Shown piece by piece: positions 1-64,000 of a stretch of 64,000 bases of DNA (position 1 is its first letter; each line of letters begins with the position of its first letter). Under the pieces are notes generated by a model that made no database searches, was not told the DNA's origin, and saw only the letters and a program-made list of their open reading frames with translations. Source of the stretch: Acetomicrobium thermoterrenum DSM 13490 (lineage in GTDB: Bacteria; Synergistota; Synergistia; Synergistales; Acetomicrobiaceae); the NCBI RefSeq assembly GCF_900107215.1, contig NZ_FNPD01000009.1:1-64000 (forward strand). The letters are read 5' to 3'. The position numbers were made by a program, and so were the translations under genes.

Positions 1-411
1 TGTCTTCTTTGAGGGCTTACATCTGTAGCGGTGGCAAGGTGACGTCAGAACAGATAAAGAAAAAAGACCAAAAAGGTGAGAATGCGGACAAAAGACACAA
101 ATTCACCTTGAACCTGGAGGAGATCTTAGGTCCCGTTATAAGTGAGCTTGGATGCATAACGGTACTGAAAACGGGAAAGGTAACGCCCTTATACACGACC
201 TTAAGGGGCATATGTCATGGCGGGTTTGATTTTTACCTAACCTAAAAGACGTTGCCCTTTAGGACACATGGGGAGTGGTTCCTAAAAATCCTACAAAAAC
301 TTGACGCGGTCGTTGGTGCCAAAGCACTTGACGAGAATCGCATGATCATGATAAACTTTGTATTGGTTGCGTCATGTGTTTATTATAATAAATCGTTAGG
401 AGGATTACGTA
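1..411. other. Left-edge region without a recognised gene
   Basis: A frame on the plus strand is open from the window edge to a stop at 243-245 (about 80 lysine-rich residues). It has no recognisable motif or start site and could be the 3' end of a gene cut by the window, or decayed sequence. After that stop no frame stays open for more than a few dozen codons before hisC. The segment holds two TTGACG hexamers (301-306 and 328-333), the second 18 bases before TAAACT (352-357), a 10-bp palindrome CATGATCATG at 341-350, and the TATAAT box described separately. I can name no function here. Confidence 0.3.
384..389 (+). promoter_or_regulatory. Candidate -10 box upstream of hisC
   Basis: A consensus TATAAT lies 22 bases before the hisC start. 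No good -35 stands at the usual distance (TTGGTT at 363-368 is 15 bases away). An AGGAGGA Shine-Dalgarno follows at 398-404, 7 bases before the ATG. An alternative upstream pair is TTGACG 328-333 with TAAACT 352-357. Confidence 0.4.
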
Positions 412-1479
412 ATGTTACGTGATCATGAATACACATTAGATAAAGAATTGAGACTTGATAAGAACGAAAATCCCTTTGAACTTCCTCCATCTCCCAGGGA
501 AGAGATGCGACAGATAATCTCTAAAATCGACCTAAATCGCTACCCCGATCCCCTTGCAAATAAATTACGAAGCAAATTAAGCATGAAGCTAAATTTCCCT
601 CAGGAAAGAATCGTCATTGGCAATGGAGGCGACGAAATACTTTCCATGTTGTTTATGGCCTATGTTAAGCCTGGTGATAAAGTACTTACTTTATATCCTT
701 GTTTTTCAGAGTACAAACGGCTTTGTAAAATATTTGGAGCCGAGCAACATGTAGTTCCCATTAATTTTAACGACAAACATATCACCCTGGATGTGGAGCA
801 AATTTTAGATGCGATAGCAAGAATATCTCCAAAACTAATACTGCTCGATAACCCACACAACCCGACAGGGACGTTCATAGATCCCGCGCTTCTGATAAAC
901 ATCGCAAAAATGTCACCCTGCCCCTTCGTGTTGGATGAGGCATACGTCGAATTCGCCTCCAGATCTTCTCTTGACGTTTTGAAGAAAAATTTTCCCTCCA
1001 ATTTATGCATCTTAAGGACACTATCTAAGGCATGGGGGCTGGCGGGATTAAGGGTTGGTTACTCACTTTGTTCCGATGAAATTGCCAAGACATTGAATGA
1101 AATAAAAAGCCCTTTTAACGTTAACGTCATTTCACAGGAGATTGCCTGCATAATGCTAGATTACGACGAGTGGATGAAAAGCAGAGTTTACAGCATAAGA
1201 TTTTTGCGCGACAAATTCATAGAAGAAGTTAATGAAATAGACACCTTCTATGCATATCCCAGTCAGAGCAACTTCGTTCTTATACGGTCAGAGCTCGACA
1301 GGGACTATATAAAGGCTTTCCTGCGGGATAAAGGAATAATGATAAATCTCCTGGACTTAGACATCGACGGCTTTACTTGGATGCGCGTTTCGATTGGAAA
1401 AGAGGAGGAATTGAATTATGTAATTCAAGCATTTCGTTCCATTGTACGACAACCAAATGCTGAATTTGTTATAGCTTAG
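412..1479 (+). CDS. hisC: Histidinol-phosphate aminotransferase-like PLP enzyme
   Basis: Fold-type I aminotransferase of the HisC family, 355 residues, the usual length. It should transfer the amino group between glutamate and imidazole-acetol phosphate in histidine synthesis; family members can also act on aromatic amino acids. Visible motifs are the NPHNPTG loop near residues 147-153, the cofactor-nitrogen-binding Asp in VLDEAY (about D175), the PLP lysine in TLSKAWGLAG (K206) and the substrate-phosphate Arg in GLRVGY (R214). The ATG start follows AGGAGGA by 7 bases. It stands alone and not in a his operon: the next gene is the TrpR-like regulator on the same strand but with its own promoter. 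Family assignment is secure; exact substrate is inferred. Confidence 0.88.
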   Translation: MLRDHEYTLDKELRLDKNENPFELPPSPREEMRQIISKIDLNRYPDPLANKLRSKLSMKLNFPQERIVIGNGGDEILSMLFMAYVKPGDKVLTLYPCFSEYKRLCKIFGAEQHVVPINFNDKHITLDVEQILDAIARISPKLILLDNPHNPTGTFIDPALLINIAKMSPCPFVLDEAYVEFASRSSLDVLKKNFPSNLCILRTLSKAWGLAGLRVGYSLCSDEIAKTLNEIKSPFNVNVISQEIACIMLDYDEWMKSRVYSIRFLRDKFIEEVNEIDTFYAYPSQSNFVLIRSELDRDYIKAFLRDKGIMINLLDLDIDGFTWMRVSIGKEEELNYVIQAFRSIVRQPNAEFVIA

Positions 1480-1491
1480 ATAATTCCCCCC

Positions 1492-1521
1492 TTGACAAAT
1501 GCACGTTTAAAACTGTAGTAT
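1492..1521 (+). promoter_or_regulatory. Sigma-70-type promoter of the TrpR-like gene
   Basis: Perfect TTGACA at 1492-1497, an 18-base spacer and TAGTAT at 1516-1521. Transcription would begin near 1528, immediately ahead of the dyad at 1533-1566. It starts 12 bases after the hisC stop, so the regulator has its own promoter. Confidence 0.7.
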
Positions 1522-1532
1522 TTAATTCAGCA

Positions 1533-1566
1533 ATGATAAGTCACACAGTAAAGTGTGAATCATCAT
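1533..1566 (+). promoter_or_regulatory. Dyad at the start of the yerC transcript, candidate operator
   Basis: Two 14-base arms (1533-1546 and 1553-1566) match in 12 of 14 positions around a 6-base centre; the inner TCACAC/GTGTGA arms are perfect. It lies just past the predicted transcription start and before the Shine-Dalgarno, so it could be an operator for the TrpR-like product (autoregulation) or an mRNA hairpin. No ligand or protein can be assigned from sequence alone. Confidence 0.45.
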
Positions 1567-1594
1567 GATATACGATAAAAAGGGGGGATAAAAG

Positions 1595-1906
1595 ATGGCA
1601 GACAAATGGAAAGATCGGTTAACCGATCAACTCTGCAAAGCATTTTTGGCCTTGAAAAACGTCGATGAAATTTACAATTTCCTAGAGGATGCAGCAACGA
1701 TTGGAGAAATCAGAGCCCTCGCCCAAAGGCTTGAAGTAGCTCGTTTGCTCGAAGAGGGATACACCTATCCTCAAATAGCACAACAGACAGGGGCGAGCAC
1801 GGCTACCATAAGCCGTGTGAAGAAATTTCTGGAATATGGTGCCGATGGATACAAGTTGGTACTGGAGAGGCTCAAAAACTTCGAGGGTGATACGAGACCA
1901 GAATAG
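1595..1906 (+). CDS. yerC: TrpR-like DNA-binding protein, YerC/YecD family
   Basis: Small helical DNA-binding protein of 103 residues in the Trp-repressor superfamily. The central part has a helix-turn-helix around residues 57-80 (YPQIAQQTGASTATISRVKKF), preceded by a helical block (GEIRALAQRLEVARLL) typical of YerC/YecD. Family members are short predicted regulators of poorly known target; there is no evidence of tryptophan binding. The ATG follows an AAAAGGGGGG Shine-Dalgarno. It has its own promoter, a strong dyad at the transcript start, and a bidirectional terminator behind it, so it is a single-gene unit. Autoregulation is an inference from the dyad. Confidence 0.85.
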   Translation: MADKWKDRLTDQLCKAFLALKNVDEIYNFLEDAATIGEIRALAQRLEVARLLEEGYTYPQIAQQTGASTATISRVKKFLEYGADGYKLVLERLKNFEGDTRPE

Positions 1907-1927
1907 TTTGAAACTATATGATCTTGT

Positions 1928-1980
1928 GCGATAACAAAGAAAGGGGACATCGAAACGATGTCCCCTTTCTTTGTTATCGC
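1928..1980. terminator. Perfect 25-bp bidirectional terminator hairpin
   Basis: Arms 1928-1952 and 1956-1980 are exact reverse complements around a 3-base AAA loop. The inner GGGGACATCG/CGATGTCCCC stem is followed on each strand by TTTCTTT, so it can terminate yerC on the plus strand and the operon ending at 2003 on the minus strand. Confidence 0.88.
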
Positions 1981-2002
1981 GTCTTCCACCGAGAAGCGCT
2001 AC

Positions 2003-3151
2003 TTACATCCTAAGGAACTTCATCAACATATTTTCATGGACTTCCATGGCTCCTGTAGGACACATCTCGTGACAACACAGACACTTAACACACATTGCTC
2101 TGTTTATGCGAGGAAGGGGGTCCATTCTGATAGCTTTCCGAGGACAGACATCGGCACAAATCCCGCACTTTACGCATTTCTCTTCCCGGAGGCGGGGAGA
2201 TAATGCAACCCATCTATGCGTCCAACCTCTAAGCCATGTGGGCAAAAGCCTCAGAGATGAACTGCTTTTAATGAACCCCTTTGCTTCAATCTCATCAGGT
2301 TCCACACCTATAATTTCTATTTCATCGAAGGAAGATGGTCCAATTCCCCTTTTTGCCGCGATGTTCAGCAATGGTATGTTTAAGGGATTCTTATACCCCA
2401 TAACCTTTGCCGCCACGAAGTCCAAGGCAAGGGCGTTTTTCGATGCCATAATAAGACCAACAAATCTGGGATGTCCGTGGGTAGGGCCGTTTCCCTCCAT
2501 AGCATATATGGCATCTAATACGTTCAATTCCGGTGGCCTTGCTAAATATAGATCCACTATAGCGTTGCACAATTGATTTATAGATAGAGAAAAGTGAGCT
2601 CTTTTCCTGGTGCTGGTATCAGCTATCCCAAAACAATTCTTCACACATGCAGTGATCTCCGTTTCTGCATGTGTTTTCAGTTTGGCAATATTGATCACGA
2701 AAGGCGCCTCAAAATAGCGTTTCGAAACGGTAAGCTCTTTTAGTACCACGTTTTCATCTCGTCTGAGAACGACAAATCCGCCATCGGACAATATAGTAGC
2801 AGTAGCGTTATCATCGATTTCAACGGCACTTGTCATCCCTGTCAGCCTTAAAAGCTCCTCTTTCCTGTCGGCATAAAGATGCCCTGGCGAGTCTGCAACT
2901 GCAATTTCCCCCAAATGCCCTTTTTTTCTGGCCACTTTAATAAGAGCCTGAACGATGGAAGGATGAGTCGTTACGGCTAACGTAGGTTTTTTGGGAGCGA
3001 GGAGGTTTACCTTTAAAAGCAGTTTTTCGAACAAAAATCGGGAGGGGATCCATTCCTCAATAGCATCCAATGTGAAATTTAAAGCCTCATACACCTCATC
3101 GAGTTCATAGGACGAAGCTCGTCGAAGAGCTACTTTATATTTTTTCGTCAC
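2003..3151 (-). CDS. DUF362 protein with C-terminal 2[4Fe-4S] ferredoxin domain
   Basis: About 382 residues: a DUF362 domain over the first ~300 residues followed by two ferredoxin-type cysteine clusters, CVKCGICADVCPRKA and CVKCLCCHEMCPTGA, in the last ~60. Members of this family are cytoplasmic iron-sulfur proteins of unknown reaction. I chose the GTG at 3151 because GGAGGAG lies just before it; a longer reading from 3193 would have no such site and would intrude further into nth. It overlaps the end of nth by 17 bases and is the last gene before the terminator at 1928-1980. Function is not assigned. Confidence 0.8.
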   Translation of the reverse strand: MTKKYKVALRRASSYELDEVYEALNFTLDAIEEWIPSRFLFEKLLLKVNLLAPKKPTLAVTTHPSIVQALIKVARKKGHLGEIAVADSPGHLYADRKEELLRLTGMTSAVEIDDNATATILSDGGFVVLRRDENVVLKELTVSKRYFEAPFVINIAKLKTHAETEITACVKNCFGIADTSTRKRAHFSLSINQLCNAIVDLYLARPPELNVLDAIYAMEGNGPTHGHPRFVGLIMASKNALALDFVAAKVMGYKNPLNIPLLNIAAKRGIGPSSFDEIEIIGVEPDEIEAKGFIKSSSSLRLLPTWLRGWTHRWVALSPRLREEKCVKCGICADVCPRKAIRMDPLPRINRAMCVKCLCCHEMCPTGAMEVHENMLMKFLRM

Positions 3152-3902
3152 CTTTTTTCTCCTCCATGACAAAAAGGCATAAATTTCGAGCATTTAACGG
3201 ACATATCGTGCACTTGGGTCTTCTTGAGACGCAGATATTTCTTCCGTGAGATATGATGTCCAAATGGGCCGACCAGTATAAATCCGAAGGTATAACCGAT
3301 CCCATTATCTTTTGCGTCTCTTCAGGTGTGCTTTTAGGGCTTACCCAACCTATTCTTTTACAAAGTCGGTTGACATGTGTATCCACAGGAAAAGCCGGTA
3401 TCCCGAGATCGAAGAGAAGGACACATGCAACGGTCTTAGGACCCACGCCCGGAAGAGAGCTTAAAAAATCTATTATTTCTTCTTTTTTCATGCCCTTCAA
3501 AGGCTTTAAAGAACAACTTCCAAATCGCTCGGCTATAAGGCCGAGCACGCTTTTTATCCTCGACGCTTTTATATTAGATAAACCTGCCGGTTTGATTACC
3601 TCAGCAAGCTCGGTTTCTGCTGTCACTAACACATCCTCCCATCGAGGATAGCGTGACCTTAAAAGCTCGTATGCACGATCTCTATTCTTGTCGTTCGTAT
3701 TCTGGGACAATATGGTCAATATCAAACCGTCCAGGGGCTCGTCACTCGTCGTTTTAGCGGGCCGCAAGTGAGACCAAAGGCCCGCTAAAACATCGATCAC
3801 GTTAAGAACCCATTCTCTTAAAGACAGCTCTGTAAGATTGCGCTCTATTAACATTCGATCAGTACCGCCAGAACTATTTACGGCTCCTTGTAATTTCGTC
3901 AT
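3135..3902 (-). CDS. nth: Endonuclease III, DNA glycosylase/AP lyase
   Basis: HhH-GPD base-excision repair enzyme of 255 residues that removes oxidised pyrimidines and cleaves the abasic site. The helix-hairpin-helix LPGVGPKTA-like loop carries the catalytic lysine (K156) and the VDTHV motif the catalytic aspartate (D174). A [4Fe-4S] cluster is indicated by Cys 224, 231, 234 and 242; the spacing is 6-2-7, where the E. coli enzyme has 6-2-5, so the last ligand loop is two residues longer. The N-terminus is about 40 residues longer than E. coli Nth. The start lies 2 bases after the Lon-like gene stop, so the two are probably translated together. Confidence 0.9.
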   Translation of the reverse strand: MTKLQGAVNSSGGTDRMLIERNLTELSLREWVLNVIDVLAGLWSHLRPAKTTSDEPLDGLILTILSQNTNDKNRDRAYELLRSRYPRWEDVLVTAETELAEVIKPAGLSNIKASRIKSVLGLIAERFGSCSLKPLKGMKKEEIIDFLSSLPGVGPKTVACVLLFDLGIPAFPVDTHVNRLCKRIGWVSPKSTPEETQKIMGSVIPSDLYWSAHLDIISHGRNICVSRRPKCTICPLNARNLCLFVMEEKKGDEKI

Positions 3903-3904
3903 TC

Positions 3905-6343
3905 TTAATTGTTCTCGTTGTTTTCTTCCCTTTCTGTCTTTTGAAGGGCTTTTTTAAGCTTTGCAGCTTCTTCCATGAAAAATCTAAGTCTTTCTTTGGC
4001 CTTGCCGTGAACAGTTTCGTCGGGATATTTGCCCGATTCATCCGGAACGCCCGCAGGAACACCTGTCAAAATTTCCAAACCCTCATCAACGGTATCGATT
4101 GCCCATATGTGGAATTTTCCCTCTTCTACGGCTTCTATCACTTCGTGATCCAACATCAGGTGTATCAAATTTTGTTTAGGAATCATAACACCCTGTTCGC
4201 CCGTCAATCCCCGTAACTTGCAATACCTGAAAAATCCTTCGATCTTTTCGTTAACTCCTCCAATAGGCTGAATATTGCCAAATTGATCTACCGAACCCGT
4301 CACTGCAATGCCTTGTTTCAAGGGATAGCCCGAAAGGGACGACAGAAGACAATATAGCTCCGTAGAGGAGGCGCTATCCCCTTCGATTTCTTCGTAGGTC
4401 TGCTCAAAGGCAATCCTGGCAGTTAGAGTGAGCGGCATATCTTGGGCATATTTCTTGCCCAAATAACTGGAGAGAATTAACAGACCCTTATTGTGAATTG
4501 GGCCCGTCAATTTTACCTCTCTTTCGATATTGACGATGCCCTCCTGCCCCATATAAACGTTAGAGGTTATTCTAACGGGATGACCGAAGGAATGTTCTCT
4601 CATATCTATCACGGTAAGACCGTTGATTTGCCCTACTCTCTCGCCATCGACTTCAACGCGAAGGATTCCATCCTCAAAGGCCTTGAACATACGGTCCTCT
4701 ATTAAGCTGACGCGATAGCGCATTTCTTTGATAGCTTTCCTGACATCCGAAGCCTCTACTAACTCTTTACCTTCGGCCCTAGCCCAAGCGGTCGCTTCAA
4801 CTAAAACTTCCGTTATTTTATTCATCTGGGTGGTCATACGTTGCTTGTGATCCGCCAAACGAGATGCATATTCTATGACTTCGCCCACTGCTTCTCTGTC
4901 ATAGGGAAGCAAGTTTTCCTGCTGCGTATATTCTGCTACAAATACGGCCATATCATATTCGGTATTCTCGTTTCTCGGCATATCTACGTCGAAATCAGCT
5001 TTTATCTTAAAGAGCTCCGAAAACTCTTTATCGTACAAGCTCAATAAATAATAAATCAAACGAGTGCCTACTATTACTACCTTTATGTTCAGTGGGATAG
5101 GTTCCGGCCTTAGAGAGGATACGGGCAAAAAGCCTAATTGTTCTCCCAAGTTTTCGATCGTAAGCTTCTCATCTTTGAGGGCACGTTTCAAAGCATCATA
5201 TGACAAATATTGCCTTAACAGCTCTTCGGCCTCCAGAACCAGATATCCGCCGTTAGCCCTATGAATTGCACCTGCAACTATCTTTCTGAAATCAGTATAA
5301 AGATAACCCTGTCTGCTCTCATATTCCACCTTGCCCATCAGGTTGTAGTAGGTCGGATTGGACTCTCTAATTACAGGAGCGCCCTCTTCGGGATCATTGC
5401 TGACAAAAACATTAACCATGTATTTACCGAAATCAACTTCAATGTTTTCATCCCTGGCCGCCGCAACGAAAATGTTGAAGTTTTTTATAACGTCCTCTTC
5501 CATCGAGGCGATCCATTCCAAAAGTTTCTGGGATTTTCCGTATTTTTCCCTTAATTCGCTGAGAAAAGGACTTATAGCGCTTCGCGAAATATTTCTCTCT
5601 AATTCCTTAATCCTGTCCTTAAGGTTTTTTTCTAAGTCCCTTATCTTTCTTAGGGTCTCAAGGGTGTGCTGGGAAATCTTCTCAGATATTTCCTGAAGCC
5701 TTTTCTGTTCCTCCTCGGGAAGTGCTTCAAATTCCTCCTGTTGCATTTCCCTTTGAACTACCTTTCCATCCTCTTCGACTTTAACTAAGGGGATATTCAC
5801 GAAACCCTGAGGCGTACGTTTTATAAGGAATCCGTTTTGTTGCGCTATATTTCGCAAACGATCCATTAATTCATTGACCTGTTCTTGAAATTCTTTTACC
5901 AATTGCGCCTTTGCATCCTCGTATTGGCTATCTTCAAAGGCTTTGCTCAAGGTTGACTTAAGCTCCTCTATCATTTCGGTCATGGCCTGAGCAAACCGCT
6001 TGCCCTGCCCTGCCGGCATATTGATGGCAATTGGGGAGCTTGGGTTTTCAAAATTATGCATGTAAAGCCAGTCATCCGGCGCAGGTAACTTTTTTGCTTT
6101 GGCTTCTATCTGTCGCATAGCGTAGGTCATTCGTCCGCTGCCCGGGTTGCCAACTACAAAAATATTAAACCCCTTTTTATCGAGCGATAGTCCAAAAGAA
6201 ACCGCCTTTGCAGCACGCTCCTGCCCTATCAACCTTTTATCGCTAACCAATTCAGCAGTGGTTGAAAACGAAAATTTCTCCATGGAAACCCTGGAGCGCA
6301 ACGATTCTTTCGGTACTCTTTTTTCTTCTAAAATTGACGACAT
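3905..6343 (-). CDS. Lon-like protease with AAA_32 ATPase domain
   Basis: 812-residue protein of the Lon-related AAA_32 type (relatives of E. coli YcbZ), distinct from classical LonA. The N-terminal P-loop reads GNPGSGRMT with Arg71 in the place of the usual Walker A lysine. A long helical insertion rich in Glu/Lys follows (about 120-270). The C-terminal Lon protease domain has the serine in EGDSASS (S657) and the lysine in NEKIEGF (K700), the Ser-Lys dyad of S16 peptidases. ATG 6343 follows AGGAGG by 9 bases. It sits 4 bases after mnmA and 2 bases before nth. Proteolysis is well supported; whether ATP is hydrolysed is open because of the Walker A substitution. Confidence 0.85.
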   Translation of the reverse strand: MSSILEEKRVPKESLRSRVSMEKFSFSTTAELVSDKRLIGQERAAKAVSFGLSLDKKGFNIFVVGNPGSGRMTYAMRQIEAKAKKLPAPDDWLYMHNFENPSSPIAINMPAGQGKRFAQAMTEMIEELKSTLSKAFEDSQYEDAKAQLVKEFQEQVNELMDRLRNIAQQNGFLIKRTPQGFVNIPLVKVEEDGKVVQREMQQEEFEALPEEEQKRLQEISEKISQHTLETLRKIRDLEKNLKDRIKELERNISRSAISPFLSELREKYGKSQKLLEWIASMEEDVIKNFNIFVAAARDENIEVDFGKYMVNVFVSNDPEEGAPVIRESNPTYYNLMGKVEYESRQGYLYTDFRKIVAGAIHRANGGYLVLEAEELLRQYLSYDALKRALKDEKLTIENLGEQLGFLPVSSLRPEPIPLNIKVVIVGTRLIYYLLSLYDKEFSELFKIKADFDVDMPRNENTEYDMAVFVAEYTQQENLLPYDREAVGEVIEYASRLADHKQRMTTQMNKITEVLVEATAWARAEGKELVEASDVRKAIKEMRYRVSLIEDRMFKAFEDGILRVEVDGERVGQINGLTVIDMREHSFGHPVRITSNVYMGQEGIVNIEREVKLTGPIHNKGLLILSSYLGKKYAQDMPLTLTARIAFEQTYEEIEGDSASSTELYCLLSSLSGYPLKQGIAVTGSVDQFGNIQPIGGVNEKIEGFFRYCKLRGLTGEQGVMIPKQNLIHLMLDHEVIEAVEEGKFHIWAIDTVDEGLEILTGVPAGVPDESGKYPDETVHGKAKERLRFFMEEAAKLKKALQKTEREENNENN

Positions 6344-6347
6344 TTAT

Positions 6348-7403
6348 CTATACCTCCTTTGCTTCACTACAGCCGGCTATAATACCTCCACCAACTACAA
6401 CGTCTCCATCATAAAGGACGAGCGACTGCCCTGGCGCTACTCCCCAAAAAGGACTCTCCAAAGCCTTAACTGTAAACCCTTCTTCCCCACTATCCGTCAA
6501 TACAACCGGTTTTGGCCTAGCCTTGTATCTGTGCTGAGCCCTATATACTTTTCCAATTTCGAGCCCTTCCAGCCAATGAGGAGAGTAACATTTTACAAAT
6601 CGTCTTTGCAAATCCTCTTTTCTTCCAACTATTAGGGTGTTTTCTGAAGCGTTAATTTCCGATACATACCATGGACCGTTTGGCAAACCAAGACCCTCTC
6701 GCTGTCCGACGGTATAATATCCGACCCCCTTATGGCTGCCTAAAAACTCCCCTTGCAAAGATAAAATTGGCCCCTCTTTAATATCGATTCTCGAAGATAA
6801 AAAACCCCTTAAAGTTTCGTCACGCCTCAAAAAACATAAATCTGCGCTTTCTTCGACATCATCGAAGATATTCCCAAAAATCTCTCTGGCTTTCTTTTTC
6901 ACTTCGGCCTTCGTCAGATCACCCAGTGGAAAGATTACACTGGTCAACCAATTTTTAGGGAGGCGGTAGAGCATGTAGCTTTGCTCTTTTTTGGGATCTC
7001 TCCCTCGGACGAGATGGTAACTCAAGTCATTTTTATAAATTCTAGCATAATGTCCCGTAGCTATGAAATCGGCATTATAGCAGTTGAGCAGATCGAATAA
7101 TGTTTTAAATTTAATATTTGGATTGCAAAATACACAAGGATTAGGAGTTTTCCCATTGGAATAAGATGTGATTAAGGGCGCTATTACTTCACTTTTAAAT
7201 TTCTCTCTTATATCAATTGCATAAAAGGGGACTTTTAACAATTCGCAAACCCTCCGCGCCCTATCGACATCTTCTTCGTGACCATCGGACATCACCAAAA
7301 AACAGCCGATTACTTCATGTCCTTGTTTCGTCAGCAAAGATAAAGCAAAGGAGCTATCTATTCCACCGCTTATGGCAGTAATTATCCTCAATTTCCATGT
7401 CAC
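6348..7403 (-). CDS. mnmA: tRNA-specific 2-thiouridylase MnmA
   Basis: Installs the 2-thio group on the wobble uridine of tRNA-Lys, -Glu and -Gln using ATP and persulfide sulfur. The PP-loop SGGIDSS lies at residues 12-18 (Ile where Val is usual). The two catalytic cysteines are in FCNPNIKF (C93) and ADLCFL (C190); GHYAR and TVGQREGLGL are further family signatures. Length 351 is normal. A GTG start at 7403 overlaps the preceding P-ATPase stop as GTGA; a TTG 12 bases downstream would also give a family-like N-terminus, so the start is uncertain by four codons. Confidence 0.9.
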   Translation of the reverse strand: MTWKLRIITAISGGIDSSFALSLLTKQGHEVIGCFLVMSDGHEEDVDRARRVCELLKVPFYAIDIREKFKSEVIAPLITSYSNGKTPNPCVFCNPNIKFKTLFDLLNCYNADFIATGHYARIYKNDLSYHLVRGRDPKKEQSYMLYRLPKNWLTSVIFPLGDLTKAEVKKKAREIFGNIFDDVEESADLCFLRRDETLRGFLSSRIDIKEGPILSLQGEFLGSHKGVGYYTVGQREGLGLPNGPWYVSEINASENTLIVGRKEDLQRRFVKCYSPHWLEGLEIGKVYRAQHRYKARPKPVVLTDSGEEGFTVKALESPFWGVAPGQSLVLYDGDVVVGGGIIAGCSEAKEV

Positions 7404-9958
7404 ACACCTTTTATCAATTTATAAAATTGTAATACAAATGTAGGAATCAAAGCACCTATTAATACTATACCCCATTCACCTGCAGACAAAGGGACTATCC
7501 TCAATACTCTTTGAAATATAGGAATATAGGTTATGGCGACTTGAAGTAACATAGACGCCAGCACACCTAAAAAGAGATAAGGGTTTTTCAGCAGATCCGC
7601 AGGGTTTCTCAGGATACTTGATTCTCTAACGCTGAAGACGAAGAACAATTGAGTTAAAACTAAACTGTGAAAGCTGATCTCAGTAGCCTTCAAGCTAGAA
7701 AAGCCCAAATATTTTAGGGAATACAATGTAATGCCGAGAACGCCAAGAAACATTACAATCCCGAAAAAGCCTATCTTAATTTGGTGCGCCCTCGTGAGGA
7801 TATCCTCGTCCTTTCTTTTAGGAAGCCTTTTCATCGTGTCTACCTCGGGCGGATCCAAGGACAAAGCCAATGCCGGAATTACGTCTGTCACAAGATTTAT
7901 CCATAATATCTGCAAAGGCAACAGTAAAGCGGGAAGCTTTAACAATATCCCGCCGAAGACGACAAGCACTTCGCTTAAATTGCAGCAAAGCAGGTAAATA
8001 ACGGCTTTCCTTATATTGTCGAAAATTCTTCGACCCTCGGCTACCGCATTAACGATGGTAGCGAACCGATCGTCCTCAAGAATGATATCGGCGGCCTCTT
8101 TGCTTACTTCAGTGCCTTGAATGCCCATAGCTATGCCAACATCGGCTTGTTTTAAGGCTACTGCGTCGTTCACTCCGTCGCCAGTCATCGCTACTACTTC
8201 GCCTGCTTTTTGAAGACCCTTTACGATCTTAGATTTATGTTCCGGAAATACTCTAGCTATCACTGCTACCTCTCTCGCTCTCCTTGCGATCTCTTCTTCG
8301 TCCATCTCAGATATTTGTCTGCCATCAAGTGCTTCCAGGCCATGATCGTCCATAATGCCCACTTCTTTTGCTATGGCAACAGCTGTGGTAACGTGATCTC
8401 CAGTAACCATGATTACATGGATGCCTGCATCTCTGCAGGAGGCGACGGCTTCTTTGACCTCTTCTCTGGGCGGATCCATTATCCCCACCACGCCCAAAAA
8501 GGCCAATTCATCAAGTGAACGTCCGAAAGCAAAGGCAAGGGTCCGCATCCCCATCTTGGCCAGCCTCTCCACATCATCCATCCATTTGTCCTTAAGTGTG
8601 GAAGAAAGGGGCTTCAACGCATCATTTTCGTATATAAAACTACAATCCTGGAGCAAGCGTTCGGGAGCCCCCTTGACTGCAATACCATCATCGTGGTATG
8701 TCGCCATCCTCATGATGGAAGAATCAAAAGGATCTTCCTTTAGTCGTGGATATTCTCGCCTTATTTCGTTGGGATCAAACCCACTATCATAAGCCCATTT
8801 GAGCAAAGCCACTTCCATGGGGTCGCCAATTTGATTTTCGTGATTTATTGAAGCATTGTTACATAATACGGCCACTCTAAATAGAAGTTCTCTCGCTTTA
8901 TCGCTTGCGATGAGCGATTCTCGAACCGTCATCTTGTTAAGAGTGATCGTTCCGGTTTTATCTGTACATATAACTGAAGTGCTTCCCAAGGTCTCTACGG
9001 AAGCAAGATTTCGAACGAGGGCGTTAAGCTTAGCCATACGATGGACGCCCAGGGCAAGAGTCATCGTCGCTACGAAGGGAAGACCCTCGGGAATAGCAGC
9101 AACCGCAAGGGCAATACCTGTCTGAAACATAGCCAATAGCTCATTACCCTCGAGCACTCCTATGGCTACTATAAGAACTACGATAGCAAGTACGAGTTTA
9201 ATGAGAAATTTGGTGAATTTGGCAAGGCGAGCTTCCAGGGGTATCTCTCTCTTTTCGACTTTTTGCAGCATAGTACTTATACGTCCAAGTTCTGTGTGAA
9301 GACCGGTAGCGCATACCAACATTTTGCCATTACCTCTTACCACGGCCGTTCCAGTATAAAGACAATTAATCCTATCCGGAAGCAATGTATCTTCGGGCAA
9401 AGTGTCGGTAGTTTTATCAACAGGTACGGATTCTCCCGTTAAAGTAGATTCGTCGACGGCCAATGAGAAAGCTTCTATTAATCTTCCATCGGCGGGGACG
9501 ACATCACCGGCTTCCAGCAAGACTACATCACCTGGGACCAGCTCTTGTGAAGGTAGTAACCGTATCTCCCCGTCTCGAATAACCTTAACCTGCCTTACAA
9601 CCATCGATTTTAAAGCCTGAAGGGCCTGCTCGGCTCGGTATTCAGTCAAAAAACCTATTACAGCATTGATCAATATGACAGCAACTATAGCCCCTGCATC
9701 CAGCCTTTCTCCCATAATGATACTGATACAGGCAGCTAAAGCTAAGACGTAAACCATCGGACTTTTGAACTGCCTCAAAAGAAACTTCCACCAGGGAACC
9801 TTCTCCTCCTCAGCCAATTCGTTGGGTCCAAAAAATTGAAGCCGTCTGGCGGCTTCATCTTGTGACAAGCCTCTTGTATCCGACGAGTTAAGTTCTGCGA
9901 AAAGTTCCTCCTCCGAAAGGCAGTGAAAGTTTTTCAACTGACTGGCGCTATTCAACAA
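7400..9958 (-). CDS. P-type cation-transporting ATPase, Ca2+-pump type (type II)
   Basis: 852-residue membrane pump. It has an N-terminal cation-ATPase domain, the actuator TLTGES loop, the phosphorylation motif CTDKTGT, and the hinge TGDGVNDAVALKQADVG. The fourth transmembrane segment contains AAIPEGLP, the ion-binding PEGL signature of SERCA/PMCA-like pumps, and six hydrophobic helices close the C-terminus. Ca2+ is the most likely ion, but Mn2+ or Na+ cannot be excluded. The start is TTG (9958, or the next codon) behind GGGAGG. It lies 16 bases after cobO and overlaps mnmA, so it belongs to the same transcription unit. Confidence 0.88.
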   Translation of the reverse strand: MLNSASQLKNFHCLSEEELFAELNSSDTRGLSQDEAARRLQFFGPNELAEEEKVPWWKFLLRQFKSPMVYVLALAACISIIMGERLDAGAIVAVILINAVIGFLTEYRAEQALQALKSMVVRQVKVIRDGEIRLLPSQELVPGDVVLLEAGDVVPADGRLIEAFSLAVDESTLTGESVPVDKTTDTLPEDTLLPDRINCLYTGTAVVRGNGKMLVCATGLHTELGRISTMLQKVEKREIPLEARLAKFTKFLIKLVLAIVVLIVAIGVLEGNELLAMFQTGIALAVAAIPEGLPFVATMTLALGVHRMAKLNALVRNLASVETLGSTSVICTDKTGTITLNKMTVRESLIASDKARELLFRVAVLCNNASINHENQIGDPMEVALLKWAYDSGFDPNEIRREYPRLKEDPFDSSIMRMATYHDDGIAVKGAPERLLQDCSFIYENDALKPLSSTLKDKWMDDVERLAKMGMRTLAFAFGRSLDELAFLGVVGIMDPPREEVKEAVASCRDAGIHVIMVTGDHVTTAVAIAKEVGIMDDHGLEALDGRQISEMDEEEIARRAREVAVIARVFPEHKSKIVKGLQKAGEVVAMTGDGVNDAVALKQADVGIAMGIQGTEVSKEAADIILEDDRFATIVNAVAEGRRIFDNIRKAVIYLLCCNLSEVLVVFGGILLKLPALLLPLQILWINLVTDVIPALALSLDPPEVDTMKRLPKRKDEDILTRAHQIKIGFFGIVMFLGVLGITLYSLKYLGFSSLKATEISFHSLVLTQLFFVFSVRESSILRNPADLLKNPYLFLGVLASMLLQVAITYIPIFQRVLRIVPLSAGEWGIVLIGALIPTFVLQFYKLIKGV

Positions 9959-9974
9959 AGGTCCTCCCTCTTTA

Positions 9975-10505
9975 TTAATATTCTACGCCCTTTCTGGCCA
10001 ATACATTTTTTTGATAGGGATGTTTTATCTCCACCATCTCAGTAACTAAATCGGCTACTTCTATTATTTCCTTTGGAGCATATCTACCCGTCAAGACCAC
10101 TTCAATTGAGGCAAGTTTCGCGCTGATTAAGTTTAGCACATCCGAAACCTTCAGCAAATCAAAATGGACTGCAACATTTATCTCGTCCAACACTACCAAA
10201 TCGTATTTTGGATCGGTCAGACATCTCTCAGCTATCTCTAATCCCCGCCTGGCTTCTCTTAAATCGACTTCGGTATGTTCGCCTTTTTTAAAACATCTAT
10301 CGCTACCGGTTCGAAAGAGCTCCACACCCGGAAGATAGCTCAATCCCTTAATTTCTCCATAAAATGGCCATCCCTTCATAAACTGAACCATGGCCACCTT
10401 TCCTTCATGACCCACGCAACGCACTATTAAACCCATGGCTGAAGTGGTCTTTCCCTTACCGTTTCCCGTATAAACATGAATTAAACCCTTTTCAAACAAA
10501 GACAA
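9975..10505 (-). CDS. cobO: Corrinoid adenosyltransferase (CobO/BtuR family)
   Basis: ATP:co(I)rrinoid adenosyltransferase, which makes adenosylcobalamin from ATP and reduced corrinoid. The N-terminal P-loop variant GNGKGKTTSAMG is diagnostic; VVLDEINVA and LTGRYAP are further family motifs. I place the start at a TTG (10505) because GGAGG stands 8 bases before it; the ATG at 10520 lies on the Shine-Dalgarno itself. The resulting 176 residues are the usual size. It is the first gene of the minus-strand run leading to the P-ATPase and is divergent from hypF, so the two share the spacer at 10506-10577. Confidence 0.88.
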   Translation of the reverse strand: MSLFEKGLIHVYTGNGKGKTTSAMGLIVRCVGHEGKVAMVQFMKGWPFYGEIKGLSYLPGVELFRTGSDRCFKKGEHTEVDLREARRGLEIAERCLTDPKYDLVVLDEINVAVHFDLLKVSDVLNLISAKLASIEVVLTGRYAPKEIIEVADLVTEMVEIKHPYQKNVLARKGVEY

Positions 10506-10519
10506 GAATATCGCCTCCA

Positions 10520-10548
10520 TTGAAACAAATTTATGATAGGATTACAAT
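10520..10548 (+). promoter_or_regulatory. Promoter of hypF
   Basis: TTGAAA (10520-10525), 17-base spacer, TACAAT (10543-10548): a strong sigma-70-like match. A start near 10555 would place AGGAGG (10559-10564) just inside the transcript and supports an hypF start downstream of it. Confidence 0.65.
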
Positions 10549-10577
10549 GCCTTTTGCAAGGAGGTATGTCAATAGAG

Positions 10578-12836
10578 ATGAAAAAAATCTTTCTCGTTAA
10601 AGGTGTCGTGCAGGGCGTTGGTTTCAGACCCTTTTGCTCAAAATTAGCCAAGGAGCTAAAGTTAGGAGGAAGCGTTCAAAATAACTCTTCGGGCGTCTTG
10701 ATAGAACTGCACGGCGACAGAAAAAGCATAGAATTATTCGCAGAAAAGCTCCTGTATGAGGCTCCGCCTCTTGCGATGATTCAGTCAGTAGAGTCGATAT
10801 ACGAGGATGAAGCCTCGACAGATTCCGAGGATTTCATAATAAGAGAAAGCGAAAAACAGGATATTCAAAAGGTCCTTATACCTCCGGATATAGCCACTTG
10901 CGAAGATTGCCTAAAGGAAATGAGAGATCCTAATGACAAAAGATATAGATATCCCTTTATAAATTGCACGAATTGCGGTCCCAGGTACACAATAATAAAA
11001 GAGCTTCCCTACGACAGAACAAAAACTACTATGGCATGCTTTCCAATGTGCGACGAATGCCGTAAAGAGTACTCCGATGTCTCGAACAGGCGTTATCACG
11101 CACAACCAAATGCATGCCCCAATTGTGGACCAACTCTGTGGCTTTGCGATGCCAAAGGAGAAAAATTTGCTATAAACGACGATGCCGTTTTATTAGCGAG
11201 CAAATACCTGAGGGAAGGCAAGATATTGGCAATAAAAGGAATAGGCGGATATCATTTGGCCTGCGATCCTAGAAACGACAGAGCTGTTAAAGAACTTAGA
11301 ATTCGCAAAAAAAGGCCTGACAAACCCTTTGCTTTAATGGCAAGAGATCTCAAAGCTGCAAAAAGTATAGTGCTGATAAACGAAAAAGCGATGAAATTAC
11401 TGTTTTCTCCTCGAAGGCCAATTGTCGTATGTCCAAAAGGCAAAGACGACAATCTATCCAGATATGTAGCCCCAAATATAGATACCTATGGAATAATGTT
11501 GCCCTACACCCCAATTCATCATTTGCTCTTGGAGGAACAGGACCTTCTCATAATGACGAGTGCCAACATCTCCGACGAACCCTTAGTTGCAGGAAATAGA
11601 GAGGCTTTGAAAAAGCTAGGTTCGATAGCCGATTATTTTCTGATGCACAACAGGGATATTTACATGAAAATCGACGATTCTGTAATCGCCATGGCTGGAA
11701 TGACCCCGATTTTTACCAGGAGAGCACGCGGATATGTTCCCCAGCCTTATATTTCAAAAAAAGCGCTTCCACCTATATTTGGTGCCGGCGGCGAAATGAA
11801 ATCGACCTTCTCTGTAACACATGATCATTACATATTCACAAGCCAATATCTCGGAGATTTAAAGGACATATCAAGCATTGCTTTATATGAACATGTAATG
11901 GACATGTTCTTGTCTCTATACGAAATATCTCCTTCATATTTAGTATACGATAAACACCCACTATACTTATCGACTCGAATAGCAAGCAATAAGCTGTCAA
12001 GCCTAAAATGTAAACTGTCCGTGCAGCATCATCATGCCCACCTGGCAGCCTGTCTTTGGGACAACGATTTCTCGGGAGAGGCAATAGGATTGATGCTTGA
12101 CGGCACAGGCTTTGGTGATGACGAAAGTATATGGGGTGGCGAGATTTTGATCGGCAGTGCAAAATCTTTCTCCAGGGCAGGACATCTTTTGCAGGCTCCC
12201 CTTCCCGGAGGCGACAAGGCAGTTTTAGAGCCCTGGCGTTTTGCCCTTTCTTTGTTGCTACAAACTTTCGAAAAAATGGAAGCCCTCCAAATTGCTCTCC
12301 AGCTTTGGCCAAAGGAACAGGACAAAATAAAGCTCATTGCTCAAAACGCTGATAAATATGTCAAAACTTCTTCGACAGGGAGGCTCTTCGACGCTGCAGC
12401 CTCTATATTGGGCCTACGAAATAAAGTATCTTATGATGCTCAGGCCGCGATCGAGCTCGAGGCTATAGCAAAGGGAAAGGAATGCGCCCCCTTCGAAACT
12501 ATAGAAAAAGGAGATGTATTGCTTATTGACTGGCGTCCCGCAATTCGCTGGTTGATAGAAGGCATGAATAAAAAAAATAAAGCCCAGCTTGCAGCCGGGT
12601 TTCACGACGGACTCTCCAAGGTTTTAGTAAATGTCAGCACAAAACTTGCTGCGCAATCGGGAATACGACATATAGCACTATCGGGAGGAGTCTGGCAAAA
12701 TAGGAGGCTTTTAAACGTAACTTGTGCTCTGCTAAAAGATGCAGGGTTAATACCCTTAACCCACAAAAGGACTTCGCCTAACGACGAATGCATATCGCTT
12801 GGCCAGGTCGCCGTTGGGATTGCTCATTGGCAGTAA
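10578..12836 (+). CDS. hypF: Carbamoyltransferase HypF, hydrogenase maturation
   Basis: HypF converts carbamoyl phosphate into the cyanide ligands of [NiFe] hydrogenase. Domains in order: acylphosphatase (VQGVGFRPF near the N-terminus), two zinc fingers of CxxC-18-CxxC form (CEDC...CTNC and CDEC...CPNC), a YrdC-like domain (about 200-380), and a Kae1-like C-terminal half with HHHAHLA and LDGTGFGDD. About 752 residues, normal for the family. The ATG at 10578 is chosen because AGGAGG lies 13 bases before it and the promoter lies upstream; an ATG at 10566 is nearly on the Shine-Dalgarno, and a longer reading from 10533 begins inside the promoter. No other hyp gene is in the window, so its partners HypCDE must lie elsewhere. 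Confidence 0.92.
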   Translation: MKKIFLVKGVVQGVGFRPFCSKLAKELKLGGSVQNNSSGVLIELHGDRKSIELFAEKLLYEAPPLAMIQSVESIYEDEASTDSEDFIIRESEKQDIQKVLIPPDIATCEDCLKEMRDPNDKRYRYPFINCTNCGPRYTIIKELPYDRTKTTMACFPMCDECRKEYSDVSNRRYHAQPNACPNCGPTLWLCDAKGEKFAINDDAVLLASKYLREGKILAIKGIGGYHLACDPRNDRAVKELRIRKKRPDKPFALMARDLKAAKSIVLINEKAMKLLFSPRRPIVVCPKGKDDNLSRYVAPNIDTYGIMLPYTPIHHLLLEEQDLLIMTSANISDEPLVAGNREALKKLGSIADYFLMHNRDIYMKIDDSVIAMAGMTPIFTRRARGYVPQPYISKKALPPIFGAGGEMKSTFSVTHDHYIFTSQYLGDLKDISSIALYEHVMDMFLSLYEISPSYLVYDKHPLYLSTRIASNKLSSLKCKLSVQHHHAHLAACLWDNDFSGEAIGLMLDGTGFGDDESIWGGEILIGSAKSFSRAGHLLQAPLPGGDKAVLEPWRFALSLLLQTFEKMEALQIALQLWPKEQDKIKLIAQNADKYVKTSSTGRLFDAAASILGLRNKVSYDAQAAIELEAIAKGKECAPFETIEKGDVLLIDWRPAIRWLIEGMNKKNKAQLAAGFHDGLSKVLVNVSTKLAAQSGIRHIALSGGVWQNRRLLNVTCALLKDAGLIPLTHKRTSPNDECISLGQVAVGIAHWQ

Positions 12837-12872
12837 AAAACAAAGGGCGACGGTTGTCGCCCTTTGTTTTTT
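12835..12872. terminator. Bidirectional terminator between hypF and the cold-shock gene
   Basis: Exact 17-base arms 12835-12851 and 12856-12872 around a GGTT loop. The stem core AAAGGGCGAC/GTCGCCCTTT is flanked by A6 and T6, so both convergent genes have a U-tract. The left arm begins inside the hypF stop codon. Confidence 0.9.
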
Positions 12873-12895
12873 GCCTCGGATTTGAAGGGGGATTC

Positions 12896-13093
12896 TTAAA
12901 CACGTTTTACATGCGCTGCTTGAGGTCCCTTAGCCCCCTCAACAACTTCAAACTCTACCTTGTCACCCTCCTCAAGGGTTTTGAAACCCTTCATATCAAT
13001 AGCTGAATAATGCACAAAGACGTCTTTACCATCCTCCGACGTAATGAAACCATAGCCCTTCGTTGCATTAAACCACTTGACAGTCCCTAACAT
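12896..13093 (-). CDS. Cold-shock domain protein (CspA family)
   Basis: 65-residue single cold-shock domain, a nucleic-acid-binding beta barrel that acts as an RNA chaperone. RNP1 (KGYGFIT) and RNP2 (VFVHYSA) are intact. The start is the ATG at 13093, preceded by GGGAGGAG; the frame is open further upstream but those codons lie in the promoter. A TTGACG-17-TATAGT promoter upstream gives a leader of about 50 bases. It is a single-gene unit between guaB and the bidirectional terminator. Leaders of csp genes often fold in a temperature-dependent way; that is family knowledge and not shown here. Confidence 0.93.
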
Positions 13094-13151
13094 TCTTTGC
13101 TCCTCCCAATTACAAAAATCAACCGCACTCAACGATGCGATGTTGTCATTA

Positions 13152-13180
13152 ACTATAACAACATTTTGCAGTTCCGTCAA
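13152..13180 (-). promoter_or_regulatory. Promoter of the cold-shock gene with flanking inverted repeat
   Basis: On the minus strand TTGACG (13175-13180), 17-base spacer and TATAGT (13152-13157). The -10 box is enclosed by a perfect 7-base inverted repeat, ATGTTGT at 13140-13146 and ACAACAT at 13158-13164, 11 bases apart, a position where a bound repressor would block polymerase. Confidence 0.65.
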
Positions 13181-13230
13181 TAAAAAGTTGCCCCTCAGAG
13201 CTAATAACTGATGTTTCAAGTACCAAAATT

Positions 13231-13248
13231 TGCTTTTTCATTAAAGCA
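13231..13248 (-). terminator. Weak hairpin after guaB
   Basis: A 6-bp stem TGCTTT/AAAGCA with a 6-base loop lies just past the guaB stop on the minus strand and is followed by AATTTTGG. The stem is short and the T-tract poor, so termination of the long guaB operon here is only possible. Confidence 0.25.
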
Positions 13249-13254
13249 GTCACC

Positions 13255-14730
13255 CTACTCCATCCAATAATTAGGCGCTTCCTTGGTTACCACTACATCG
13301 TGGGGGTGACTTTCCTTAACAGATGCAGCTGTAATTTTGATGAATCTCGCCTTCTCCTGTAAGGACTTTATATCTAAAGCCCCAACATAACCCATTCCTG
13401 CTTTTAATCCACCGACCAGCTGGTATATGAGCGCTGATAACGGACCTTTATAAGGCACCAAGCCTTCTATCCCCTCAGGAACCAGCTTTTCATCAGCAAC
13501 TCCTTCCTGAAAATATCTGTCCCTGCTTTTTCCTTCTTTCATAGCTGCTAGAGAACCCATACCTCTATAACTTTTGAAAGACCTGCCGCGATAAATTACC
13601 TCTTCGCCAGGACTTTCCTCTGTCCCGGCGAATAGCGAGCCTATCATTACCACATCAGCTCCGGCAGCAATGGCTTTAGTGATATCACCAGAATATCTTA
13701 CCCCTCCGTCGGCTATTACTTTAACGCCTTTGGGCCTTGCTATTTTCGAGGCATTCATAATTGCGGCTATTTGAGGTACACCTATTCCAGCTACAACACG
13801 AGTCGTGCAAATAGAACCAGGCCCCACTCCAACCTTGACTCCATCTGCACCTGCATCTATCAAGGCCTGCGTTCCCTCAGAAGTGGCGACGTTTCCCCCT
13901 ATAACCGGCAGGTCGTTATATCTTTCCTTAAGTTTGCGAATCGTTTCGAGAACAAGCTTCGAGTGTCCATGGGCAGTATCGACAACTATTGCATCTACTC
14001 CTGCAGCAACCAGCTGCTCGGCCCTGGCTATTGCCTCGGGGCCGACGCCTATGGCAGCTGCTACACGCAATCTGCCCTTCGTGTCTTTAGACGCATTAGG
14101 AAATTCCTTTGCCTTGATTATATCCTTTATAGTTATGAGTCCCTTCAGATGACCTTCGCCGTCGACAATGGGTAATTTTTCCACCTTATGCTTCATTAAG
14201 ATAGCCTTGGCATCTTCCAGCGTGGTCCCGATATGTGACACTATTAAATTTTCCTTGGTCATCACGTCCTTTATGGACTGATCGTAATCTGTAATAAAGC
14301 GCAGGTCCCTATTGGTGATTATTCCAACGAGCTTCATTTCGGCATCGACAATTGGCACGCCGGAAATATGGTAGTGTTCCATTAAAGCAACGGCGTCACG
14401 AAGGGTATCTTCCGGGTGCAAATAAAAAGGGTCAACTATTACGCCCGACTCGGAACGCTTTACCTTGTCGACCTCCTCAGCCTGGGCTTCAGGCGTCATG
14501 TTTCGATGTATTACGCCAATGCCGCCCTCTCTCGCTATTGCAATGGCTAAACGGCCATCGGTTACTGTATCCATGGCAGCGCTACATATGGGAATATTAA
14601 GTCCTATCTGAGAAGTAAAGAAGCTTTTTACGCAAACTTGGGAAGGTATTACCTCGCTGTAGCTTGGTTCAAGTAAGACATCATCGAAGGTAAAGCCCTC
14701 GTATTCGACAAATCTTTCAGAAAGATCCAT
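13255..14730 (-). CDS. guaB: Inosine-5'-monophosphate dehydrogenase
   Basis: Oxidises IMP to XMP with NAD+, the committed step of guanine nucleotide synthesis. 491 residues: TIM-barrel halves around two CBS domains (about 95-210, with [15 protein letters not shown]-type repeats). The catalytic cysteine is in [13 protein letters not shown] and the flap region in [16 protein letters not shown] and GGNVAT are further signatures. ATG 14730 follows AAGGAGG. It lies 21 bases after gltX and ends the long minus-strand gene run. Confidence 0.95.
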
Positions 14731-14751
14731 CGTTATAATCCTCCTTTAATT

Positions 14752-16149
14752 TTAATCTACTAATCTTGATATGACTTCCTCTTTGCCCAAGACTTCCATG
14801 ATCAGCGGCAGAGGGGGACCCGAAATTTTACCTGTTACAAAAATTCGCAACGGATGAAAAAATTCCCTAGCTTTCAAACCAAGCCTTTTCTGAAAAGCCC
14901 TGAGCATATCCTCGATTTTAGCTTTATTCCAGTCACCTAATTTAGAAAGTTCCGCTTTTAAATCCCTCATCCAGGGAGGAACTGCTTCATGAACTTGAGG
15001 CCTTAGAAACAACCAATTTAGGCTTTCTAGCAGTTCAACTATGGTGGCTTGACCCGATAAAGCTTCAGGGAGCAGCAAAGTCAGCTCCTCGGTAGTAATC
15101 CTAACGGGCAAGCCGTCCTCACTGGCCTTTTTTACGATTACATCTGCCAGCCACTTCAAATCCTTTCTTTTGATGGCTTCACTCCCCCACCATCTCAATC
15201 TTTCCTCGTCATGTATTGGAGAAGATTTCGATATTGAGGAAAGTTCAAATCGCTTAGCCATTTCATTAAGGTCAAACAGAAAATCCTCGCCTTCAACCGC
15301 CCAACTTAATGTTGCTAAATAAGCCCTCACCGCTTCCGGGAGATAGCCCCTTTGCCTAAGATCGTCGATGCTTTCGGCTCCCTCCCTTTTGCTCAATTTC
15401 CTGCCTTCTCTGGAGAGTATCATTGGAATGTGAGCAAAGGATGGAGGTTGCCACGAAAGGGCCTCAAACACGAGCAGTTGTCTTGTTGTATTCGGAAGGT
15501 GCTCGTCACCCCTAATTACATGGGTTATCTCCATAAAATGGTCGTCTACCACTGCGGCAAAAAGATAGGTGGGAATTCCATCGGAACGCATCACGATGAA
15601 ATCTCCAACTTCGCTATAAGACAGAGCATAAGTACCATGAACTTCATCGTGAAATTCTATTCTTCCATCCCTCTGCTGGACCTTGAAACGCCATGAGGGA
15701 ACTCTCCCCTCCCTTTCTAGTTTCTTTCGATCCTCTTCGGTAAGATTTCTGCATTTTCCGGAATACCTCGGGGGCATGCCCCTGGAAAGCTGCGCTTTTC
15801 TTTCAGCTTCAAGCTCTTCTGGCGTACAATAACAGGGATATACGCAGTCGGTTTCTTCAAGTTTTTTTAAAATTTTAAGGTATAAAGGCAACCTTTCGCT
15901 CTGTCTGTATGGGAGGTGGGCTCCCCCCACGTCCGGACCTTCGTCCCATTCCAATCCCAACCACTTTAAATCTCTTTTTATTGAGTCTTCAAATTCAGGC
16001 GAAGAGCGGTCTCTGTCTGTATCTTCGATACGAAGCACAAATTTTCCATTCCATTTTTTGGCCCAAAGCCAATTAAATAGAGCTGTCCTTGCACCACCTA
16101 TATGCAAATTCCCGGTAGGCGATGGGGCAAAACGTGTTTTGACGCTCAT
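14752..16149 (-). CDS. gltX: Glutamate--tRNA ligase
   Basis: Class I aminoacyl-tRNA synthetase, 465 residues. The HIGH motif appears as PTGNLHIGGAR near residue 12 and KMSKS as KLSKREGAE near residue 250. The zinc-site region carries CYPCYCTPEE, suggesting bound zinc. ATG 16149 follows AAAGGAG. Whether it also charges tRNA-Gln cannot be told from sequence alone. It lies 31 bases downstream of rlpA in the same run. Confidence 0.95.
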   Translation of the reverse strand: MSVKTRFAPSPTGNLHIGGARTALFNWLWAKKWNGKFVLRIEDTDRDRSSPEFEDSIKRDLKWLGLEWDEGPDVGGAHLPYRQSERLPLYLKILKKLEETDCVYPCYCTPEELEAERKAQLSRGMPPRYSGKCRNLTEEDRKKLEREGRVPSWRFKVQQRDGRIEFHDEVHGTYALSYSEVGDFIVMRSDGIPTYLFAAVVDDHFMEITHVIRGDEHLPNTTRQLLVFEALSWQPPSFAHIPMILSREGRKLSKREGAESIDDLRQRGYLPEAVRAYLATLSWAVEGEDFLFDLNEMAKRFELSSISKSSPIHDEERLRWWGSEAIKRKDLKWLADVIVKKASEDGLPVRITTEELTLLLPEALSGQATIVELLESLNWLFLRPQVHEAVPPWMRDLKAELSKLGDWNKAKIEDMLRAFQKRLGLKAREFFHPLRIFVTGKISGPPLPLIMEVLGKEEVISRLVD

Positions 16150-16180
16150 TACGCGAATGCTCCTTTCTGTTCTTTGGTTA

Positions 16181-16897
16181 CTACTCCGGCAAGTGAAGAA
16201 CCTCCATTCTTAATTTCGCAACACCTATACGGGTTATGCCCAACAGTTCAGCGGCAAGCCTGGACACATCTATTATGCCGCTTTTAGCGCAACGATCGTT
16301 AATCCTTACAATTATGCTCTTGTTGTTCTTCGGGTTATGAAGTTTCACTATGCTATTGAAGGGAAGATCATTTGAGGCAGCAGTCAGCTTCCAGTTATAA
16401 AAAATTTCTCCGTTGGCTGTTTTGTTTCCTTCCCACTTTGGGCCTCCATACCATGTAACCGTAACATAATCTTTATATATAGCTGTATCGTGCAAACCAT
16501 AAAGAGCTTCGTAAACATTTGACAGCCAGATCCCTGCTAACAACTGTGGAGTGCTCTTGTGATATTCAGCGATATCGGAAGTTACGACAAAGATGTCCTT
16601 CCCGTTTTTGGAAGATATGACAAAAACATCCTCATCGAGCTTGTTTATTTTAAAGTACAAACCTTTATTGTTTCTTTCGAAGAGTTTTTGGAGCTTCTCG
16701 TTGGACGAATATATCATATCAGCCATTTCTGCGGGCGCAGAGGCAACTAACTTTCCATTAACGTATAATTTAACGGAGGTCCCCGCATTACTGACCCATG
16801 TGTAGGGGTTTAGGGCAATGGCTCTTTTTGGCAACAGGAGGGAGCACAAAATGAGCAAGGCCAATAAAAGAGATCTTTTAGTCAACACCTTTACCAC
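16181..16897 (-). CDS. rlpA: Secreted RlpA-like double-psi beta-barrel protein
   Basis: About 238 residues. A hydrophobic leader (TKRSLLLALLILCSLLL then an AIA site) indicates export. A middle part of unknown nature (about 30-150) is followed by an RlpA barrel: TWYGGPKWEGNKTANGE, AASNDLPFNSIVKL and VRINDRC...IIDVSRLAAELLG. RlpA proteins cleave or bind denuded peptidoglycan glycans at septa. The invariant Asp of NDR is present, but Cys replaces the usual Gly after it. No lipobox or SPOR domain is seen. The GTG at 16897 follows GAGGGGGG and overlaps the ispDF end by 7 bases; another GTG 9 bases later is possible. Confidence 0.8.
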   Translation of the reverse strand: MVKVLTKRSLLLALLILCSLLLPKRAIALNPYTWVSNAGTSVKLYVNGKLVASAPAEMADMIYSSNEKLQKLFERNNKGLYFKINKLDEDVFVISSKNGKDIFVVTSDIAEYHKSTPQLLAGIWLSNVYEALYGLHDTAIYKDYVTVTWYGGPKWEGNKTANGEIFYNWKLTAASNDLPFNSIVKLHNPKNNKSIIVRINDRCAKSGIIDVSRLAAELLGITRIGVAKLRMEVLHLPE

Positions 16898-18069
16898 TCC
16901 ATCGCCCCCCTCATCGCAGCTACGGCATGACAACGCATGCAACGAGCTGTTCCTACGGCGCCCACTCCTTCACCAGACTTTATCTTCAAATTTACAATAT
17001 CGCTGCGCCTACAAGTCAAAACTGACAAAGCCTTTTCGAGATTGGTTTTAAAAGTATCGACATAACATCCGAGTTTAGGCAGCTGTGCTTCCAATGTCAC
17101 ATCCAGAGAAATCAGGATCCAAGCTTTTTCGAACAATAGGTGTGCTATTTCCTCGAGAATTAGAAGGCTATTAGCGTTTTTGTACCGCTCATCGGAAGAA
17201 GGGTATAGACTCCCCAAATCCGGCTCTCCGGCAGCTCCCAACAAAGCATCGGCCACTGCATGAGAAATTACGTCGCCATCGGAGTGACCATCCAACCCTA
17301 GAGGAGCACTGGGAATGAATTCCCCTGCAAGAATGAGTTTTCTCCAGGGACGTAAAGGATGAATATCAAAGCCGTGGCCAACCTTAAGGGGGCTCATGCC
17401 CTCAACAATGTTATGACAAAGCTTGAAATCGCTTTCGTAAGTTATCTTCACGTTGCTCGGCTCGCCTTCGACAAAATTTATGTGACGTCCTGCCTTTATC
17501 CACGCTTCTGCTTCGTCAAATACGCCATCTCCTACCATCTCCATGACCGAGATCAACTCCCTTCTTGAAAAAGCCTGAGGTGTCTGTGTACACCAGAGGT
17601 TCTCTCTAGAGACTGGCACGATTTCTCCTCCTTCGGAAACCCTCTTTAACGAATCCCTTATGGGAATTAAGGGGATAACACCGGCTTCCGGAGATAGGGC
17701 CGATATAACTTTTTTGACTAAATTTGACGAAGCTAGGGGACGAGCTGCATCGTGAACGAGAACGTAATCGCCGTCGGAAACTTTGACGCCTAAAATTGAA
17801 GACATGGCCCTTGTATCGCCGCCATTTATGGCCTTAAAAGGCATCTTATGAGCTTGTAAAACCTCTACATGAAAAGAAAAATCATAGTCCTTTGGAAAAA
17901 CTACGACCACCTCACAAATGAGGTTCATGTCGTAAAGTTTTCTCGCCAGCTTAACACCCCATACCCACAGAGGAATGCCTCCCAAAAGCCTAAATTGCTT
18001 AAAAGGGGTGTTCATCCTGGCACCTTTTCCGGCAGCTAGTATCACGAAAGAGCAGTTTTTCAAACTCAT
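16891..18069 (-). CDS. ispDF: Bifunctional IspD/IspF, MEP isoprenoid pathway
   Basis: 392-residue fusion. Residues 1-230 are IspD (CDP-ME synthase: LAAGKGARM nucleotide loop, VHDAARP), and from about 231 IspF (MEcPP synthase: VGHGFDIHPL and LGLDGHSDGDVISHAVADALLGA with the metal-binding Asp and His residues). It would catalyse two non-consecutive MEP steps; the intervening kinase IspE is not in the window, while ispH is at 51578-52411. The IspF C-terminus ends in a Cys-containing GTARCMRCHAVAAMRG stretch that differs from the usual form. It overlaps the PIN-TRAM gene by one base and rlpA by 7. Confidence 0.93.
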   Translation of the reverse strand: MSLKNCSFVILAAGKGARMNTPFKQFRLLGGIPLWVWGVKLARKLYDMNLICEVVVVFPKDYDFSFHVEVLQAHKMPFKAINGGDTRAMSSILGVKVSDGDYVLVHDAARPLASSNLVKKVISALSPEAGVIPLIPIRDSLKRVSEGGEIVPVSRENLWCTQTPQAFSRRELISVMEMVGDGVFDEAEAWIKAGRHINFVEGEPSNVKITYESDFKLCHNIVEGMSPLKVGHGFDIHPLRPWRKLILAGEFIPSAPLGLDGHSDGDVISHAVADALLGAAGEPDLGSLYPSSDERYKNANSLLILEEIAHLLFEKAWILISLDVTLEAQLPKLGCYVDTFKTNLEKALSVLTCRRSDIVNLKIKSGEGVGAVGTARCMRCHAVAAMRGAMEW

Positions 18070-19193
18070 CAGCTCGTCACTCGTCTCACTCTGCCGAATA
18101 TCATTCTCCCGGCAGAGGTTTGTAATAATGACGTTATAACTACCTCAACCCTTTTTCCAATATATTTTTCTCCATCTTCTACTACCAACATCGTTCCGTC
18201 GGTGAGATAAGCCACTCCCTGATTGGGCTCTTTTCCTTCTTTAATAACATCTACCTCAAGAGTTTCTCCTGGTATCAAAACCGGTTTAAGCGCATTGGCT
18301 AGATCATTAACATTTAAAACGTCAAGTCCCTGTATGCTTGCAATTTTGTTCAAATTATAATCAGTAGTAATTATCTTTGCCTTCAATTTTTTGGCCAGCT
18401 CGATCAAACCCTCATCGACAGTATCAACTTTCAGCTCTTTTAAAGGCTGTTCCAATATTTCGAGCTTGAAGTTGGGCAATTTTTGGAGTTCCTCGACAAC
18501 TTCCATTCCCCTTCTCCCCTTTGCCCTCCTTAACGGATCCGTCGAATCTGCAATTGCTTGGAGTTCCAACAAAACAAACCCGGGAATGCACATAACGCCT
18601 TCTATAAATCCGACTTTTGCTATATCCAATATTCTGCCATCTATTAACGCGCTCGTATCAAGCAATTTAATGCTGTCATGGTCAAACTCCTCGCGCATTT
18701 TTTTGCCCTTTAAATGAAGCCTGTCCCTTAGAAGTTCAAAGGACGACCACATGCTGATGATTTCATCTTTTCTTTTTAAAAAGAGGATCAAACCCACATA
18801 ACCTAATACTACATTCAAGAGAATTGCCAAATAAAATCCCAAATTCGGGATTGAAGATAGGGGCATGGCCAATAGATTTGCTACAATCAAACCTATAATT
18901 AAGCCTAAGATTGCAACGAACAAATCCTGCCATGCGAAAGTCTGCAAAGATCTTTCGAATATGATACCAATTCGGGCAATTCCTCGAACGAACAGGGGGG
19001 CAAGCAAATAGCCCAGAAGAGCGGGAATCATTATAACAAACCCCCACATCGCCATGCCCCAAATCCACGCACTTGTTGGCCACCACGAACTGGATGATAG
19101 ATATTGTGCCAGTTGATATCCTGCTATGACGCCTAATATGCTGAGAATAGTTCTAGCTATTATGTTGACAAGTCGTCCCATGCCTTCTTGCAT
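18069..19193 (-). CDS. Membrane-anchored PIN-TRAM domain protein (YacL-like)
   Basis: 374 residues: four hydrophobic segments over the first ~150, then a PIN nuclease-like domain with acidic residues in LDTSALIDGRI and TTDYNLNK, then a C-terminal TRAM domain (about 310-370; LIPGETLEVDVIKEG, QGVAYLTDGTMLVV). This is the architecture of Bacillus YacL, a putative membrane-bound RNase or RNA-binding protein of unknown target. I place the start at the ATG at 19193, which follows AGGAGG by 9 bases; an upstream start at 19253 would overlap recR further without a Shine-Dalgarno. Confidence 0.87.
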   Translation of the reverse strand: MQEGMGRLVNIIARTILSILGVIAGYQLAQYLSSSSWWPTSAWIWGMAMWGFVIMIPALLGYLLAPLFVRGIARIGIIFERSLQTFAWQDLFVAILGLIIGLIVANLLAMPLSSIPNLGFYLAILLNVVLGYVGLILFLKRKDEIISMWSSFELLRDRLHLKGKKMREEFDHDSIKLLDTSALIDGRILDIAKVGFIEGVMCIPGFVLLELQAIADSTDPLRRAKGRRGMEVVEELQKLPNFKLEILEQPLKELKVDTVDEGLIELAKKLKAKIITTDYNLNKIASIQGLDVLNVNDLANALKPVLIPGETLEVDVIKEGKEPNQGVAYLTDGTMLVVEDGEKYIGKRVEVVITSLLQTSAGRMIFGRVRRVTS

Positions 19194-19209
19194 ATAAACG
19201 TACCTCCTC

Positions 19210-19827
19210 TTACTGTCTGCCTTCGCCTCTTTTGATGTATGTCCTTGCTTCAAGGGCGGCGTGCAGGGTCGTCCTATCAGCGAAACTTACACTACCACCG
19301 ACAGGTAGGCCATACGATAATCTGCTAACTGTTACGGGCAGGGGCTCCATGATCTTAGATATCAAATTCATTGTTAACTCTCCTTCGACCTTGGGACTAA
19401 AGGCTAATATGACCTCCTTAACCTCTTCTTCAGAAACCCTTTTCACCAAGCGCTCTAAAACTTGAGGGACTATTTCCTCATCGTCTAAAGGAGAATATAG
19501 CGATCCCAATACGAAGTAAAGTCCGTTATATATGCCCGCCTGTTCGATTGTAATGAGATCCTCGACCGATTCTACGATACATATGGTCGACTTATCCCTG
19601 AAGGGATCACAACATATAGAACATGGGTCCTCATCAGTTATATTGCCACACCTGCTGCAGGGATGGAGTAAGGAATTGCATTTTGCAATACACTCAGCCA
19701 ATGATTCAGAAAAGCTTTTGGGCTGCTGTAATAAAAATAGCACCATCCTCCTCGCGCTTTTCTCGCCAATTCCGGGAAATCTCTCAAATAGACGTATTAA
19801 ATCCTCCAATGCCTTTGCCAAAGCCAA
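19210..19827 (-). CDS. recR: Recombination mediator RecR
   Basis: 205-residue DNA-repair protein that with RecF/RecO loads RecA at gaps. It has an N-terminal helix-hairpin-helix (FPGIGEKSARRM), a four-cysteine zinc site (CSRCGNITDEDPCSIC) and a Toprim domain (CIVESVEDLITIE to SYGLPVGGSV). Start is TTG at 19827 behind AGGTGA. It follows ybaB by 23 bases, the common ybaB-recR pair. Confidence 0.95.
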   Translation of the reverse strand: MALAKALEDLIRLFERFPGIGEKSARRMVLFLLQQPKSFSESLAECIAKCNSLLHPCSRCGNITDEDPCSICCDPFRDKSTICIVESVEDLITIEQAGIYNGLYFVLGSLYSPLDDEEIVPQVLERLVKRVSEEEVKEVILAFSPKVEGELTMNLISKIMEPLPVTVSRLSYGLPVGGSVSFADRTTLHAALEARTYIKRGEGRQ

Positions 19828-19850
19828 TTAGGTCACCTGCTTCACAAAAA

Positions 19851-20159
19851 CTACATGAGCCCCGGCATGCCAAAACCTGCGCCAAACTTGCTGAGTCTTT
19901 CGTTAGCCAACTCCTTGCTCTTTCGTTGAGCGTCATTAATGGCCGCCAATATCAAATCTTCCAGCATCTCTACGTCTTCGGGATCGACGACATCCGGTTC
20001 GATGGATATGGAAAGGAAATCGCCCTGTCCGTTGCACTTTACCTTTACCACTCCTCCACCGCTTTCGCCTTCGACAACTTCCTTCGCGAGTTCCTCTTGA
20101 ATCTTCATCATCTGTGCTTGCATTTTCTGAGCCTGTTTCATGATTTTGTCCATATTCAT
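19851..20159 (-). CDS. Nucleoid-associated protein, YbaB/EbfC family
   Basis: 102-residue dimeric DNA-binding protein. The N-terminal KIMKQAQKMQAQMMKIQEEL helix and the VKVKCNGQGDFLSISIEP strand region are typical. ATG 20159 follows AAAGGAGG. It sits 2 bases after the V-ATPase D subunit and directly before recR, linking the ATPase operon with repair genes. Confidence 0.93.
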   Translation of the reverse strand: MNMDKIMKQAQKMQAQMMKIQEELAKEVVEGESGGGVVKVKCNGQGDFLSISIEPDVVDPEDVEMLEDLILAAINDAQRKSKELANERLSKFGAGFGMPGLM

Positions 20160-20161
20160 AA

Positions 20162-20791
20162 CTAATTACCTCCTTTAAGTTCTCTTTTTTTCATCCAACT
20201 TTTCGTGACAAAGCGTTCTTGTCTTTCTCTTTCATTTAAGTAAAAAACTATCTGCCGTCTTTCCGCTTCAAGCTGTGGTATTAGGTTTTGTTCCATAGTG
20301 TTTATCTTCAAAAGCGTTTTTTTTAACTCCCTCTCAAGCGATCTCAATTTTACATGTAAATTTATATACTCCCAAAGCAGTTCTTTGGCCTCCGCCAGAT
20401 CTTGTATCAATAAATCCACATAAAGGGAAAATAACATGGGATCGTAAAGTTGTGAAGTTGCCGGGAACCCGCCACTGGGGAAAAACGAAGGGTATTTGCA
20501 TCCCATCGCTTGATTAATGCTCCTATCAACCTTATTTAAGGGTATGCTTATTCCAAGGAGCGATATGGAAGCCTCTCCATCGTGCAATCTGGCCAATGCA
20601 TAGGAAGAATATATTTTTGCACAACTTTTTAAAAATGTCTCCCTTACCTCTCTGAATTTCTTCCTGTCGCTTTCAATCATTTGCAAAAGGGCATCCCTTT
20701 TTTTCTCAAGGATCTCCTTCCCTTTTTTCATTGATGAAATGGTTCGTTTAAGCTCTAACAATTGATCCCTGGTCGGCGGCCTTCGGCTCAT
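20162..20791 (-). CDS. ntpD: V-type ATP synthase subunit D (central stalk)
   Basis: 209-residue rotor-axle subunit forming a long antiparallel coiled coil. The N-terminal PPTRDQLLELKRTISSMKKG helix and the C-terminal helix with QRKIVFYL-like QLEAERRQIVFYL are family hallmarks. It overlaps ntpB by 4 bases (ATGA). Confidence 0.92.
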   Translation of the reverse strand: MSRRPPTRDQLLELKRTISSMKKGKEILEKKRDALLQMIESDRKKFREVRETFLKSCAKIYSSYALARLHDGEASISLLGISIPLNKVDRSINQAMGCKYPSFFPSGGFPATSQLYDPMLFSLYVDLLIQDLAEAKELLWEYINLHVKLRSLERELKKTLLKINTMEQNLIPQLEAERRQIVFYLNERERQERFVTKSWMKKRELKGGN

Positions 20792-22188
20792 GCCTTTGTT
20801 CCCCTTTTAAGCATCACTTCATCTATGAGATTTACAGGCAATCGATGAAGTTCGTCTTTGGGTAAAGTCAAGAGACAATTCCATGCATGTTCCAATGTTT
20901 CATCTAGGCTTCGACGTCTCTCCCCTTGATTTACAAATTCAGATTCAAATTTCTCTCCGAAACTTAAATACGACATCTCCGTAGGCGTGAGTCCCTCTTC
21001 GCCAATAATGGTTTTTAGTCTGACAAGATCCTTAAAATGCCCATATGCTGCATAGAGCTGGTCGGATAGGGCGCGATGTTCCGGAACGGTCGAGCCCTCC
21101 CCTATACCCTTGTTCATTAACCTGCTCAAACTAGATAATACATCTATGGGAGGATATATCCCCTTGCCGTGAAGTTCTCTGTCCATGACGATTTGCCCTT
21201 CGGTTATATATCCTGTCAAATCCGGTACGGGGTGGGTCAAATCATCATCTGGCATTGTAACGATAGGTATTTGTGTAATGCTGCCTTTGATGCCTGATAT
21301 ACAACCTGCTCGCTCGTAAATGCTTGCTAAATCAGAATACATATAAGAAGGAAATCCCCTACGTCCCGGTATTTCTTCTCGTGCTGAACTTATCTCCCTT
21401 AGGGCTTCACAATAATGTAACATATCGGTCAGAACTACAAGGACATCGTATCCCTTCTCAAAAGCAAAATACTCTGCCACTGTCAAGGCCATTCTGGGGG
21501 TTAATATCCTCTCAATTGAAGGATCTCCCGCCAGATTAAAGAAAAACACGCCTCTATATATGGAGCCGCTCTCACGAAAGGCTTCCCTAAAATAAGATGC
21601 TTCTCTTTGCGTTATGCCCAAAGCAGCAAATACTACCATAAATGGCGACGAATCCGCAGAGGTCGCAGGCGTTCGAGCGTACTTTACTATCTGGGCCGCT
21701 AATTTATCGGCTGGTAATCCGCTCCCCGTAAAAATGGGAAGTTTTTGCCCTTTAACTAAGGTATTCATCAAATCAATTGTCGATATCCCAGTCTCGATAA
21801 ATTCATGGGGGCTTTTGCGACGCCAAGGATTTATAGCATTGCCCTGGATCGGGGCCCATTTTTCGATACATGATATAGGGCCTTCTCCATCTATAGGCAT
21901 TGCTCTGCCGTTTAACATGCGCCCCTGAAGAGCTATACCTAAAGGAATCTTTACGACATCTCTTTCTAGCCATACTACCGTATTATTTGGTGCTAGCCCC
22001 ATCGTTTCGCCAAAGACCTGGATGACGCATAAGTCATCGACAATTTGCAGTATTTGACCGTAATCTTCTCCAAAGTTGGACTCTATCTTTACTATTTCCC
22101 CTATACCGCCTCTCGCAACCTTGCTCACAAAAAGAAGGGGCCCTGCTATCTTTTCAATGGTCTTGTAGCCTTCTTTTAAAAGCTTCAT
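20788..22188 (-). CDS. ntpB: V-type ATP synthase subunit B (regulatory)
   Basis: About 466 residues. Non-catalytic nucleotide-site subunit of the V1 head: SGLPADKLAAQIV stands where the A subunit has a P-loop, and QIPIVTMPDDDLTHPVPDLTGYITEG is diagnostic. The ATG at 22188 gives the family-like N-terminus (MKLLKEGYKTIEKIAGPL); an ATG at 22206 directly after the ntpA stop has no Shine-Dalgarno. It acts with ntpA in the hexameric head. Confidence 0.95.
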   Translation of the reverse strand: MKLLKEGYKTIEKIAGPLLFVSKVARGGIGEIVKIESNFGEDYGQILQIVDDLCVIQVFGETMGLAPNNTVVWLERDVVKIPLGIALQGRMLNGRAMPIDGEGPISCIEKWAPIQGNAINPWRRKSPHEFIETGISTIDLMNTLVKGQKLPIFTGSGLPADKLAAQIVKYARTPATSADSSPFMVVFAALGITQREASYFREAFRESGSIYRGVFFFNLAGDPSIERILTPRMALTVAEYFAFEKGYDVLVVLTDMLHYCEALREISSAREEIPGRRGFPSYMYSDLASIYERAGCISGIKGSITQIPIVTMPDDDLTHPVPDLTGYITEGQIVMDRELHGKGIYPPIDVLSSLSRLMNKGIGEGSTVPEHRALSDQLYAAYGHFKDLVRLKTIIGEEGLTPTEMSYLSFGEKFESEFVNQGERRRSLDETLEHAWNCLLTLPKDELHRLPVNLIDEVMLKRGTKA

Positions 22189-22206
22189 CGTCACTACACC
22201 CTTCAT

Positions 22207-23961
22207 CTATATAAGATCTGATAGCTCCTCTTTCAGCTTTGTAATATATGAAATCAAGCTGGTTTCGTAATCTTCAGCATTTTGAGATCTTAATTTCATT
22301 AAGTCCGCAACAAAAGCAAATTGAGAATCTATCTGTTCGAACAACGCCCCGCTATTAAGAGCCCATCTTATCTCTTCATCTAACAACTTTAAAGTGTTTA
22401 ACATAACAAGCTGCCTGTTAGGATCGCAATAGGCGTCGTTCGAATCAAAGGCGTTCTGCTGCAGATAGAATATGTTTATCAGCTCCGACAATTTAAGTAT
22501 CCACTTTTCCTCCTCGGTAAGCCCGTCTCTGCCCACGATCTGAACCATCTCCTGCAAAGACTTGCCGTCATGTAATATATTGAGAGCAAATTCTCGCAAG
22601 GGCACCCAATTTTCGGATATTTCCCTTGTAAAATAACGATCTAGGTTCTCGTGATATAAAGAGTAACTTTGAGCCCAATTGATGGATGGAAAATGCCTTT
22701 TTGTAGCCAGCCCCTTATCCAGAGCCCAGAAACACCCTGAAAGGCGTAACCCTGATTGCGTAACAGGCTCGGAAAAGTCGCCTCCCGGGGGTGATATAGC
22801 GTTTATGACGGATATTGAACCGTTGCGCTGAGGGCTGCCAAGGGGCACCACATTTCCGGCACGTTCATAGTAACGGGCCAACCTAGAGGCTAAATAGGCG
22901 GGATATCCCTCTTCTCCCGGCATTTCTTCAAGTCGGCCTGAAATTTCTCTCAACGCTTCAGCCCACCTGCTGATGGAATCCGCGATAATTGCCACATTGT
23001 ATCCCATATCGCGATAATATTCGGCGATTGTCATTCCCAGGTATATACTCGCCTCCCTTGCGGCAACTGGCATATTGGACGTATTTGCGATCAGTATCAT
23101 TCTGTCCATCAGTGGGATTCCCCTGCGTACATCCGTTAACGAAGGGAACTCCTCTAGAACTTCCGTCATCTCGTTACCGCGTTCCCCACAGCCAATGTAA
23201 ATCACTATGTCCGCATTGGCCCATCTTGCTATGGATTGCTGTGTAACTGTTTTGCCTGTCCCAAATCCACCAGGAATCACAGCTGTTCCCCCCAAAGCGA
23301 GAGGAAAAAAAACGTCCAATATGCGAGTCCCCGTCAAGAACGGCTTGTCTAAATCGAGTTTTCTGCCGACATTTCGGGGTGTTCTTATATTCCACCGCTG
23401 AGACATCTTAACTGTCGTTTCACCGATTTTACATATTACATCGTCCACAACATACTCGCCCTTCGGTGCTATCCAACTGATCGTGCTGTTTTTGCCCCTA
23501 AAAGCCAAGGGGGCCATTATAAAATGTTTAATGCCCTTTTCTTCAACTTCTCCCAATATATCCCCTGGTCCAACGTCATCTCCCCTCTGCAGGCGGGGTA
23601 TAAAATACCACTTTTCGCTGTCGTCTACGGCATCGATATGCGTGCCTCTGGATATATAGGGCGACTTTTTGCCAAGCCTTTCAAGAGGACGTCCTATGCC
23701 GTCTAATACCTGTCCCAATAACCCGGGGCCTAACTTCATAGATAACAACTCTCCGGTAAATATCGTATGGTCGCCAATTTGAAGGCCCGTAGTATCCTCA
23801 TATACTTGAATATCAGCGACATCCCTTCTGACGCGTACCACTTCGCCAAGCAACCTTTCGCTGCCTACATACACAACTTCATATATGGAGGTATTGGGAA
23901 AACACGTAGATGTGACGACTGAACCGGAAATTCCCTTAATATATCCCCTATTGTCCTGCAA
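22207..23961 (-). CDS. ntpA: V-type ATP synthase subunit A (catalytic)
   Basis: 584-residue catalytic subunit. The Walker A is GGFGTGKTVTQQ, followed by CGERGNEMTEVL with the catalytic Glu; the non-homologous region typical of A subunits is present (about 110-190). MPGEEGYPAYLASRLARYYERAG is a signature. TTG start at 23961 behind GGGGAGAG, overlapping ntpF by 14 bases. It converts ATP hydrolysis into ion pumping, or the reverse, with the membrane sector encoded upstream. Confidence 0.96.
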   Translation of the reverse strand: MQDNRGYIKGISGSVVTSTCFPNTSIYEVVYVGSERLLGEVVRVRRDVADIQVYEDTTGLQIGDHTIFTGELLSMKLGPGLLGQVLDGIGRPLERLGKKSPYISRGTHIDAVDDSEKWYFIPRLQRGDDVGPGDILGEVEEKGIKHFIMAPLAFRGKNSTISWIAPKGEYVVDDVICKIGETTVKMSQRWNIRTPRNVGRKLDLDKPFLTGTRILDVFFPLALGGTAVIPGGFGTGKTVTQQSIARWANADIVIYIGCGERGNEMTEVLEEFPSLTDVRRGIPLMDRMILIANTSNMPVAAREASIYLGMTIAEYYRDMGYNVAIIADSISRWAEALREISGRLEEMPGEEGYPAYLASRLARYYERAGNVVPLGSPQRNGSISVINAISPPGGDFSEPVTQSGLRLSGCFWALDKGLATKRHFPSINWAQSYSLYHENLDRYFTREISENWVPLREFALNILHDGKSLQEMVQIVGRDGLTEEEKWILKLSELINIFYLQQNAFDSNDAYCDPNRQLVMLNTLKLLDEEIRWALNSGALFEQIDSQFAFVADLMKLRSQNAEDYETSLISYITKLKEELSDLI

Positions 23962-24238
23962 CTAGGCTCTCCCCTTCTCGTAATAACGTAGGAAATTTTA
24001 CCCATGCAGGAGCAACTGAGCGTTCTGCTAAGATTCGAAGCCTTAGTGGCATTCTGGCAAACCAATCTTCCTCCACGACGATCACAGCGAGATTCTCCGA
24101 CATGAGTTCTTTCCATATCAAATACACATCATTGGGATTCTCGCATATTACGGATCTGAAACCGAATAATCTCCATAGATCAGTAAAGATCTCCTTGCCC
24201 AAGGCGATTACTTCGAATTCATCGGTTATATCTTTCAT
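23948..24238 (-). CDS. ntpF: V-type ATP synthase subunit F
   Basis: 96-residue central-stalk subunit. Small Rossmann-like protein with a switchable C-terminus; VIALGKEIFTDLWRLFGFR and AVIVVEEDWFARMP match the family. ATG 24238 follows GGGAGG. It is placed between C and A as in most bacterial V-ATPase operons. Confidence 0.88.
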   Translation of the reverse strand: MKDITDEFEVIALGKEIFTDLWRLFGFRSVICENPNDVYLIWKELMSENLAVIVVEEDWFARMPLRLRILAERSVAPAWVKFPTLLREGESLVAGQ

Positions 24239-24263
24239 AATAATAAAATTCCTCCCAAAAAGA

Positions 24264-25301
24264 TCACTTTACAGGGATTAGCCGGCCTATGATTTCATCT
24301 GGATGTAAACCAAAGGCAATTCCTATGGCAATCATATTTAAGTTGCTCCACTCCGCCAAAGCTTTTGCAATATATCCAAAAGGAACTTCGAAACCGAGAG
24401 GATCCCTGCGAAAAAGCGATACTTGCCATATCCAAAATTCCTTTTGGAGATGCCATTGAAATTCGTGAAACGTCATAAAAGCTCCTTTGCTTATTGCCCT
24501 TCGCCATGGAGTGCCCTGTACGGCTTCAGTTATAACTTTAGCCTTTGACAAAACTTTATCGTCAATCCACGCTCCTCCTGGCAAATATCCTACGCGAGTT
24601 TCTTTCGTCTGTATCCCGGATCTTTCATGGATCCAAAGATTTAAGTTCCAAAGATCAACTAGCCTTCCCAAAAATTCTTTAGCTATTGCACCGTTTTTAT
24701 TTTGATATTTAGAAATAACGTCCTGATGGTATTTCAGATGATTTAATAGCAGTACTCTTTCGGCCTTAACCAAGTTTCCCGTACTCTGCAAAGCTACCAT
24801 AGCCTCATCTAATATCATCCCATAGGGATCACCATACAAATAAATCCATTTTCTGGCTGAGCTAATGTCATCTGCCTCCCAAACGTTCTTGAAAAAATCC
24901 CTTGAAAGATTCCCATATAAATGCCATAGGTATTCCTCCGACTGACCGCTCCTATCGCTAGCAAATCGTCTTAAAATTATGCGAAAGTTATGGAGATCTC
25001 CCCTGCTTAATACCACAGACATCAATTCATGAGGTTCTCCTTCTGCTTTTAAATGAGCTGATCTTAAACGCTTTGTTATCTCGAACATTATTGCAAGCTC
25101 GATCTTGCGCAAGGGCGAAAAAAGCGAAGAAAGTATCTGGGAACGGTAACTTTCGCTGTAACGGCCCTCTAAAAATTCTGATTCCAAAGCTTTAAAGTCG
25201 CCTCGAGCTAGGGCGCACAGCTCATCCCATTTATAAAATCTGGCCGCCCTCGCTCTGAGGGCGGCACATAAGTAGCTATAATTTTCGCTATGCCCTCTCA
25301 A
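24264..25301 (-). CDS. ntpC: V-type ATP synthase subunit C
   Basis: About 345 residues, mostly helical, with the conserved opening NYSYLCAALRARAARFY. This subunit links the rotor to the proteolipid ring. The start is a TTG at 25301, 3-4 bases after GGAGG; no ATG or GTG is available between that Shine-Dalgarno and the conserved opening, and an earlier ATG at 25403 would overlap ntpE by more than 100 bases. The overlap with ntpE is then 14 bases, consistent with translational coupling. Confidence 0.88.
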   Translation of the reverse strand: MRGHSENYSYLCAALRARAARFYKWDELCALARGDFKALESEFLEGRYSESYRSQILSSLFSPLRKIELAIMFEITKRLRSAHLKAEGEPHELMSVVLSRGDLHNFRIILRRFASDRSGQSEEYLWHLYGNLSRDFFKNVWEADDISSARKWIYLYGDPYGMILDEAMVALQSTGNLVKAERVLLLNHLKYHQDVISKYQNKNGAIAKEFLGRLVDLWNLNLWIHERSGIQTKETRVGYLPGGAWIDDKVLSKAKVITEAVQGTPWRRAISKGAFMTFHEFQWHLQKEFWIWQVSLFRRDPLGFEVPFGYIAKALAEWSNLNMIAIGIAFGLHPDEIIGRLIPVK

Positions 25302-25899
25302 TCTCCTCCAGAAGAGGAGACATGATCTCCCCAATCCTTTGTCGGACGAGGGGTGTGAGTTTTCCAAATCGACTTTTGATTGTATTTTCGACAATTCTTT
25401 CACCTTTTTCGTCGACCACTATGGGCCCTCCCCAAAAGTCGGAGTTGCCAGCGAATACTATGCTGTAAAATTTCGACAAACCTTTGGCTATCTCTTCTTC
25501 CTCCCGAGAGAGTTGAACCGTAATCTTATCGTCTGATATTGCTTCAACCGCTTCGTCGATGAGGGTTTTTAGCATCTTGGCATAATGTGATTGTTCTTTT
25601 CTGGCATCTTCCGTCCTTTGTTTGACCCTCTCTTCGATGGAACAAAAAAGTGCGTTTGCTTCTTTATTTATTATATCCTTTCCCAACTTAATTGCCTTAA
25701 GCCGAAAGAGGGTCAAACGCTCCTGTATTATCTTTGAATGAAGCTTTTCTATCTCACCCATTTGCCTTTCAAGTTCCAACATTTTAGAGGCAGCTATATC
25801 GGCCAATTCTTCCTCTATCCGTCGCTTATAGTCCTTTATGCGTTCATCATATTCCCTTTTTAGGTTTTCCTTAAATTTATTGAGTTCATTTAAATCCAT
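25288..25899 (-). CDS. ntpE: V-type ATP synthase subunit E (peripheral stalk)
   Basis: 203 residues with a long N-terminal charged coiled coil and a globular C-terminus (GGPIVVDEKGERIVENTIKSR, the typical family core). It pairs with the G/H-like subunit to form the stator. Start ATG 25899; it follows the proteolipid gene by 18 bases. Confidence 0.9.
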   Translation of the reverse strand: MDLNELNKFKENLKREYDERIKDYKRRIEEELADIAASKMLELERQMGEIEKLHSKIIQERLTLFRLKAIKLGKDIINKEANALFCSIEERVKQRTEDARKEQSHYAKMLKTLIDEAVEAISDDKITVQLSREEEEIAKGLSKFYSIVFAGNSDFWGGPIVVDEKGERIVENTIKSRFGKLTPLVRQRIGEIMSPLLEEIERA

Positions 25900-25917
25900 G
25901 GACGGCCTCTTCGGTTC

Positions 25918-26136
25918 TTATCCTAATTGCAATATCAGCATTATAGCTACAACAAAACCTAATATTACCATAGTTTCTGGAATGGCCTCAAGTATTATCA
26001 TTATGGCAGACGTTTCGGGCTTCTCCGCAACTGTCGCAGCGCCGGCACTTCCTATTTTCGCCTGAGCGTAAGCTGTAGCTAAGGCCGGAATCCCCACTGC
26101 CAACGCGGCAGCCAGCCCTATTAAGGCTTTCTCCAA
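25918..26136 (-). CDS. ntpK: V-type ATP synthase proteolipid subunit K (c subunit)
   Basis: 72 residues forming a two-helix hairpin, shorter than the four-helix Enterococcus hirae form. The ion-binding carboxylate is E54 in IPETMVILG, followed by T55; helix 1 carries Q25 in AYAQAKIG. Gln in helix 1 with Glu-Thr in helix 2 matches the ligand set of Na+-binding c subunits, so Na+ coupling is plausible but not proven. The start is a TTG at 26136 with AGGAGG 8 bases before it, lying inside the end of ntpI (16-base overlap). Confidence 0.92.
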   Translation of the reverse strand: MEKALIGLAAALAVGIPALATAYAQAKIGSAGAATVAEKPETSAIMIILEAIPETMVILGFVVAIMLILQLG

Positions 26137-28046
26137 GCGGTTCCCCTCCTTCGCTTAATAGGTTTATATTGTTTACCTTTGCCTTCGTAAAATTTACCAA
26201 AAAACTCGACATAATGTAAACGGGCCGAGTGCAATACCGATCCAGCTATAGCTATTATTAAATTAAGCAAGTGTATCAGGACGGCCAATAAAATTCCAAA
26301 AAAAGTCACTCCCAACACATCCACGAACTTTGTCGCTACCATAGCCAATATGGCAGAAGATAAACCTATAGCCGCAATTCTTATGTAACTTAATACGTTA
26401 CCCACAGAACCAATGGTTTCCACAAATCCCGATAGATTTCCTCCTTTAATCAATAATGCAAGGCCGGTCACCAAAAGTGCAACGACAAAAGGTATCAGGT
26501 TGAGTTCAATTAAATTAAAGTAACCGACTACAAACAATACAATCCCCAGCAGCGTAAACAACGTTCCCAATCGCTCATATGTATGATGTTTGTTCTTGTA
26601 TTTGACTCCTTCATATGCCCCCAAGGCCAAACCTAAGATAACGTGCGCAACACCCAAAGAAACGGTAAAACCCATGACAGGAATAATGCCATGCGTTCTC
26701 TCAACCCATAGAGGTTCCATATGAAATAACCTGTGGCCAAGATCACCAAAAAATTCCCCATATAGGAATCCCCATATAATGCTCATTACCGATATGTTTA
26801 TAAGTATCTGCGAAACGCCTTTAAGGATCGGATTTTTCCGCCTGAATGCCTTTAAGCTAAACAAGCCGATAAGGAGAAAAATCAAGCCATAGCCAATATC
26901 GCCAATCATGCAACCGGCAAAAAGAGGAAAAAATATGGCTATAAAGGCAGTAGGATCCGTACTTTTATAGCCCGGCATGGGCATTAATTTTAGAAACAAT
27001 TCAAATGGTTTAGCCCATCTTGGATTGTCCAGCAAAATGGGCACTTTAGGCCATTCGCGCGGCTCGGGTGATCTCCATGTAATTAAAACTCTCTCTCCAA
27101 ACCTATTTTTCAGCGATGATTTTACCTTCTCAAACTCCGACGACGGTATCCATCCCGTCAAGGTAAAAATTTCCCCTTCGCTCGATAGTTTCTTTTCTAA
27201 AATTAAAGACTCCAACCTGTCATCAATTAATATATATAAAGCCGCTAAACGGGGACCCCACTCTTCTTTCGTCGAATCCAGCGTCTTCTTCGCTCGCTCC
27301 AACCTCTCCGGCAACCACTTAAGTTCCATTTGGGCCGCCATGGGGGATTCTATGGTAGACTCACCCGCAACTGTCTTGGGCATAGTGTAGGAAATACATC
27401 CAAACTCGTCCATAATTTCATGAACAGCAGAGATTTTATCCTGATCCACACTAAGGGCCATTATAGAGATGTTTTCTCCCTGGGAAAGCAACTTGTGGTT
27501 AACATAAGGCCTTTCCACAACAGGAGTCGCGGAACGAATTTTCCTTTCAAGCTTTTTCAGTAACCCGCTTATCTTGTCAGTTTCTACCAGCCAAAAGGAT
27601 ATTGCTTTCCCCCTTTTTTTCTCCTCAGTAAAAAAGTTATAGAAATGGTTAGCTATATAATGAACCTGCTTTAGGGCAAAAATTGATTCCTCCAATGCCT
27701 TTATCTCGTGAGCCATTTCGGATAGGCGCCCCTTAAATTCCACCAGACTTTTTTCTATTTCGTCTAAGGCTGCCATATCATCTAGATGAACAGCATTCCC
27801 TAAAGATTCCACGAGATCCTGGGGCAGGCTACTCCAATCGTTCCAACTAAGATCTTCTAAAAGGCCCAATATGCCAGCCCGCAAAAATTTCATCTTTTCG
27901 ACCATTGGTTCATCGGCTATTTGCCTGTATTCGACGGCCTCTTCGATTTCCACATGGAAAACCCCAAGGTCACGAATATGCTCTATTAAATCTTTACTAT
28001 CCTTTTGCAGGCCTATTATCTTGAGATGGATCATTTCCGCTATCAA
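26121..28046 (-). CDS. ntpI: V-type ATP synthase subunit I (a subunit, ion channel)
   Basis: 641-residue membrane subunit: a soluble, coiled-coil-containing N-terminal half (about 1-330) and seven to eight transmembrane segments, with signatures FPLFAGCMIGDIGYGL, GFLYGEFFGDLGHRLF and SYIRIAAIGLSSAILA (the conserved ion-path Arg). Start is probably TTG 28046, overlapping the H-like gene; the ATG at 28034 is the alternative. Confidence 0.94.
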   Translation of the reverse strand: MIAEMIHLKIIGLQKDSKDLIEHIRDLGVFHVEIEEAVEYRQIADEPMVEKMKFLRAGILGLLEDLSWNDWSSLPQDLVESLGNAVHLDDMAALDEIEKSLVEFKGRLSEMAHEIKALEESIFALKQVHYIANHFYNFFTEEKKRGKAISFWLVETDKISGLLKKLERKIRSATPVVERPYVNHKLLSQGENISIMALSVDQDKISAVHEIMDEFGCISYTMPKTVAGESTIESPMAAQMELKWLPERLERAKKTLDSTKEEWGPRLAALYILIDDRLESLILEKKLSSEGEIFTLTGWIPSSEFEKVKSSLKNRFGERVLITWRSPEPREWPKVPILLDNPRWAKPFELFLKLMPMPGYKSTDPTAFIAIFFPLFAGCMIGDIGYGLIFLLIGLFSLKAFRRKNPILKGVSQILINISVMSIIWGFLYGEFFGDLGHRLFHMEPLWVERTHGIIPVMGFTVSLGVAHVILGLALGAYEGVKYKNKHHTYERLGTLFTLLGIVLFVVGYFNLIELNLIPFVVALLVTGLALLIKGGNLSGFVETIGSVGNVLSYIRIAAIGLSSAILAMVATKFVDVLGVTFFGILLAVLIHLLNLIIAIAGSVLHSARLHYVEFFGKFYEGKGKQYKPIKRRRGTAWRKP

Positions 28047-28444
28047 ACTTCATCCATACCCCTTTTCCAATCCTCAATATTGCCTTCCTCTTCGCTTCCC
28101 CTGTCGAGGTTTGGCCATAAATCCTGCGATATTTCCGATATAATGGCATCTATTAGGCCGGGCTTATCTATTTTACCCGTCATATCCTTTGCTAGATCCT
28201 GATATTTTGTTTCCAGCTCGTGAGCCTGAAGCAAAAGAGTCTCCTCTTCTTTTTTGAGCTCTTGTTTGAAGAGCTCCATCCTCTTCACATACATTTCCTG
28301 AATTTGCCTTAAGGTTTCCTCTCTCGTTTTGTTCGCTTCGGCTATCCTCTGCTTATATTCAATTTCCAGTAAATTTTTGAAGGACTCCAACTCTTCAGTT
28401 AAATCATCATAGATTCCGTCTGTTTCCCCATCCTTATTGTTCAC
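28043..28444 (-). CDS. V-type ATPase stator subunit, G/H-like
   Basis: About 133 residues, almost wholly a charged coiled coil (residues 10-105), at the position where V-ATPase operons carry the G/H stator subunit (AhaH/NtpG). It would pair with subunit E. Assignment rests on place, size and helical character more than on a conserved motif. Start is GTG 28444, behind GGAGGAG; a longer reading from 28483 has no Shine-Dalgarno. It overlaps the CBS gene by 11 bases. Confidence 0.7.
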   Translation of the reverse strand: MNNKDGETDGIYDDLTEELESFKNLLEIEYKQRIAEANKTREETLRQIQEMYVKRMELFKQELKKEEETLLLQAHELETKYQDLAKDMTGKIDKPGLIDAIISEISQDLWPNLDRGSEEEGNIEDWKRGMDEV

Positions 28445-28901
28445 CCAAAACTCCTCCTTCCATGAGAAACTCACAGAAAGCACTTCTGTCTATTATCCCA
28501 ATATATTTCCCATCCTTTGCCACGGGAAGCCTTTTGATCCTTTTTCGAATCATCAAATCCGCAACGCTCATCAAACTCGCAGAAGGGTCTACGCTTATGA
28601 CTTCTCTTGTCATGAATTCTTCGACTCTTCTCAGGCCGATATCATGTATCTTGTCAAAAAGGGATAATTCCCCATTATTGCTTAAAAATGTCGATGAGGT
28701 AATGGTTTCAAGATAGGTTGGGAGTGCCGCTTTCAGGATGTCGCTTTCGGAAATGAAGCCAACTAAATACCAATTCCCTTCTACAACTGGCACGCCTGTA
28801 ACTTTATGAATATAAAACATTTTCACGGCATCTATAACCAAATCGTCTTTCGACAAAACCGTTAGATCTTTTTGCATCACCTCTTGAGCTTTTATGGCCA
28901 T
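28434..28901 (-). CDS. CBS-domain pair protein
   Basis: 155 residues consisting of two CBS domains (about 8-60 and 88-150), the second with VISVDPSASLMSVADLMIRKRIKRLPV. CBS pairs bind adenine nucleotides and sense energy charge. ATG 28901 follows AGGAGG by 8 bases, and this Shine-Dalgarno lies within the last codons of the tagA fusion. It is the first gene before the V-ATPase set and overlaps it, which suggests, but does not prove, a link with ATPase regulation. Confidence 0.85.
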   Translation of the reverse strand: MAIKAQEVMQKDLTVLSKDDLVIDAVKMFYIHKVTGVPVVEGNWYLVGFISESDILKAALPTYLETITSSTFLSNNGELSLFDKIHDIGLRRVEEFMTREVISVDPSASLMSVADLMIRKRIKRLPVAKDGKYIGIIDRSAFCEFLMEGGVLGEQ

Positions 28902-30616
28902 TAATCCATCCTCCTATTGCACAACCCCAACTTTGTCAAAAAAACCAATACCACGAACAGGGGCAATCTCATTATGCGCTTTAGCCTCCACGGTTCCTGT
29001 ATCGTCCGGTACAACCACTCTAAGCCCAATCTTTGCCAGGCAACAGGAGCTCTCTTTAAGCGTCCCGAGATCACGTCAAAACTTCCACCCACCCCTATTG
29101 CAATTACACCCTTTAAATGCTTCAAGTTTCGATAGATCCATATTTCCTGCTTAGGCACCCCAAGGCCAACGAAAAGTATCTTGGCCCCGCTTTCGTTGAT
29201 CAATTTACAAATATCAGAATCCCTCTCCTCGGAAAAGTAGCCATGATGAAAACCTGCTATTTTTAGGTTTGGGTAGCTTTCGTTGAGGCGCGCCGAGGCC
29301 TTTTCGACCACATCTTTGCTACCCCCAAGTAAGAATATAGACATACCCCTGTTTTCTGCCATTTCACACAAATTGTTCATAAAATCGATGCCGGCTATTC
29401 GTTGCTGTATTCTCACGCCCAATAACTTAAAGGCCCACACTAACCCCATTCCATCCGGTAAAGACAAATCGGCGGATTTTACAGCTTCTCTAAGCTCAAA
29501 ATCATACCTCGATCTTTCGGCAACTAAAGCATTGGGGGTGACGATCATGTAACTTTTATCATCTTCTTGACTTGCCCAGAATATCACTTTATTTAAGACA
29601 TAATCCAAAGAGACGTTATCGACGAATATACCCCATAAAGATGGTCTGCGCTGATCCTTGGGTGCAGCATTTTTTGCAACATAAATCAGAAATACCACTA
29701 TTCCTGCCGCAAGAGCGGTCATTGATATTTTCAACCCCCATGGCGATGGGACAAGCTGAAACAAAGCCACCGAGGTCCCTATGGTCATACAAAAAGCCGC
29801 GACCAACCTAACAGCCTGGGGGTGATCTATGCCTCGAGACACTAATTTCTCATAAAGAGAGACATTTCTCCAGCGGGCACTATCGGCAAAAGTCTTTCCA
29901 ACAAAACCGAGAGAGGCTTCCATTAGCGGCAATGCAAATAGCGACAGAGGCAACAAAATAGTCGCAAAAGTAACGCCCTTACTAACCCCTATGAGGGACG
30001 TACCGGCAATTAGGGTAGACCAAAAATACACCAACGGATCGCCTAACCTCCGATAAGTATGGCCAATCCTGCTCCAAAATATAAGACAGAGCGATATCCC
30101 AGCAAAGGAAATCCACATAGAATCTTTTAAACCTTGGTCCAAAAAGAAACTGACACCCCATAAAAGCACCCACGTTATGGCCATCAGGTGCCCGGATAAC
30201 CCCGATATTTCATCGACCTCTGACAAAAAAGTCTGGCATAATAGCAACCAAGTCGCCGTAGCAATTATTGCCACACCTGAAGACAGATAGTAAAAATTCT
30301 CATTGCCCAAAGTTATGAATTGTATTCGCGGCCCCACAAGAGCAAATGCTATAGCCAAGGCAATCCTCAAAAAAGGCCAAAACGGTGAAGAATACAACCT
30401 TTCCGCTGTAGCCACAACGGCGAAAATAATCCCAAAAGCCATTATAATGGAGGAGGTTTTTGTCCCAATTACAAGGGACAATAAAGACATGCTGGCAATC
30501 ATAAGCATATCTCTTGTATAATCCCATTGGTCAGTCGTCAATCGTCTTTTTGTGATTTTTTCAAAGATCAAGCAAGCCAAAGCCGTAACTGCGATCAAGA
30601 GGTAATCTGTGTCCAT
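28901..30616 (-). CDS. Membrane TagO/WecA-like (degenerate) plus TagA/WecG glycosyltransferase fusion
   Basis: 571 residues. Residues 1-320 form about ten hydrophobic segments that follow the MraY/WecA/TagO plan: an ISGLSG stretch (137-142) where active enzymes have DGLDG, a GDPLVYFWSTLIAG stretch (192-205), and SLYEKLVSRGIDHPQA (253-268) where they have HIHH/HLHH before RGLSHRQA. The catalytic Asp and His residues are therefore missing. Residues 330-550 are an intact GT26 TagA/WecG/CpsF domain (TPNALVAE, DLSLPDGMGLVWA, FVGLGVPKQEIWI, IGVGGSFDVISG). It likely adds an N-acetylmannosamine-type sugar to an undecaprenyl-linked glycan at the membrane. ATG 30616 follows AAGGAGGAG. It heads the long minus-strand run. 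Confidence 0.82.
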   Translation of the reverse strand: MDTDYLLIAVTALACLIFEKITKRRLTTDQWDYTRDMLMIASMSLLSLVIGTKTSSIIMAFGIIFAVVATAERLYSSPFWPFLRIALAIAFALVGPRIQFITLGNENFYYLSSGVAIIATATWLLLCQTFLSEVDEISGLSGHLMAITWVLLWGVSFFLDQGLKDSMWISFAGISLCLIFWSRIGHTYRRLGDPLVYFWSTLIAGTSLIGVSKGVTFATILLPLSLFALPLMEASLGFVGKTFADSARWRNVSLYEKLVSRGIDHPQAVRLVAAFCMTIGTSVALFQLVPSPWGLKISMTALAAGIVVFLIYVAKNAAPKDQRRPSLWGIFVDNVSLDYVLNKVIFWASQEDDKSYMIVTPNALVAERSRYDFELREAVKSADLSLPDGMGLVWAFKLLGVRIQQRIAGIDFMNNLCEMAENRGMSIFLLGGSKDVVEKASARLNESYPNLKIAGFHHGYFSEERDSDICKLINESGAKILFVGLGVPKQEIWIYRNLKHLKGVIAIGVGGSFDVISGRLKRAPVAWQRLGLEWLYRTIQEPWRLKRIMRLPLFVVLVFLTKLGLCNRRMD

Positions 30617-30682
30617 CTGAGATACACTCCTCCTTCGATTGGTTTGTTTATTAATTTTATCATGAAAGGGTCGGTGTATAGA

Positions 30683-33222
<2,540 letters not shown>

Positions 33223-33266
33223 GACATCATCCTCCTAAGTTATTGTTATAGATCTCGGTCTTCTAT

Positions 33267-34487
33267 TCAATCAAATAGATGCCCCAGTTTTTCTTTTTTA
33301 GTCTTTAGATAATTTAAGTTATAGGAGTTTGCCTCCACCTCGATAGGTACCCTATCGATAACCTCCAAGCCATATCCCTCTAAACCAATAACTTTCTTGG
33401 GATTATTGGTCATTAGGCGCAGCTTTCTTACCCCTAAATCGAAAAGTATCTGTGCACCAACGCCATAGTCCCTTAAATCGGGGCTCACTCCAAGTTTAAT
33501 ATTGGCCTCAACAGTATCCAATCCTTTTTCCTGAAGTTCATATGCCTTTAGCTTTTTATATAACCCTATTCCCCTGCCCTCTTGTCGCATATAAAGCACA
33601 ATACCTTTTCCTTCTTGTTCTATCATCTGCATTGCCCTATGAAGTTGTGGCCCACAATCGCACCTCAAGGATCCAAAAACATCTCCCGTGAGACATTCGG
33701 AATGAACTCGCACCAACACTTCATCGTCTTCCTTTATATCTCCTTTAACAAGAGCTATATGCAACATGTCAGGATCATCGTCCAATATCCATCTATAGGC
33801 ATGGGCAACGAATTTACCATACTCAGTGGGAAGATCCACAGTAGAAACTCTCTCAACGAGCTTCTCCCGTAAGTGTCTGTAGCGTATTAAACTCTTTATA
33901 GTCATTATTTTGAGCCCGAATTTTTTTGCAAATTCAATTAACTGGGGCAACCTTGCCATGGTGCCGTCATCGTTCATTATCTCGCATATTACCCCAACCG
34001 GCTCTAAACCTGCAAGTCTTGCCAAGTCCACCGCAGCTTCAGTGTGGCCAGCTCTTTTTAATACTCCACCCTTCCTGGCTATAAGGGGAAACATATGGCC
34101 AGGACGGCGAAAATCCGAGCTTTTAGCGCATGGATCCGCCAGGAGTTGGGCAGTGGCAGCTCTATCTTCAGCGGATATTCCCGTCGTTGTACCATTTTTC
34201 GCATCGACAGAAACGGTAAAAGCTGTACCGTGAGGGTCCGTGCTGTGCGTAACCATGGGCTCTAAATCCAATTGTCTTGCCCTTTCCTCCGTCAGGGGAA
34301 CGCACACCAACCCCCTTCCGTATTTGGTCATAAAATTGATGGACTCCGACGTGACCTTCGAGGCCGCCATGAGCAAATCCCCTTCGTTCTCTCTGTCCTC
34401 GTCGTCTACAACAATTATCATCTTACCCTCTTTGATAAGATCGATGGCTTCTTCCGGTGAAGCGAAAACCTCATCTGATAGGGCCAT
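33267..34487 (-). CDS. ribBA: Bifunctional DHBP synthase / GTP cyclohydrolase II
   Basis: About 406 residues. N-terminal RibB domain ([12 protein letters not shown] with the metal-site Glu, and [14 protein letters not shown]), then RibA from about residue 200 with the zinc site [18 protein letters not shown] and [11 protein letters not shown]. It supplies both precursors of riboflavin. The ATG at 34487 follows AGGGGG and gives the family-like start; the upstream ATG at 34514, overlapping the ribE stop, has a poorly spaced site. Confidence 0.94.
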
Positions 34488-34513
34488 TTTTCCATTCCCC
34501 CTTCCATTTTCCA

Positions 34514-35170
34514 TTAACTCCAACCGTAACGAGCTAATTTTTCCCATGTTAAATCGTTTTGTCTTTCTCCGCTAGAACTAAGCGGACCCCTCAAAAACCG
34601 TTCTATATATTTGCCTATTATATCCGTTTCAAGATTCACCATATCCCCCACCTTGAGATCGCCAAGGGTCGTAAGCTTTAGCGTGCTTGGAATGACACCA
34701 ACAGTAAATAAATTTTCTTCAACATCTATAACCGTCAAACTAACGCCATCGACGGCAATGGATCCCTTTGGGAGAATATAACGAATCAGAGAAGGGTCGG
34801 CTTTAACTCTCAACACGATAGTCTCCGTCTTCCTCGATATCCCGCTTACAAAACCAACACCTTCCACATGACCCAATACTATATGACCACCCAGGCGATC
34901 GCCTACTTTTAAAGCCCTCTCTAAGTTTACTTTATCAAAGGGCTTTAAAAAGCCCAACTTGGTCACAGTAACTGTTTCTCCCATCATTTCAGCCACAAAA
35001 CAGGAGCGTTCTCTTTTGACGACGCTTAGACATGCACCCGATACAGAAACGGATTCGTTTAGGGCAAGTTCCCCCGAAATCTCTGGAGCTTCAATCGTCA
35101 AGTTCGTTACATCGCCACGCCTATCCAGGGACAACACTATGCCAATTGTTTCGACTAAGCCCGTAAACAT
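34514..35170 (-). CDS. ribE: Riboflavin synthase, alpha chain
   Basis: 218 residues; dismutates two lumazines to riboflavin. The start [10 protein letters not shown] is canonical, and two lumazine-binding repeats are seen with [15 protein letters not shown] and [17 protein letters not shown]. It overlaps ribD by one base. Confidence 0.95.
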
Positions 35171-36267
35171 TACATATCGACCTCCAAAAAGAGATCATCG
35201 TCCAGTTTCTTCATGCCCCGTATCCTTCCAATGGGAATTTCGGACATGGACATTAAGGATAATCCCGAAAAGGCGCCCTTCCCTCGGCCCATTATCTTGG
35301 GAGCGTAGAACAGAGCCATCTCATCGAACAACTTAGCATCAAAAAAAGAAGATAGCACATTTGGCCCACCTTCGACCAACAAATAGTGCACGTCCATAGA
35401 GGGCAACTTATAGACCATTTCCTTTATATCCAGGAACCCTCGGGAATCGGTAGGAATCTGCATTACTCCTGCCCCTCTCGAAATTATCTCCTCCACCTTC
35501 TGAGGGGAGGAGTCTTTGGATGTCACCACTAAAACATCGCCCTCTTTAAACACTTTGGCGTTGATAGGAATTCTTAAATGTGTATCCAAGATGATCTTAA
35601 GGGGGTGTTCTCCGTCTACATATCTTACGGTCAACTCCGGGTCATCTTTCAATATTGTCCCTATTCCTACGAGGACGGCATCCGCTTCGGCACGAAGCAA
35701 GTGAGATCGTTTGAGAGAGCTTGGCCCAGTTATCCAACGGCTGCTTCCGTCCGAAAGGGCTACATCGCCATCCAAACTCATTGCAGCTTTCAAGGTAATC
35801 CATGGCCGACCATCTTCAAATACTTTTAAAAAACCTCTGTTCAGCCATCTCGCCTCATCGCTGAGCACGCCGGAGACAACCTCCACACCATGCGTACGAA
35901 GATACTCAACCCCTCTTCCCCTGACCTTGGGAAAGGGGTCTTCCGTTGAAATGAACACCCTTTTTATTCCCCTTTCAACTATCAAAGGAGCGCAGGGAGG
36001 GGTGCGGCCATAATGTATACATGGTTCCAAATTTACGTAAAGCGTCGCCCCTCTAGACATATCCTTGGCCATTGACAAAGCCATGACCTCAGCATGTGGA
36101 GATCCGGGGCATCTATGAAAACCCATGCCAACAATTTTATCGTCCTTAACAACGACACAACCGACCCTCGGATTTGGGCTTGTCCTGCCTGTCCCCCTTC
36201 TGGCCAAGCTGAGTACAATACGCATATAATATTCATGTTGTCTTTTTTCCGATGCTTTCATTATCAT
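35170..36267 (-). CDS. ribD: Bifunctional riboflavin deaminase/reductase RibD
   Basis: About 365 residues. N-terminal cytidine-deaminase-like domain with zinc ligands in PHAEVMAL and EPCIHYGRTPPCAP; C-terminal NADPH-dependent reductase (from about 150; ITLKAAMSLDGDVAL, LLVEGGPNVLSSFF). First of four rib genes. The start is ambiguous among GTG 36273, ATG 36267 and ATG 36261, all next to AAAAGGTG; the middle one is chosen for spacing. It overlaps uvrC by about 35 bases, so no riboswitch leader precedes the rib genes. Confidence 0.92.
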   Translation of the reverse strand: MIMKASEKRQHEYYMRIVLSLARRGTGRTSPNPRVGCVVVKDDKIVGMGFHRCPGSPHAEVMALSMAKDMSRGATLYVNLEPCIHYGRTPPCAPLIVERGIKRVFISTEDPFPKVRGRGVEYLRTHGVEVVSGVLSDEARWLNRGFLKVFEDGRPWITLKAAMSLDGDVALSDGSSRWITGPSSLKRSHLLRAEADAVLVGIGTILKDDPELTVRYVDGEHPLKIILDTHLRIPINAKVFKEGDVLVVTSKDSSPQKVEEIISRGAGVMQIPTDSRGFLDIKEMVYKLPSMDVHYLLVEGGPNVLSSFFDAKLFDEMALFYAPKIMGRGKGAFSGLSLMSMSEIPIGRIRGMKKLDDDLFLEVDM

Positions 36268-37762
36268 TATCACCTTTTAAATACATAAGAATATGTCTTG
36301 CCAACCTTGGTCCGATATTGTCTACCTTTTCCAATTCCTCCGGAGTTTTAGAAGCTATGTGGGATACGCTGCCAAAAGCAGCGAGAAGGGCTGCCGCTCT
36401 TCTTTTTCCCACTCCGGGAATGTCTTCCAGGGCCGAACGACTATAGCGTTTATTGAATTTGTTGTTGTGCGACGAAAGGGCAAACCTGTGAGCTTCATCT
36501 CTGATCCTTCTGAGAAGGTTCAACCCCGGGTCATCCAAAGGGAGCTTCAGAGGTCTCCTGGAGTCGGGCAAATAAAGCTCTTCTTCCTCTTTGGCCAAAG
36601 CAACTGCATAAATGTTCTCTATTCCCAGTTCATTTAAAGCCTTCAAAGCAAAAGAAAGTTGTAGCGCACCACCATCTACCAATAGAAGTTGGGGCAAAGG
36701 CATGTTTTTCTCTACGAGCGACGAATATCGCCTTCGGACTATTTCTTCAACTGAACGAAAATCATCTATTCCCTCCACCGTTTTAATGACATAACGACGA
36801 TATAAAGAAGGATTTGGCATACCCTGTTCGAAAACCACAAAGACTCCATAGGTCTCCCTTCCGGACAAATGGGAAATGTCGCATCCTTCTATTCTCCAAA
36901 GGGGGGAGGCTATATCCAAGACTTCCTGCAGCCTTTCGAGTGCTTTCCAAATCTCTTTATCCAAAGGATCTCGAAGGGCAAAAGAGATCTGTTGTCTGCT
37001 TAAACGCCAAATGGCCCTTATTGCATCTCTATAAAAGGCTGCCTTCTCAAAAGCAAGAGATTCCACGGCTTCATTCATTTTCTTTCTGAGGCTTTCAACC
37101 AATGCACTTGTTTGCCCCCTCAAGAAAAGTATTACATCATCGACCAATTCCTGATATTCCCTTTGAGTGCAAAGACCCGCACATGGCCCAAGGCATTTAC
37201 CCATGTTATACCTGAGACAGGGTCGACTTTGGACGGGAGCTTCCTTCAAATTCAAACTGCAGTTTCTCAAAGGAAAATAACGCTCCATAAGTCTCAAAAC
37301 CTGTCTAAGTTCCTTTACTCTTGTATAGGGGCCGATGTAAGTGGAGCCATCATCGGCCTTATGTCTGGTTATCTCCACTTTGGGGTAGGGATCCCTGGTA
37401 ATTTTAATATAGGGATAACGTTCTCCCATTTTAAGTTCTATATTGAAAAAAGGTTGATAATGCTTTATCAAACGGGCTTCAACAACTAGGGCTTCTGCCT
37501 CCGTTTCCGTCCTTATGAAGGATATGTCTCTGATTAGCTCCACGAGCTTTCTCAATCTTGGGGAGGCAAACCCATTATGTCGAAAATATGACGAAACTCT
37601 TTTTTTCAGGGATTTAGCCTTCCCGACATACAATATCTTGTCTTCCTCGCCGTGAAATATATAAACCCCCGGCCTGTTCGGAAGGTTTCTTACCTTTTCA
37701 GATAAATAAGTTGGCACGCTTTGTTCGACTTCTTTTTTTCTGGGCATCTTATATTTTCCCAT
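36233..37762 (-). CDS. uvrC: Excinuclease ABC subunit C, shortened form
   Basis: Nucleotide-excision repair endonuclease, 509 residues against about 600 in most bacteria. GIY-YIG domain at about 30-105 (GVYIF, ILYVGKAKSLKKR), a four-Cys cluster region (168-198), UVR helices (225-252), then directly the RNase H-like domain from about 290 with CDISHLSG, LLLVDGG and DEAHRFAL, which keep the catalytic Asp-Asp-His, and a final (HhH)2 domain (DIPGVGKRRA, VDNIGPRLA). The ~150-residue stretch that normally separates UVR from the RNase H-like domain is reduced to about 40. ATG 37762 follows GGAGG closely. Confidence 0.93.
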   Translation of the reverse strand: MGKYKMPRKKEVEQSVPTYLSEKVRNLPNRPGVYIFHGEEDKILYVGKAKSLKKRVSSYFRHNGFASPRLRKLVELIRDISFIRTETEAEALVVEARLIKHYQPFFNIELKMGERYPYIKITRDPYPKVEITRHKADDGSTYIGPYTRVKELRQVLRLMERYFPLRNCSLNLKEAPVQSRPCLRYNMGKCLGPCAGLCTQREYQELVDDVILFLRGQTSALVESLRKKMNEAVESLAFEKAAFYRDAIRAIWRLSRQQISFALRDPLDKEIWKALERLQEVLDIASPLWRIEGCDISHLSGRETYGVFVVFEQGMPNPSLYRRYVIKTVEGIDDFRSVEEIVRRRYSSLVEKNMPLPQLLLVDGGALQLSFALKALNELGIENIYAVALAKEEEELYLPDSRRPLKLPLDDPGLNLLRRIRDEAHRFALSSHNNKFNKRYSRSALEDIPGVGKRRAAALLAAFGSVSHIASKTPEELEKVDNIGPRLARHILMYLKGDNDNESIGKKTT

Positions 37763-37793
37763 CTACCTCCGGGCTTCCTAATTCTTCGTTCTT

Positions 37794-37823
37794 ATTATAG
37801 GATTATTATTGGGATTTTGTCAT
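37794..37823 (-). promoter_or_regulatory. Promoter of the uvrC-rib-serS operon
   Basis: On the minus strand ATGACA (37818-37823), 18-base spacer, TATAAT (37794-37799), about 31 bases before the uvrC start. The same spacer must hold the cysS promoter on the other strand, for which I see only a weak TATTAT at 37804-37809. Confidence 0.55.
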
Positions 37824-37843
37824 ATAAGAAGGGAGAGAGCAAC

Positions 37844-39271
37844 ATGGGTTTAGTATTATATAACGACCTAACGCGACGTAAGGAGGAGTTCGCTCCTGTA
37901 AGTCCGGGCAGAATCGGCTTTTACGTTTGTGGCCCAACCGTTTACGATTACATACACATCGGTAACGCAAGACCCTTTGTCGTCTTCGATGCCCTGAGAC
38001 GATACATGGAATACAAAGGTTTCGAGGTCATTTATGTGCAAAACTTCACGGATATAGATGACAAGATGATTAATAAAGCTAATCAACTCGGAATAACCGT
38101 CAAAGAACTAGCCGAACAATTCATAGAAGCCTATTTCGAGGACATTATACCATTGGGAGTAAGACAAGCTACAATACATCCAAAAGCTACAGAGCACATT
38201 GACGACATCATTCGACTCATATCCCGCATTATAGAAAATGGGCATGCTTATATCATAGATGGTAACGTTTACTTCGATGTCAAAAGTTATCCCAATTATG
38301 GAAAGTTGTCCGGTCAAAGCTTGGAAGAACTCCAGGCAGGGGCAAGAATTGAAGTTGACGAAAGAAAAAGACACCCTCTTGATTTTGTCCTATGGAAGGC
38401 CAAAAAGGAAGGCGAGCCCTGGTGGGACAGTCCTTGGGGTCACGGAAGACCGGGATGGCACGTAGAATGCAGTGCCATGGCCATGAAATATTTAGGTGAT
38501 ACCATCGATATTCATGGAGGAGGAAGTGATCTTATCTTTCCGCATCACGAAAACGAAATTGCCCAAGCGGAGGCGGCAACGGGTAAACAGTTTGTGAGAT
38601 TCTGGATACACAATGGTTATCTATTGATAAACAAAGAAAAGATGTCCAAATCTTTAGGCAACATTCTCACCGTACGCGAGATTAGGAAGAACTTCCAGCC
38701 CTTGGCCGTAAGGCTTTTCATATTGGCTGCCCACTACAGAAGTCCCCTCGATTTCTCGGACGACTCTCTAATTCAGGCCACAAAAAGCTTGCAGCGACTT
38801 CGCAATTGTTATTCCGATCTCTTGTTTTATATGGAGCGAAGCCAAGAAAAAAATACTCCCGATACGTGGCTCGAGGATGTCGTAAATAATGGTTACAAGA
38901 GGTTTTGCAACGCCCTGGACGATGATTTCAATACGGCCGGAGCGTTGGGAGCGGTTTTCGAAGTTGTCAGAGATCTGAATAATTATTTGAAGGAAAATGA
39001 GACATTAGATAAACAGGCCTTGATCAAGTCCAAGGATTTTTTTGAAACCGTTGAGAACATATTAGGAGTTATTGGAATAAATACGATAGGAGAAGAGTTT
39101 GCCGGAACATTATCGAGCAGTGAGATCGAAGGGCTCATAAAAGAAAGGGAGGCGGCGAGAAAAAAACGGGATTTCGCAAGGGCAGATGCTATACGGAACG
39201 AACTGGCCTCTAAAGGGATAATATTGGAAGATACTCCTCTAGGTACGCGTTGGAAAAAGAAAGAACAATGA
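37844..39271 (+). CDS. cysS: Cysteine--tRNA ligase
   Basis: Class I synthetase, 475 residues. HIGH-type motif in CGPTVYDYIHIGNARP, zinc ligands in that Cys and in GWHVECSAMA and HHENE, and KMSKSLGN near residue 270. ATG 37844 follows AAGGGAGAG; the frame is open further upstream but those codons lie in the divergent promoter region. It is a monocistronic plus-strand gene, convergent with the response regulator. Confidence 0.95.
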   Translation: MGLVLYNDLTRRKEEFAPVSPGRIGFYVCGPTVYDYIHIGNARPFVVFDALRRYMEYKGFEVIYVQNFTDIDDKMINKANQLGITVKELAEQFIEAYFEDIIPLGVRQATIHPKATEHIDDIIRLISRIIENGHAYIIDGNVYFDVKSYPNYGKLSGQSLEELQAGARIEVDERKRHPLDFVLWKAKKEGEPWWDSPWGHGRPGWHVECSAMAMKYLGDTIDIHGGGSDLIFPHHENEIAQAEAATGKQFVRFWIHNGYLLINKEKMSKSLGNILTVREIRKNFQPLAVRLFILAAHYRSPLDFSDDSLIQATKSLQRLRNCYSDLLFYMERSQEKNTPDTWLEDVVNNGYKRFCNALDDDFNTAGALGAVFEVVRDLNNYLKENETLDKQALIKSKDFFETVENILGVIGINTIGEEFAGTLSSSEIEGLIKEREAARKKRDFARADAIRNELASKGIILEDTPLGTRWKKKEQ

Positions 39272-39301
39272 TAGAGAGGTTTGCGCCCTCAAATATTACA
39301 A

Positions 39302-39988
39302 TTACTGCGTTTTGCCGAGGATTTCGTAAAATTGGTCGGGGCTGTATTGAGCAAGCCCCGCCTTCCACGCAAAAACGGCGGCCTGCGTTCTGTCGGGAAA
39401 ATCGAGTTTCTTCAGAATGCGACTGACGTGGTTTTTAACGGTTTTTTCGGACAAAAACATTATCTGAGCGATATTCTGGTTTGAAAAGCCCTGGGATAAC
39501 CAATAGAGGACTTCCTTCTCCCGTGGAGTAAGGTGATCAAGTTGAGCTGTATCTTTCTCGATTAGCGAGACAGGTTTTTTGTATGTCTCCAATCTTGGAT
39601 CATTATAAGGATCGGCCTTGGCCACGTTACGAATTGCCGACAAAAGATCCTCTGCCTTGGAAGATTTCAGTATACACCCATATATGCCTAACTTCCTCAG
39701 ATTCTGCAATCTATCGTGATAATTATTCTCTTTGGAAGTCAATAAAACACACCTGAAGGGCGCAAACTCTTTGGAGAGTTCGGGGATGGGTCCAATGCTA
39801 CCTTTATCCAGAAGCTCATCGTCATACACAATGACATCTGGGCGCAGGGAACTAATAACATCCCGCATCTCTTCAGCACGGCATATCTCTCCCACCACCG
39901 AAATATCCATTTCCAACTCCAACACACGCTTTATGCATTCACGATATAATCTATGCCTGTTTGCGATGACTACTTTAATAGTCTGCAA
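39302..39988 (-). CDS. Atypical response regulator with LuxR-type HTH
   Basis: About 228 residues. Receiver-like domain (1-120): the phosphoacceptor position (VIVYDD), the Thr (VLLTS) and the Lys (GCILKSS) are present, but the N-terminal acidic pair that binds Mg2+ is replaced (IANRH where IADDH is usual). The C-terminal domain is a clear LuxR/NarL helix-turn-helix (LTPREKEVLYWLSQG, NIAQIMFLSEKTVKNHV). The TTG start at 39988 is preceded by AAGGAGG at 39998-40004, which touches the 3' end of the tRNA-Sec gene; any longer reading would run through the tRNA. No sensor kinase is nearby. Role unknown. Confidence 0.85.
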   Translation of the reverse strand: MQTIKVVIANRHRLYRECIKRVLELEMDISVVGEICRAEEMRDVISSLRPDVIVYDDELLDKGSIGPIPELSKEFAPFRCVLLTSKENNYHDRLQNLRKLGIYGCILKSSKAEDLLSAIRNVAKADPYNDPRLETYKKPVSLIEKDTAQLDHLTPREKEVLYWLSQGFSNQNIAQIMFLSEKTVKNHVSRILKKLDFPDRTQAAVFAWKAGLAQYSPDQFYEILGKTQ

Positions 39989-40003
39989 TAGGTTAATCCT
40001 CCT

Positions 40004-40101
40004 TGGCGGAGGCGCGTGGGGATCGAACCCACCCGGGCCAGCCCTCACTGACCCACACCAGATTTGAAGTCTGGGGGCCGCACCAGCGACCAACCGCCTC
40101 C
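40004..40101 (-). tRNA. selC: tRNA-Sec (UCA), selenocysteine tRNA
   Basis: 98 bases on the minus strand ending in an encoded CCA (40004-40006). Anticodon UCA (40065-40067) in a CUUCAAA loop on a 5-bp stem CCAGA/UCUGG; a 6-bp D stem GGUCGC/GCGGCC with the 4-base loop UGGU; a 7-bp long variable arm GGGUCAG/CUGGCCC; T arm GUGGG-UUCGAUC-CCCAC; G discriminator. These are specific tRNA-Sec features. The acceptor can form seven pairs, while the eighth, usual in bacterial tRNA-Sec, is G-G (40094 with 40015). It is charged with serine by SerRS and converted by SelA. It lies 21 bases after the sigma gene and directly abuts the Shine-Dalgarno of the regulator. Confidence 0.93.
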
Positions 40102-40122
40102 TCGATCCCTTAAATATTATAG

Positions 40123-40608
40123 TCATTCCCCTTCCTTGTCCAGTTTCATTAAAAGCCTTGCCTTCTTCCTGACCCTTGTTATAGCATTCTCCGTCTTTTT
40201 GTACGGCCATGACAACAGATTCGCAGCGTCTGCGATATTGCCGCTGATTAGGAGGGCCCTTAAAGCCTCCCTCTCCATTGACGTCAACAAATCGAACAGA
40301 TCTTTCAAAAACTCCTTTTGTTTCAACTTCTCATCCACGTCCAAATCGTCCGATACTTCCGCTGCAGCGTCCAAAGAAACGTAATCCTTCGTCTTGTTTT
40401 TTCTCAAGTAGGATATCATGGCATTACGGACGCAGGTTCTTGCAAATGCCGGAAAATGCCCTCTATTTTCATCATATTTTCTAATAGCGTGATATAATCC
40501 TATATAACCTTCTTGAACCAAATCTTCTTTCAAATGTGGGTCGCCGTTAGACAGCATAGAAGCCATCTTCAACACTAGAGGCATATAATTGATAAATATT
40601 TTGTTCAA
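40123..40608 (-). CDS. Short sigma-70-family sigma factor (SigH-like)
   Basis: 161 residues. Region 2 is clear (DLVQEGYIGLYHAIRKYD, then FPAFARTCVRNAMISYLRKN, the -10-recognition helix), followed by an acidic linker and a region 4 helix-turn-helix (SMEREALRALLISGNIADAANLL, then KKTENAITRVRKKARLL). It has no region 1.1 or region 3. It resembles SigH of Firmicutes more than ECF factors. Start is TTG 40608 behind AAGGAG. It is followed within 21 bases by tRNA-Sec and then the response regulator, so the three probably share a transcript. No anti-sigma gene is adjacent. Confidence 0.85.
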   Translation of the reverse strand: MNKIFINYMPLVLKMASMLSNGDPHLKEDLVQEGYIGLYHAIRKYDENRGHFPAFARTCVRNAMISYLRKNKTKDYVSLDAAAEVSDDLDVDEKLKQKEFLKDLFDLLTSMEREALRALLISGNIADAANLLSWPYKKTENAITRVRKKARLLMKLDKEGE

Positions 40609-40617
40609 CCCAATAAT
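40589..40617 (+). promoter_or_regulatory. Candidate promoter of the E1-like gene
   Basis: TTGATA (40589-40594), 17-base spacer, AATAAT (40612-40617). It overlaps the 5' end of the divergent sigma gene, so expression of the two could interfere. Confidence 0.4.
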
Positions 40618-40654
40618 GCTCCTTTCATTTCATTGCCGATAGGAGGTCTGATAT

Positions 40655-41488
40655 ATGATGACGGATATTATAGAAAAACTGAAGGCCGAAAGCTACAGAA
40701 AAAACGATAACGTCGTTATTCCTTTTGAATCTATAAAAAATTTATCGAAGGAGTACAAGACGCCCGTCAAATCGATAGAAATAGAGCTTCTCGAAAACGG
40801 CTTAATTCCAGAACGTTACGAGAGAAACATTGGCACTTACGGAATATCTGGACAACTCGTTTTATTAAAGAGCAAAATCCTTATAGTAGGCTGTGGCGGC
40901 TTAGGAGGGTGGAACATAGAAATATTGGCACGAGCAGGCGTTGGATATCTGCGATTGGTAGATGGCGATCGCTTCGAACCACACAACCTAAATAGGCAAA
41001 TCATTGCAACCGAAAATGATCTATATAAACCCAAAGCTCTTATTGCTGCCAAAAGGGTTAAAAATATAAACTCCGGGATTGAAGCGGAAGCTTGTTCGTG
41101 CATGTTCGACGAAAGTACAGCCCAAGGGTTGGTGGATGGAATGGATCTAGCTATAGACGCTTTGGATAACAACCGCTCCAGATTCCTTCTTTTCCAGGTC
41201 TGCAAAGCAAAAGGAATACCTGTCGTTCACGGCGCCATAGGAGGATTTGTGGGACAACTGAAGGTGGTAATGCCTGGAGAGTCGCATCCCTTGGAAGCTT
41301 TTGGTAACGACGCTCCAGACAAAGGAATAGAGGTAAAACTCGGCAACCCTCCCCAAACACCAGCCTTAATAGCTACTTTGCAGGCCAACGAAGCTATTAA
41401 GCTACTTTTAAAAAAAGAGGGGTTATTGACAGATCATCTGTTGTGGATCGACCTCGAGCATAACGAATGGATGCGTTTGAAATTATGA
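40655..41488 (+). CDS. HesA/MoeB/ThiF-family E1-like enzyme
   Basis: 277 residues. A ~75-residue N-terminal extension of unknown nature precedes the adenylation domain: nucleotide loop VGCGGLGG, LVDGDRFEPHNLNRQ, KPKALIAAKRVKNIN, and AIDALDNNRSR. Family members adenylate the C-terminal glycine of a ubiquitin-like sulfur carrier (MoaD, ThiS and others). The two CxxC zinc motifs of MoeB/ThiF are absent, as in some shorter members; Cys residues in ACSCMF are the only candidates for a thioester or persulfide. No sulfur-carrier gene is adjacent. ATG follows AGGAGG by 8 bases. Substrate not assigned. Confidence 0.82.
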   Translation: MMTDIIEKLKAESYRKNDNVVIPFESIKNLSKEYKTPVKSIEIELLENGLIPERYERNIGTYGISGQLVLLKSKILIVGCGGLGGWNIEILARAGVGYLRLVDGDRFEPHNLNRQIIATENDLYKPKALIAAKRVKNINSGIEAEACSCMFDESTAQGLVDGMDLAIDALDNNRSRFLLFQVCKAKGIPVVHGAIGGFVGQLKVVMPGESHPLEAFGNDAPDKGIEVKLGNPPQTPALIATLQANEAIKLLLKKEGLLTDHLLWIDLEHNEWMRLKL

Positions 41489-41503
41489 TTACTCTTTGCG
41501 GGA

Positions 41504-42328
41504 CTATCCGCTACAATAATTGCAAAGACCACGTAAAAGGACCTTTAATTTTTTCGATGCTTTTTTCATTTCTTCCAACACTTCTTCATGGGTTAACGGT
41601 TTAGCCTCCATCCCTGCAGCATAATTCGCGACGCATGAAATGGCACATACTCTCATGCCCATCTGCCTAGCCACCATGGCTTCCGGAACAGTAGACATGC
41701 CCACCACATCTGCTCCCATTATTCGTGCCATTCTGATCTCAGCAGGAGTCTCGAAAGAAGGCCCGCTGAAGGCTATGTATACACCCCGTTTTAACGATAT
41801 GCCGTTATCGGATGCTATTTTTTCGCAATGCTTCATTAATTCTTCATCGTAAAGAAAGGTCATATCCGGAAACCGCGGCTCAAAACCATCTAAATCTTTT
41901 CTTCTCAAAGGATTGACGCCCATGAAGTTTATGTGATCATATGTCAACACCAGATCGCCCGGAGACAGCCCATAATTGATGCCTCCGGAGGCGTTGGTCA
42001 ATATTAGAGTTTTCACACCAAGCATGCCGCAAACGCGTACAGGAAAAGTCACTTCATCCATGGAATAGCCTTCGTAATAGTGCACCCTCCCATTCATCGT
42101 TACGACGTAATTTTTACCTATATTTCCGCAGACCAGCTGCCCGGCATGGCCGGGAACAGTGGATTCGGGCCAAAAGGGAATGTCTTTGTAGGGTATTACT
42201 ATCGAACTTTCGATTTCTTCGACGAAATCGCCAAGACCGGAACCCAAGACTATAGCCATCTCTGGAGTTTTTGGAATATTTTCCTGCAGAAAATTCACTG
42301 CTTCAACTATTTTTTCCCTGTATGTCAA
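41504..42328 (-). CDS. punA: Purine nucleoside phosphorylase (PNP/MTAP superfamily)
   Basis: 274 residues, trimeric type. Motifs: VLGSGLGDF phosphate loop, GRVHYYEGYSMDEVTFPVR, LTNASGGINYGLSPGDLVL, and VGMSTVPEAMVARQMG. It cleaves purine nucleosides with phosphate to base and ribose-1-phosphate, which deoB, 28 bases upstream, converts to ribose-5-phosphate. Start TTG 42328 behind GGAG. A role on methylthioinosine is also conceivable given mtaD and mtnA elsewhere in the window. Confidence 0.92.
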   Translation of the reverse strand: MTYREKIVEAVNFLQENIPKTPEMAIVLGSGLGDFVEEIESSIVIPYKDIPFWPESTVPGHAGQLVCGNIGKNYVVTMNGRVHYYEGYSMDEVTFPVRVCGMLGVKTLILTNASGGINYGLSPGDLVLTYDHINFMGVNPLRRKDLDGFEPRFPDMTFLYDEELMKHCEKIASDNGISLKRGVYIAFSGPSFETPAEIRMARIMGADVVGMSTVPEAMVARQMGMRVCAISCVANYAAGMEAKPLTHEEVLEEMKKASKKLKVLLRGLCNYCSG

Positions 42329-42355
42329 GAATGCTCACTCCTCATTATGTAATAT

Positions 42356-43525
42356 CTAGCGCTTTAAGATCTCAGGAGCCAAAGATATGCCATCCAATTC
42401 CCTATCATCAACTCCATAAATATCCGCCAAAGTCTTTCCAAGACAACAAAATCCGTTGCAGGTCCCGAAGTTTCCTGGACGAACCATGTCCCCATAGAAT
42501 AGCAATGGAACATATTCTCTACTGTGGTCAGTGCTTTTAGTGAGAGGATCATTACCATGATCGGCAGAGATAATCAATAAGTCAGTCGGTCGCATGCCCT
42601 CTATAAATGTCACGAGCCAATCGTCGAACTTGAGCAAAGCTTTAGCATAACCGGGAGGATCATTGCGATGACCGTATTTCATGTCGAAGTCAATTAAATT
42701 GCAAAATAGCAACCCGTTAAAGTCTTTATCTTGGTACTCCTTAAGGTATTCCATACATTCATCGTTATTAGAGCAGTGTATTGGTTTCGTGATACCACGA
42801 TTGGCGAAAATGTCATCGAGCTTGCCTAAAGTTATAACGTCATAACCGCTCATCGACAGCTTGTCAAGAAGCGTGTCCTTAGGCGGGGGGAGCGAAAAAT
42901 CCCTTCTACGCGGTGTTCTGTAAAACTTCCCAGGAGTTCCTGCAAAGGGCCTAGCTATAACGCGAGCCACGCCATTTGGACCCTGCAGTAAATTGCGCGC
43001 TATCCTACACCATTCGTATAAGGTTTCAACGGGTACTACATCTTCATGTGCAGCAATCTGAAAGACGCTATCCGCAGACGTATAGACTATGGGGCAACCG
43101 GTCTTCAGATGTTCCGGGCCGAGATCTTCTATTATCATCGTTCCCGACGCGGGATAATTTCCCAAGATGTCTCGTCCGATTGCTTGTTTAAAGCTTTCTA
43201 TTACTTCGCTTGGAAAACCTTTTGGGAAAGTTGGAAAGGGTTTGGTTAAAATAATTCCTGACAGTTCCCAATGCCCCGTCGTCGTATCTTTGCCAGCCGA
43301 AAGCTCGCGCAGCCTTCCAACAGCTGCCAAAGGAGGCCACATGACGGCCGTTCCTGGCAAATCGACAATCAAGGGCAATCCCAATTTACCGAGGTTAACC
43401 AAATTAATGCCTCCCATAGCTAAAGCCACATGATAGGCAGTATTGCTGCCTTCATCACCGTAACAATTCGCGTCAGGAGACTCACCTATGCCGTACCCGT
43501 CTAGAATTATTATAAAAGTCCTCAA
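42356..43525 (-). CDS. deoB: Phosphopentomutase
   Basis: About 389 residues, alkaline-phosphatase superfamily. Interconverts (deoxy)ribose-1- and -5-phosphate. Metal-site motifs: IIILDGYGIGESPDA, GKDTTTGHWE (catalytic Thr), DFDMKYGHRNDPPGYA and SADHGNDPLTKSTDHSREYVP. The start is taken as TTG 43525, with GGAGG 7 bases before it; the ATG at 43543 lies ahead of that site. Operon with xer and punA. Confidence 0.94.
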   Translation of the reverse strand: MRTFIIILDGYGIGESPDANCYGDEGSNTAYHVALAMGGINLVNLGKLGLPLIVDLPGTAVMWPPLAAVGRLRELSAGKDTTTGHWELSGIILTKPFPTFPKGFPSEVIESFKQAIGRDILGNYPASGTMIIEDLGPEHLKTGCPIVYTSADSVFQIAAHEDVVPVETLYEWCRIARNLLQGPNGVARVIARPFAGTPGKFYRTPRRRDFSLPPPKDTLLDKLSMSGYDVITLGKLDDIFANRGITKPIHCSNNDECMEYLKEYQDKDFNGLLFCNLIDFDMKYGHRNDPPGYAKALLKFDDWLVTFIEGMRPTDLLIISADHGNDPLTKSTDHSREYVPLLFYGDMVRPGNFGTCNGFCCLGKTLADIYGVDDRELDGISLAPEILKR

Positions 43526-43546
43526 TGAAATACCTCCAATCATGGG

Positions 43547-44437
43547 TTAAGCTCTGGGATGGCATTTATCGTATATGTCGCGTAGCTCCAAATCAAGATG
43601 GGTATATCGTTCCGTTGTTGATATTGAAGCATGGCCTAAAAGTTCCTGTAGTGTTCTTAGATCCAGTCCCCGCCTCAACATATGAGTAGCCAGCGAATGA
43701 CGCAACACGTGGGGATGAAGCCTTACGGACGGTATTCCTGCCGTCTTTCCTCTTCGCCGAATAACCCTCCACAGGTCCTCTCTATGCAGTTTTCTTCCCG
43801 TCCTTGTCAAAAATAACCAACGTTCTTCTCTCCTGTTAAGAAGTGGCCGTATGGCATCGACATAATGTCTCAACTTTTCTTTCACGGAACCAAGTAAAGG
43901 AACTACCCTCTCCTTATCGCCTTTTCCTATCACTCTAAGGGTTCCGGCACGCCAGTCTATATCTTCAAGGGCTAGAGAACAAACCTCTGAGGCTCTTAAT
44001 CCACAACCGTAAGCCAATTCAAACAAAGTTTCATCTCGCCCCCCAAGAACAGACCCGTCTCTGCAGGAAGAAATCAGGCGCTCTATTTCTCCTTCGCTCA
44101 AAATTCGAGGCAACTTTTGCTCCTTAGAGGGCAATGATGGCAACCACTGTTCGCCGTCAACCCACCCTTCTATGGTCAGATAGCGATTCCAAGATCGTAT
44201 AGCCGCAGCATATCGTTGCAGAGAAGCTTTGGATTTTCCTTCCGATGCCATCGCCTTTAAAAAACGTGACATATATTCGTGCCTGGGAGGGATTGGATCC
44301 AGATTTTGATTGCTGCAAAACTTGATCCATTTGGCTATATCGGTCATATAAGCTTCTATGGTGTTTTCGCTATAACCCCTTTCCAGGCGCAGGTAGCCTG
44401 CAAAGTCGCGGACCAGCTTATGACTTTCTTCAGGCAC
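43547..44437 (-). CDS. xerD: Tyrosine recombinase XerC/XerD
   Basis: About 296 residues. SAM-like N-terminal core-binding domain (1-90) and a catalytic domain with Arg in GCGLRASEV, HVLRHSLATH, and the C-terminal GHASISTTERYTHLD carrying His and the nucleophilic Tyr. It resolves chromosome dimers at dif. GTG 44437 is preferred, as AAAGGGAG stands 9 bases before it, over ATG 44446. Neighbours are housekeeping genes and no attachment-like repeats were seen, so it is a Xer protein and not an integrase; C versus D cannot be fixed here. Confidence 0.88.
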   Translation of the reverse strand: MPEESHKLVRDFAGYLRLERGYSENTIEAYMTDIAKWIKFCSNQNLDPIPPRHEYMSRFLKAMASEGKSKASLQRYAAAIRSWNRYLTIEGWVDGEQWLPSLPSKEQKLPRILSEGEIERLISSCRDGSVLGGRDETLFELAYGCGLRASEVCSLALEDIDWRAGTLRVIGKGDKERVVPLLGSVKEKLRHYVDAIRPLLNRREERWLFLTRTGRKLHREDLWRVIRRRGKTAGIPSVRLHPHVLRHSLATHMLRRGLDLRTLQELLGHASISTTERYTHLDLELRDIYDKCHPRA

Positions 44438-44454
44438 CTCTATCATCTCCCTTT

Positions 44455-44500
44455 AAAATAAACCTACGCCCTTTGAACATAGGGGGCGTAGGTTTATTTT
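44455..44500 (-). terminator. Strong terminator of the def-to-Nudix operon
   Basis: Exact 17-base arms 44455-44471 and 44484-44500 around a 12-base loop; GGGCGTAGG is the stem core, and TTTATTTT follows on the minus strand. It separates the Nudix gene from the xer-deoB-punA unit. Confidence 0.85.
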
Positions 44501-44554
44501 ACATTAAAATTGAGCCTAAAAGCTCTTTTCTCCGGGATAAGGGATTGCAAATGA

Positions 44555-45094
44555 TCATTGATCCCTGCGACGATTCAAATACCACATTAGCGCTGCAAAA
44601 GTTTTTGCGTCCTCAATTTTTTTGGCTTCGATAAGGCGTTGGCACTCTTTAGGAGCAACTATCACCTTTTCTATTATTTCATCTTCATCGCCATCTAACT
44701 TAGAAGGAAATATTTCCGTTGCATAGAAAAGATGAATTATCTCGTTCGCAAAACCGGGAGAAGAGTAAAAACTAGCGATGTGTTCTATATTTCTTGCATC
44801 GTATCCAACCTCTTCCCTAAGTTCGCGCTTTGCCGTCTCCGCTGGCGATTCTCCTTCTTCCATTATCCCAGCAGGTACTTCCAGCAACTCTCTTCCTGTC
44901 GCATATCTGAATTGGCGAACTAACACAATTTCGCCTTTGTCATTAACAGCCAGAATTGCCACCGCCGGAGCATGTTTGACCACTTCTCTTCTGGTTACGT
45001 GGCCATTGGGCAACCTTACTTCATCGACGCTTAATTTAACTATCTTTCCACTATAAACTTCCCTAGAAGATATACATTGCTCGTCTTTATCCAT
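44555..45094 (-). CDS. Nudix hydrolase, ADP-ribose pyrophosphatase type
   Basis: 179 residues. Nudix box GIMEEGESPAETAKRELREEVGY (23 residues, about 76-98) is complete, preceded by VRQFRYATGRELLEVPAG, the ADP-ribose pyrophosphatase signature. It cleaves ADP-ribose to AMP and ribose-5-phosphate. Last gene before the terminator; it begins 2 bases after the gamma subunit of the oxoacid oxidoreductase and has no clear Shine-Dalgarno, suggesting coupled translation. Confidence 0.9.
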   Translation of the reverse strand: MDKDEQCISSREVYSGKIVKLSVDEVRLPNGHVTRREVVKHAPAVAILAVNDKGEIVLVRQFRYATGRELLEVPAGIMEEGESPAETAKRELREEVGYDARNIEHIASFYSSPGFANEIIHLFYATEIFPSKLDGDEDEIIEKVIVAPKECQRLIEAKKIEDAKTFAALMWYLNRRRDQ

Positions 45095-45096
45095 GA

Positions 45097-45663
45097 TTAA
45101 GAATTGGCCTGGGCTACGGACTGCTTACCAACTTCCTGCCCCTTTTCAAAAGCTTTCATGTTGATCTCAAGAAGATGGGCTTTTTTCGCACCCAATATTT
45201 CTTTTACAGCTTCTTTAAGGGCATCCACTGAAGCTATATCGGCAGCTTCCGCCAAAGCCCCAAGAACTACGATGTTTGCTACCTTCTCGTTGCCCAATTC
45301 CATAGCGATACTGTTTGCCTGCACTTTCACTATATTTATATCATCCCGCGGATCATTGTAAGTGACGAGATCTTCGTTGTAAATTAAAACCCCTCCCTTT
45401 TTTAAGTTTCCAACAAACTTCGCAAGGGAAGGCTGATTCATGATGATCAGGACATCAGGAGAAGAAACCAGGGGAGAAGCTACCTCACCATCGCTTACAA
45501 TGACACTGCAATTAGCCGTACCACCACGCATTTCCGGTCCATAAGAGGGAATCCACATCACATTATTGCCCTCGTTTAAAGCCGCATGAGCAACTATTTG
45601 ACCTAGAAGCATTACCCCTTGGCCACCAAAACCTGCTGCAATCATTTCTCTATAAAAGCTCAT
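45097..45663 (-). CDS. 2-oxoacid:ferredoxin oxidoreductase, gamma subunit
   Basis: About 188 residues: FGGQGVMLLGQIVAHAA, GPEMRGGTANCSVI and LAKFVGNLKKGGVLIYN are typical of KorC/PorG/VorC. The gamma subunit completes the CoA-dependent reaction core. ATG 45663 with AAGGTAGG is preferred to GTG 45672. Part of a ferredoxin-alpha-beta-gamma set. Confidence 0.9.
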   Translation of the reverse strand: MSFYREMIAAGFGGQGVMLLGQIVAHAALNEGNNVMWIPSYGPEMRGGTANCSVIVSDGEVASPLVSSPDVLIIMNQPSLAKFVGNLKKGGVLIYNEDLVTYNDPRDDINIVKVQANSIAMELGNEKVANIVVLGALAEAADIASVDALKEAVKEILGAKKAHLLEINMKAFEKGQEVGKQSVAQANS

Positions 45664-45677
45664 CTGATTCACCTACC

Positions 45678-46421
45678 TTAATTAGGGAGCTTAAACTCGC
45701 CCAAGGGATAGTAAGGGATCATATTCTCCTCTAGCCATTTCAAGGCTTCCGTGGGCCGCATACCCCAGTTGGTCGGGCATGTGGAAAGCACTTCCACTAG
45801 AGAAAAGCCCTTACCGTCGATCTGGGTTTGGAAGGCCTTTTTAATGGCTTCCTTTGTTTTTATTACGTACTTTGGCCTTGCCACGGTAACGCGAGCTATG
45901 TAGCCCGGAGCCTCCAATGTTGCGAGCATCTCTGCCACTCTTATAGGATAACCATTTGCCTTTGGATCCCTTCCGAAGGGACAAGTGGTAGTTCTTTGCT
46001 TAAGAAGTGTCGTTGGGGCCATTTGGCCACCAGTCATGCCATATATTGCATTATTGATAAAGATGACAGTTATATTTTCACCCCTATTGGCAGCATGTAC
46101 TATCTCAGCCGCACCTATAGAAGCAAGATCCCCGTCTCCTTGATAGGTGAAAACCGTCAAATCAGGCCTTACTCTCTTGCAGCCTGTGGCAACTGCAGGA
46201 GCTCTTCCATGGGCCGCCTCATACATATCTGTATTGATGTAATTATAGAGCAACACGGCACAGCCAACCGGTGCTACACCAACTGTCTTCTCCTGGATTC
46301 CTAGCTCATCTATAACTTCGGCCACTAAGCGATGAACGATGCCATGAGTGCATCCCGGACAGTAGTGTGTTGAAACATCGGTCATTGATTTAGGGCGCTC
46401 AAATATCTTCACTTCAGCCAT
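45678..46421 (-). CDS. 2-oxoacid:ferredoxin oxidoreductase, TPP-binding beta subunit
   Basis: About 247 residues. The thiamine diphosphate site is visible as [11 protein letters not shown]...[18 protein letters not shown], and an N-terminal CPGC motif is present. ATG 46421 follows GGGGGG by 6 bases; the ATG at 46436 just after the alpha stop has none. It decarboxylates the 2-oxoacid and passes electrons to ferredoxin. Confidence 0.92.
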
Positions 46422-46437
46422 CTCTGTCCCCCCCATA

Positions 46438-47499
46438 TTAACCTAGCAGTTTCTTAGCGGCTTCTTCGATCTCTTCGACCGATGGTGCCATTCCGCCGCA
46501 CCTTCCGTAAAAGCTAACCGGAACCTTGCCCTGCACACCCAGCTTCACGTCCTCTATCATTTGGCCACAGCTCATCTCGACGACCAAAACGTGTTTGACT
46601 CCATCGGGAAGATCGTTAAATGGTTTGTAAGGGAAGGGATACAGGCTTTGCGGTCTTATTAAACCAACTTTCATGCCCTGATCCCTCAATTTCTTTATCG
46701 AGGACTTGGCAATTCTTGCAGTGGTCCCATATGCAGCAATTACTACATCGGCATCTTCTACGCCAACGGACTCGTATCGCACTTCTTTCTCTTCCATCCT
46801 GCGATATTTTTCTTGAAGTTCTTGATTGTGTTTCTCAAGCATCTCGGGGTCTAAGGATAAGCTCTTTATTAAAGCTCTCTTGCCTCTTTCGGCCATATAT
46901 CCTATTGCCCATTCCTTCGGATCGGGAATATCGTAATTCAGTTTTACCTTTTTGAATTCTATTGCCTCCATCATCTGCCCCATGAACCCGTCGGCCAATA
47001 TCATGACCGGATTGCGGTAATATTCTGCTAAATCGAAAGCCATCATTATAAATTCCGTGGCTTCCTGTAAAGTTCCCGGAGCAAGTGTCAATAATCTGTA
47101 ATCGCCATGGCCACCGCCCTTGGTCGCCTGAAAGTAATCTGATTGAGCGGGCAAGATACCGCCTAAACCCGGCCCCCCGCGCATCACATTTATGATGACA
47201 CAGGGTAACTCTGCGGCTGTAATGTAGCTTATACCTTCGCTCATCAAAGAAATCCCGGGGCTCGATGAGGAGATTAAGGTCCTAAAACCAGTTCCCGCTG
47301 CCCCAAAGATCATATTAATTCCGGCAACTTCGCTCTCCGCTTGAAGGTATACCCCACCAACTTCAGGCAATCTCTTTGACATGTATTCCGGTATTTCGTT
47401 CTGCGGCGTTATCGGATATCCGAAGAAATATTTACATCCCGCTTGCACGGCGGCTTCGGCAAATGCTTCGTTGCCTTTCATTAAAACTCGATTGGACAC
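46438..47499 (-). CDS. vorB: 2-oxoacid:ferredoxin oxidoreductase, alpha subunit (VorB-like)
   Basis: 353 residues. The N-terminus [29 protein letters not shown]-type region, the [18 protein letters not shown] motif, [16 protein letters not shown] and [16 protein letters not shown] closely follow VorB (branched-chain oxoacid) subunits. Oxoisovalerate is the most likely substrate, in keeping with amino-acid fermentation, but 2-oxoglutarate cannot be excluded. GTG start at 47499 behind GTGGGGG. Confidence 0.9.
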
Positions 47500-47518
47500 T
47501 GATCACACCCCCACTTAT

Positions 47519-47734
47519 TTAAGATTCTACGCGGTATACCTCGATTGCTACATCAGGACACATCATAGCGCACATTTTGCATGCAACACATCCTTCTTTG
47601 AACTGCTCTGCGGGCCTGTAGCCCTTACTGTTAATGCGATCGGAAATTTTGAGCACCTTGTTCGGACAGGCTTCGACACAAAGACCACAGCTCTTGCACT
47701 TTTCCTCCAAAACCTCAACTCGCCCTTTAGGCAT
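47519..47734 (-). CDS. 2[4Fe-4S] ferredoxin subunit of the oxoacid oxidoreductase
   Basis: 71 residues with two CxxCxxCxxxCP clusters: [12 protein letters not shown] and [12 protein letters not shown]. The delta subunit that carries electrons out of the complex. ATG follows AGGAG; it begins directly after the ATPase gene stop and stands 19 bases before the alpha subunit. Confidence 0.93.
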
Positions 47735-48457
47735 TTAAACCTCACTCCTTTCCCAAGGCATTAGAATTTTTCGGGTTAAAGGCCAAATAACTGCATCTCT
47801 AACCCTTTCTGCAACTTCGTCATAATTCGGGGTCGTGGTGCTAAGATAATACAGAGGTATTTGGTCCCTCATGGAATAATTTCTTACCACCTCATACCCC
47901 GAAACTACATTTTCAACTGCTGTATCGTTTCCCAAATGGGGATTACAAATAACGCCGTCAATCGATAAACCGGAAACATTTTCGATGTTCTGTTTTAATT
48001 TTTCTATTTCCTCTTCGGTAGAACTCATAGGTCTAAAGGGATTGACGACATACAAAACCGTGTGGTCCTGTTGTTCTATCTCGGGAAGAAGTTGTGTAAG
48101 GGCTAGAGCACCCTTTTCATCTCCACCTATATCCAACAAAACCCTTTTGTTGTCCATAATGGCATTATGAACTTCGGCACTAACAAGGGGTAAATCGCTC
48201 CATTTCGTTTCTCCCGGCGGAGTAATGACTTTATAACCCTCTTTCTGTAAAGTCGAGGCTATATCTCTTAGGCAAAAGTAAGGATTTGTGATATCGACGT
48301 CAACTATGGTAATTTCTTCCCCTTTTGCTTTGAATGCGCTGGCCAGATTTAGCAAAAACTCCGTCTTTCCCGAGCCTAACCTCCCAGTTACAGCAATTAT
48401 TTTACCCCATCTATATTTCTTTAAAGCTTCATGCCTGATATTATCCCAAATTAACAA
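47735..48457 (-). CDS. P-loop NTPase of unknown role beside the oxoacid oxidoreductase
   Basis: 240 residues. Walker A TGRLGSGKTEF (about 24-34), ITIVDVDITNPYF (deviant-Walker/SIMIBI-like Asp), and VLLDIGGDEKGALAL as a Walker B-like strand. The general plan recalls MinD/CobQ-type ATPases, but I do not recognise a named family. TTG start overlaps fmt by 7 bases, and the ferredoxin gene starts at the base after its stop, so it is embedded in the unit. A role in maturation or regulation of the iron-sulfur enzyme is inference from place only. Confidence 0.75.
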   Translation of the reverse strand: MLIWDNIRHEALKKYRWGKIIAVTGRLGSGKTEFLLNLASAFKAKGEEITIVDVDITNPYFCLRDIASTLQKEGYKVITPPGETKWSDLPLVSAEVHNAIMDNKRVLLDIGGDEKGALALTQLLPEIEQQDHTVLYVVNPFRPMSSTEEEIEKLKQNIENVSGLSIDGVICNPHLGNDTAVENVVSGYEVVRNYSMRDQIPLYYLSTTTPNYDEVAERVRDAVIWPLTRKILMPWERSEV

Positions 48458-49389
48458 GTCAAAACATCCCCCTCACGCAATCGCAAACCATTTAAAAAGG
48501 AGCGTCCATTAACGACCTTTTTACCCTCTCGTTGCACTTCAAGGAGCAAAACAGCACCCTTTCCACATGCCACTGCGGGAAAACCGTCAACAATCTTAAA
48601 TATTGTTCCAACAGGAGCAAATATTTCATCGTTGTTGATCAGTTTTGTTCTCCAAACCTTAAGCCTTTTGTTGTTTATAAGCGTATATGCTCCCGGTTCC
48701 GGATTAAGCGCTCTGACCTTATTATGGATCTTCAAAGCCTCTTCGTTAAAATCGAAAAGGGCCTCTTCGTTAGTTATTTTTGGGGCGTATGTCGCTTCAG
48801 ATTCGTTCTGTTCTCTAAATTCGTAAATTCCTTTTGGAAGGGCGTCTAATGTATTTATAAGAAGTTCTATACCTCTGCAACGAAGTTTTTCGCCTAAAGT
48901 TCCGGCAGTGTCGTCTAAATCAATGTATACTTTATTTTGAGCTAAAATAGGACCGGCATCCAATGATTCAGTTAACCTAAATACCGTGACTCCTGTGGTT
49001 TGTTGTCCATCCATTATCGCTCTTTGAATTGGAGCAGCTCCCCGGTATTTTGGTAAAAGGGAAGGGTGTAAATTTATACAGCCAAACTTAGGTGTAGACA
49101 GAAAGGGCTCTTTGATCTTCTGTCCAAAATCAATTACAACTATTAAATCGGGAGAATTTAACATCAATTTTTCCTTAATAATAACGTCGTCATTGATATT
49201 CTCGCTTCGCCTTACCTCTATATCCAACCAATACGCCATCTCTTCAACATCATTCGGTTTTCGTCTCAAGCCTCTGCCTGAAGGCCTTGGTCCACTCGTT
49301 ATAACCAATTCAGGATTGTATGATAGCTTCGCCAATTCCCTTAAGCACTGCGCCCCCCAAGATCCTGATCCCATATACCACATCTTCAA
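48451..49389 (-). CDS. fmt: Methionyl-tRNA formyltransferase
   Basis: 312 residues. Formylates initiator Met-tRNA with 10-formyl-THF. Motif HPSLLPKYRGAAPIQRAIM contains the catalytic residues, and GVTVFRLTESLDAGPIL follows; the C-terminal OB-fold domain is present. TTG 49389 (AAAGGTG 7 bases before it) overlaps the def stop as TTGA; ATG 49383 is the alternative. The def-fmt pair is classical. Confidence 0.93.
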   Translation of the reverse strand: MKMWYMGSGSWGAQCLRELAKLSYNPELVITSGPRPSGRGLRRKPNDVEEMAYWLDIEVRRSENINDDVIIKEKLMLNSPDLIVVIDFGQKIKEPFLSTPKFGCINLHPSLLPKYRGAAPIQRAIMDGQQTTGVTVFRLTESLDAGPILAQNKVYIDLDDTAGTLGEKLRCRGIELLINTLDALPKGIYEFREQNESEATYAPKITNEEALFDFNEEALKIHNKVRALNPEPGAYTLINNKRLKVWRTKLINNDEIFAPVGTIFKIVDGFPAVACGKGAVLLLEVQREGKKVVNGRSFLNGLRLREGDVLTC

Positions 49390-49883
49390 TGTGTTACACC
49401 TTTTTTTAGCCTTTTGAATTTTTTTTGTATCATATTTCTCTTTACGGGCGACACCAGATCGATTATGAGCCTTCCGTGCAAATGATCAATCTCGTGGCAA
49501 AAAGCTCGAGCCAGCAAGCCAGAAGCTTCGATCGCATATTTTTCGCCATTTTCATCGAAGGCTTCGATTTTGACTATTTCCGGCCTTTCGATATCTTCGA
49601 AGACCTCTGGGAAGCTAAGGCATCCCTCTCGCCCTGTTTGTTCTCCCCTCTTTTCTAAAATAACGGGATTGACGAGAGTGTATTTCTTTCCTTCATAATC
49701 CACCACTGCAACCATTAAATTGATCCCGACTTGAGGGGCAGCTAAGCCCAATCCGTCATTTGCATACATAGTTTCATACATATCTTCTATCAATTTTTTT
49801 AAATCGTCATTAAAAGCTGTGACGATTTTATTTTTGGAACGCAATATCGGGTTTGGATACTTTATTACTTCCAAAATAGCCAC
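49386..49883 (-). CDS. def: Peptide deformylase
   Basis: 165 residues. Removes the formyl group from nascent N-termini. All three motifs are intact: GLAAPQVG, EGCLSFPE and the metal site CHEIDHLHG. First gene of the unit running to the Nudix gene; its leader contains the hairpin at 49905-49938 and tandem repeats described separately. Confidence 0.94.
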   Translation of the reverse strand: MAILEVIKYPNPILRSKNKIVTAFNDDLKKLIEDMYETMYANDGLGLAAPQVGINLMVAVVDYEGKKYTLVNPVILEKRGEQTGREGCLSFPEVFEDIERPEIVKIEAFDENGEKYAIEASGLLARAFCHEIDHLHGRLIIDLVSPVKRNMIQKKFKRLKKGVTH

Positions 49884-49904
49884 CGTTAGATTACCCCTTT
49901 CCCG

Positions 49905-49938
49905 AACAAAGAGGCGCTAAAAAACGCGCCTCTTTGTT
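49905..49938 (-). terminator. Hairpin between rpsA and def
   Basis: Exact 13-base arms 49905-49917 and 49926-49938 around an 8-base loop; core GAGGCGC/GCGCCTC, followed on the minus strand by CTTTGTTCGGG. It probably terminates the rpsA transcript. Because TATAAT boxes lie between rpsA and it, it could also act as an attenuator in the def leader. Confidence 0.65.
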
Positions 49939-49944
49939 ACCATT

Positions 49945-49964
49945 AGTACCAACTAGTACCAACT
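49945..49964. repeat. Tandem 10-base repeat AGTACCAACT
   Basis: Two exact adjacent copies (49945-49954, 49955-49964), followed on the minus strand by the def hairpin. On the minus strand TATAAT boxes stand at 49976-49981 and 49991-49996 just upstream, so the repeat would lie in the 5' leader or at the transcription start of def. Purpose unknown. Confidence 0.6.
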
Positions 49965-50022
49965 TGATTTCCTTTATTATAGCATACACAATTATATCAT
50001 GCACACATTGAGAATGGAAGAG

Positions 50023-51558
50023 CTAAACTTTAAATTGATCCCTCAGAACATCCCCTATAGTAACGATTGCGCCATCTTCTTCGGTTTGTTGTACGTTATT
50101 GTTCTTGTTTTCCGTTACCCTGTTCCTCCCCTCGGCTTTTTCCTCCCGCTGTACCTGTTCTTTTTCTTCTTCCTCCAGCGCCTTAATGCTTAATCTAATC
50201 CGCTTCTCATTGGGATCTATCTCCAATATCCTGGCTTTTACCTCGTCACCTTTTTTTAGGACTTTTGAAACGTCATCTATATGGCGTCTCGATATCTGCG
50301 ATATGTGTATAAGCCCTTCTACTCCACTTTCTATCTCAACAAAGGCACCGAAATCGACAATTTTTACAACCCTAACAGTGACATCCTGTCCCTGCTGATA
50401 GCGTTCCATGATCGTGCTCCAAGGGTCATGAAGCTGCTTATAACCTAGGCTGATTCTTTTTTGATCTAAATCAATATCCAATACCTGTACTTCTATGTCC
50501 TGTCCCTTTTTCAAAACTTCCCTGGGATGATCTATATGCCCCCAAGAAATATCGCTAATGTGAATCAAACCTTCGACTCCGGGTTTAATCTCTACAAAGG
50601 CACCGAAGTCTACGGTATTCGTTATTCGGCCGTGGATCTTGTCGCCTGGTTTTACGCTTTCGCCTATGACTTCCCAGGGATCCGGTTCAGTTTGTTTGAT
50701 GCTCAATGAAATTTTTTCCTGTTCGGGATCGATATGCAAAACTTTTACCTTCACCTTGCTGCCCTTCTTGACGACATCGCGCGGTTTTACGTTTTTGCTC
50801 CAGGAAAGTTCGCTTATGTGTACCAAACCCTCTACGGGGCCCAAATCGACAAATGCTCCAAAGGAGGTGATACTCGTCACAACACCTTCCAGAACATCTC
50901 CTTCTTCGAGGTTTTCAAAGAATTCTTTTTTCTTTCTGGCCAATTCCTCTTCGAGGAGCAATCTCCTGGAGAAGATCAGTCTTCTTTTCCTACGATCCTT
51001 CTCCAATAATTTTACCTCAATTTCCTGGTTTACAAATTTGGATGGATTTACCAACTTGCCCTCTTCAGCCAGATGGGATATGGGCACGAAACCTTCTAGG
51101 CCATAGGCATTTACTATGAGTCCTCCTTTTACCTTCCGCAGTCCCATTACAGCAATTGTTTCTCTCTGCTTCAATGCGTTTTCCAGCGCTTCCCATCTTT
51201 CATCAAAAAGCAAACGCCACCTGCTTAAGAGAACTTGAGATTCCTCTCCTTGTACTACCTTGGTGACCTCTGCACGCACTTCATCACCAATACGTGGCTC
51301 AGCGTTATCATCCACCAATATGCTATGCGTCCATTCACGCTTAGGCAAAAAACCCTCGCATTTAAAGCCTATGTCGACCAGCCATCCGTCGCCGCTTTTG
51401 TCAATTATGACACCTTCGACAACCTTGCCTCTGTGGATATTCTCAGGTCCGTGCTGCGTAATGAGATCTTCCATCGTTTCCTGTGATTCTTGCGCGGAAG
51501 GGCCTGCCATTTCCGATTCGATATGTTCTTGCCCTTCTCGCCTTTCTTCCTCAACCAT
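50023..51558 (-). CDS. rpsA: 30S ribosomal protein S1 (five S1 domains)
   Basis: About 511 residues with five S1 RNA-binding repeats after an acidic N-terminus: approximately 45-115, 125-195, 215-285, 300-370 and 385-455. The last three are best conserved (TSFGAFVDL, VDFGAFVEI twice, each followed by GLIHIS or GLVHIS). The first two are more divergent, as in proteins that dock on the ribosome with domains 1-2. The tail is low-complexity and Asn/Glu rich. ATG 51558 with AGGAGG 10 bases before it is preferred to TTG 51564. It lies 19 bases after ispH, the frequent ispH-rpsA arrangement. Confidence 0.9.
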   Translation of the reverse strand: MVEEERREGQEHIESEMAGPSAQESQETMEDLITQHGPENIHRGKVVEGVIIDKSGDGWLVDIGFKCEGFLPKREWTHSILVDDNAEPRIGDEVRAEVTKVVQGEESQVLLSRWRLLFDERWEALENALKQRETIAVMGLRKVKGGLIVNAYGLEGFVPISHLAEEGKLVNPSKFVNQEIEVKLLEKDRRKRRLIFSRRLLLEEELARKKKEFFENLEEGDVLEGVVTSITSFGAFVDLGPVEGLVHISELSWSKNVKPRDVVKKGSKVKVKVLHIDPEQEKISLSIKQTEPDPWEVIGESVKPGDKIHGRITNTVDFGAFVEIKPGVEGLIHISDISWGHIDHPREVLKKGQDIEVQVLDIDLDQKRISLGYKQLHDPWSTIMERYQQGQDVTVRVVKIVDFGAFVEIESGVEGLIHISQISRRHIDDVSKVLKKGDEVKARILEIDPNEKRIRLSIKALEEEEKEQVQREEKAEGRNRVTENKNNNVQQTEEDGAIVTIGDVLRDQFKV

Positions 51559-51577
51559 TACCAACCATCCTCCTTAA

Positions 51578-52411
51578 CTACCTACGTGATAATAAACTAA
51601 TTACTTCTTTTATTAGCCAATCTGGAGTAGAAGCTCCAGCAGCTATTCCAATTATATGCTTGCCATAAAGCCAAGATTCGTCTATCTCCTGGGGGTTAGC
51701 TATCCAAAGAACATCGCACCCCTCCCTCTTGGCAACTTCAACAAGCTTCGCCGTATTAGTGCTGTTATGCCCGCCAATAACGATAACCCCCTCTGTATCA
51801 GCTGCCAATTTTCTTACGGCTTCCTGTCTATGCAAGGTAGCCTTGCAAATAGTATTGTAAACACGCAATTCCCTAGCCTTGGGTACTAGGGCGCTAACTA
51901 CAGAGAGTAACGCCCCTTCTTCTTGGGTAGTTTGAGAAACCACGCCTATTTTATCTTTGTTGGGAAAAGTTGCAACATCCTTAGATGAATTTATCACACT
52001 AGCATAAGCAGATACACAACCTTTGATACTTTGAACTTCAGGATGGTTTGGATCTCCAACAATTACAACTTCATAACCCTCTTCAGACAGAAGACGCGCC
52101 TTCTCTTGGGCATTTTTTACCGACGGGCATGTACCATCTATAATTGTGCATCCTTTATGTTTTGCCTGCTTAAGAACTTCTGGAGTGGTACCATGAGCTC
52201 TTATGAAAACTATCGACTGAGAGGGTAATTCTTCTACGCTCTCCACCAATCTAAGGCCCAAGGATTTCAACCTTTTAACTTCTTCCTCGTTATGAATTGG
52301 GCTGCCCAGGGCATAGATGTTTCCATACTTCTTCAACGCTTTTTCGAGCTCGTCTATCGCTCTCTTCACTCCAAAACAGAAGCCCAATGGTTTACCTATT
52401 ATCAATCTCAT
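51578..52411 (-). CDS. ispH: 4-hydroxy-3-methylbut-2-enyl diphosphate reductase
   Basis: 277 residues. Terminal MEP-pathway enzyme making IPP and DMAPP with a [4Fe-4S] cluster. The three cluster cysteines are in GFCFGVKRAI, GTCPSVKNA and NTICKATLHRQ; the catalytic Glu lies in SQTTQEEGALL and the substrate-binding SxN in GGHNSTNTAKL. It stands 6 bases after miaA, and together with ispDF covers three MEP steps in the window. Confidence 0.94.
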   Translation of the reverse strand: MRLIIGKPLGFCFGVKRAIDELEKALKKYGNIYALGSPIHNEEEVKRLKSLGLRLVESVEELPSQSIVFIRAHGTTPEVLKQAKHKGCTIIDGTCPSVKNAQEKARLLSEEGYEVVIVGDPNHPEVQSIKGCVSAYASVINSSKDVATFPNKDKIGVVSQTTQEEGALLSVVSALVPKARELRVYNTICKATLHRQEAVRKLAADTEGVIVIGGHNSTNTAKLVEVAKREGCDVLWIANPQEIDESWLYGKHIIGIAAGASTPDWLIKEVISLLSRR

Positions 52412-52417
52412 TCAAAT

Positions 52418-53398
52418 TCACACTACTCCCAAATGTCTTTTAATTCTCCCTTTCAAATCTTCGAGAACCTTTTCTTCGTTCTCTTCCTTTAGATCATACC
52501 ATAAAGCGGGTTTAAATTTCCTAAACCAAGTCATCTGTCTTCTATAAAAGGCTTTCGTGGCTTTTATATAGTACGATAGTGCTTCTTCCATGCTATAGAC
52601 TCCCCGTATATACTTAATAACCTCCCTATATCCGAATCCTTGCATAGAATGGAAGCGCTCGTCAAATCCGTTCTTCAGCAGCCATTTTACCTCTTCGACT
52701 AGTCCACTTTGAAATTGCTTTTCCGCCCTTAACTCTATATTTTTGTAAGCTAATTCTCTAGGCCTAATTATACCAAGATAGAGGACATCGTAAGGTTTTT
52801 TTATTTTCTTTCCATGTTTATGCCACCATGAGGCAGGCTTGCCTGTCGTATGAAATATTTCAAGACCTCGTATAATTCTCACCAAGTCGTTGGGGTGTAC
52901 TTTCAAAGCCAGATCGGGGTCAACTGTCGCCAATTTATTGTACATGTGCTTTTTCCCCTTAATTTCCGCCTCGTGAAGCAACTTTTTCCTGATCTCTGGA
53001 TCGCTTTCGATGGAAACCGTTAACATTTCTCCAAGTAAAGCGCTGTAGTAAAAAGGCGTTCCTCCAACAAGTAACGGTATCTTTTTTCTTGCGATAATTC
53101 TATCGATAGCCCCAGCTGCCTCTTCGACAAAACGGGCTGCTGTAAAAGTCTCATCGGGATCGGCAACATCTATATTATGATGTACTGTGCGCAATCTGTC
53201 CTCTCTTGATACCTTATCGGTACCAATATCCATATATCTATATACCTGCCTAGAATCGACGGAAATTATCTCGCCCGAGATAGCAGGCGCTAGCTTTAGG
53301 GAAATGGCCGTCTTCCCGATAGCGGTGGGACCTATGATGGCGACCAGCTTAATTCTGCCTCTGTTATGAAGGTGCATTTTTTTCTCCTGAAGTTTCAT
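52418..53398 (-). CDS. miaA: tRNA dimethylallyltransferase
   Basis: 326 residues. Adds dimethylallyl to A37 of tRNAs reading UNN codons. P-loop GPTAIGKTAISLKLA, SVDSRQVYRYMDIGTDK, LVGGTPFYYSALL and QGFGYREVIKYI are family motifs. It overlaps ruvX by the ATGA sequence. The isoprenoid donor is made by the ispH product encoded just downstream. Confidence 0.94.
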   Translation of the reverse strand: MKLQEKKMHLHNRGRIKLVAIIGPTAIGKTAISLKLAPAISGEIISVDSRQVYRYMDIGTDKVSREDRLRTVHHNIDVADPDETFTAARFVEEAAGAIDRIIARKKIPLLVGGTPFYYSALLGEMLTVSIESDPEIRKKLLHEAEIKGKKHMYNKLATVDPDLALKVHPNDLVRIIRGLEIFHTTGKPASWWHKHGKKIKKPYDVLYLGIIRPRELAYKNIELRAEKQFQSGLVEEVKWLLKNGFDERFHSMQGFGYREVIKYIRGVYSMEEALSYYIKATKAFYRRQMTWFRKFKPALWYDLKEENEEKVLEDLKGRIKRHLGVV

Positions 53399-53829
53399 CG
53401 ACTTGAAATGTCCTTCGTTAAATTACTATAATCCAAATAACTTTGAAGCAGCAACGTTGCAGCAATCATGTCCACTTTGTTCCTTTTTTTCTTGCCCGAC
53501 ATCCCGCTATCGCGCAAATAATTCTGCGCGATAGTTGTGGTAAATCGCTCATCCCACAAAATAAAGGTTATATCGGGAAATTTTTTCTTCAATTTATCGG
53601 TCAACTCACTGATAGCATCAGCTTCCCTGTCTTTTTTTCCGTTTGTGCGAATGGGAAGCCCTATAACCACCTTTTTCACATTATGTTTTCTTATAAGCAA
53701 GGTTAAATCTTCGAGCCAGCTGCCCTGGGCATTCAAAAAGCCAACCCCTTGGGCAAATATGCCAAGGGGGTCGCTGATTGCAATTCCTATACGCACGCTC
53801 CCTATATCTAAAGCCAAAATGTGCTCCAA
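53395..53829 (-). CDS. ruvX: YqgF/RuvX RNase H-like nuclease
   Basis: 144 residues. LALDIGSVRIGIAISDPLG, VIGLPIRTNG and WDERFTT carry the three acidic catalytic residues of the YqgF fold. Roles in 16S rRNA 5' processing and as a Holliday-junction resolvase are proposed for the family. TTG start behind GGGGGT, 5 bases after the alaS stop. Confidence 0.92.
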   Translation of the reverse strand: MEHILALDIGSVRIGIAISDPLGIFAQGVGFLNAQGSWLEDLTLLIRKHNVKKVVIGLPIRTNGKKDREADAISELTDKLKKKFPDITFILWDERFTTTIAQNYLRDSGMSGKKKRNKVDMIAATLLLQSYLDYSNLTKDISSR

Positions 53830-53834
53830 CCGAC

Positions 53835-56477
53835 TTATACCCCCAATAATTCGGTTAAAATCCTAGGTACGGCATTTAGGGCATCTTCCAGTTTTTCGAC
53901 TTCCTTTCCTCCGGCCTGGGCGACATTAGGTCTCCCTCCTCCTCCACCGCCAACTATTTTCGCAATCCTATCGATAAATTTACCGGCATGTATACCATCT
54001 CTTACAGCATCCTCGTCTGCCATGGCGACAAGAACTACCTTCCCTTCAAAAGAGCTGCCTAAAACCAGTAAGACCTTTTTGAGTCCCTTTTTGAGATGGT
54101 CTCCAACTTGGCGCAATATATCGGCATCCAAATCCTCGAATTTGCCTGTCAACACGGTAAAACCATTTACTATTTGGCGTTGAGATAGTATTTTATCACA
54201 TTGCGATAAAGCAAGTTTCAAATTAGACCTTTGCAATTCTGATTTTAAATTTTTAATATCCTGAAATACATCGGTAAACTTTTCCTTTAAAGATCCTGCT
54301 TCGACGCCGGAAATTAAGGTCAAATCCTTTACAAGATCAAACAACTCTTGATAATGACTTACGGCTGCCATCCCTGCCAGGGCTGTAATTCGTCTCAAAC
54401 CCGATCCTATGCTTTCTTCTTCGACTATTTTTATCAAGCCAATGTCGCCGGTAGCATTAACGTGCAATCCGCCGCAAAGTTCGGCACAATAACCTGGTAT
54501 CTGAATGACGCGCACTCTATCCCCGTATTTTTCATCGAAAAATGCCTTTGCACCTATTTTCTTAGCTTCTTCCATCGATGTCTCGAAGATGTTCAACTTG
54601 ATATTGGCCTGTATGACCTCATTAGCAATTTGTTCTATTTTTACTATGTCGTCGCGAGATATTGCATCAAAATGGGTAAAATCGAACCGTAAGTAATCAG
54701 GAGAAACGTAGGAGCCTGCTTGACGAATGTGGGGGCCTAAGACACGCGTTAAGGCTTCGTGAACAATATGGGTAGAGGTATGGTGGCGCCTAATGGCATT
54801 TCTTCGTGAAAGGTCAACCTTAGCTTTCGCTTCATCATCGGCTGAAACATATCCCGACTTAACCCTGACACGATGAGCTATAAGCACATCGTGATAGTAA
54901 TATGTATCAAGCACCTCCAATTTACCTGTGGACGTTTCTATCCATCCTTTATCTCCCACCTGTCCGCCCTTTTCGGCATAAAAAGGGGTTTCAGCCAACA
55001 GGATTTCTACCTCTTCCCCTTCATGAGCTTCCTCTACCTCCCGAGAATCCTTTAATATGGCCAAAACTTTCGATTCAGCTTCATCGCTCTCATATCCTAC
55101 GAATTTCGTCGGACCAAATTTAGCCAAAAGGGCAGAATGAACTTCTTTCTGCACCGTCGATGCAAGCTGTTTGCTCGCAGTTCTTGCCATTTCCCTCTGA
55201 CGCTCCATGCATCTCTCAAATTCTTCTCTATCGACTTCAATGCCCTGCTCTTGACATATCTCTTCGGTCAATTCAAGGGGAAAACCATATGTGTCGTATA
55301 AAGTAAAAGCTGTTTCTCCCGATAGTACCGAGCTACCGGATCTTACTACCCTTGATATCTCCTCTTCAAGCAAAGCGCTCCCCTGATCTAAGGTCCTGCT
55401 AAACCTTTTCTCCTCCAGATTAATAACAGATTCTATGGTGGATCTATATTCCACTAATTCTTTATAGTGATCGGCCATGATCTCAAGCAATTCGGGCATC
55501 AGTTCAATCAAAAAAGGCCTATCGAGGCCGAGCACTCTTCCATAACGCGACGCCCTTCTGAGCAACCTTCTAAGGACATATCCTCTACCCTCATTAGAGG
55601 GAAGCACGCCATCGGCTATCATGAATGCCAATGCTCTTAAATGATCGGCAATTACCCGCATGGCCGTATCAAAGCGTTTATTTGCGGCATATTCAACTCC
55701 TGACAAGCGCGATACCTTTTCAATTAAAGGCAGGAACAGATCGGTCTCGAAATCAGATCTGGCCCCCTGAACAATAGATGCCAGACGCTCCAATCCCATT
55801 CCCGTGTCAATGTTTTTCTTTGGCAAAGGCGTAAGGTTGCCTTCTTCGTCTCTGTTATATTGCATAAACACCAAATTCCACACTTCAAGATACCTATCAC
55901 AATCGCACCCTACAAAACATTCGGGCTTTCCGCAAGAAAACGCCGGGCCTTGGTCGTATATCAGCTCCGAGCAGGGGCCACAAGGACCTATCGGGCCGGC
56001 AGCCCAAAAATTGTCCTTCTCTCCCATGCGCACAATTTTACTCTCAGGGAGGCCAACAACTTTATTCCAAATTTCGAAGGCTTCGTCGTCGTCCAAATAA
56101 ATCGTAGCATACATTCTCTCCGGATCGAGACCAATTACTTCCGTTAAAAATTCCCACGCCCATGGAATGGCTCGTTCCTTAAAGTAGTCCCCAAAGCTGA
56201 AATTTCCCAACATCTCGAAAAACGTATGATGCCTCGAGGTCCTTCCTACATTTTCTATGTCGTTGGTCCTCAAACATTTCTGTGATGTGGTGGCTCTCAG
56301 AACCTCAGGTTTCTTCAACCCCAAAAAATAGGGCTTAAAGGGAACCATGCCCGCTATGGTAAACAGCAAGGTTGGATCATCCGGAATAAGACTGAAACTT
56401 GGAAACCTTTTATGTTCTTTTTGCTCGAAATACGATAGAAATAGCTCTCGTAATTCCTTTCCGCTTCGCTTTATCAC
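53835..56477 (-). CDS. alaS: Alanine--tRNA ligase
   Basis: About 880 residues. Class II catalytic core ([47 protein letters not shown]), anticodon-recognition helices, an editing domain with the zinc site HHTSTHIV and CAELCGGLH, and a C-terminal coiled coil plus DHHA1 domain ending [16 protein letters not shown]. GTG 56477 is chosen, with AGGAGG 12 bases before it; the reading from 56510 begins ahead of that site. It heads the alaS-ruvX-miaA-ispH-rpsA unit. Confidence 0.95.
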   Translation of the reverse strand: [880 protein letters not shown]

Positions 56478-56520
56478 AATAAAATGAAGCCTCCTTCTTA
56501 ACAAGCACAAGACTTGATCT

Positions 56521-56553
56521 TGAATTATAATTCATTGACTGCTAATTGTTCAA
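56521..56553 (-). promoter_or_regulatory. Promoter of alaS centred on a palindrome
   Basis: On the minus strand TTGAAC (56548-56553), 18-base spacer and TATAAT (56524-56529), the -10 being the core of a perfect 14-base palindrome TGAATTATAATTCA (56521-56534). The -35 lies in the last codons of mtaD. The palindrome could be an operator or simply an AT-rich -10 region. Confidence 0.5.
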
Positions 56554-57876
56554 CAAATTCTTTCTGGCCACTTTAGAATCATGGATGACCCTTTCGTAGT
56601 CTACAGTCGTGTATTCGCCATTCCTATACACCCATTTGCCGTTCACAACTGTTCCCCACACATCCCTAGATGTTCCCGCAAAAACAATAAAACCGGCAAG
56701 GTTTTTTAAATCCCAACCAACGTAATGGGGTTTGTCGAGATCGACTAAAATAAAATCTGCCTTCCAATCTTCCCTTATCAAACCCGCCTTCGAAAAGCCC
56801 AAAGCCTTATAGCCGTTAACAGTAGCAATTTGGATTGCCTCTTTTGACTTTACCAATGTAGGATCTTTGTGCAACCCCTTCTGGATAAGAGATGCCGTCC
56901 GCATCTCAAGCCAAGGATCCAATCTGTTGTTGCTGGCAGCACCGTCACTTCCTAATGCCACATTTACCCTTTTTTGGATCATCTGTGATAGGGGGGCAAA
57001 TCCGCTTCCAAGTTTCATGTTGCTACTTGGATTATGGACAATGGTTATGTTATCCTTCGCAATCTCAGATAACCTGTCTGCGGGGAACCATACTCCATGA
57101 GCCAAAACTAAGGATGCGACATTGGCAAGTCCCGTCTCATATAAAAGGCCGATCGGATCCTGTTTTAATTCGTTTATAATATAATTTCTCTCCCACTCCG
57201 TCTCAAGCCAATGAGTATGTATCCCTGCATGTAATCCTCTGGCGATTTCCGCTATTCTTGCCAACTTCTTGGGCGAAACGGTATAAGGTGCGTGGGGACC
57301 GAGCTGAACGGTTATCATTTCATCTTTGCCATGCCAATTATCGTAAAGCTTAATACCCTCCTTAAGCTTCAACGAAAAGAGAGGATCTTTGCCGATTAAA
57401 CCCTGGCAAAGTCCACATCTCACACCTATTTCCAGGGCCGCATTTGCAACTTCGTCCATGTGAAAATACATGTCGCCAAAGCAAGTAACTCCGGCACTTA
57501 TCATTTCTATAATTCCCAGTTGGGTGCCTATTCGTATGTGATTGGACTTGAGCTTTCCCTCAACAGGCCATATGTGTTTTTCTAACCAATCTTTCAAGGG
57601 AGCTTCTTCGCCAAGGCCTCGCAACAGCGTCATAGCCACATGGGTATGGGCGTTCACGAACCCCGGCAATAGTGCCTTTTTACTTTCACACAAACATTCT
57701 TCTTTGGCCCTTATCTTAGTCCCGTGGCCTTTCGGCAATATCGATGAGATACGACCTTTGGACACTGCAACATCACATATTTCCGCCCTCTCGCGATCTC
57801 CATCCAGTACTACAGCATCCCTAAAAACTATGTCAGCTTCTAAGCAACTTGCGACATCTGGGCTGTAAGTCGTCAT
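56542..57876 (-). CDS. mtaD: 5-methylthioadenosine/S-adenosylhomocysteine deaminase
   Basis: About 444 residues, amidohydrolase superfamily. Deaminates SAH, MTA or adenosine to the inosine forms. Metal ligands in NAHTHVAMTLLRG, GIHTHWLE and ALGSDGAASNNRLD. ATG 57876 overlaps the ahcY stop (ATGA) behind AAGGTGG; a GTG three codons earlier is less well placed. It lies directly after ahcY, so the cell has two routes for SAH. Confidence 0.92.
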   Translation of the reverse strand: MTTYSPDVASCLEADIVFRDAVVLDGDRERAEICDVAVSKGRISSILPKGHGTKIRAKEECLCESKKALLPGFVNAHTHVAMTLLRGLGEEAPLKDWLEKHIWPVEGKLKSNHIRIGTQLGIIEMISAGVTCFGDMYFHMDEVANAALEIGVRCGLCQGLIGKDPLFSLKLKEGIKLYDNWHGKDEMITVQLGPHAPYTVSPKKLARIAEIARGLHAGIHTHWLETEWERNYIINELKQDPIGLLYETGLANVASLVLAHGVWFPADRLSEIAKDNITIVHNPSSNMKLGSGFAPLSQMIQKRVNVALGSDGAASNNRLDPWLEMRTASLIQKGLHKDPTLVKSKEAIQIATVNGYKALGFSKAGLIREDWKADFILVDLDKPHYVGWDLKNLAGFIVFAGTSRDVWGTVVNGKWVYRNGEYTTVDYERVIHDSKVARKNLLNN

Positions 57877-59117
57877 TCTTCCCACCTTCCAAGATATTGC
57901 TCTTGTTCGGGAGTCATCCCTTCCAGTCTAATACCTAAAGCTTCTAGCTTATAGGAAGCCACTGCCCTGTCTATCTCGGAAGGAACTGGGTAAAGTCCCG
58001 GTTCGAGATCGTTCTCATGAATATAAAGAACCGATAATAGCTGAAGTGCAAAGGATAGATCCATGATTTCGATGGGATGGCCATCTCCACCGGCAAGGTT
58101 TACCAGCCTTCCCTCGACCAACAGATGCAAAGATCTCCCATCATGGGTCGTGTATGTCGTTACGCCGGGGCGCGTTATTGACTTTTTAGCCGCTATTTCA
58201 CCCAAATCTATACAGGATATCTCGACGTCGAAGTGACCTGCATTTGCCAAAATTGCTCCATTTTTCATGACGGCAAAATGCTCTTTTCTGATCACATTAA
58301 TGTTTCCCGTGGTAGTTACGAATATGTCCCCTGTTCGGGCTGCAGTAGCCATGTCGGTTACGTTGAAACCATCCATATAAGCCTCTAAAGCTCTATGGGG
58401 ATCCGATTCGACAATCGTCACTCGCGCTCCAAGCCCCGATGCCCTGGAGGCTACCCCCCTGCCGCACCATCCGTACCCGCATACGACGACTTCCTTTCCG
58501 GCAATCAACATATTGGTCAGCCTGCATATTGCATCCCATACAGATTGGCCTGTTCCGTATCGGTTATCAAAGAGATGTTTGCTCAACGCATCATTGACCG
58601 CTAGCATGGGAAAAGCCAGGATCCCCTCATTTGACATCGCCTTCAGCCTCTTAATTCCCGTAGTTGTCTCCTCGCAACCGCCCTTTATATAAGGCAGGAG
58701 ATCGGATCGCTCCTTGTGAATAAGCGTCACCAAATCTCCTCCATCATCTATTAGTATTTGTGGAGACCAGGCAAGCAGGGCATGCAGGTTACCATAATAT
58801 TCGTCCCTTGTCATTCCGTGCCAGCTGTAAACCCTTATGCCGTTGGCGACCAGCGCTGCGCAAATATCGTCCTGTGTTGACAGGGGATTGCTCCCGGCAG
58901 CCATGACTTCGGCACCTAAAGCCTTAAGAGCCCTCAGAAGACACGCGGTCTTCGCCTCAAGATGCAGGCAGGCAGCAACCTTGACACCGTTTAAGTGGCG
59001 TTCTGGTTTAAATTTCTCTTGAAGAAGCTTTAAAACAGGCATAAAATTCCACGCCCATGCAATCTTTATTTTGCCTTGGTCTGCCAAAGCTGGATTTGCT
59101 ATTCGGTATTCCTCCAT
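57873..59117 (-). CDS. ahcY: Adenosylhomocysteinase
   Basis: 414 residues. Splits SAH into adenosine and homocysteine. NAD-binding VVCGYGWCGRGVASRASGLGA, the substrate Asp and Lys/Asp pair in LAFPMLAVNDALSKHLFDNRYGTGQS, and the C-terminal tail of the bacterial/archaeal short form. ATG 59117 behind GGGAGGCGG. It follows mtnA by 57 bases. Confidence 0.95.
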   Translation of the reverse strand: MEEYRIANPALADQGKIKIAWAWNFMPVLKLLQEKFKPERHLNGVKVAACLHLEAKTACLLRALKALGAEVMAAGSNPLSTQDDICAALVANGIRVYSWHGMTRDEYYGNLHALLAWSPQILIDDGGDLVTLIHKERSDLLPYIKGGCEETTTGIKRLKAMSNEGILAFPMLAVNDALSKHLFDNRYGTGQSVWDAICRLTNMLIAGKEVVVCGYGWCGRGVASRASGLGARVTIVESDPHRALEAYMDGFNVTDMATAARTGDIFVTTTGNINVIRKEHFAVMKNGAILANAGHFDVEISCIDLGEIAAKKSITRPGVTTYTTHDGRSLHLLVEGRLVNLAGGDGHPIEIMDLSFALQLLSVLYIHENDLEPGLYPVPSEIDRAVASYKLEALGIRLEGMTPEQEQYLGRWEE

Positions 59118-59174
59118 AATATTTATCCGCCTCCCAGATTTGTTATTTCGTTGCAGATTCTAACGTCCCTTTCT

Positions 59175-60272
59175 TCATTTTCCAATCGACTCTTCGGCCT
59201 TCTTTATATCTTCCAAACACAAAGATTTGGAAGCCGCTTCAAGTATCGATCTTTCATAAGGTTTCTCTAGTATACCAACTTCTGTTACTATGCCAGAAAT
59301 CATGTCGTTTGGAGTAATGTCGAAGGCAGGATTCCATACGGAAATATCATCGAGGAAGATTTTTGCACCGCCAAAGGAACGCACCTCTTCGGGTTTTCTT
59401 TCTTCTATCGGTATGGCTTCCCCATCGACCAAGTCCATATCTATGGTGCTCCTTGGAGCTGCCACATAAAAAGGAATTCCGTGATGACGACATAAAAGGG
59501 CCAGATTATAGGTACCTATCTTATTTGCCGTATCGCCATTTGATGCTATTCTGTCAGCACCCACTATTACAAGATCCACTCCACCCTTCTTCATCAAAAA
59601 GGCTGCCATGTTGTCGCATATCACAGTTACATCCAGACCTTCCGTCCATAGCTCCCAAGCCGACAACCTGGCTCCTTGGAGCAAAGGCCTTGTTTCGTCA
59701 CAGTAAACCCTTACATCTTTTCCTATAGCCTTGCCCATTTTTATGATTCCAAGAGCTGTGCCCACAGCGCCAGTGGCAAGGGATCCTGCATTACAATGCG
59801 TTAGAACATTACATCGTTCAGGCAAAAGGTTTTGACCGTAAAAGGCGATTAAGTTCTCTATCTGTATTTCTTCTTGATGAATTTTGTTAGCTGTTTCAAG
59901 CAAATGATCTTTTAGCTTTGCTTCGACCGATTCGCTGCTCGAGCATTTGCAATCTGTCGCCTTTAAAAAACTTGCCGTTGCCTCCTCCATTTTCTTAAGA
60001 GCCCAAAACAGATTCACTGCAGTGGGTCTGGTCTTGGAAAGGCGCTCAATAGCACTTTGAACCCCACAAATTCCCCCTTCGGCAGCCAGAACCACTCCAT
60101 AACCTGCTGCTATCCCTATTGCCGGTGCCCCTCTAACTATCATGTCTTCAATGGCTTCGGCAACATCTATGTAGTTTACGCATTTAACGTAAGATATTTC
60201 AAACGGTATTTTTCTTTGATCCAATAGATATAATGAGCCGTTCTCCCACTTTATTGGCTCGGGCGTTGACAA
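59175..60272 (-). CDS. mtnA: S-methyl-5-thioribose-1-phosphate isomerase
   Basis: 365 residues, eIF2B-like fold. Isomerises methylthioribose-1-phosphate to methylthioribulose-1-phosphate in the methionine salvage route. RGAPAIGIAAGYG, LTHCNAGSLATGAVGTALG (catalytic Cys), YCDETRPLLQGARLSAWE and VGADRIASNGDTANKIGTY (catalytic Asp) are intact. TTG start at 60272 with AAGGAG 9 bases before it. No other mtn gene is adjacent. Confidence 0.94.
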   Translation of the reverse strand: MSTPEPIKWENGSLYLLDQRKIPFEISYVKCVNYIDVAEAIEDMIVRGAPAIGIAAGYGVVLAAEGGICGVQSAIERLSKTRPTAVNLFWALKKMEEATASFLKATDCKCSSSESVEAKLKDHLLETANKIHQEEIQIENLIAFYGQNLLPERCNVLTHCNAGSLATGAVGTALGIIKMGKAIGKDVRVYCDETRPLLQGARLSAWELWTEGLDVTVICDNMAAFLMKKGGVDLVIVGADRIASNGDTANKIGTYNLALLCRHHGIPFYVAAPRSTIDMDLVDGEAIPIEERKPEEVRSFGGAKIFLDDISVWNPAFDITPNDMISGIVTEVGILEKPYERSILEAASKSLCLEDIKKAEESIGK

Positions 60273-60299
60273 TTGAAGTCACTCCTTGTTTTTAAATTG

Positions 60300-61544
60300 T
60301 TATTCTTCTTTAAAATAGATGGATATTATCTCAGCATTGGCCCTTCCGTCTATCATGCAGAGGGAAACTTCATCTCCAATTGCAACCTGAGATAGAGAGA
60401 CAACTGTTTCGCCATCTTTGGAAAGGCAAGTTATCCACCCTCTAGAAAGACATTTTAAAGGTGACAAAGCGTCCAAAGAAGCCGCTGCGTGAGTCAGTCG
60501 CTCTTTCAAAGAGGATATAATCTTGTTCAAGTTCATTGAAAGATTTTGGGTAAGCCGCGCTATCTCAATACCGGCGGGATGAAGATAGAGGTTTTTAAGT
60601 ATGTTTTGTAATCTAGCCAACTGTCTTTCGCACAAATTAGATTCCTGTTGGCATTTATGTAAAACAAGAGAGAACAGCCTGGCCTTCATGTGCCTTATTT
60701 GTTTATAAAGCTCTATGCGATCGGGAAAGACGTTTTCTGCGGCCGCCGAAGGCGTAGGAGCACGCATATCGGCAGCTAAATCGGACAACGTCCAGTCGAT
60801 TTCATGACCTACCCCTGTGACGACCGGAAAAGGGCAGGCCCTAATGCTTCGCACTACTCTCTCGTCATCGAAGGGAGTCAGATCGTCCCGGCTTCCTCCT
60901 CCTCTGACCAAAAGCAGGATATCCAGCTCTTTCGTTGCAGCCAATTGCATTGCCCTAACTATATCCTGTGGGGCTTCTATTCCCTGTACCAACGTAGGAA
61001 ACACGTATATTCGACATTGAGGAAAACGTTTTTTTGCGACCTTAATGACATCCTTTACAGCAGCACCAGTTTGCGAGGTCACAACTCCAACCTTGTTCGG
61101 ATAAGGAGGCAACTTTCTTTTGACTCGAGGATCAAACAAGCCTTCCTTCTCCAGCCTTTTTTTCAATTCTTCCTTTGCCCTTGTTTGAGCTCCCTTTCCC
61201 AGAGGAAGGATATTTCGAGCATATAACTGATATGCACCTTGAGGTGGATAAAGACCAATGTACCCCTGCACTATCACCTCATCGCCTGCCTGAGGCCAAA
61301 GGGGAATATAGTTAGCATTGCTTTTAAACATCACGCAAGATAATCTGGATTGTTTGCTCCCGATCGAAAAATATACGTGGCCGCTATTATGTCTTTTGAT
61401 TTCGATTATTTCTCCTTTAACGGCAACGTTCCGGAGAATCGGATCCTTTTCGATCAGATCCTTTATATAAAATGTTAGTTCATCTACAGTTATTACATTA
61501 GATGTCTTTGGCAAATTGTTAAGCAGAGGCATTTCCCTCGACAT
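60300..61544 (-). CDS. xseA: Exodeoxyribonuclease VII large subunit
   Basis: About 414 residues. N-terminal OB-fold (VITVDELTFYIKDLIEKD ... HVYFSIGSKQSRLSCVMFKSN) and the catalytic domain with VGVVTSQTGAAVKDVIKVAKKRFP and LLVRGGGSRDDLTPFDDERVVRSI, plus a C-terminal coiled coil. I chose ATG 61544, which has AAGGAG 9 bases before it, over other in-frame starts at 61532, 61553 and 61631. It overlaps nusB by 26 bases. The small subunit xseB, often next door, is not seen. Confidence 0.92.
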   Translation of the reverse strand: MSREMPLLNNLPKTSNVITVDELTFYIKDLIEKDPILRNVAVKGEIIEIKRHNSGHVYFSIGSKQSRLSCVMFKSNANYIPLWPQAGDEVIVQGYIGLYPPQGAYQLYARNILPLGKGAQTRAKEELKKRLEKEGLFDPRVKRKLPPYPNKVGVVTSQTGAAVKDVIKVAKKRFPQCRIYVFPTLVQGIEAPQDIVRAMQLAATKELDILLLVRGGGSRDDLTPFDDERVVRSIRACPFPVVTGVGHEIDWTLSDLAADMRAPTPSAAAENVFPDRIELYKQIRHMKARLFSLVLHKCQQESNLCERQLARLQNILKNLYLHPAGIEIARLTQNLSMNLNKIISSLKERLTHAAASLDALSPLKCLSRGWITCLSKDGETVVSLSQVAIGDEVSLCMIDGRANAEIISIYFKEE

Positions 61545-61980
61545 CTTTGCCATCTCCTTCGACTTCGGCAATGGATCTAACAATCTTGCCCAATACGCCG
61601 TTAACAAAACGTCCCGAATCCTCAGTCCCAAAGCGTTTAGCCAATTCTATAGCTTCCGAAATGGCTACGGGTATGGGAACGACCTTGCTATAGACGCCCT
61701 CGAACAATGCCAATCTTATAGCCTCAAGATCGACGGTAACCATTCGTTCAGGTCGCCATCCAATTATATGCATCCTTATTAAATTATCAATTTCAACCCT
61801 CTTTTCCCATATCTCCTTGACAAGCCAAATTGCATAATTCACGACCTCTTCCGATTCTCCATCGAAAGGAAAAAGTGCCATGGCTTCGTCGGGCGTTTGG
61901 TCATTTCTAAAATCTAGTGCATACAACAATTGTAAAGCTATTTCTCTCGCTCTTCGACGTTGCTGTTGAAGCAAAGACAA
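61519..61980 (-). CDS. nusB: Transcription antitermination factor NusB
   Basis: 153 residues, all-helical RNA-binding protein acting with NusE on boxA. RRRAREIALQLLYALDF, NLIRMHIIGWRPERMVTVDLEAIRLALFE and PIPVAISEAIELAKRFGTEDSGRFVNGVLG are family signatures. TTG start at 61980 behind GGGAGG. Confidence 0.93.
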   Translation of the reverse strand: MSLLQQQRRRAREIALQLLYALDFRNDQTPDEAMALFPFDGESEEVVNYAIWLVKEIWEKRVEIDNLIRMHIIGWRPERMVTVDLEAIRLALFEGVYSKVVPIPVAISEAIELAKRFGTEDSGRFVNGVLGKIVRSIAEVEGDGKDVEGNASA

Positions 61981-61998
61981 GCTATCTTGCCTCCCGTC

Positions 61999-62475
61999 TT
62001 AGTGTCTTCTGTCCATAATAGATGAAAAAAGATCGCTTAATTTACCGCTTATTACTAAACCGGCAATTCCCCATCCTATGAAACCGAATAAAATACAAAG
62101 GCCCAGGCCTTTTAAACCAAGTTGCGATATACCTGCTATGATTGCAACCACAGATCCCCAAAAAATTGGATATTTTCTGAGCCTATTCATCAATGCAGGG
62201 GCATCGAAGCTTTCTTCTTTAGACGTCCATGAAATCTTTACTTTCAAGCCCAGAGGGGCAAAAAGGTTAACAAGTTTATCCTGCAGCTCCTTCTTAACTG
62301 CGAGATCTCCGGAATGCGGAGAGACTACGATGACGTTAGCAACATTGTCATCTCCTTGCAACGTAGCCTCTCTTGCTTTATATTCCGGCGGCATTACAGT
62401 ATTTGCCAAGGAAGTAATGGCCTCTTTCGATAGCCAGAGTTCCCCTAATTTGCCCCTACGCCACAGATATTCCAT
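61999..62475 (-). CDS. Unknown protein with two C-terminal membrane segments
   Basis: 158 residues, not recognised. The soluble N-terminal part (1-100) has a VANVIVVSPHSGDLAVKKELQDKLVNLF stretch resembling a small alpha/beta fold; the C-terminus has two hydrophobic helices (about 105-122 and 124-142) and a basic tail. It occupies the place between asp23 and nusB where Firmicutes carry the AmaP/DUF2273 membrane anchors of Asp23, but the topology (C-terminal helices) differs from AmaP. A membrane anchor for Asp23 is an inference from place. ATG follows AAAAGGAG. Confidence 0.65.
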   Translation of the reverse strand: MEYLWRRGKLGELWLSKEAITSLANTVMPPEYKAREATLQGDDNVANVIVVSPHSGDLAVKKELQDKLVNLFAPLGLKVKISWTSKEESFDAPALMNRLRKYPIFWGSVVAIIAGISQLGLKGLGLCILFGFIGWGIAGLVISGKLSDLFSSIMDRRH

Positions 62476-62544
62476 ATCTTATATGGCTCCTTTTAAATAT
62501 TTAATTTAATCTGCAAATCCAAGTACCCTGTATCGAAGTTGTTG

Positions 62545-63057
62545 CTATTGTATACTATCCCCATATTGATCCAGTTGCTTATTTTCCGCAAAATGGATTC
62601 CCTGCACATGGACATTCACTGCTTTAACGATATAACCAGTATAATTTTCGATCTGGTTTTTTATGGCCTCTTGCACGTCCCAAGCTATATCAGGGATTCT
62701 TAATCCATACTTGACCGATATATACGTATCAACCACTACCTCGTTTGGAGTGCCTTCTTCGATGGTTATCTTAACTCCGCTAGTTGGCCTTCGCCCCAAG
62801 CGCAGATTAGCCACCAATCCAGAACTGGCGGGCAAAACGCCGGAGACGCTTTTTAGAGCCTCAATAGCCATTTGTGATATTACCTCTTCCGCAATAACTA
62901 CTTCGCCCTGGGGTTGCGCTTCCTCCAAAACTGGCTCTTCCTGAGCCGTTTCTTCTTCAATTTCATACTCATTGACATTCTGAATTTCGTCATCGTATGA
63001 GTCTTTATCGGTGCCTTCCTGCAATTCGCTTAAATATTTCTCTCTTTCTTCGTCCAT
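62545..63057 (-). CDS. Asp23/Gls24 family alkaline-shock protein
   Basis: 170 residues: an acidic low-complexity N-terminus (1-55) and the Asp23 domain (56-160; EVISQMAIEALKSVSGVLPA, VEVDTYISVKYGLRIPDIAWDVQEAIKNQIE-type core, VKAVNVHVQGIHF). Family members form envelope-associated assemblies in stress response. The 50-residue acidic extension is longer than usual. ATG behind TAAGGAGG. Confidence 0.88.
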   Translation of the reverse strand: MDEEREKYLSELQEGTDKDSYDDEIQNVNEYEIEEETAQEEPVLEEAQPQGEVVIAEEVISQMAIEALKSVSGVLPASSGLVANLRLGRRPTSGVKITIEEGTPNEVVVDTYISVKYGLRIPDIAWDVQEAIKNQIENYTGYIVKAVNVHVQGIHFAENKQLDQYGDSIQ

Positions 63058-63071
63058 AACTATATCCCTCC

Positions 63072-63488
63072 TTATTTATTTAACCCATCAGGGTCGATCG
63101 AAAGGCCGCAATTGGGACATATTAGGAATTCGTTTTCATCAAGAAGCATTGGATTAAACATGAACACCTGCTCACATCCGGGACAGCTCATCGATTCATA
63201 ATAATCAGGCTCCACGTCTTCCGCATCTGCATCTTCTTCAAAGTATTCATATAAGGCATCAACTGCTTCCTCTAAATTATTCAAATCCATATCGAACTCG
63301 GAACAAAGGGATGTAAGTTTTTCGATCTTTTCATCTTGATTTTTAATTTTTACGTGTAAAGATTCTATTTCATTCAAAAGAGCATCGAGCAGATCTATCC
63401 AAGCTTTTTTTACGTCTTTACATGTCTCCGGCACGGAGATTTCCGATAACAACATTTGCATTCTTCGAGCCTTTTCTTCTAAATTCAA
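63072..63488 (-). CDS. Coiled-coil zinc-ribbon protein (CD1247 N-terminal-domain type)
   Basis: 138 residues: helical N-terminal half with coiled coil (about 25-85), an acidic linker, and a C-terminal zinc ribbon CPGC...CPNC (about 102-128). The layout resembles proteins annotated as CD1247 N-terminal-domain containing, found beside efp or asp23 in anaerobes; function unknown. TTG start at 63488 behind AAGGGGG, 2 bases after efp. Confidence 0.7.
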   Translation of the reverse strand: MNLEEKARRMQMLLSEISVPETCKDVKKAWIDLLDALLNEIESLHVKIKNQDEKIEKLTSLCSEFDMDLNNLEEAVDALYEYFEEDADAEDVEPDYYESMSCPGCEQVFMFNPMLLDENEFLICPNCGLSIDPDGLNK

Positions 63489-63490
63489 GG

Positions 63491-64000
63491 CTATACCCCC
63501 TTGCTCTTATCGCGTTCCAAATATTCGCCTGTACGGGTATCTATAAGCACGACATCTCCAACCTCGACAAACATTGGAACAGTAACAGTCAGACCAGTCT
63601 CCAGAGTCGCCGGCTTTCCTCCCCCTGAAACGGTATCGCCCTTATAACCTGGAGGAGTATCGACAACTTTCAAGGCGACAGTATTCGGAAGATCCACTCC
63701 AACTACATTGCCTTCATAAAGCCTCAATGTAACCTCTAAATTATCGCTCAAATACATCGCCTTGTCACCAAGCAGTGTGGAAGGAATATATATCTGATCG
63801 TAATTTTCCAAATCCATGAAGACGTAGTTATCTCCTTCTTTATATATGTATTGGGCCTCCCTTTCGTCAAAGACAACCCTCTCAAACCTTTCTCCAGCTC
63901 TAAAAGAGGTTTCGATTATCGTTCCGGAATATATGTTTTTAAGCTTCGTCCTGACGATTGCCCCTCCTCGGCCCATTTTATGATGCTGATAGTCTACAAT
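63491..64000 (-). CDS. efp: Translation elongation factor P, 5' end outside the window
   Basis: The frame runs to the window edge; 169 residues are present and by comparison about 21 N-terminal ones are missing. EF-P relieves ribosome stalling at polyproline. KOW-like domain I (VDYQHHKMGRGGAIVRTKL), then two OB domains ending LPNTVALKVVDTPPGYKGDT and GLTVTVPMFVEVGD. The tip residue, lysine in most bacteria (KPGKG), is arginine here (KMGRGG, equivalent to position 32). The ATG at 63976 is internal and not the start, since the conserved VDYQHH block lies before it. Confidence 0.93.
   Translation of the reverse strand: MVDYQHHKMGRGGAIVRTKLKNIYSGTIIETSFRAGERFERVVFDEREAQYIYKEGDNYVFMDLENYDQIYIPSTLLGDKAMYLSDNLEVTLRLYEGNVVGVDLPNTVALKVVDTPPGYKGDTVSGGGKPATLETGLTVTVPMFVEVGDVVLIDTRTGEYLERDKSKGV

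Follow-up and report, generated by a model that had tools for sequence, protein, structure and literature searches.

A tRNA-Sec gene flush with the Shine-Dalgarno sequence of a relocated DegU-type regulator gene in Acetomicrobium, probably within one transcript

The selC locus and its neighbours

The window, that is, the whole 64,000-nt stretch of Acetomicrobium DNA analysed here, carries on its minus strand, one behind the other, genes for a sigma-70-family protein, tRNA-Sec (selC) and a response regulator (Table 1). The initial annotation had set the end of the sigma gene at 40123, tRNA-Sec at 40101-40004 and the regulator start at 39988, and ARAGORN, Rfam and the ORFs returned the very same bases. 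selC is the sole Rfam match within the window; it scores 75.4 bits against RF01852 (E 1.2e-13; Rfam gathering threshold 47) and has a UCA anticodon. On the minus strand the junction reads ...CGCCTCCGCCA followed without a gap by AGGAGGATTAACCTATTG..., leaving a 9-nt spacer between AGGAGG and the regulator TTG at 39988. The longer motif AAGGAGG (40004-39998) had been said to share one base with the tRNA-Sec 3' end; indeed it does, and its leading A is A76 of the tRNA.

Table 1. Features of the selC locus in the window
Feature	Position	Strand	Basis or remark
Sigma-70-family gene, 161 aa, TTG start, upstream neighbour of selC	40123..40608	-	ORF, Sigma70_r2
Predicted sigma-70 promoter of selC: TGGACA 40142-40137, 17 nt, TAATAT 40119-40114	40114..40142	-	
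tRNA-Sec (selC), 98 nt, anticodon TCA, CCA encoded	40004..40101	-	ARAGORN + Rfam
Regulator Shine-Dalgarno (SD) AGGAGG	39998..40003	-	0 nt from CCA; conserved in congeners
DegU/NarL-type (LuxR-type HTH) response regulator, 228 aa, TTG start	39302..39988	-	ORF, GerE, Response_reg

The regulator matches GerE (E 2.8e-21) and Response_reg (E 5.4e-9; 36.7 bits vs a cut-off of 30.2). An alternative ORF running in frame through tRNA-Sec (40210-39302) was rejected and the start behind the tRNA taken as the real one, because the frame relative to the tRNA shifts by 2 nt between species. In the sigma protein region 2 is clear (Sigma70_r2, E 3.5e-18) and region 4 divergent. It exceeds the cut-off of the generic sigma70-ECF superfamily model only and falls far under those of the SigH models (TIGR02859, 43.9 bits vs 294.8), so the label 'SigH-like' given to it in the initial annotation does not hold.

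The host genome encodes selB, above cut-off, on contig C3 beside a selA ORF that is known by this adjacency and by its own sequence, as well as selD, above cut-off, on contig C1 (G000:C1:200496-201428). With SelA, SelB and SelD all encoded, selC should therefore be in use. The selD gene contains one in-frame TGA, which makes SelD itself probably a selenoprotein. selAB lie on a different contig from selC, and selC has no coding overlap with selB.

Conservation of the junction and origin of the regulator gene

Searching RF01852 in the host genome and 150 relatives yielded 108 selC loci, which were extracted and oriented. The sigma gene adjoins selC in families f1, f2, f5 (g24), f7, f8 and f10, across gaps that mostly measure 11-73 nt and reach 281 nt at one locus, and ends 21-22 nt before selC in all five congeners. 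Since this pair is shared across several families, and PNP is situated further upstream in many families, sigma-selC is an old syntenic neighbourhood. The genes behind selC vary, e.g. a TrmB-like methyltransferase in f2 and an ADC-family protein in f10, and among the selC loci of the order the regulator occupies this place only in Acetomicrobium. The link between selenocysteine supply and transcription control that had been read from the three genes is therefore weak, the sigma-selC pair being old and the regulator a late arrival in Acetomicrobium alone. In f2, the methyltransferase gene starts 21 nt behind selC, with GGAGGG 7 nt behind CCA (L023:1598-2528, L028:1598-2570), which by its sequence is a second tight selC-mRNA junction.

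tRNA-Sec is followed by AGGAGGAT in 5/5 Acetomicrobium genomes (G000-G004), and CCA-AGGAGG is identical in these five and in A. hydrogeniformans. Across G000-G004 the regulator start codon is TTG, ATG or GTG, at 9 or 7 nt from the SD. Identity to the window amounts to 95-99% for tRNA-Sec and 61-97% for the regulator, and falls to 61-63% for the latter while the junction stays identical. A flush SD is absent from the other 103 selC loci of the order, where the nearest lie 7 nt (f2) and then 23-40 nt (f10) behind selC. When 84,980 species genomes were scanned by pattern, the same junction with the regulator came up in Acetomicrobium sp. UBA5826, UBA3949, A. hydrogeniformans and one Synergistaceae MAG. 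The spacing between tRNA genes and SDs was likewise sampled by pattern search, and in 61 genomes no other tRNA has its CCA 3 nt or less from GGAGG, the leftover matches having been dismissed as non-tRNAs on visual inspection. The occurrence in all five congeners, set against 0/103 other loci and no other tRNA in those 61 genomes, argues that the flush junction is beyond chance. The junction is thus real and conserved within the genus, and gene order in close relatives, which the initial annotation had singled out for comparison, bears this out: the selC-regulator order is kept in all five congeners and in A. hydrogeniformans.

Orthologues of the regulator, 42-48% identical, occur in many families of the order. 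They adjoin a PP-loop (TtcA-like) gene and fliD in several of these, and stand directly behind a DegS-family kinase (PF05384) in f5 and f7. Because Acetomicrobium genomes keep fliD elsewhere, gene content indicates that the regulator gene itself moved, i.e. that it is a relocated DegU orthologue. The orthologue of the sister family f2, located elsewhere in its genome, has the same TTGCAGACTATT start and an upstream region of its own with TATAAT, which suggests that the regulator promoter was lost on moving. dN/dS analysis of the regulator was based on few changes among close species.

The Acetomicrobium receiver keeps Asp, Thr and Lys, whereas the acidic pair D-D is replaced by N-R in the window and by N-R, N-E or N-K across the genus, leaving the phosphorylation site incomplete. 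For the DegS sensor domain no covering match was found in the five Acetomicrobium genomes, where only kinase-domain matches turned up (query about 162-381); full-length DegS matches exist in f2, f4, f5, f7 and f9. We infer from these changes a loss of phosphorylation control, with the regulator apparently an orphan whose kinase has been lost. The acidic pair has also disappeared, apparently independently, from orthologues in f8, f10 and part of f6 (L154, L158, L161, L143). An in-frame TGA in the f6 orthologues was considered as the mark of a selenoprotein regulator and rejected; this stop is found at the C-terminal limit of the match, outside residues 1-217.

Predicted transcription, folding and processing

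The promoter predicted before selC would start transcription ~6 nt before the mature tRNA, and it overlaps a TATAAT at 40121-40116 (spacing 15 nt). All five congeners have TGGACA or TAGACA, 17 nt, and TAAGAT or TAATAT, and the -10 ends 12-13 nt ahead of tRNA-Sec. The -35 sits within the sigma coding sequence, so that constraint on the protein may account for part of its conservation. Order-wide, -10-like boxes matching at 5/6 or 6/6 positions precede selC in 63/106 loci, compared with 17% of shuffles, and most of them end 11-16 nt before tRNA-Sec. Between selC and the regulator start, a scan for sigma-70 consensus sites revealed no promoter of at least 8/12 in the five congeners. Similarly, no terminator was predicted within 110 nt behind selC in these species by a method blind to Rho-dependent termination; a terminator-like hairpin follows selC in 54/108 loci of the order. 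At seven loci of f10 and f3 (g21), namely L021, L022, L034, L041, L081, L082 and L105, CCA is directly followed by ~7 T and no further hairpin is present, which looks as though tRNA-Sec itself served as terminator hairpin.

Given the shared promoter before selC and no predicted promoter or terminator in between, a single selC-regulator transcript is likely, and the tail of this tRNA-Sec transcript probably gives rise to the regulator. One transcript for all of sigma, selC and regulator had been proposed, and the selC-regulator part of this proposal stands; the sigma gene need not share it, since a promoter of selC itself is predicted in the sigma 3' end. A strong promoter directly before 40101, a terminator after 40004 and a separate regulator start had been named as arguments against a joint transcript. 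A promoter is indeed predicted there, whereas neither the terminator nor a separate promoter of the regulator is.

Computed folding indicates that AGGAGG can pair with CCUCC of the tRNA-Sec 3' acceptor strand. Computed SD accessibility is only moderate, 0.3-0.5 unpaired in most species and 0.06 in G004 by free fold. When the tRNA structure is enforced, accessibility is similar in precursor and processed mRNA in 4/5 species; it drops to 0.00-0.07 with the tRNA 5' half missing or unfolded, because CCUCC then pairs with GGAGG. Therefore, in these models tRNA-Sec folding favours an open SD and cleavage is unnecessary for opening it, and the CCUCC/GGAGG complementarity is a by-product of acceptor sequence and SD. 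In the window species a leader, GGGAUCGA, is fully complementary to the T-arm stretch UCGAUCCC, and the SD is buried in the minimum-energy fold. The leader stretch GGGATCGA directly ahead of the tRNA (40109-40102) is the exact complement of T-arm TCGATCCC (40026-40018) and is unconserved in the diverged congeners. A leader/T-arm switch was rejected as a conserved element, as G001 and G004 have not kept the leader and a normal tRNA fold was obtained for the other four species.

As to 3' processing, T. maritima RNase Z cuts right behind CCA (PMC7479834), and RNase E directly generates the CCA end of some tRNAs, according to work cited in that paper. In the host genome no match exceeded the cut-off for RNase Z (TIGR02651) or for RNase PH, RNase E/G is present, and sequence comparison gave no PDB relative for the best metallo-beta-lactamase; an RNase Z of the TIGR02651 type thus finds no support as the 3' cutter. 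The initial annotation held that processing must cut at or inside the ribosome-binding site, which goes too far, because cleavage right behind CCA would leave AGGAGG whole on a 13-15 nt leader. Maturation of tRNA-Sec and translation of the regulator may still be mutually exclusive.

We consider it reasonably probable that selC and the DegU-type regulator form a two-gene tRNA-mRNA unit read from the selC promoter, with the regulator level tracking selC transcription. RNA polymerase would start at that promoter at the 3' end of the sigma gene, make pre-tRNA-Sec and, finding no terminator, read through the regulator to end before the convergent cysS. Lacking a promoter of its own, the regulator would have tRNA-Sec as its 5' untranslated region. 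The tRNA would fold first, leaving the flush AGGAGG about as free as in the processed mRNA, and RNase P would trim its 5' side. A nuclease cut behind CCA would then release tRNA-Sec and a regulator mRNA that starts with AGGAGG and a 5' monophosphate; this mRNA would be translatable and probably less stable, so that the bulk of the regulator is likely to come from RNA not yet cut or never cut. A regulator level that follows selC transcription would suit an orphan regulator apparently devoid of kinase and acidic pair.

Transcription mainly from the sigma promoter, with sigma gene, selC and regulator as one operon, is quite improbable. It would fit the common strand and the 21-22 nt kept between sigma stop and selC in five congeners, but not the conserved promoter-like site in the sigma 3' end directly before selC, nor the -10-like boxes equally distant before selC in other families. 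Even less credible is a promoter of the regulator inside the tRNA gene and independent of selC. Although consensus scans can miss promoters within tRNA genes, the stretch from selC to the regulator start holds no sigma-70-like site of at least 8/12 in five species, and an mRNA started there would carry a piece of the tRNA as its leader, with CCUCC masking the SD.

Other readings accept the co-transcript and differ on its meaning, so our estimates for them overlap with that for the two-gene unit. One, to which we give nearly an even chance, denies any control: a rearrangement would have placed the regulator behind selC, deleting the selC terminator and the regulator promoter, so that the flush SD is a breakpoint fossil and a steady selC promoter drives the regulator. 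The restriction to one genus agrees with this, as do unrelated genes close behind selC elsewhere (TrmB-like at 7 nt in f2, ADC-family at 23-40 nt in f10) and selC genes that abut selA SDs. Against it, the exact 0-nt spacing survives deep within-genus divergence while nearby bases change, a weak objection as both sides are functionally constrained. The opposite addition to the two-gene unit, and compatible with it, is a regulatory coupling in which a 30S subunit bound at the flush SD prevents the 3' cut and the cut, once made, renders the regulator mRNA less stable, such that slow tRNA-Sec maturation raises the regulator. In its favour, the 0-nt spacing is kept in six genomes despite spacer variation (9 or 7 nt) and regulator identities of 61-63%, AGGAGG is complementary to CCUCC and nearly hidden without the folded tRNA 5' half, and a like logic has been proposed for selB-nested selC (PMC8124441). 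However, the CCUCC/GGAGG complementarity is an automatic outcome of combining a GGAGG acceptor stem with a strong SD, the leader/T-arm switch predicted for the window species is missing in the two most diverged congeners, and the regulator has no known selenium link and is unlinked to selC elsewhere in the order, making this coupling unlikely. A slightly more doubtful proposition is that tRNA-Sec acts as a cis-acting leader and that translation of the DegU-type regulator, an orphan independent of phosphorylation, is gated by tRNA-Sec folding and 3' maturation, which would read the precursor state into transcription control. Taken together, sequence comparison makes the tRNA-mRNA co-transcript the most likely arrangement and a regulatory meaning possible.

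Relation to known tRNA-mRNA arrangements

If the two-gene unit is real, a tRNA would be the 5' untranslated region of the regulator mRNA with 0-nt spacing, providing a natural test of whether, on a single RNA, ribosome loading competes with tRNA 3' processing. It would also mean that a DegU orthologue, its kinase apparently lost, has been re-wired through relocation to the selC promoter, and that the alternative-expression idea put forward by Mukai for selB/selC extends to a gene outside the Sec pathway. In the literature searched we found no paper describing the selC-regulator pair.

The architecture itself is of a known kind, because selB-nested and selA-abutting selC genes exist; the DegU-type regulator is the new partner gene. 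In Alphaproteobacteria, Gammaproteobacteria and Nitrospirae, selC is nested in or overlaps selB, and tRNA processing and protein expression were proposed to be alternatives (Mukai 2021, PMC8124441). As there, tRNA-Sec of Acetomicrobium shares expression signals with a neighbouring protein gene; unlike there, where the tRNA lies inside the selB ORF, the SD follows CCA, coding overlap is absent and the partner is a DegU-type regulator. In the selCAB genes of a termite symbiont lineage, as cited in PMC8124441, the tRNA ends at -2 of the selA start. Our pattern scan further uncovered selC abutting the selA SD, with SelA confirmed, in Mycolicibacter sinensis, in an actinobacterium-like MAG filed as Melainabacteria and in a Chloroflexota MAG. 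At L134:6466-6540, in a MAG filed as Melainabacteria, tRNA tail and SD are repeated behind selC (GCCTCCGCCAAGGAGGCGCATG...GCCTCCGCCAAGGAGGCGC), its 3' end having undergone a short duplication. Like these selC-selA(-selB) operons, where AGGAGG and a start codon come directly or at most 2 nt behind CCA, the Acetomicrobium locus has its SD right behind CCA, whereas its downstream gene encodes a transcription regulator instead of a member of the Sec pathway.

The thrU-tyrU-glyT-thrT-tufB co-transcript of E. coli is also an mRNA that forms the 3' extension of a tRNA precursor. There, a spacer separates the tRNA 3' end from the SD, unlike the 0 nt between selC and SD in Acetomicrobium. Finally, the regulator resembles DegS/DegU systems in being orthologous to the DegU-type partners behind DegS-family kinases in f5 and f7, and departs from them in its lost receiver acidic pair and in a genus whose genomes yielded no detected DegS.
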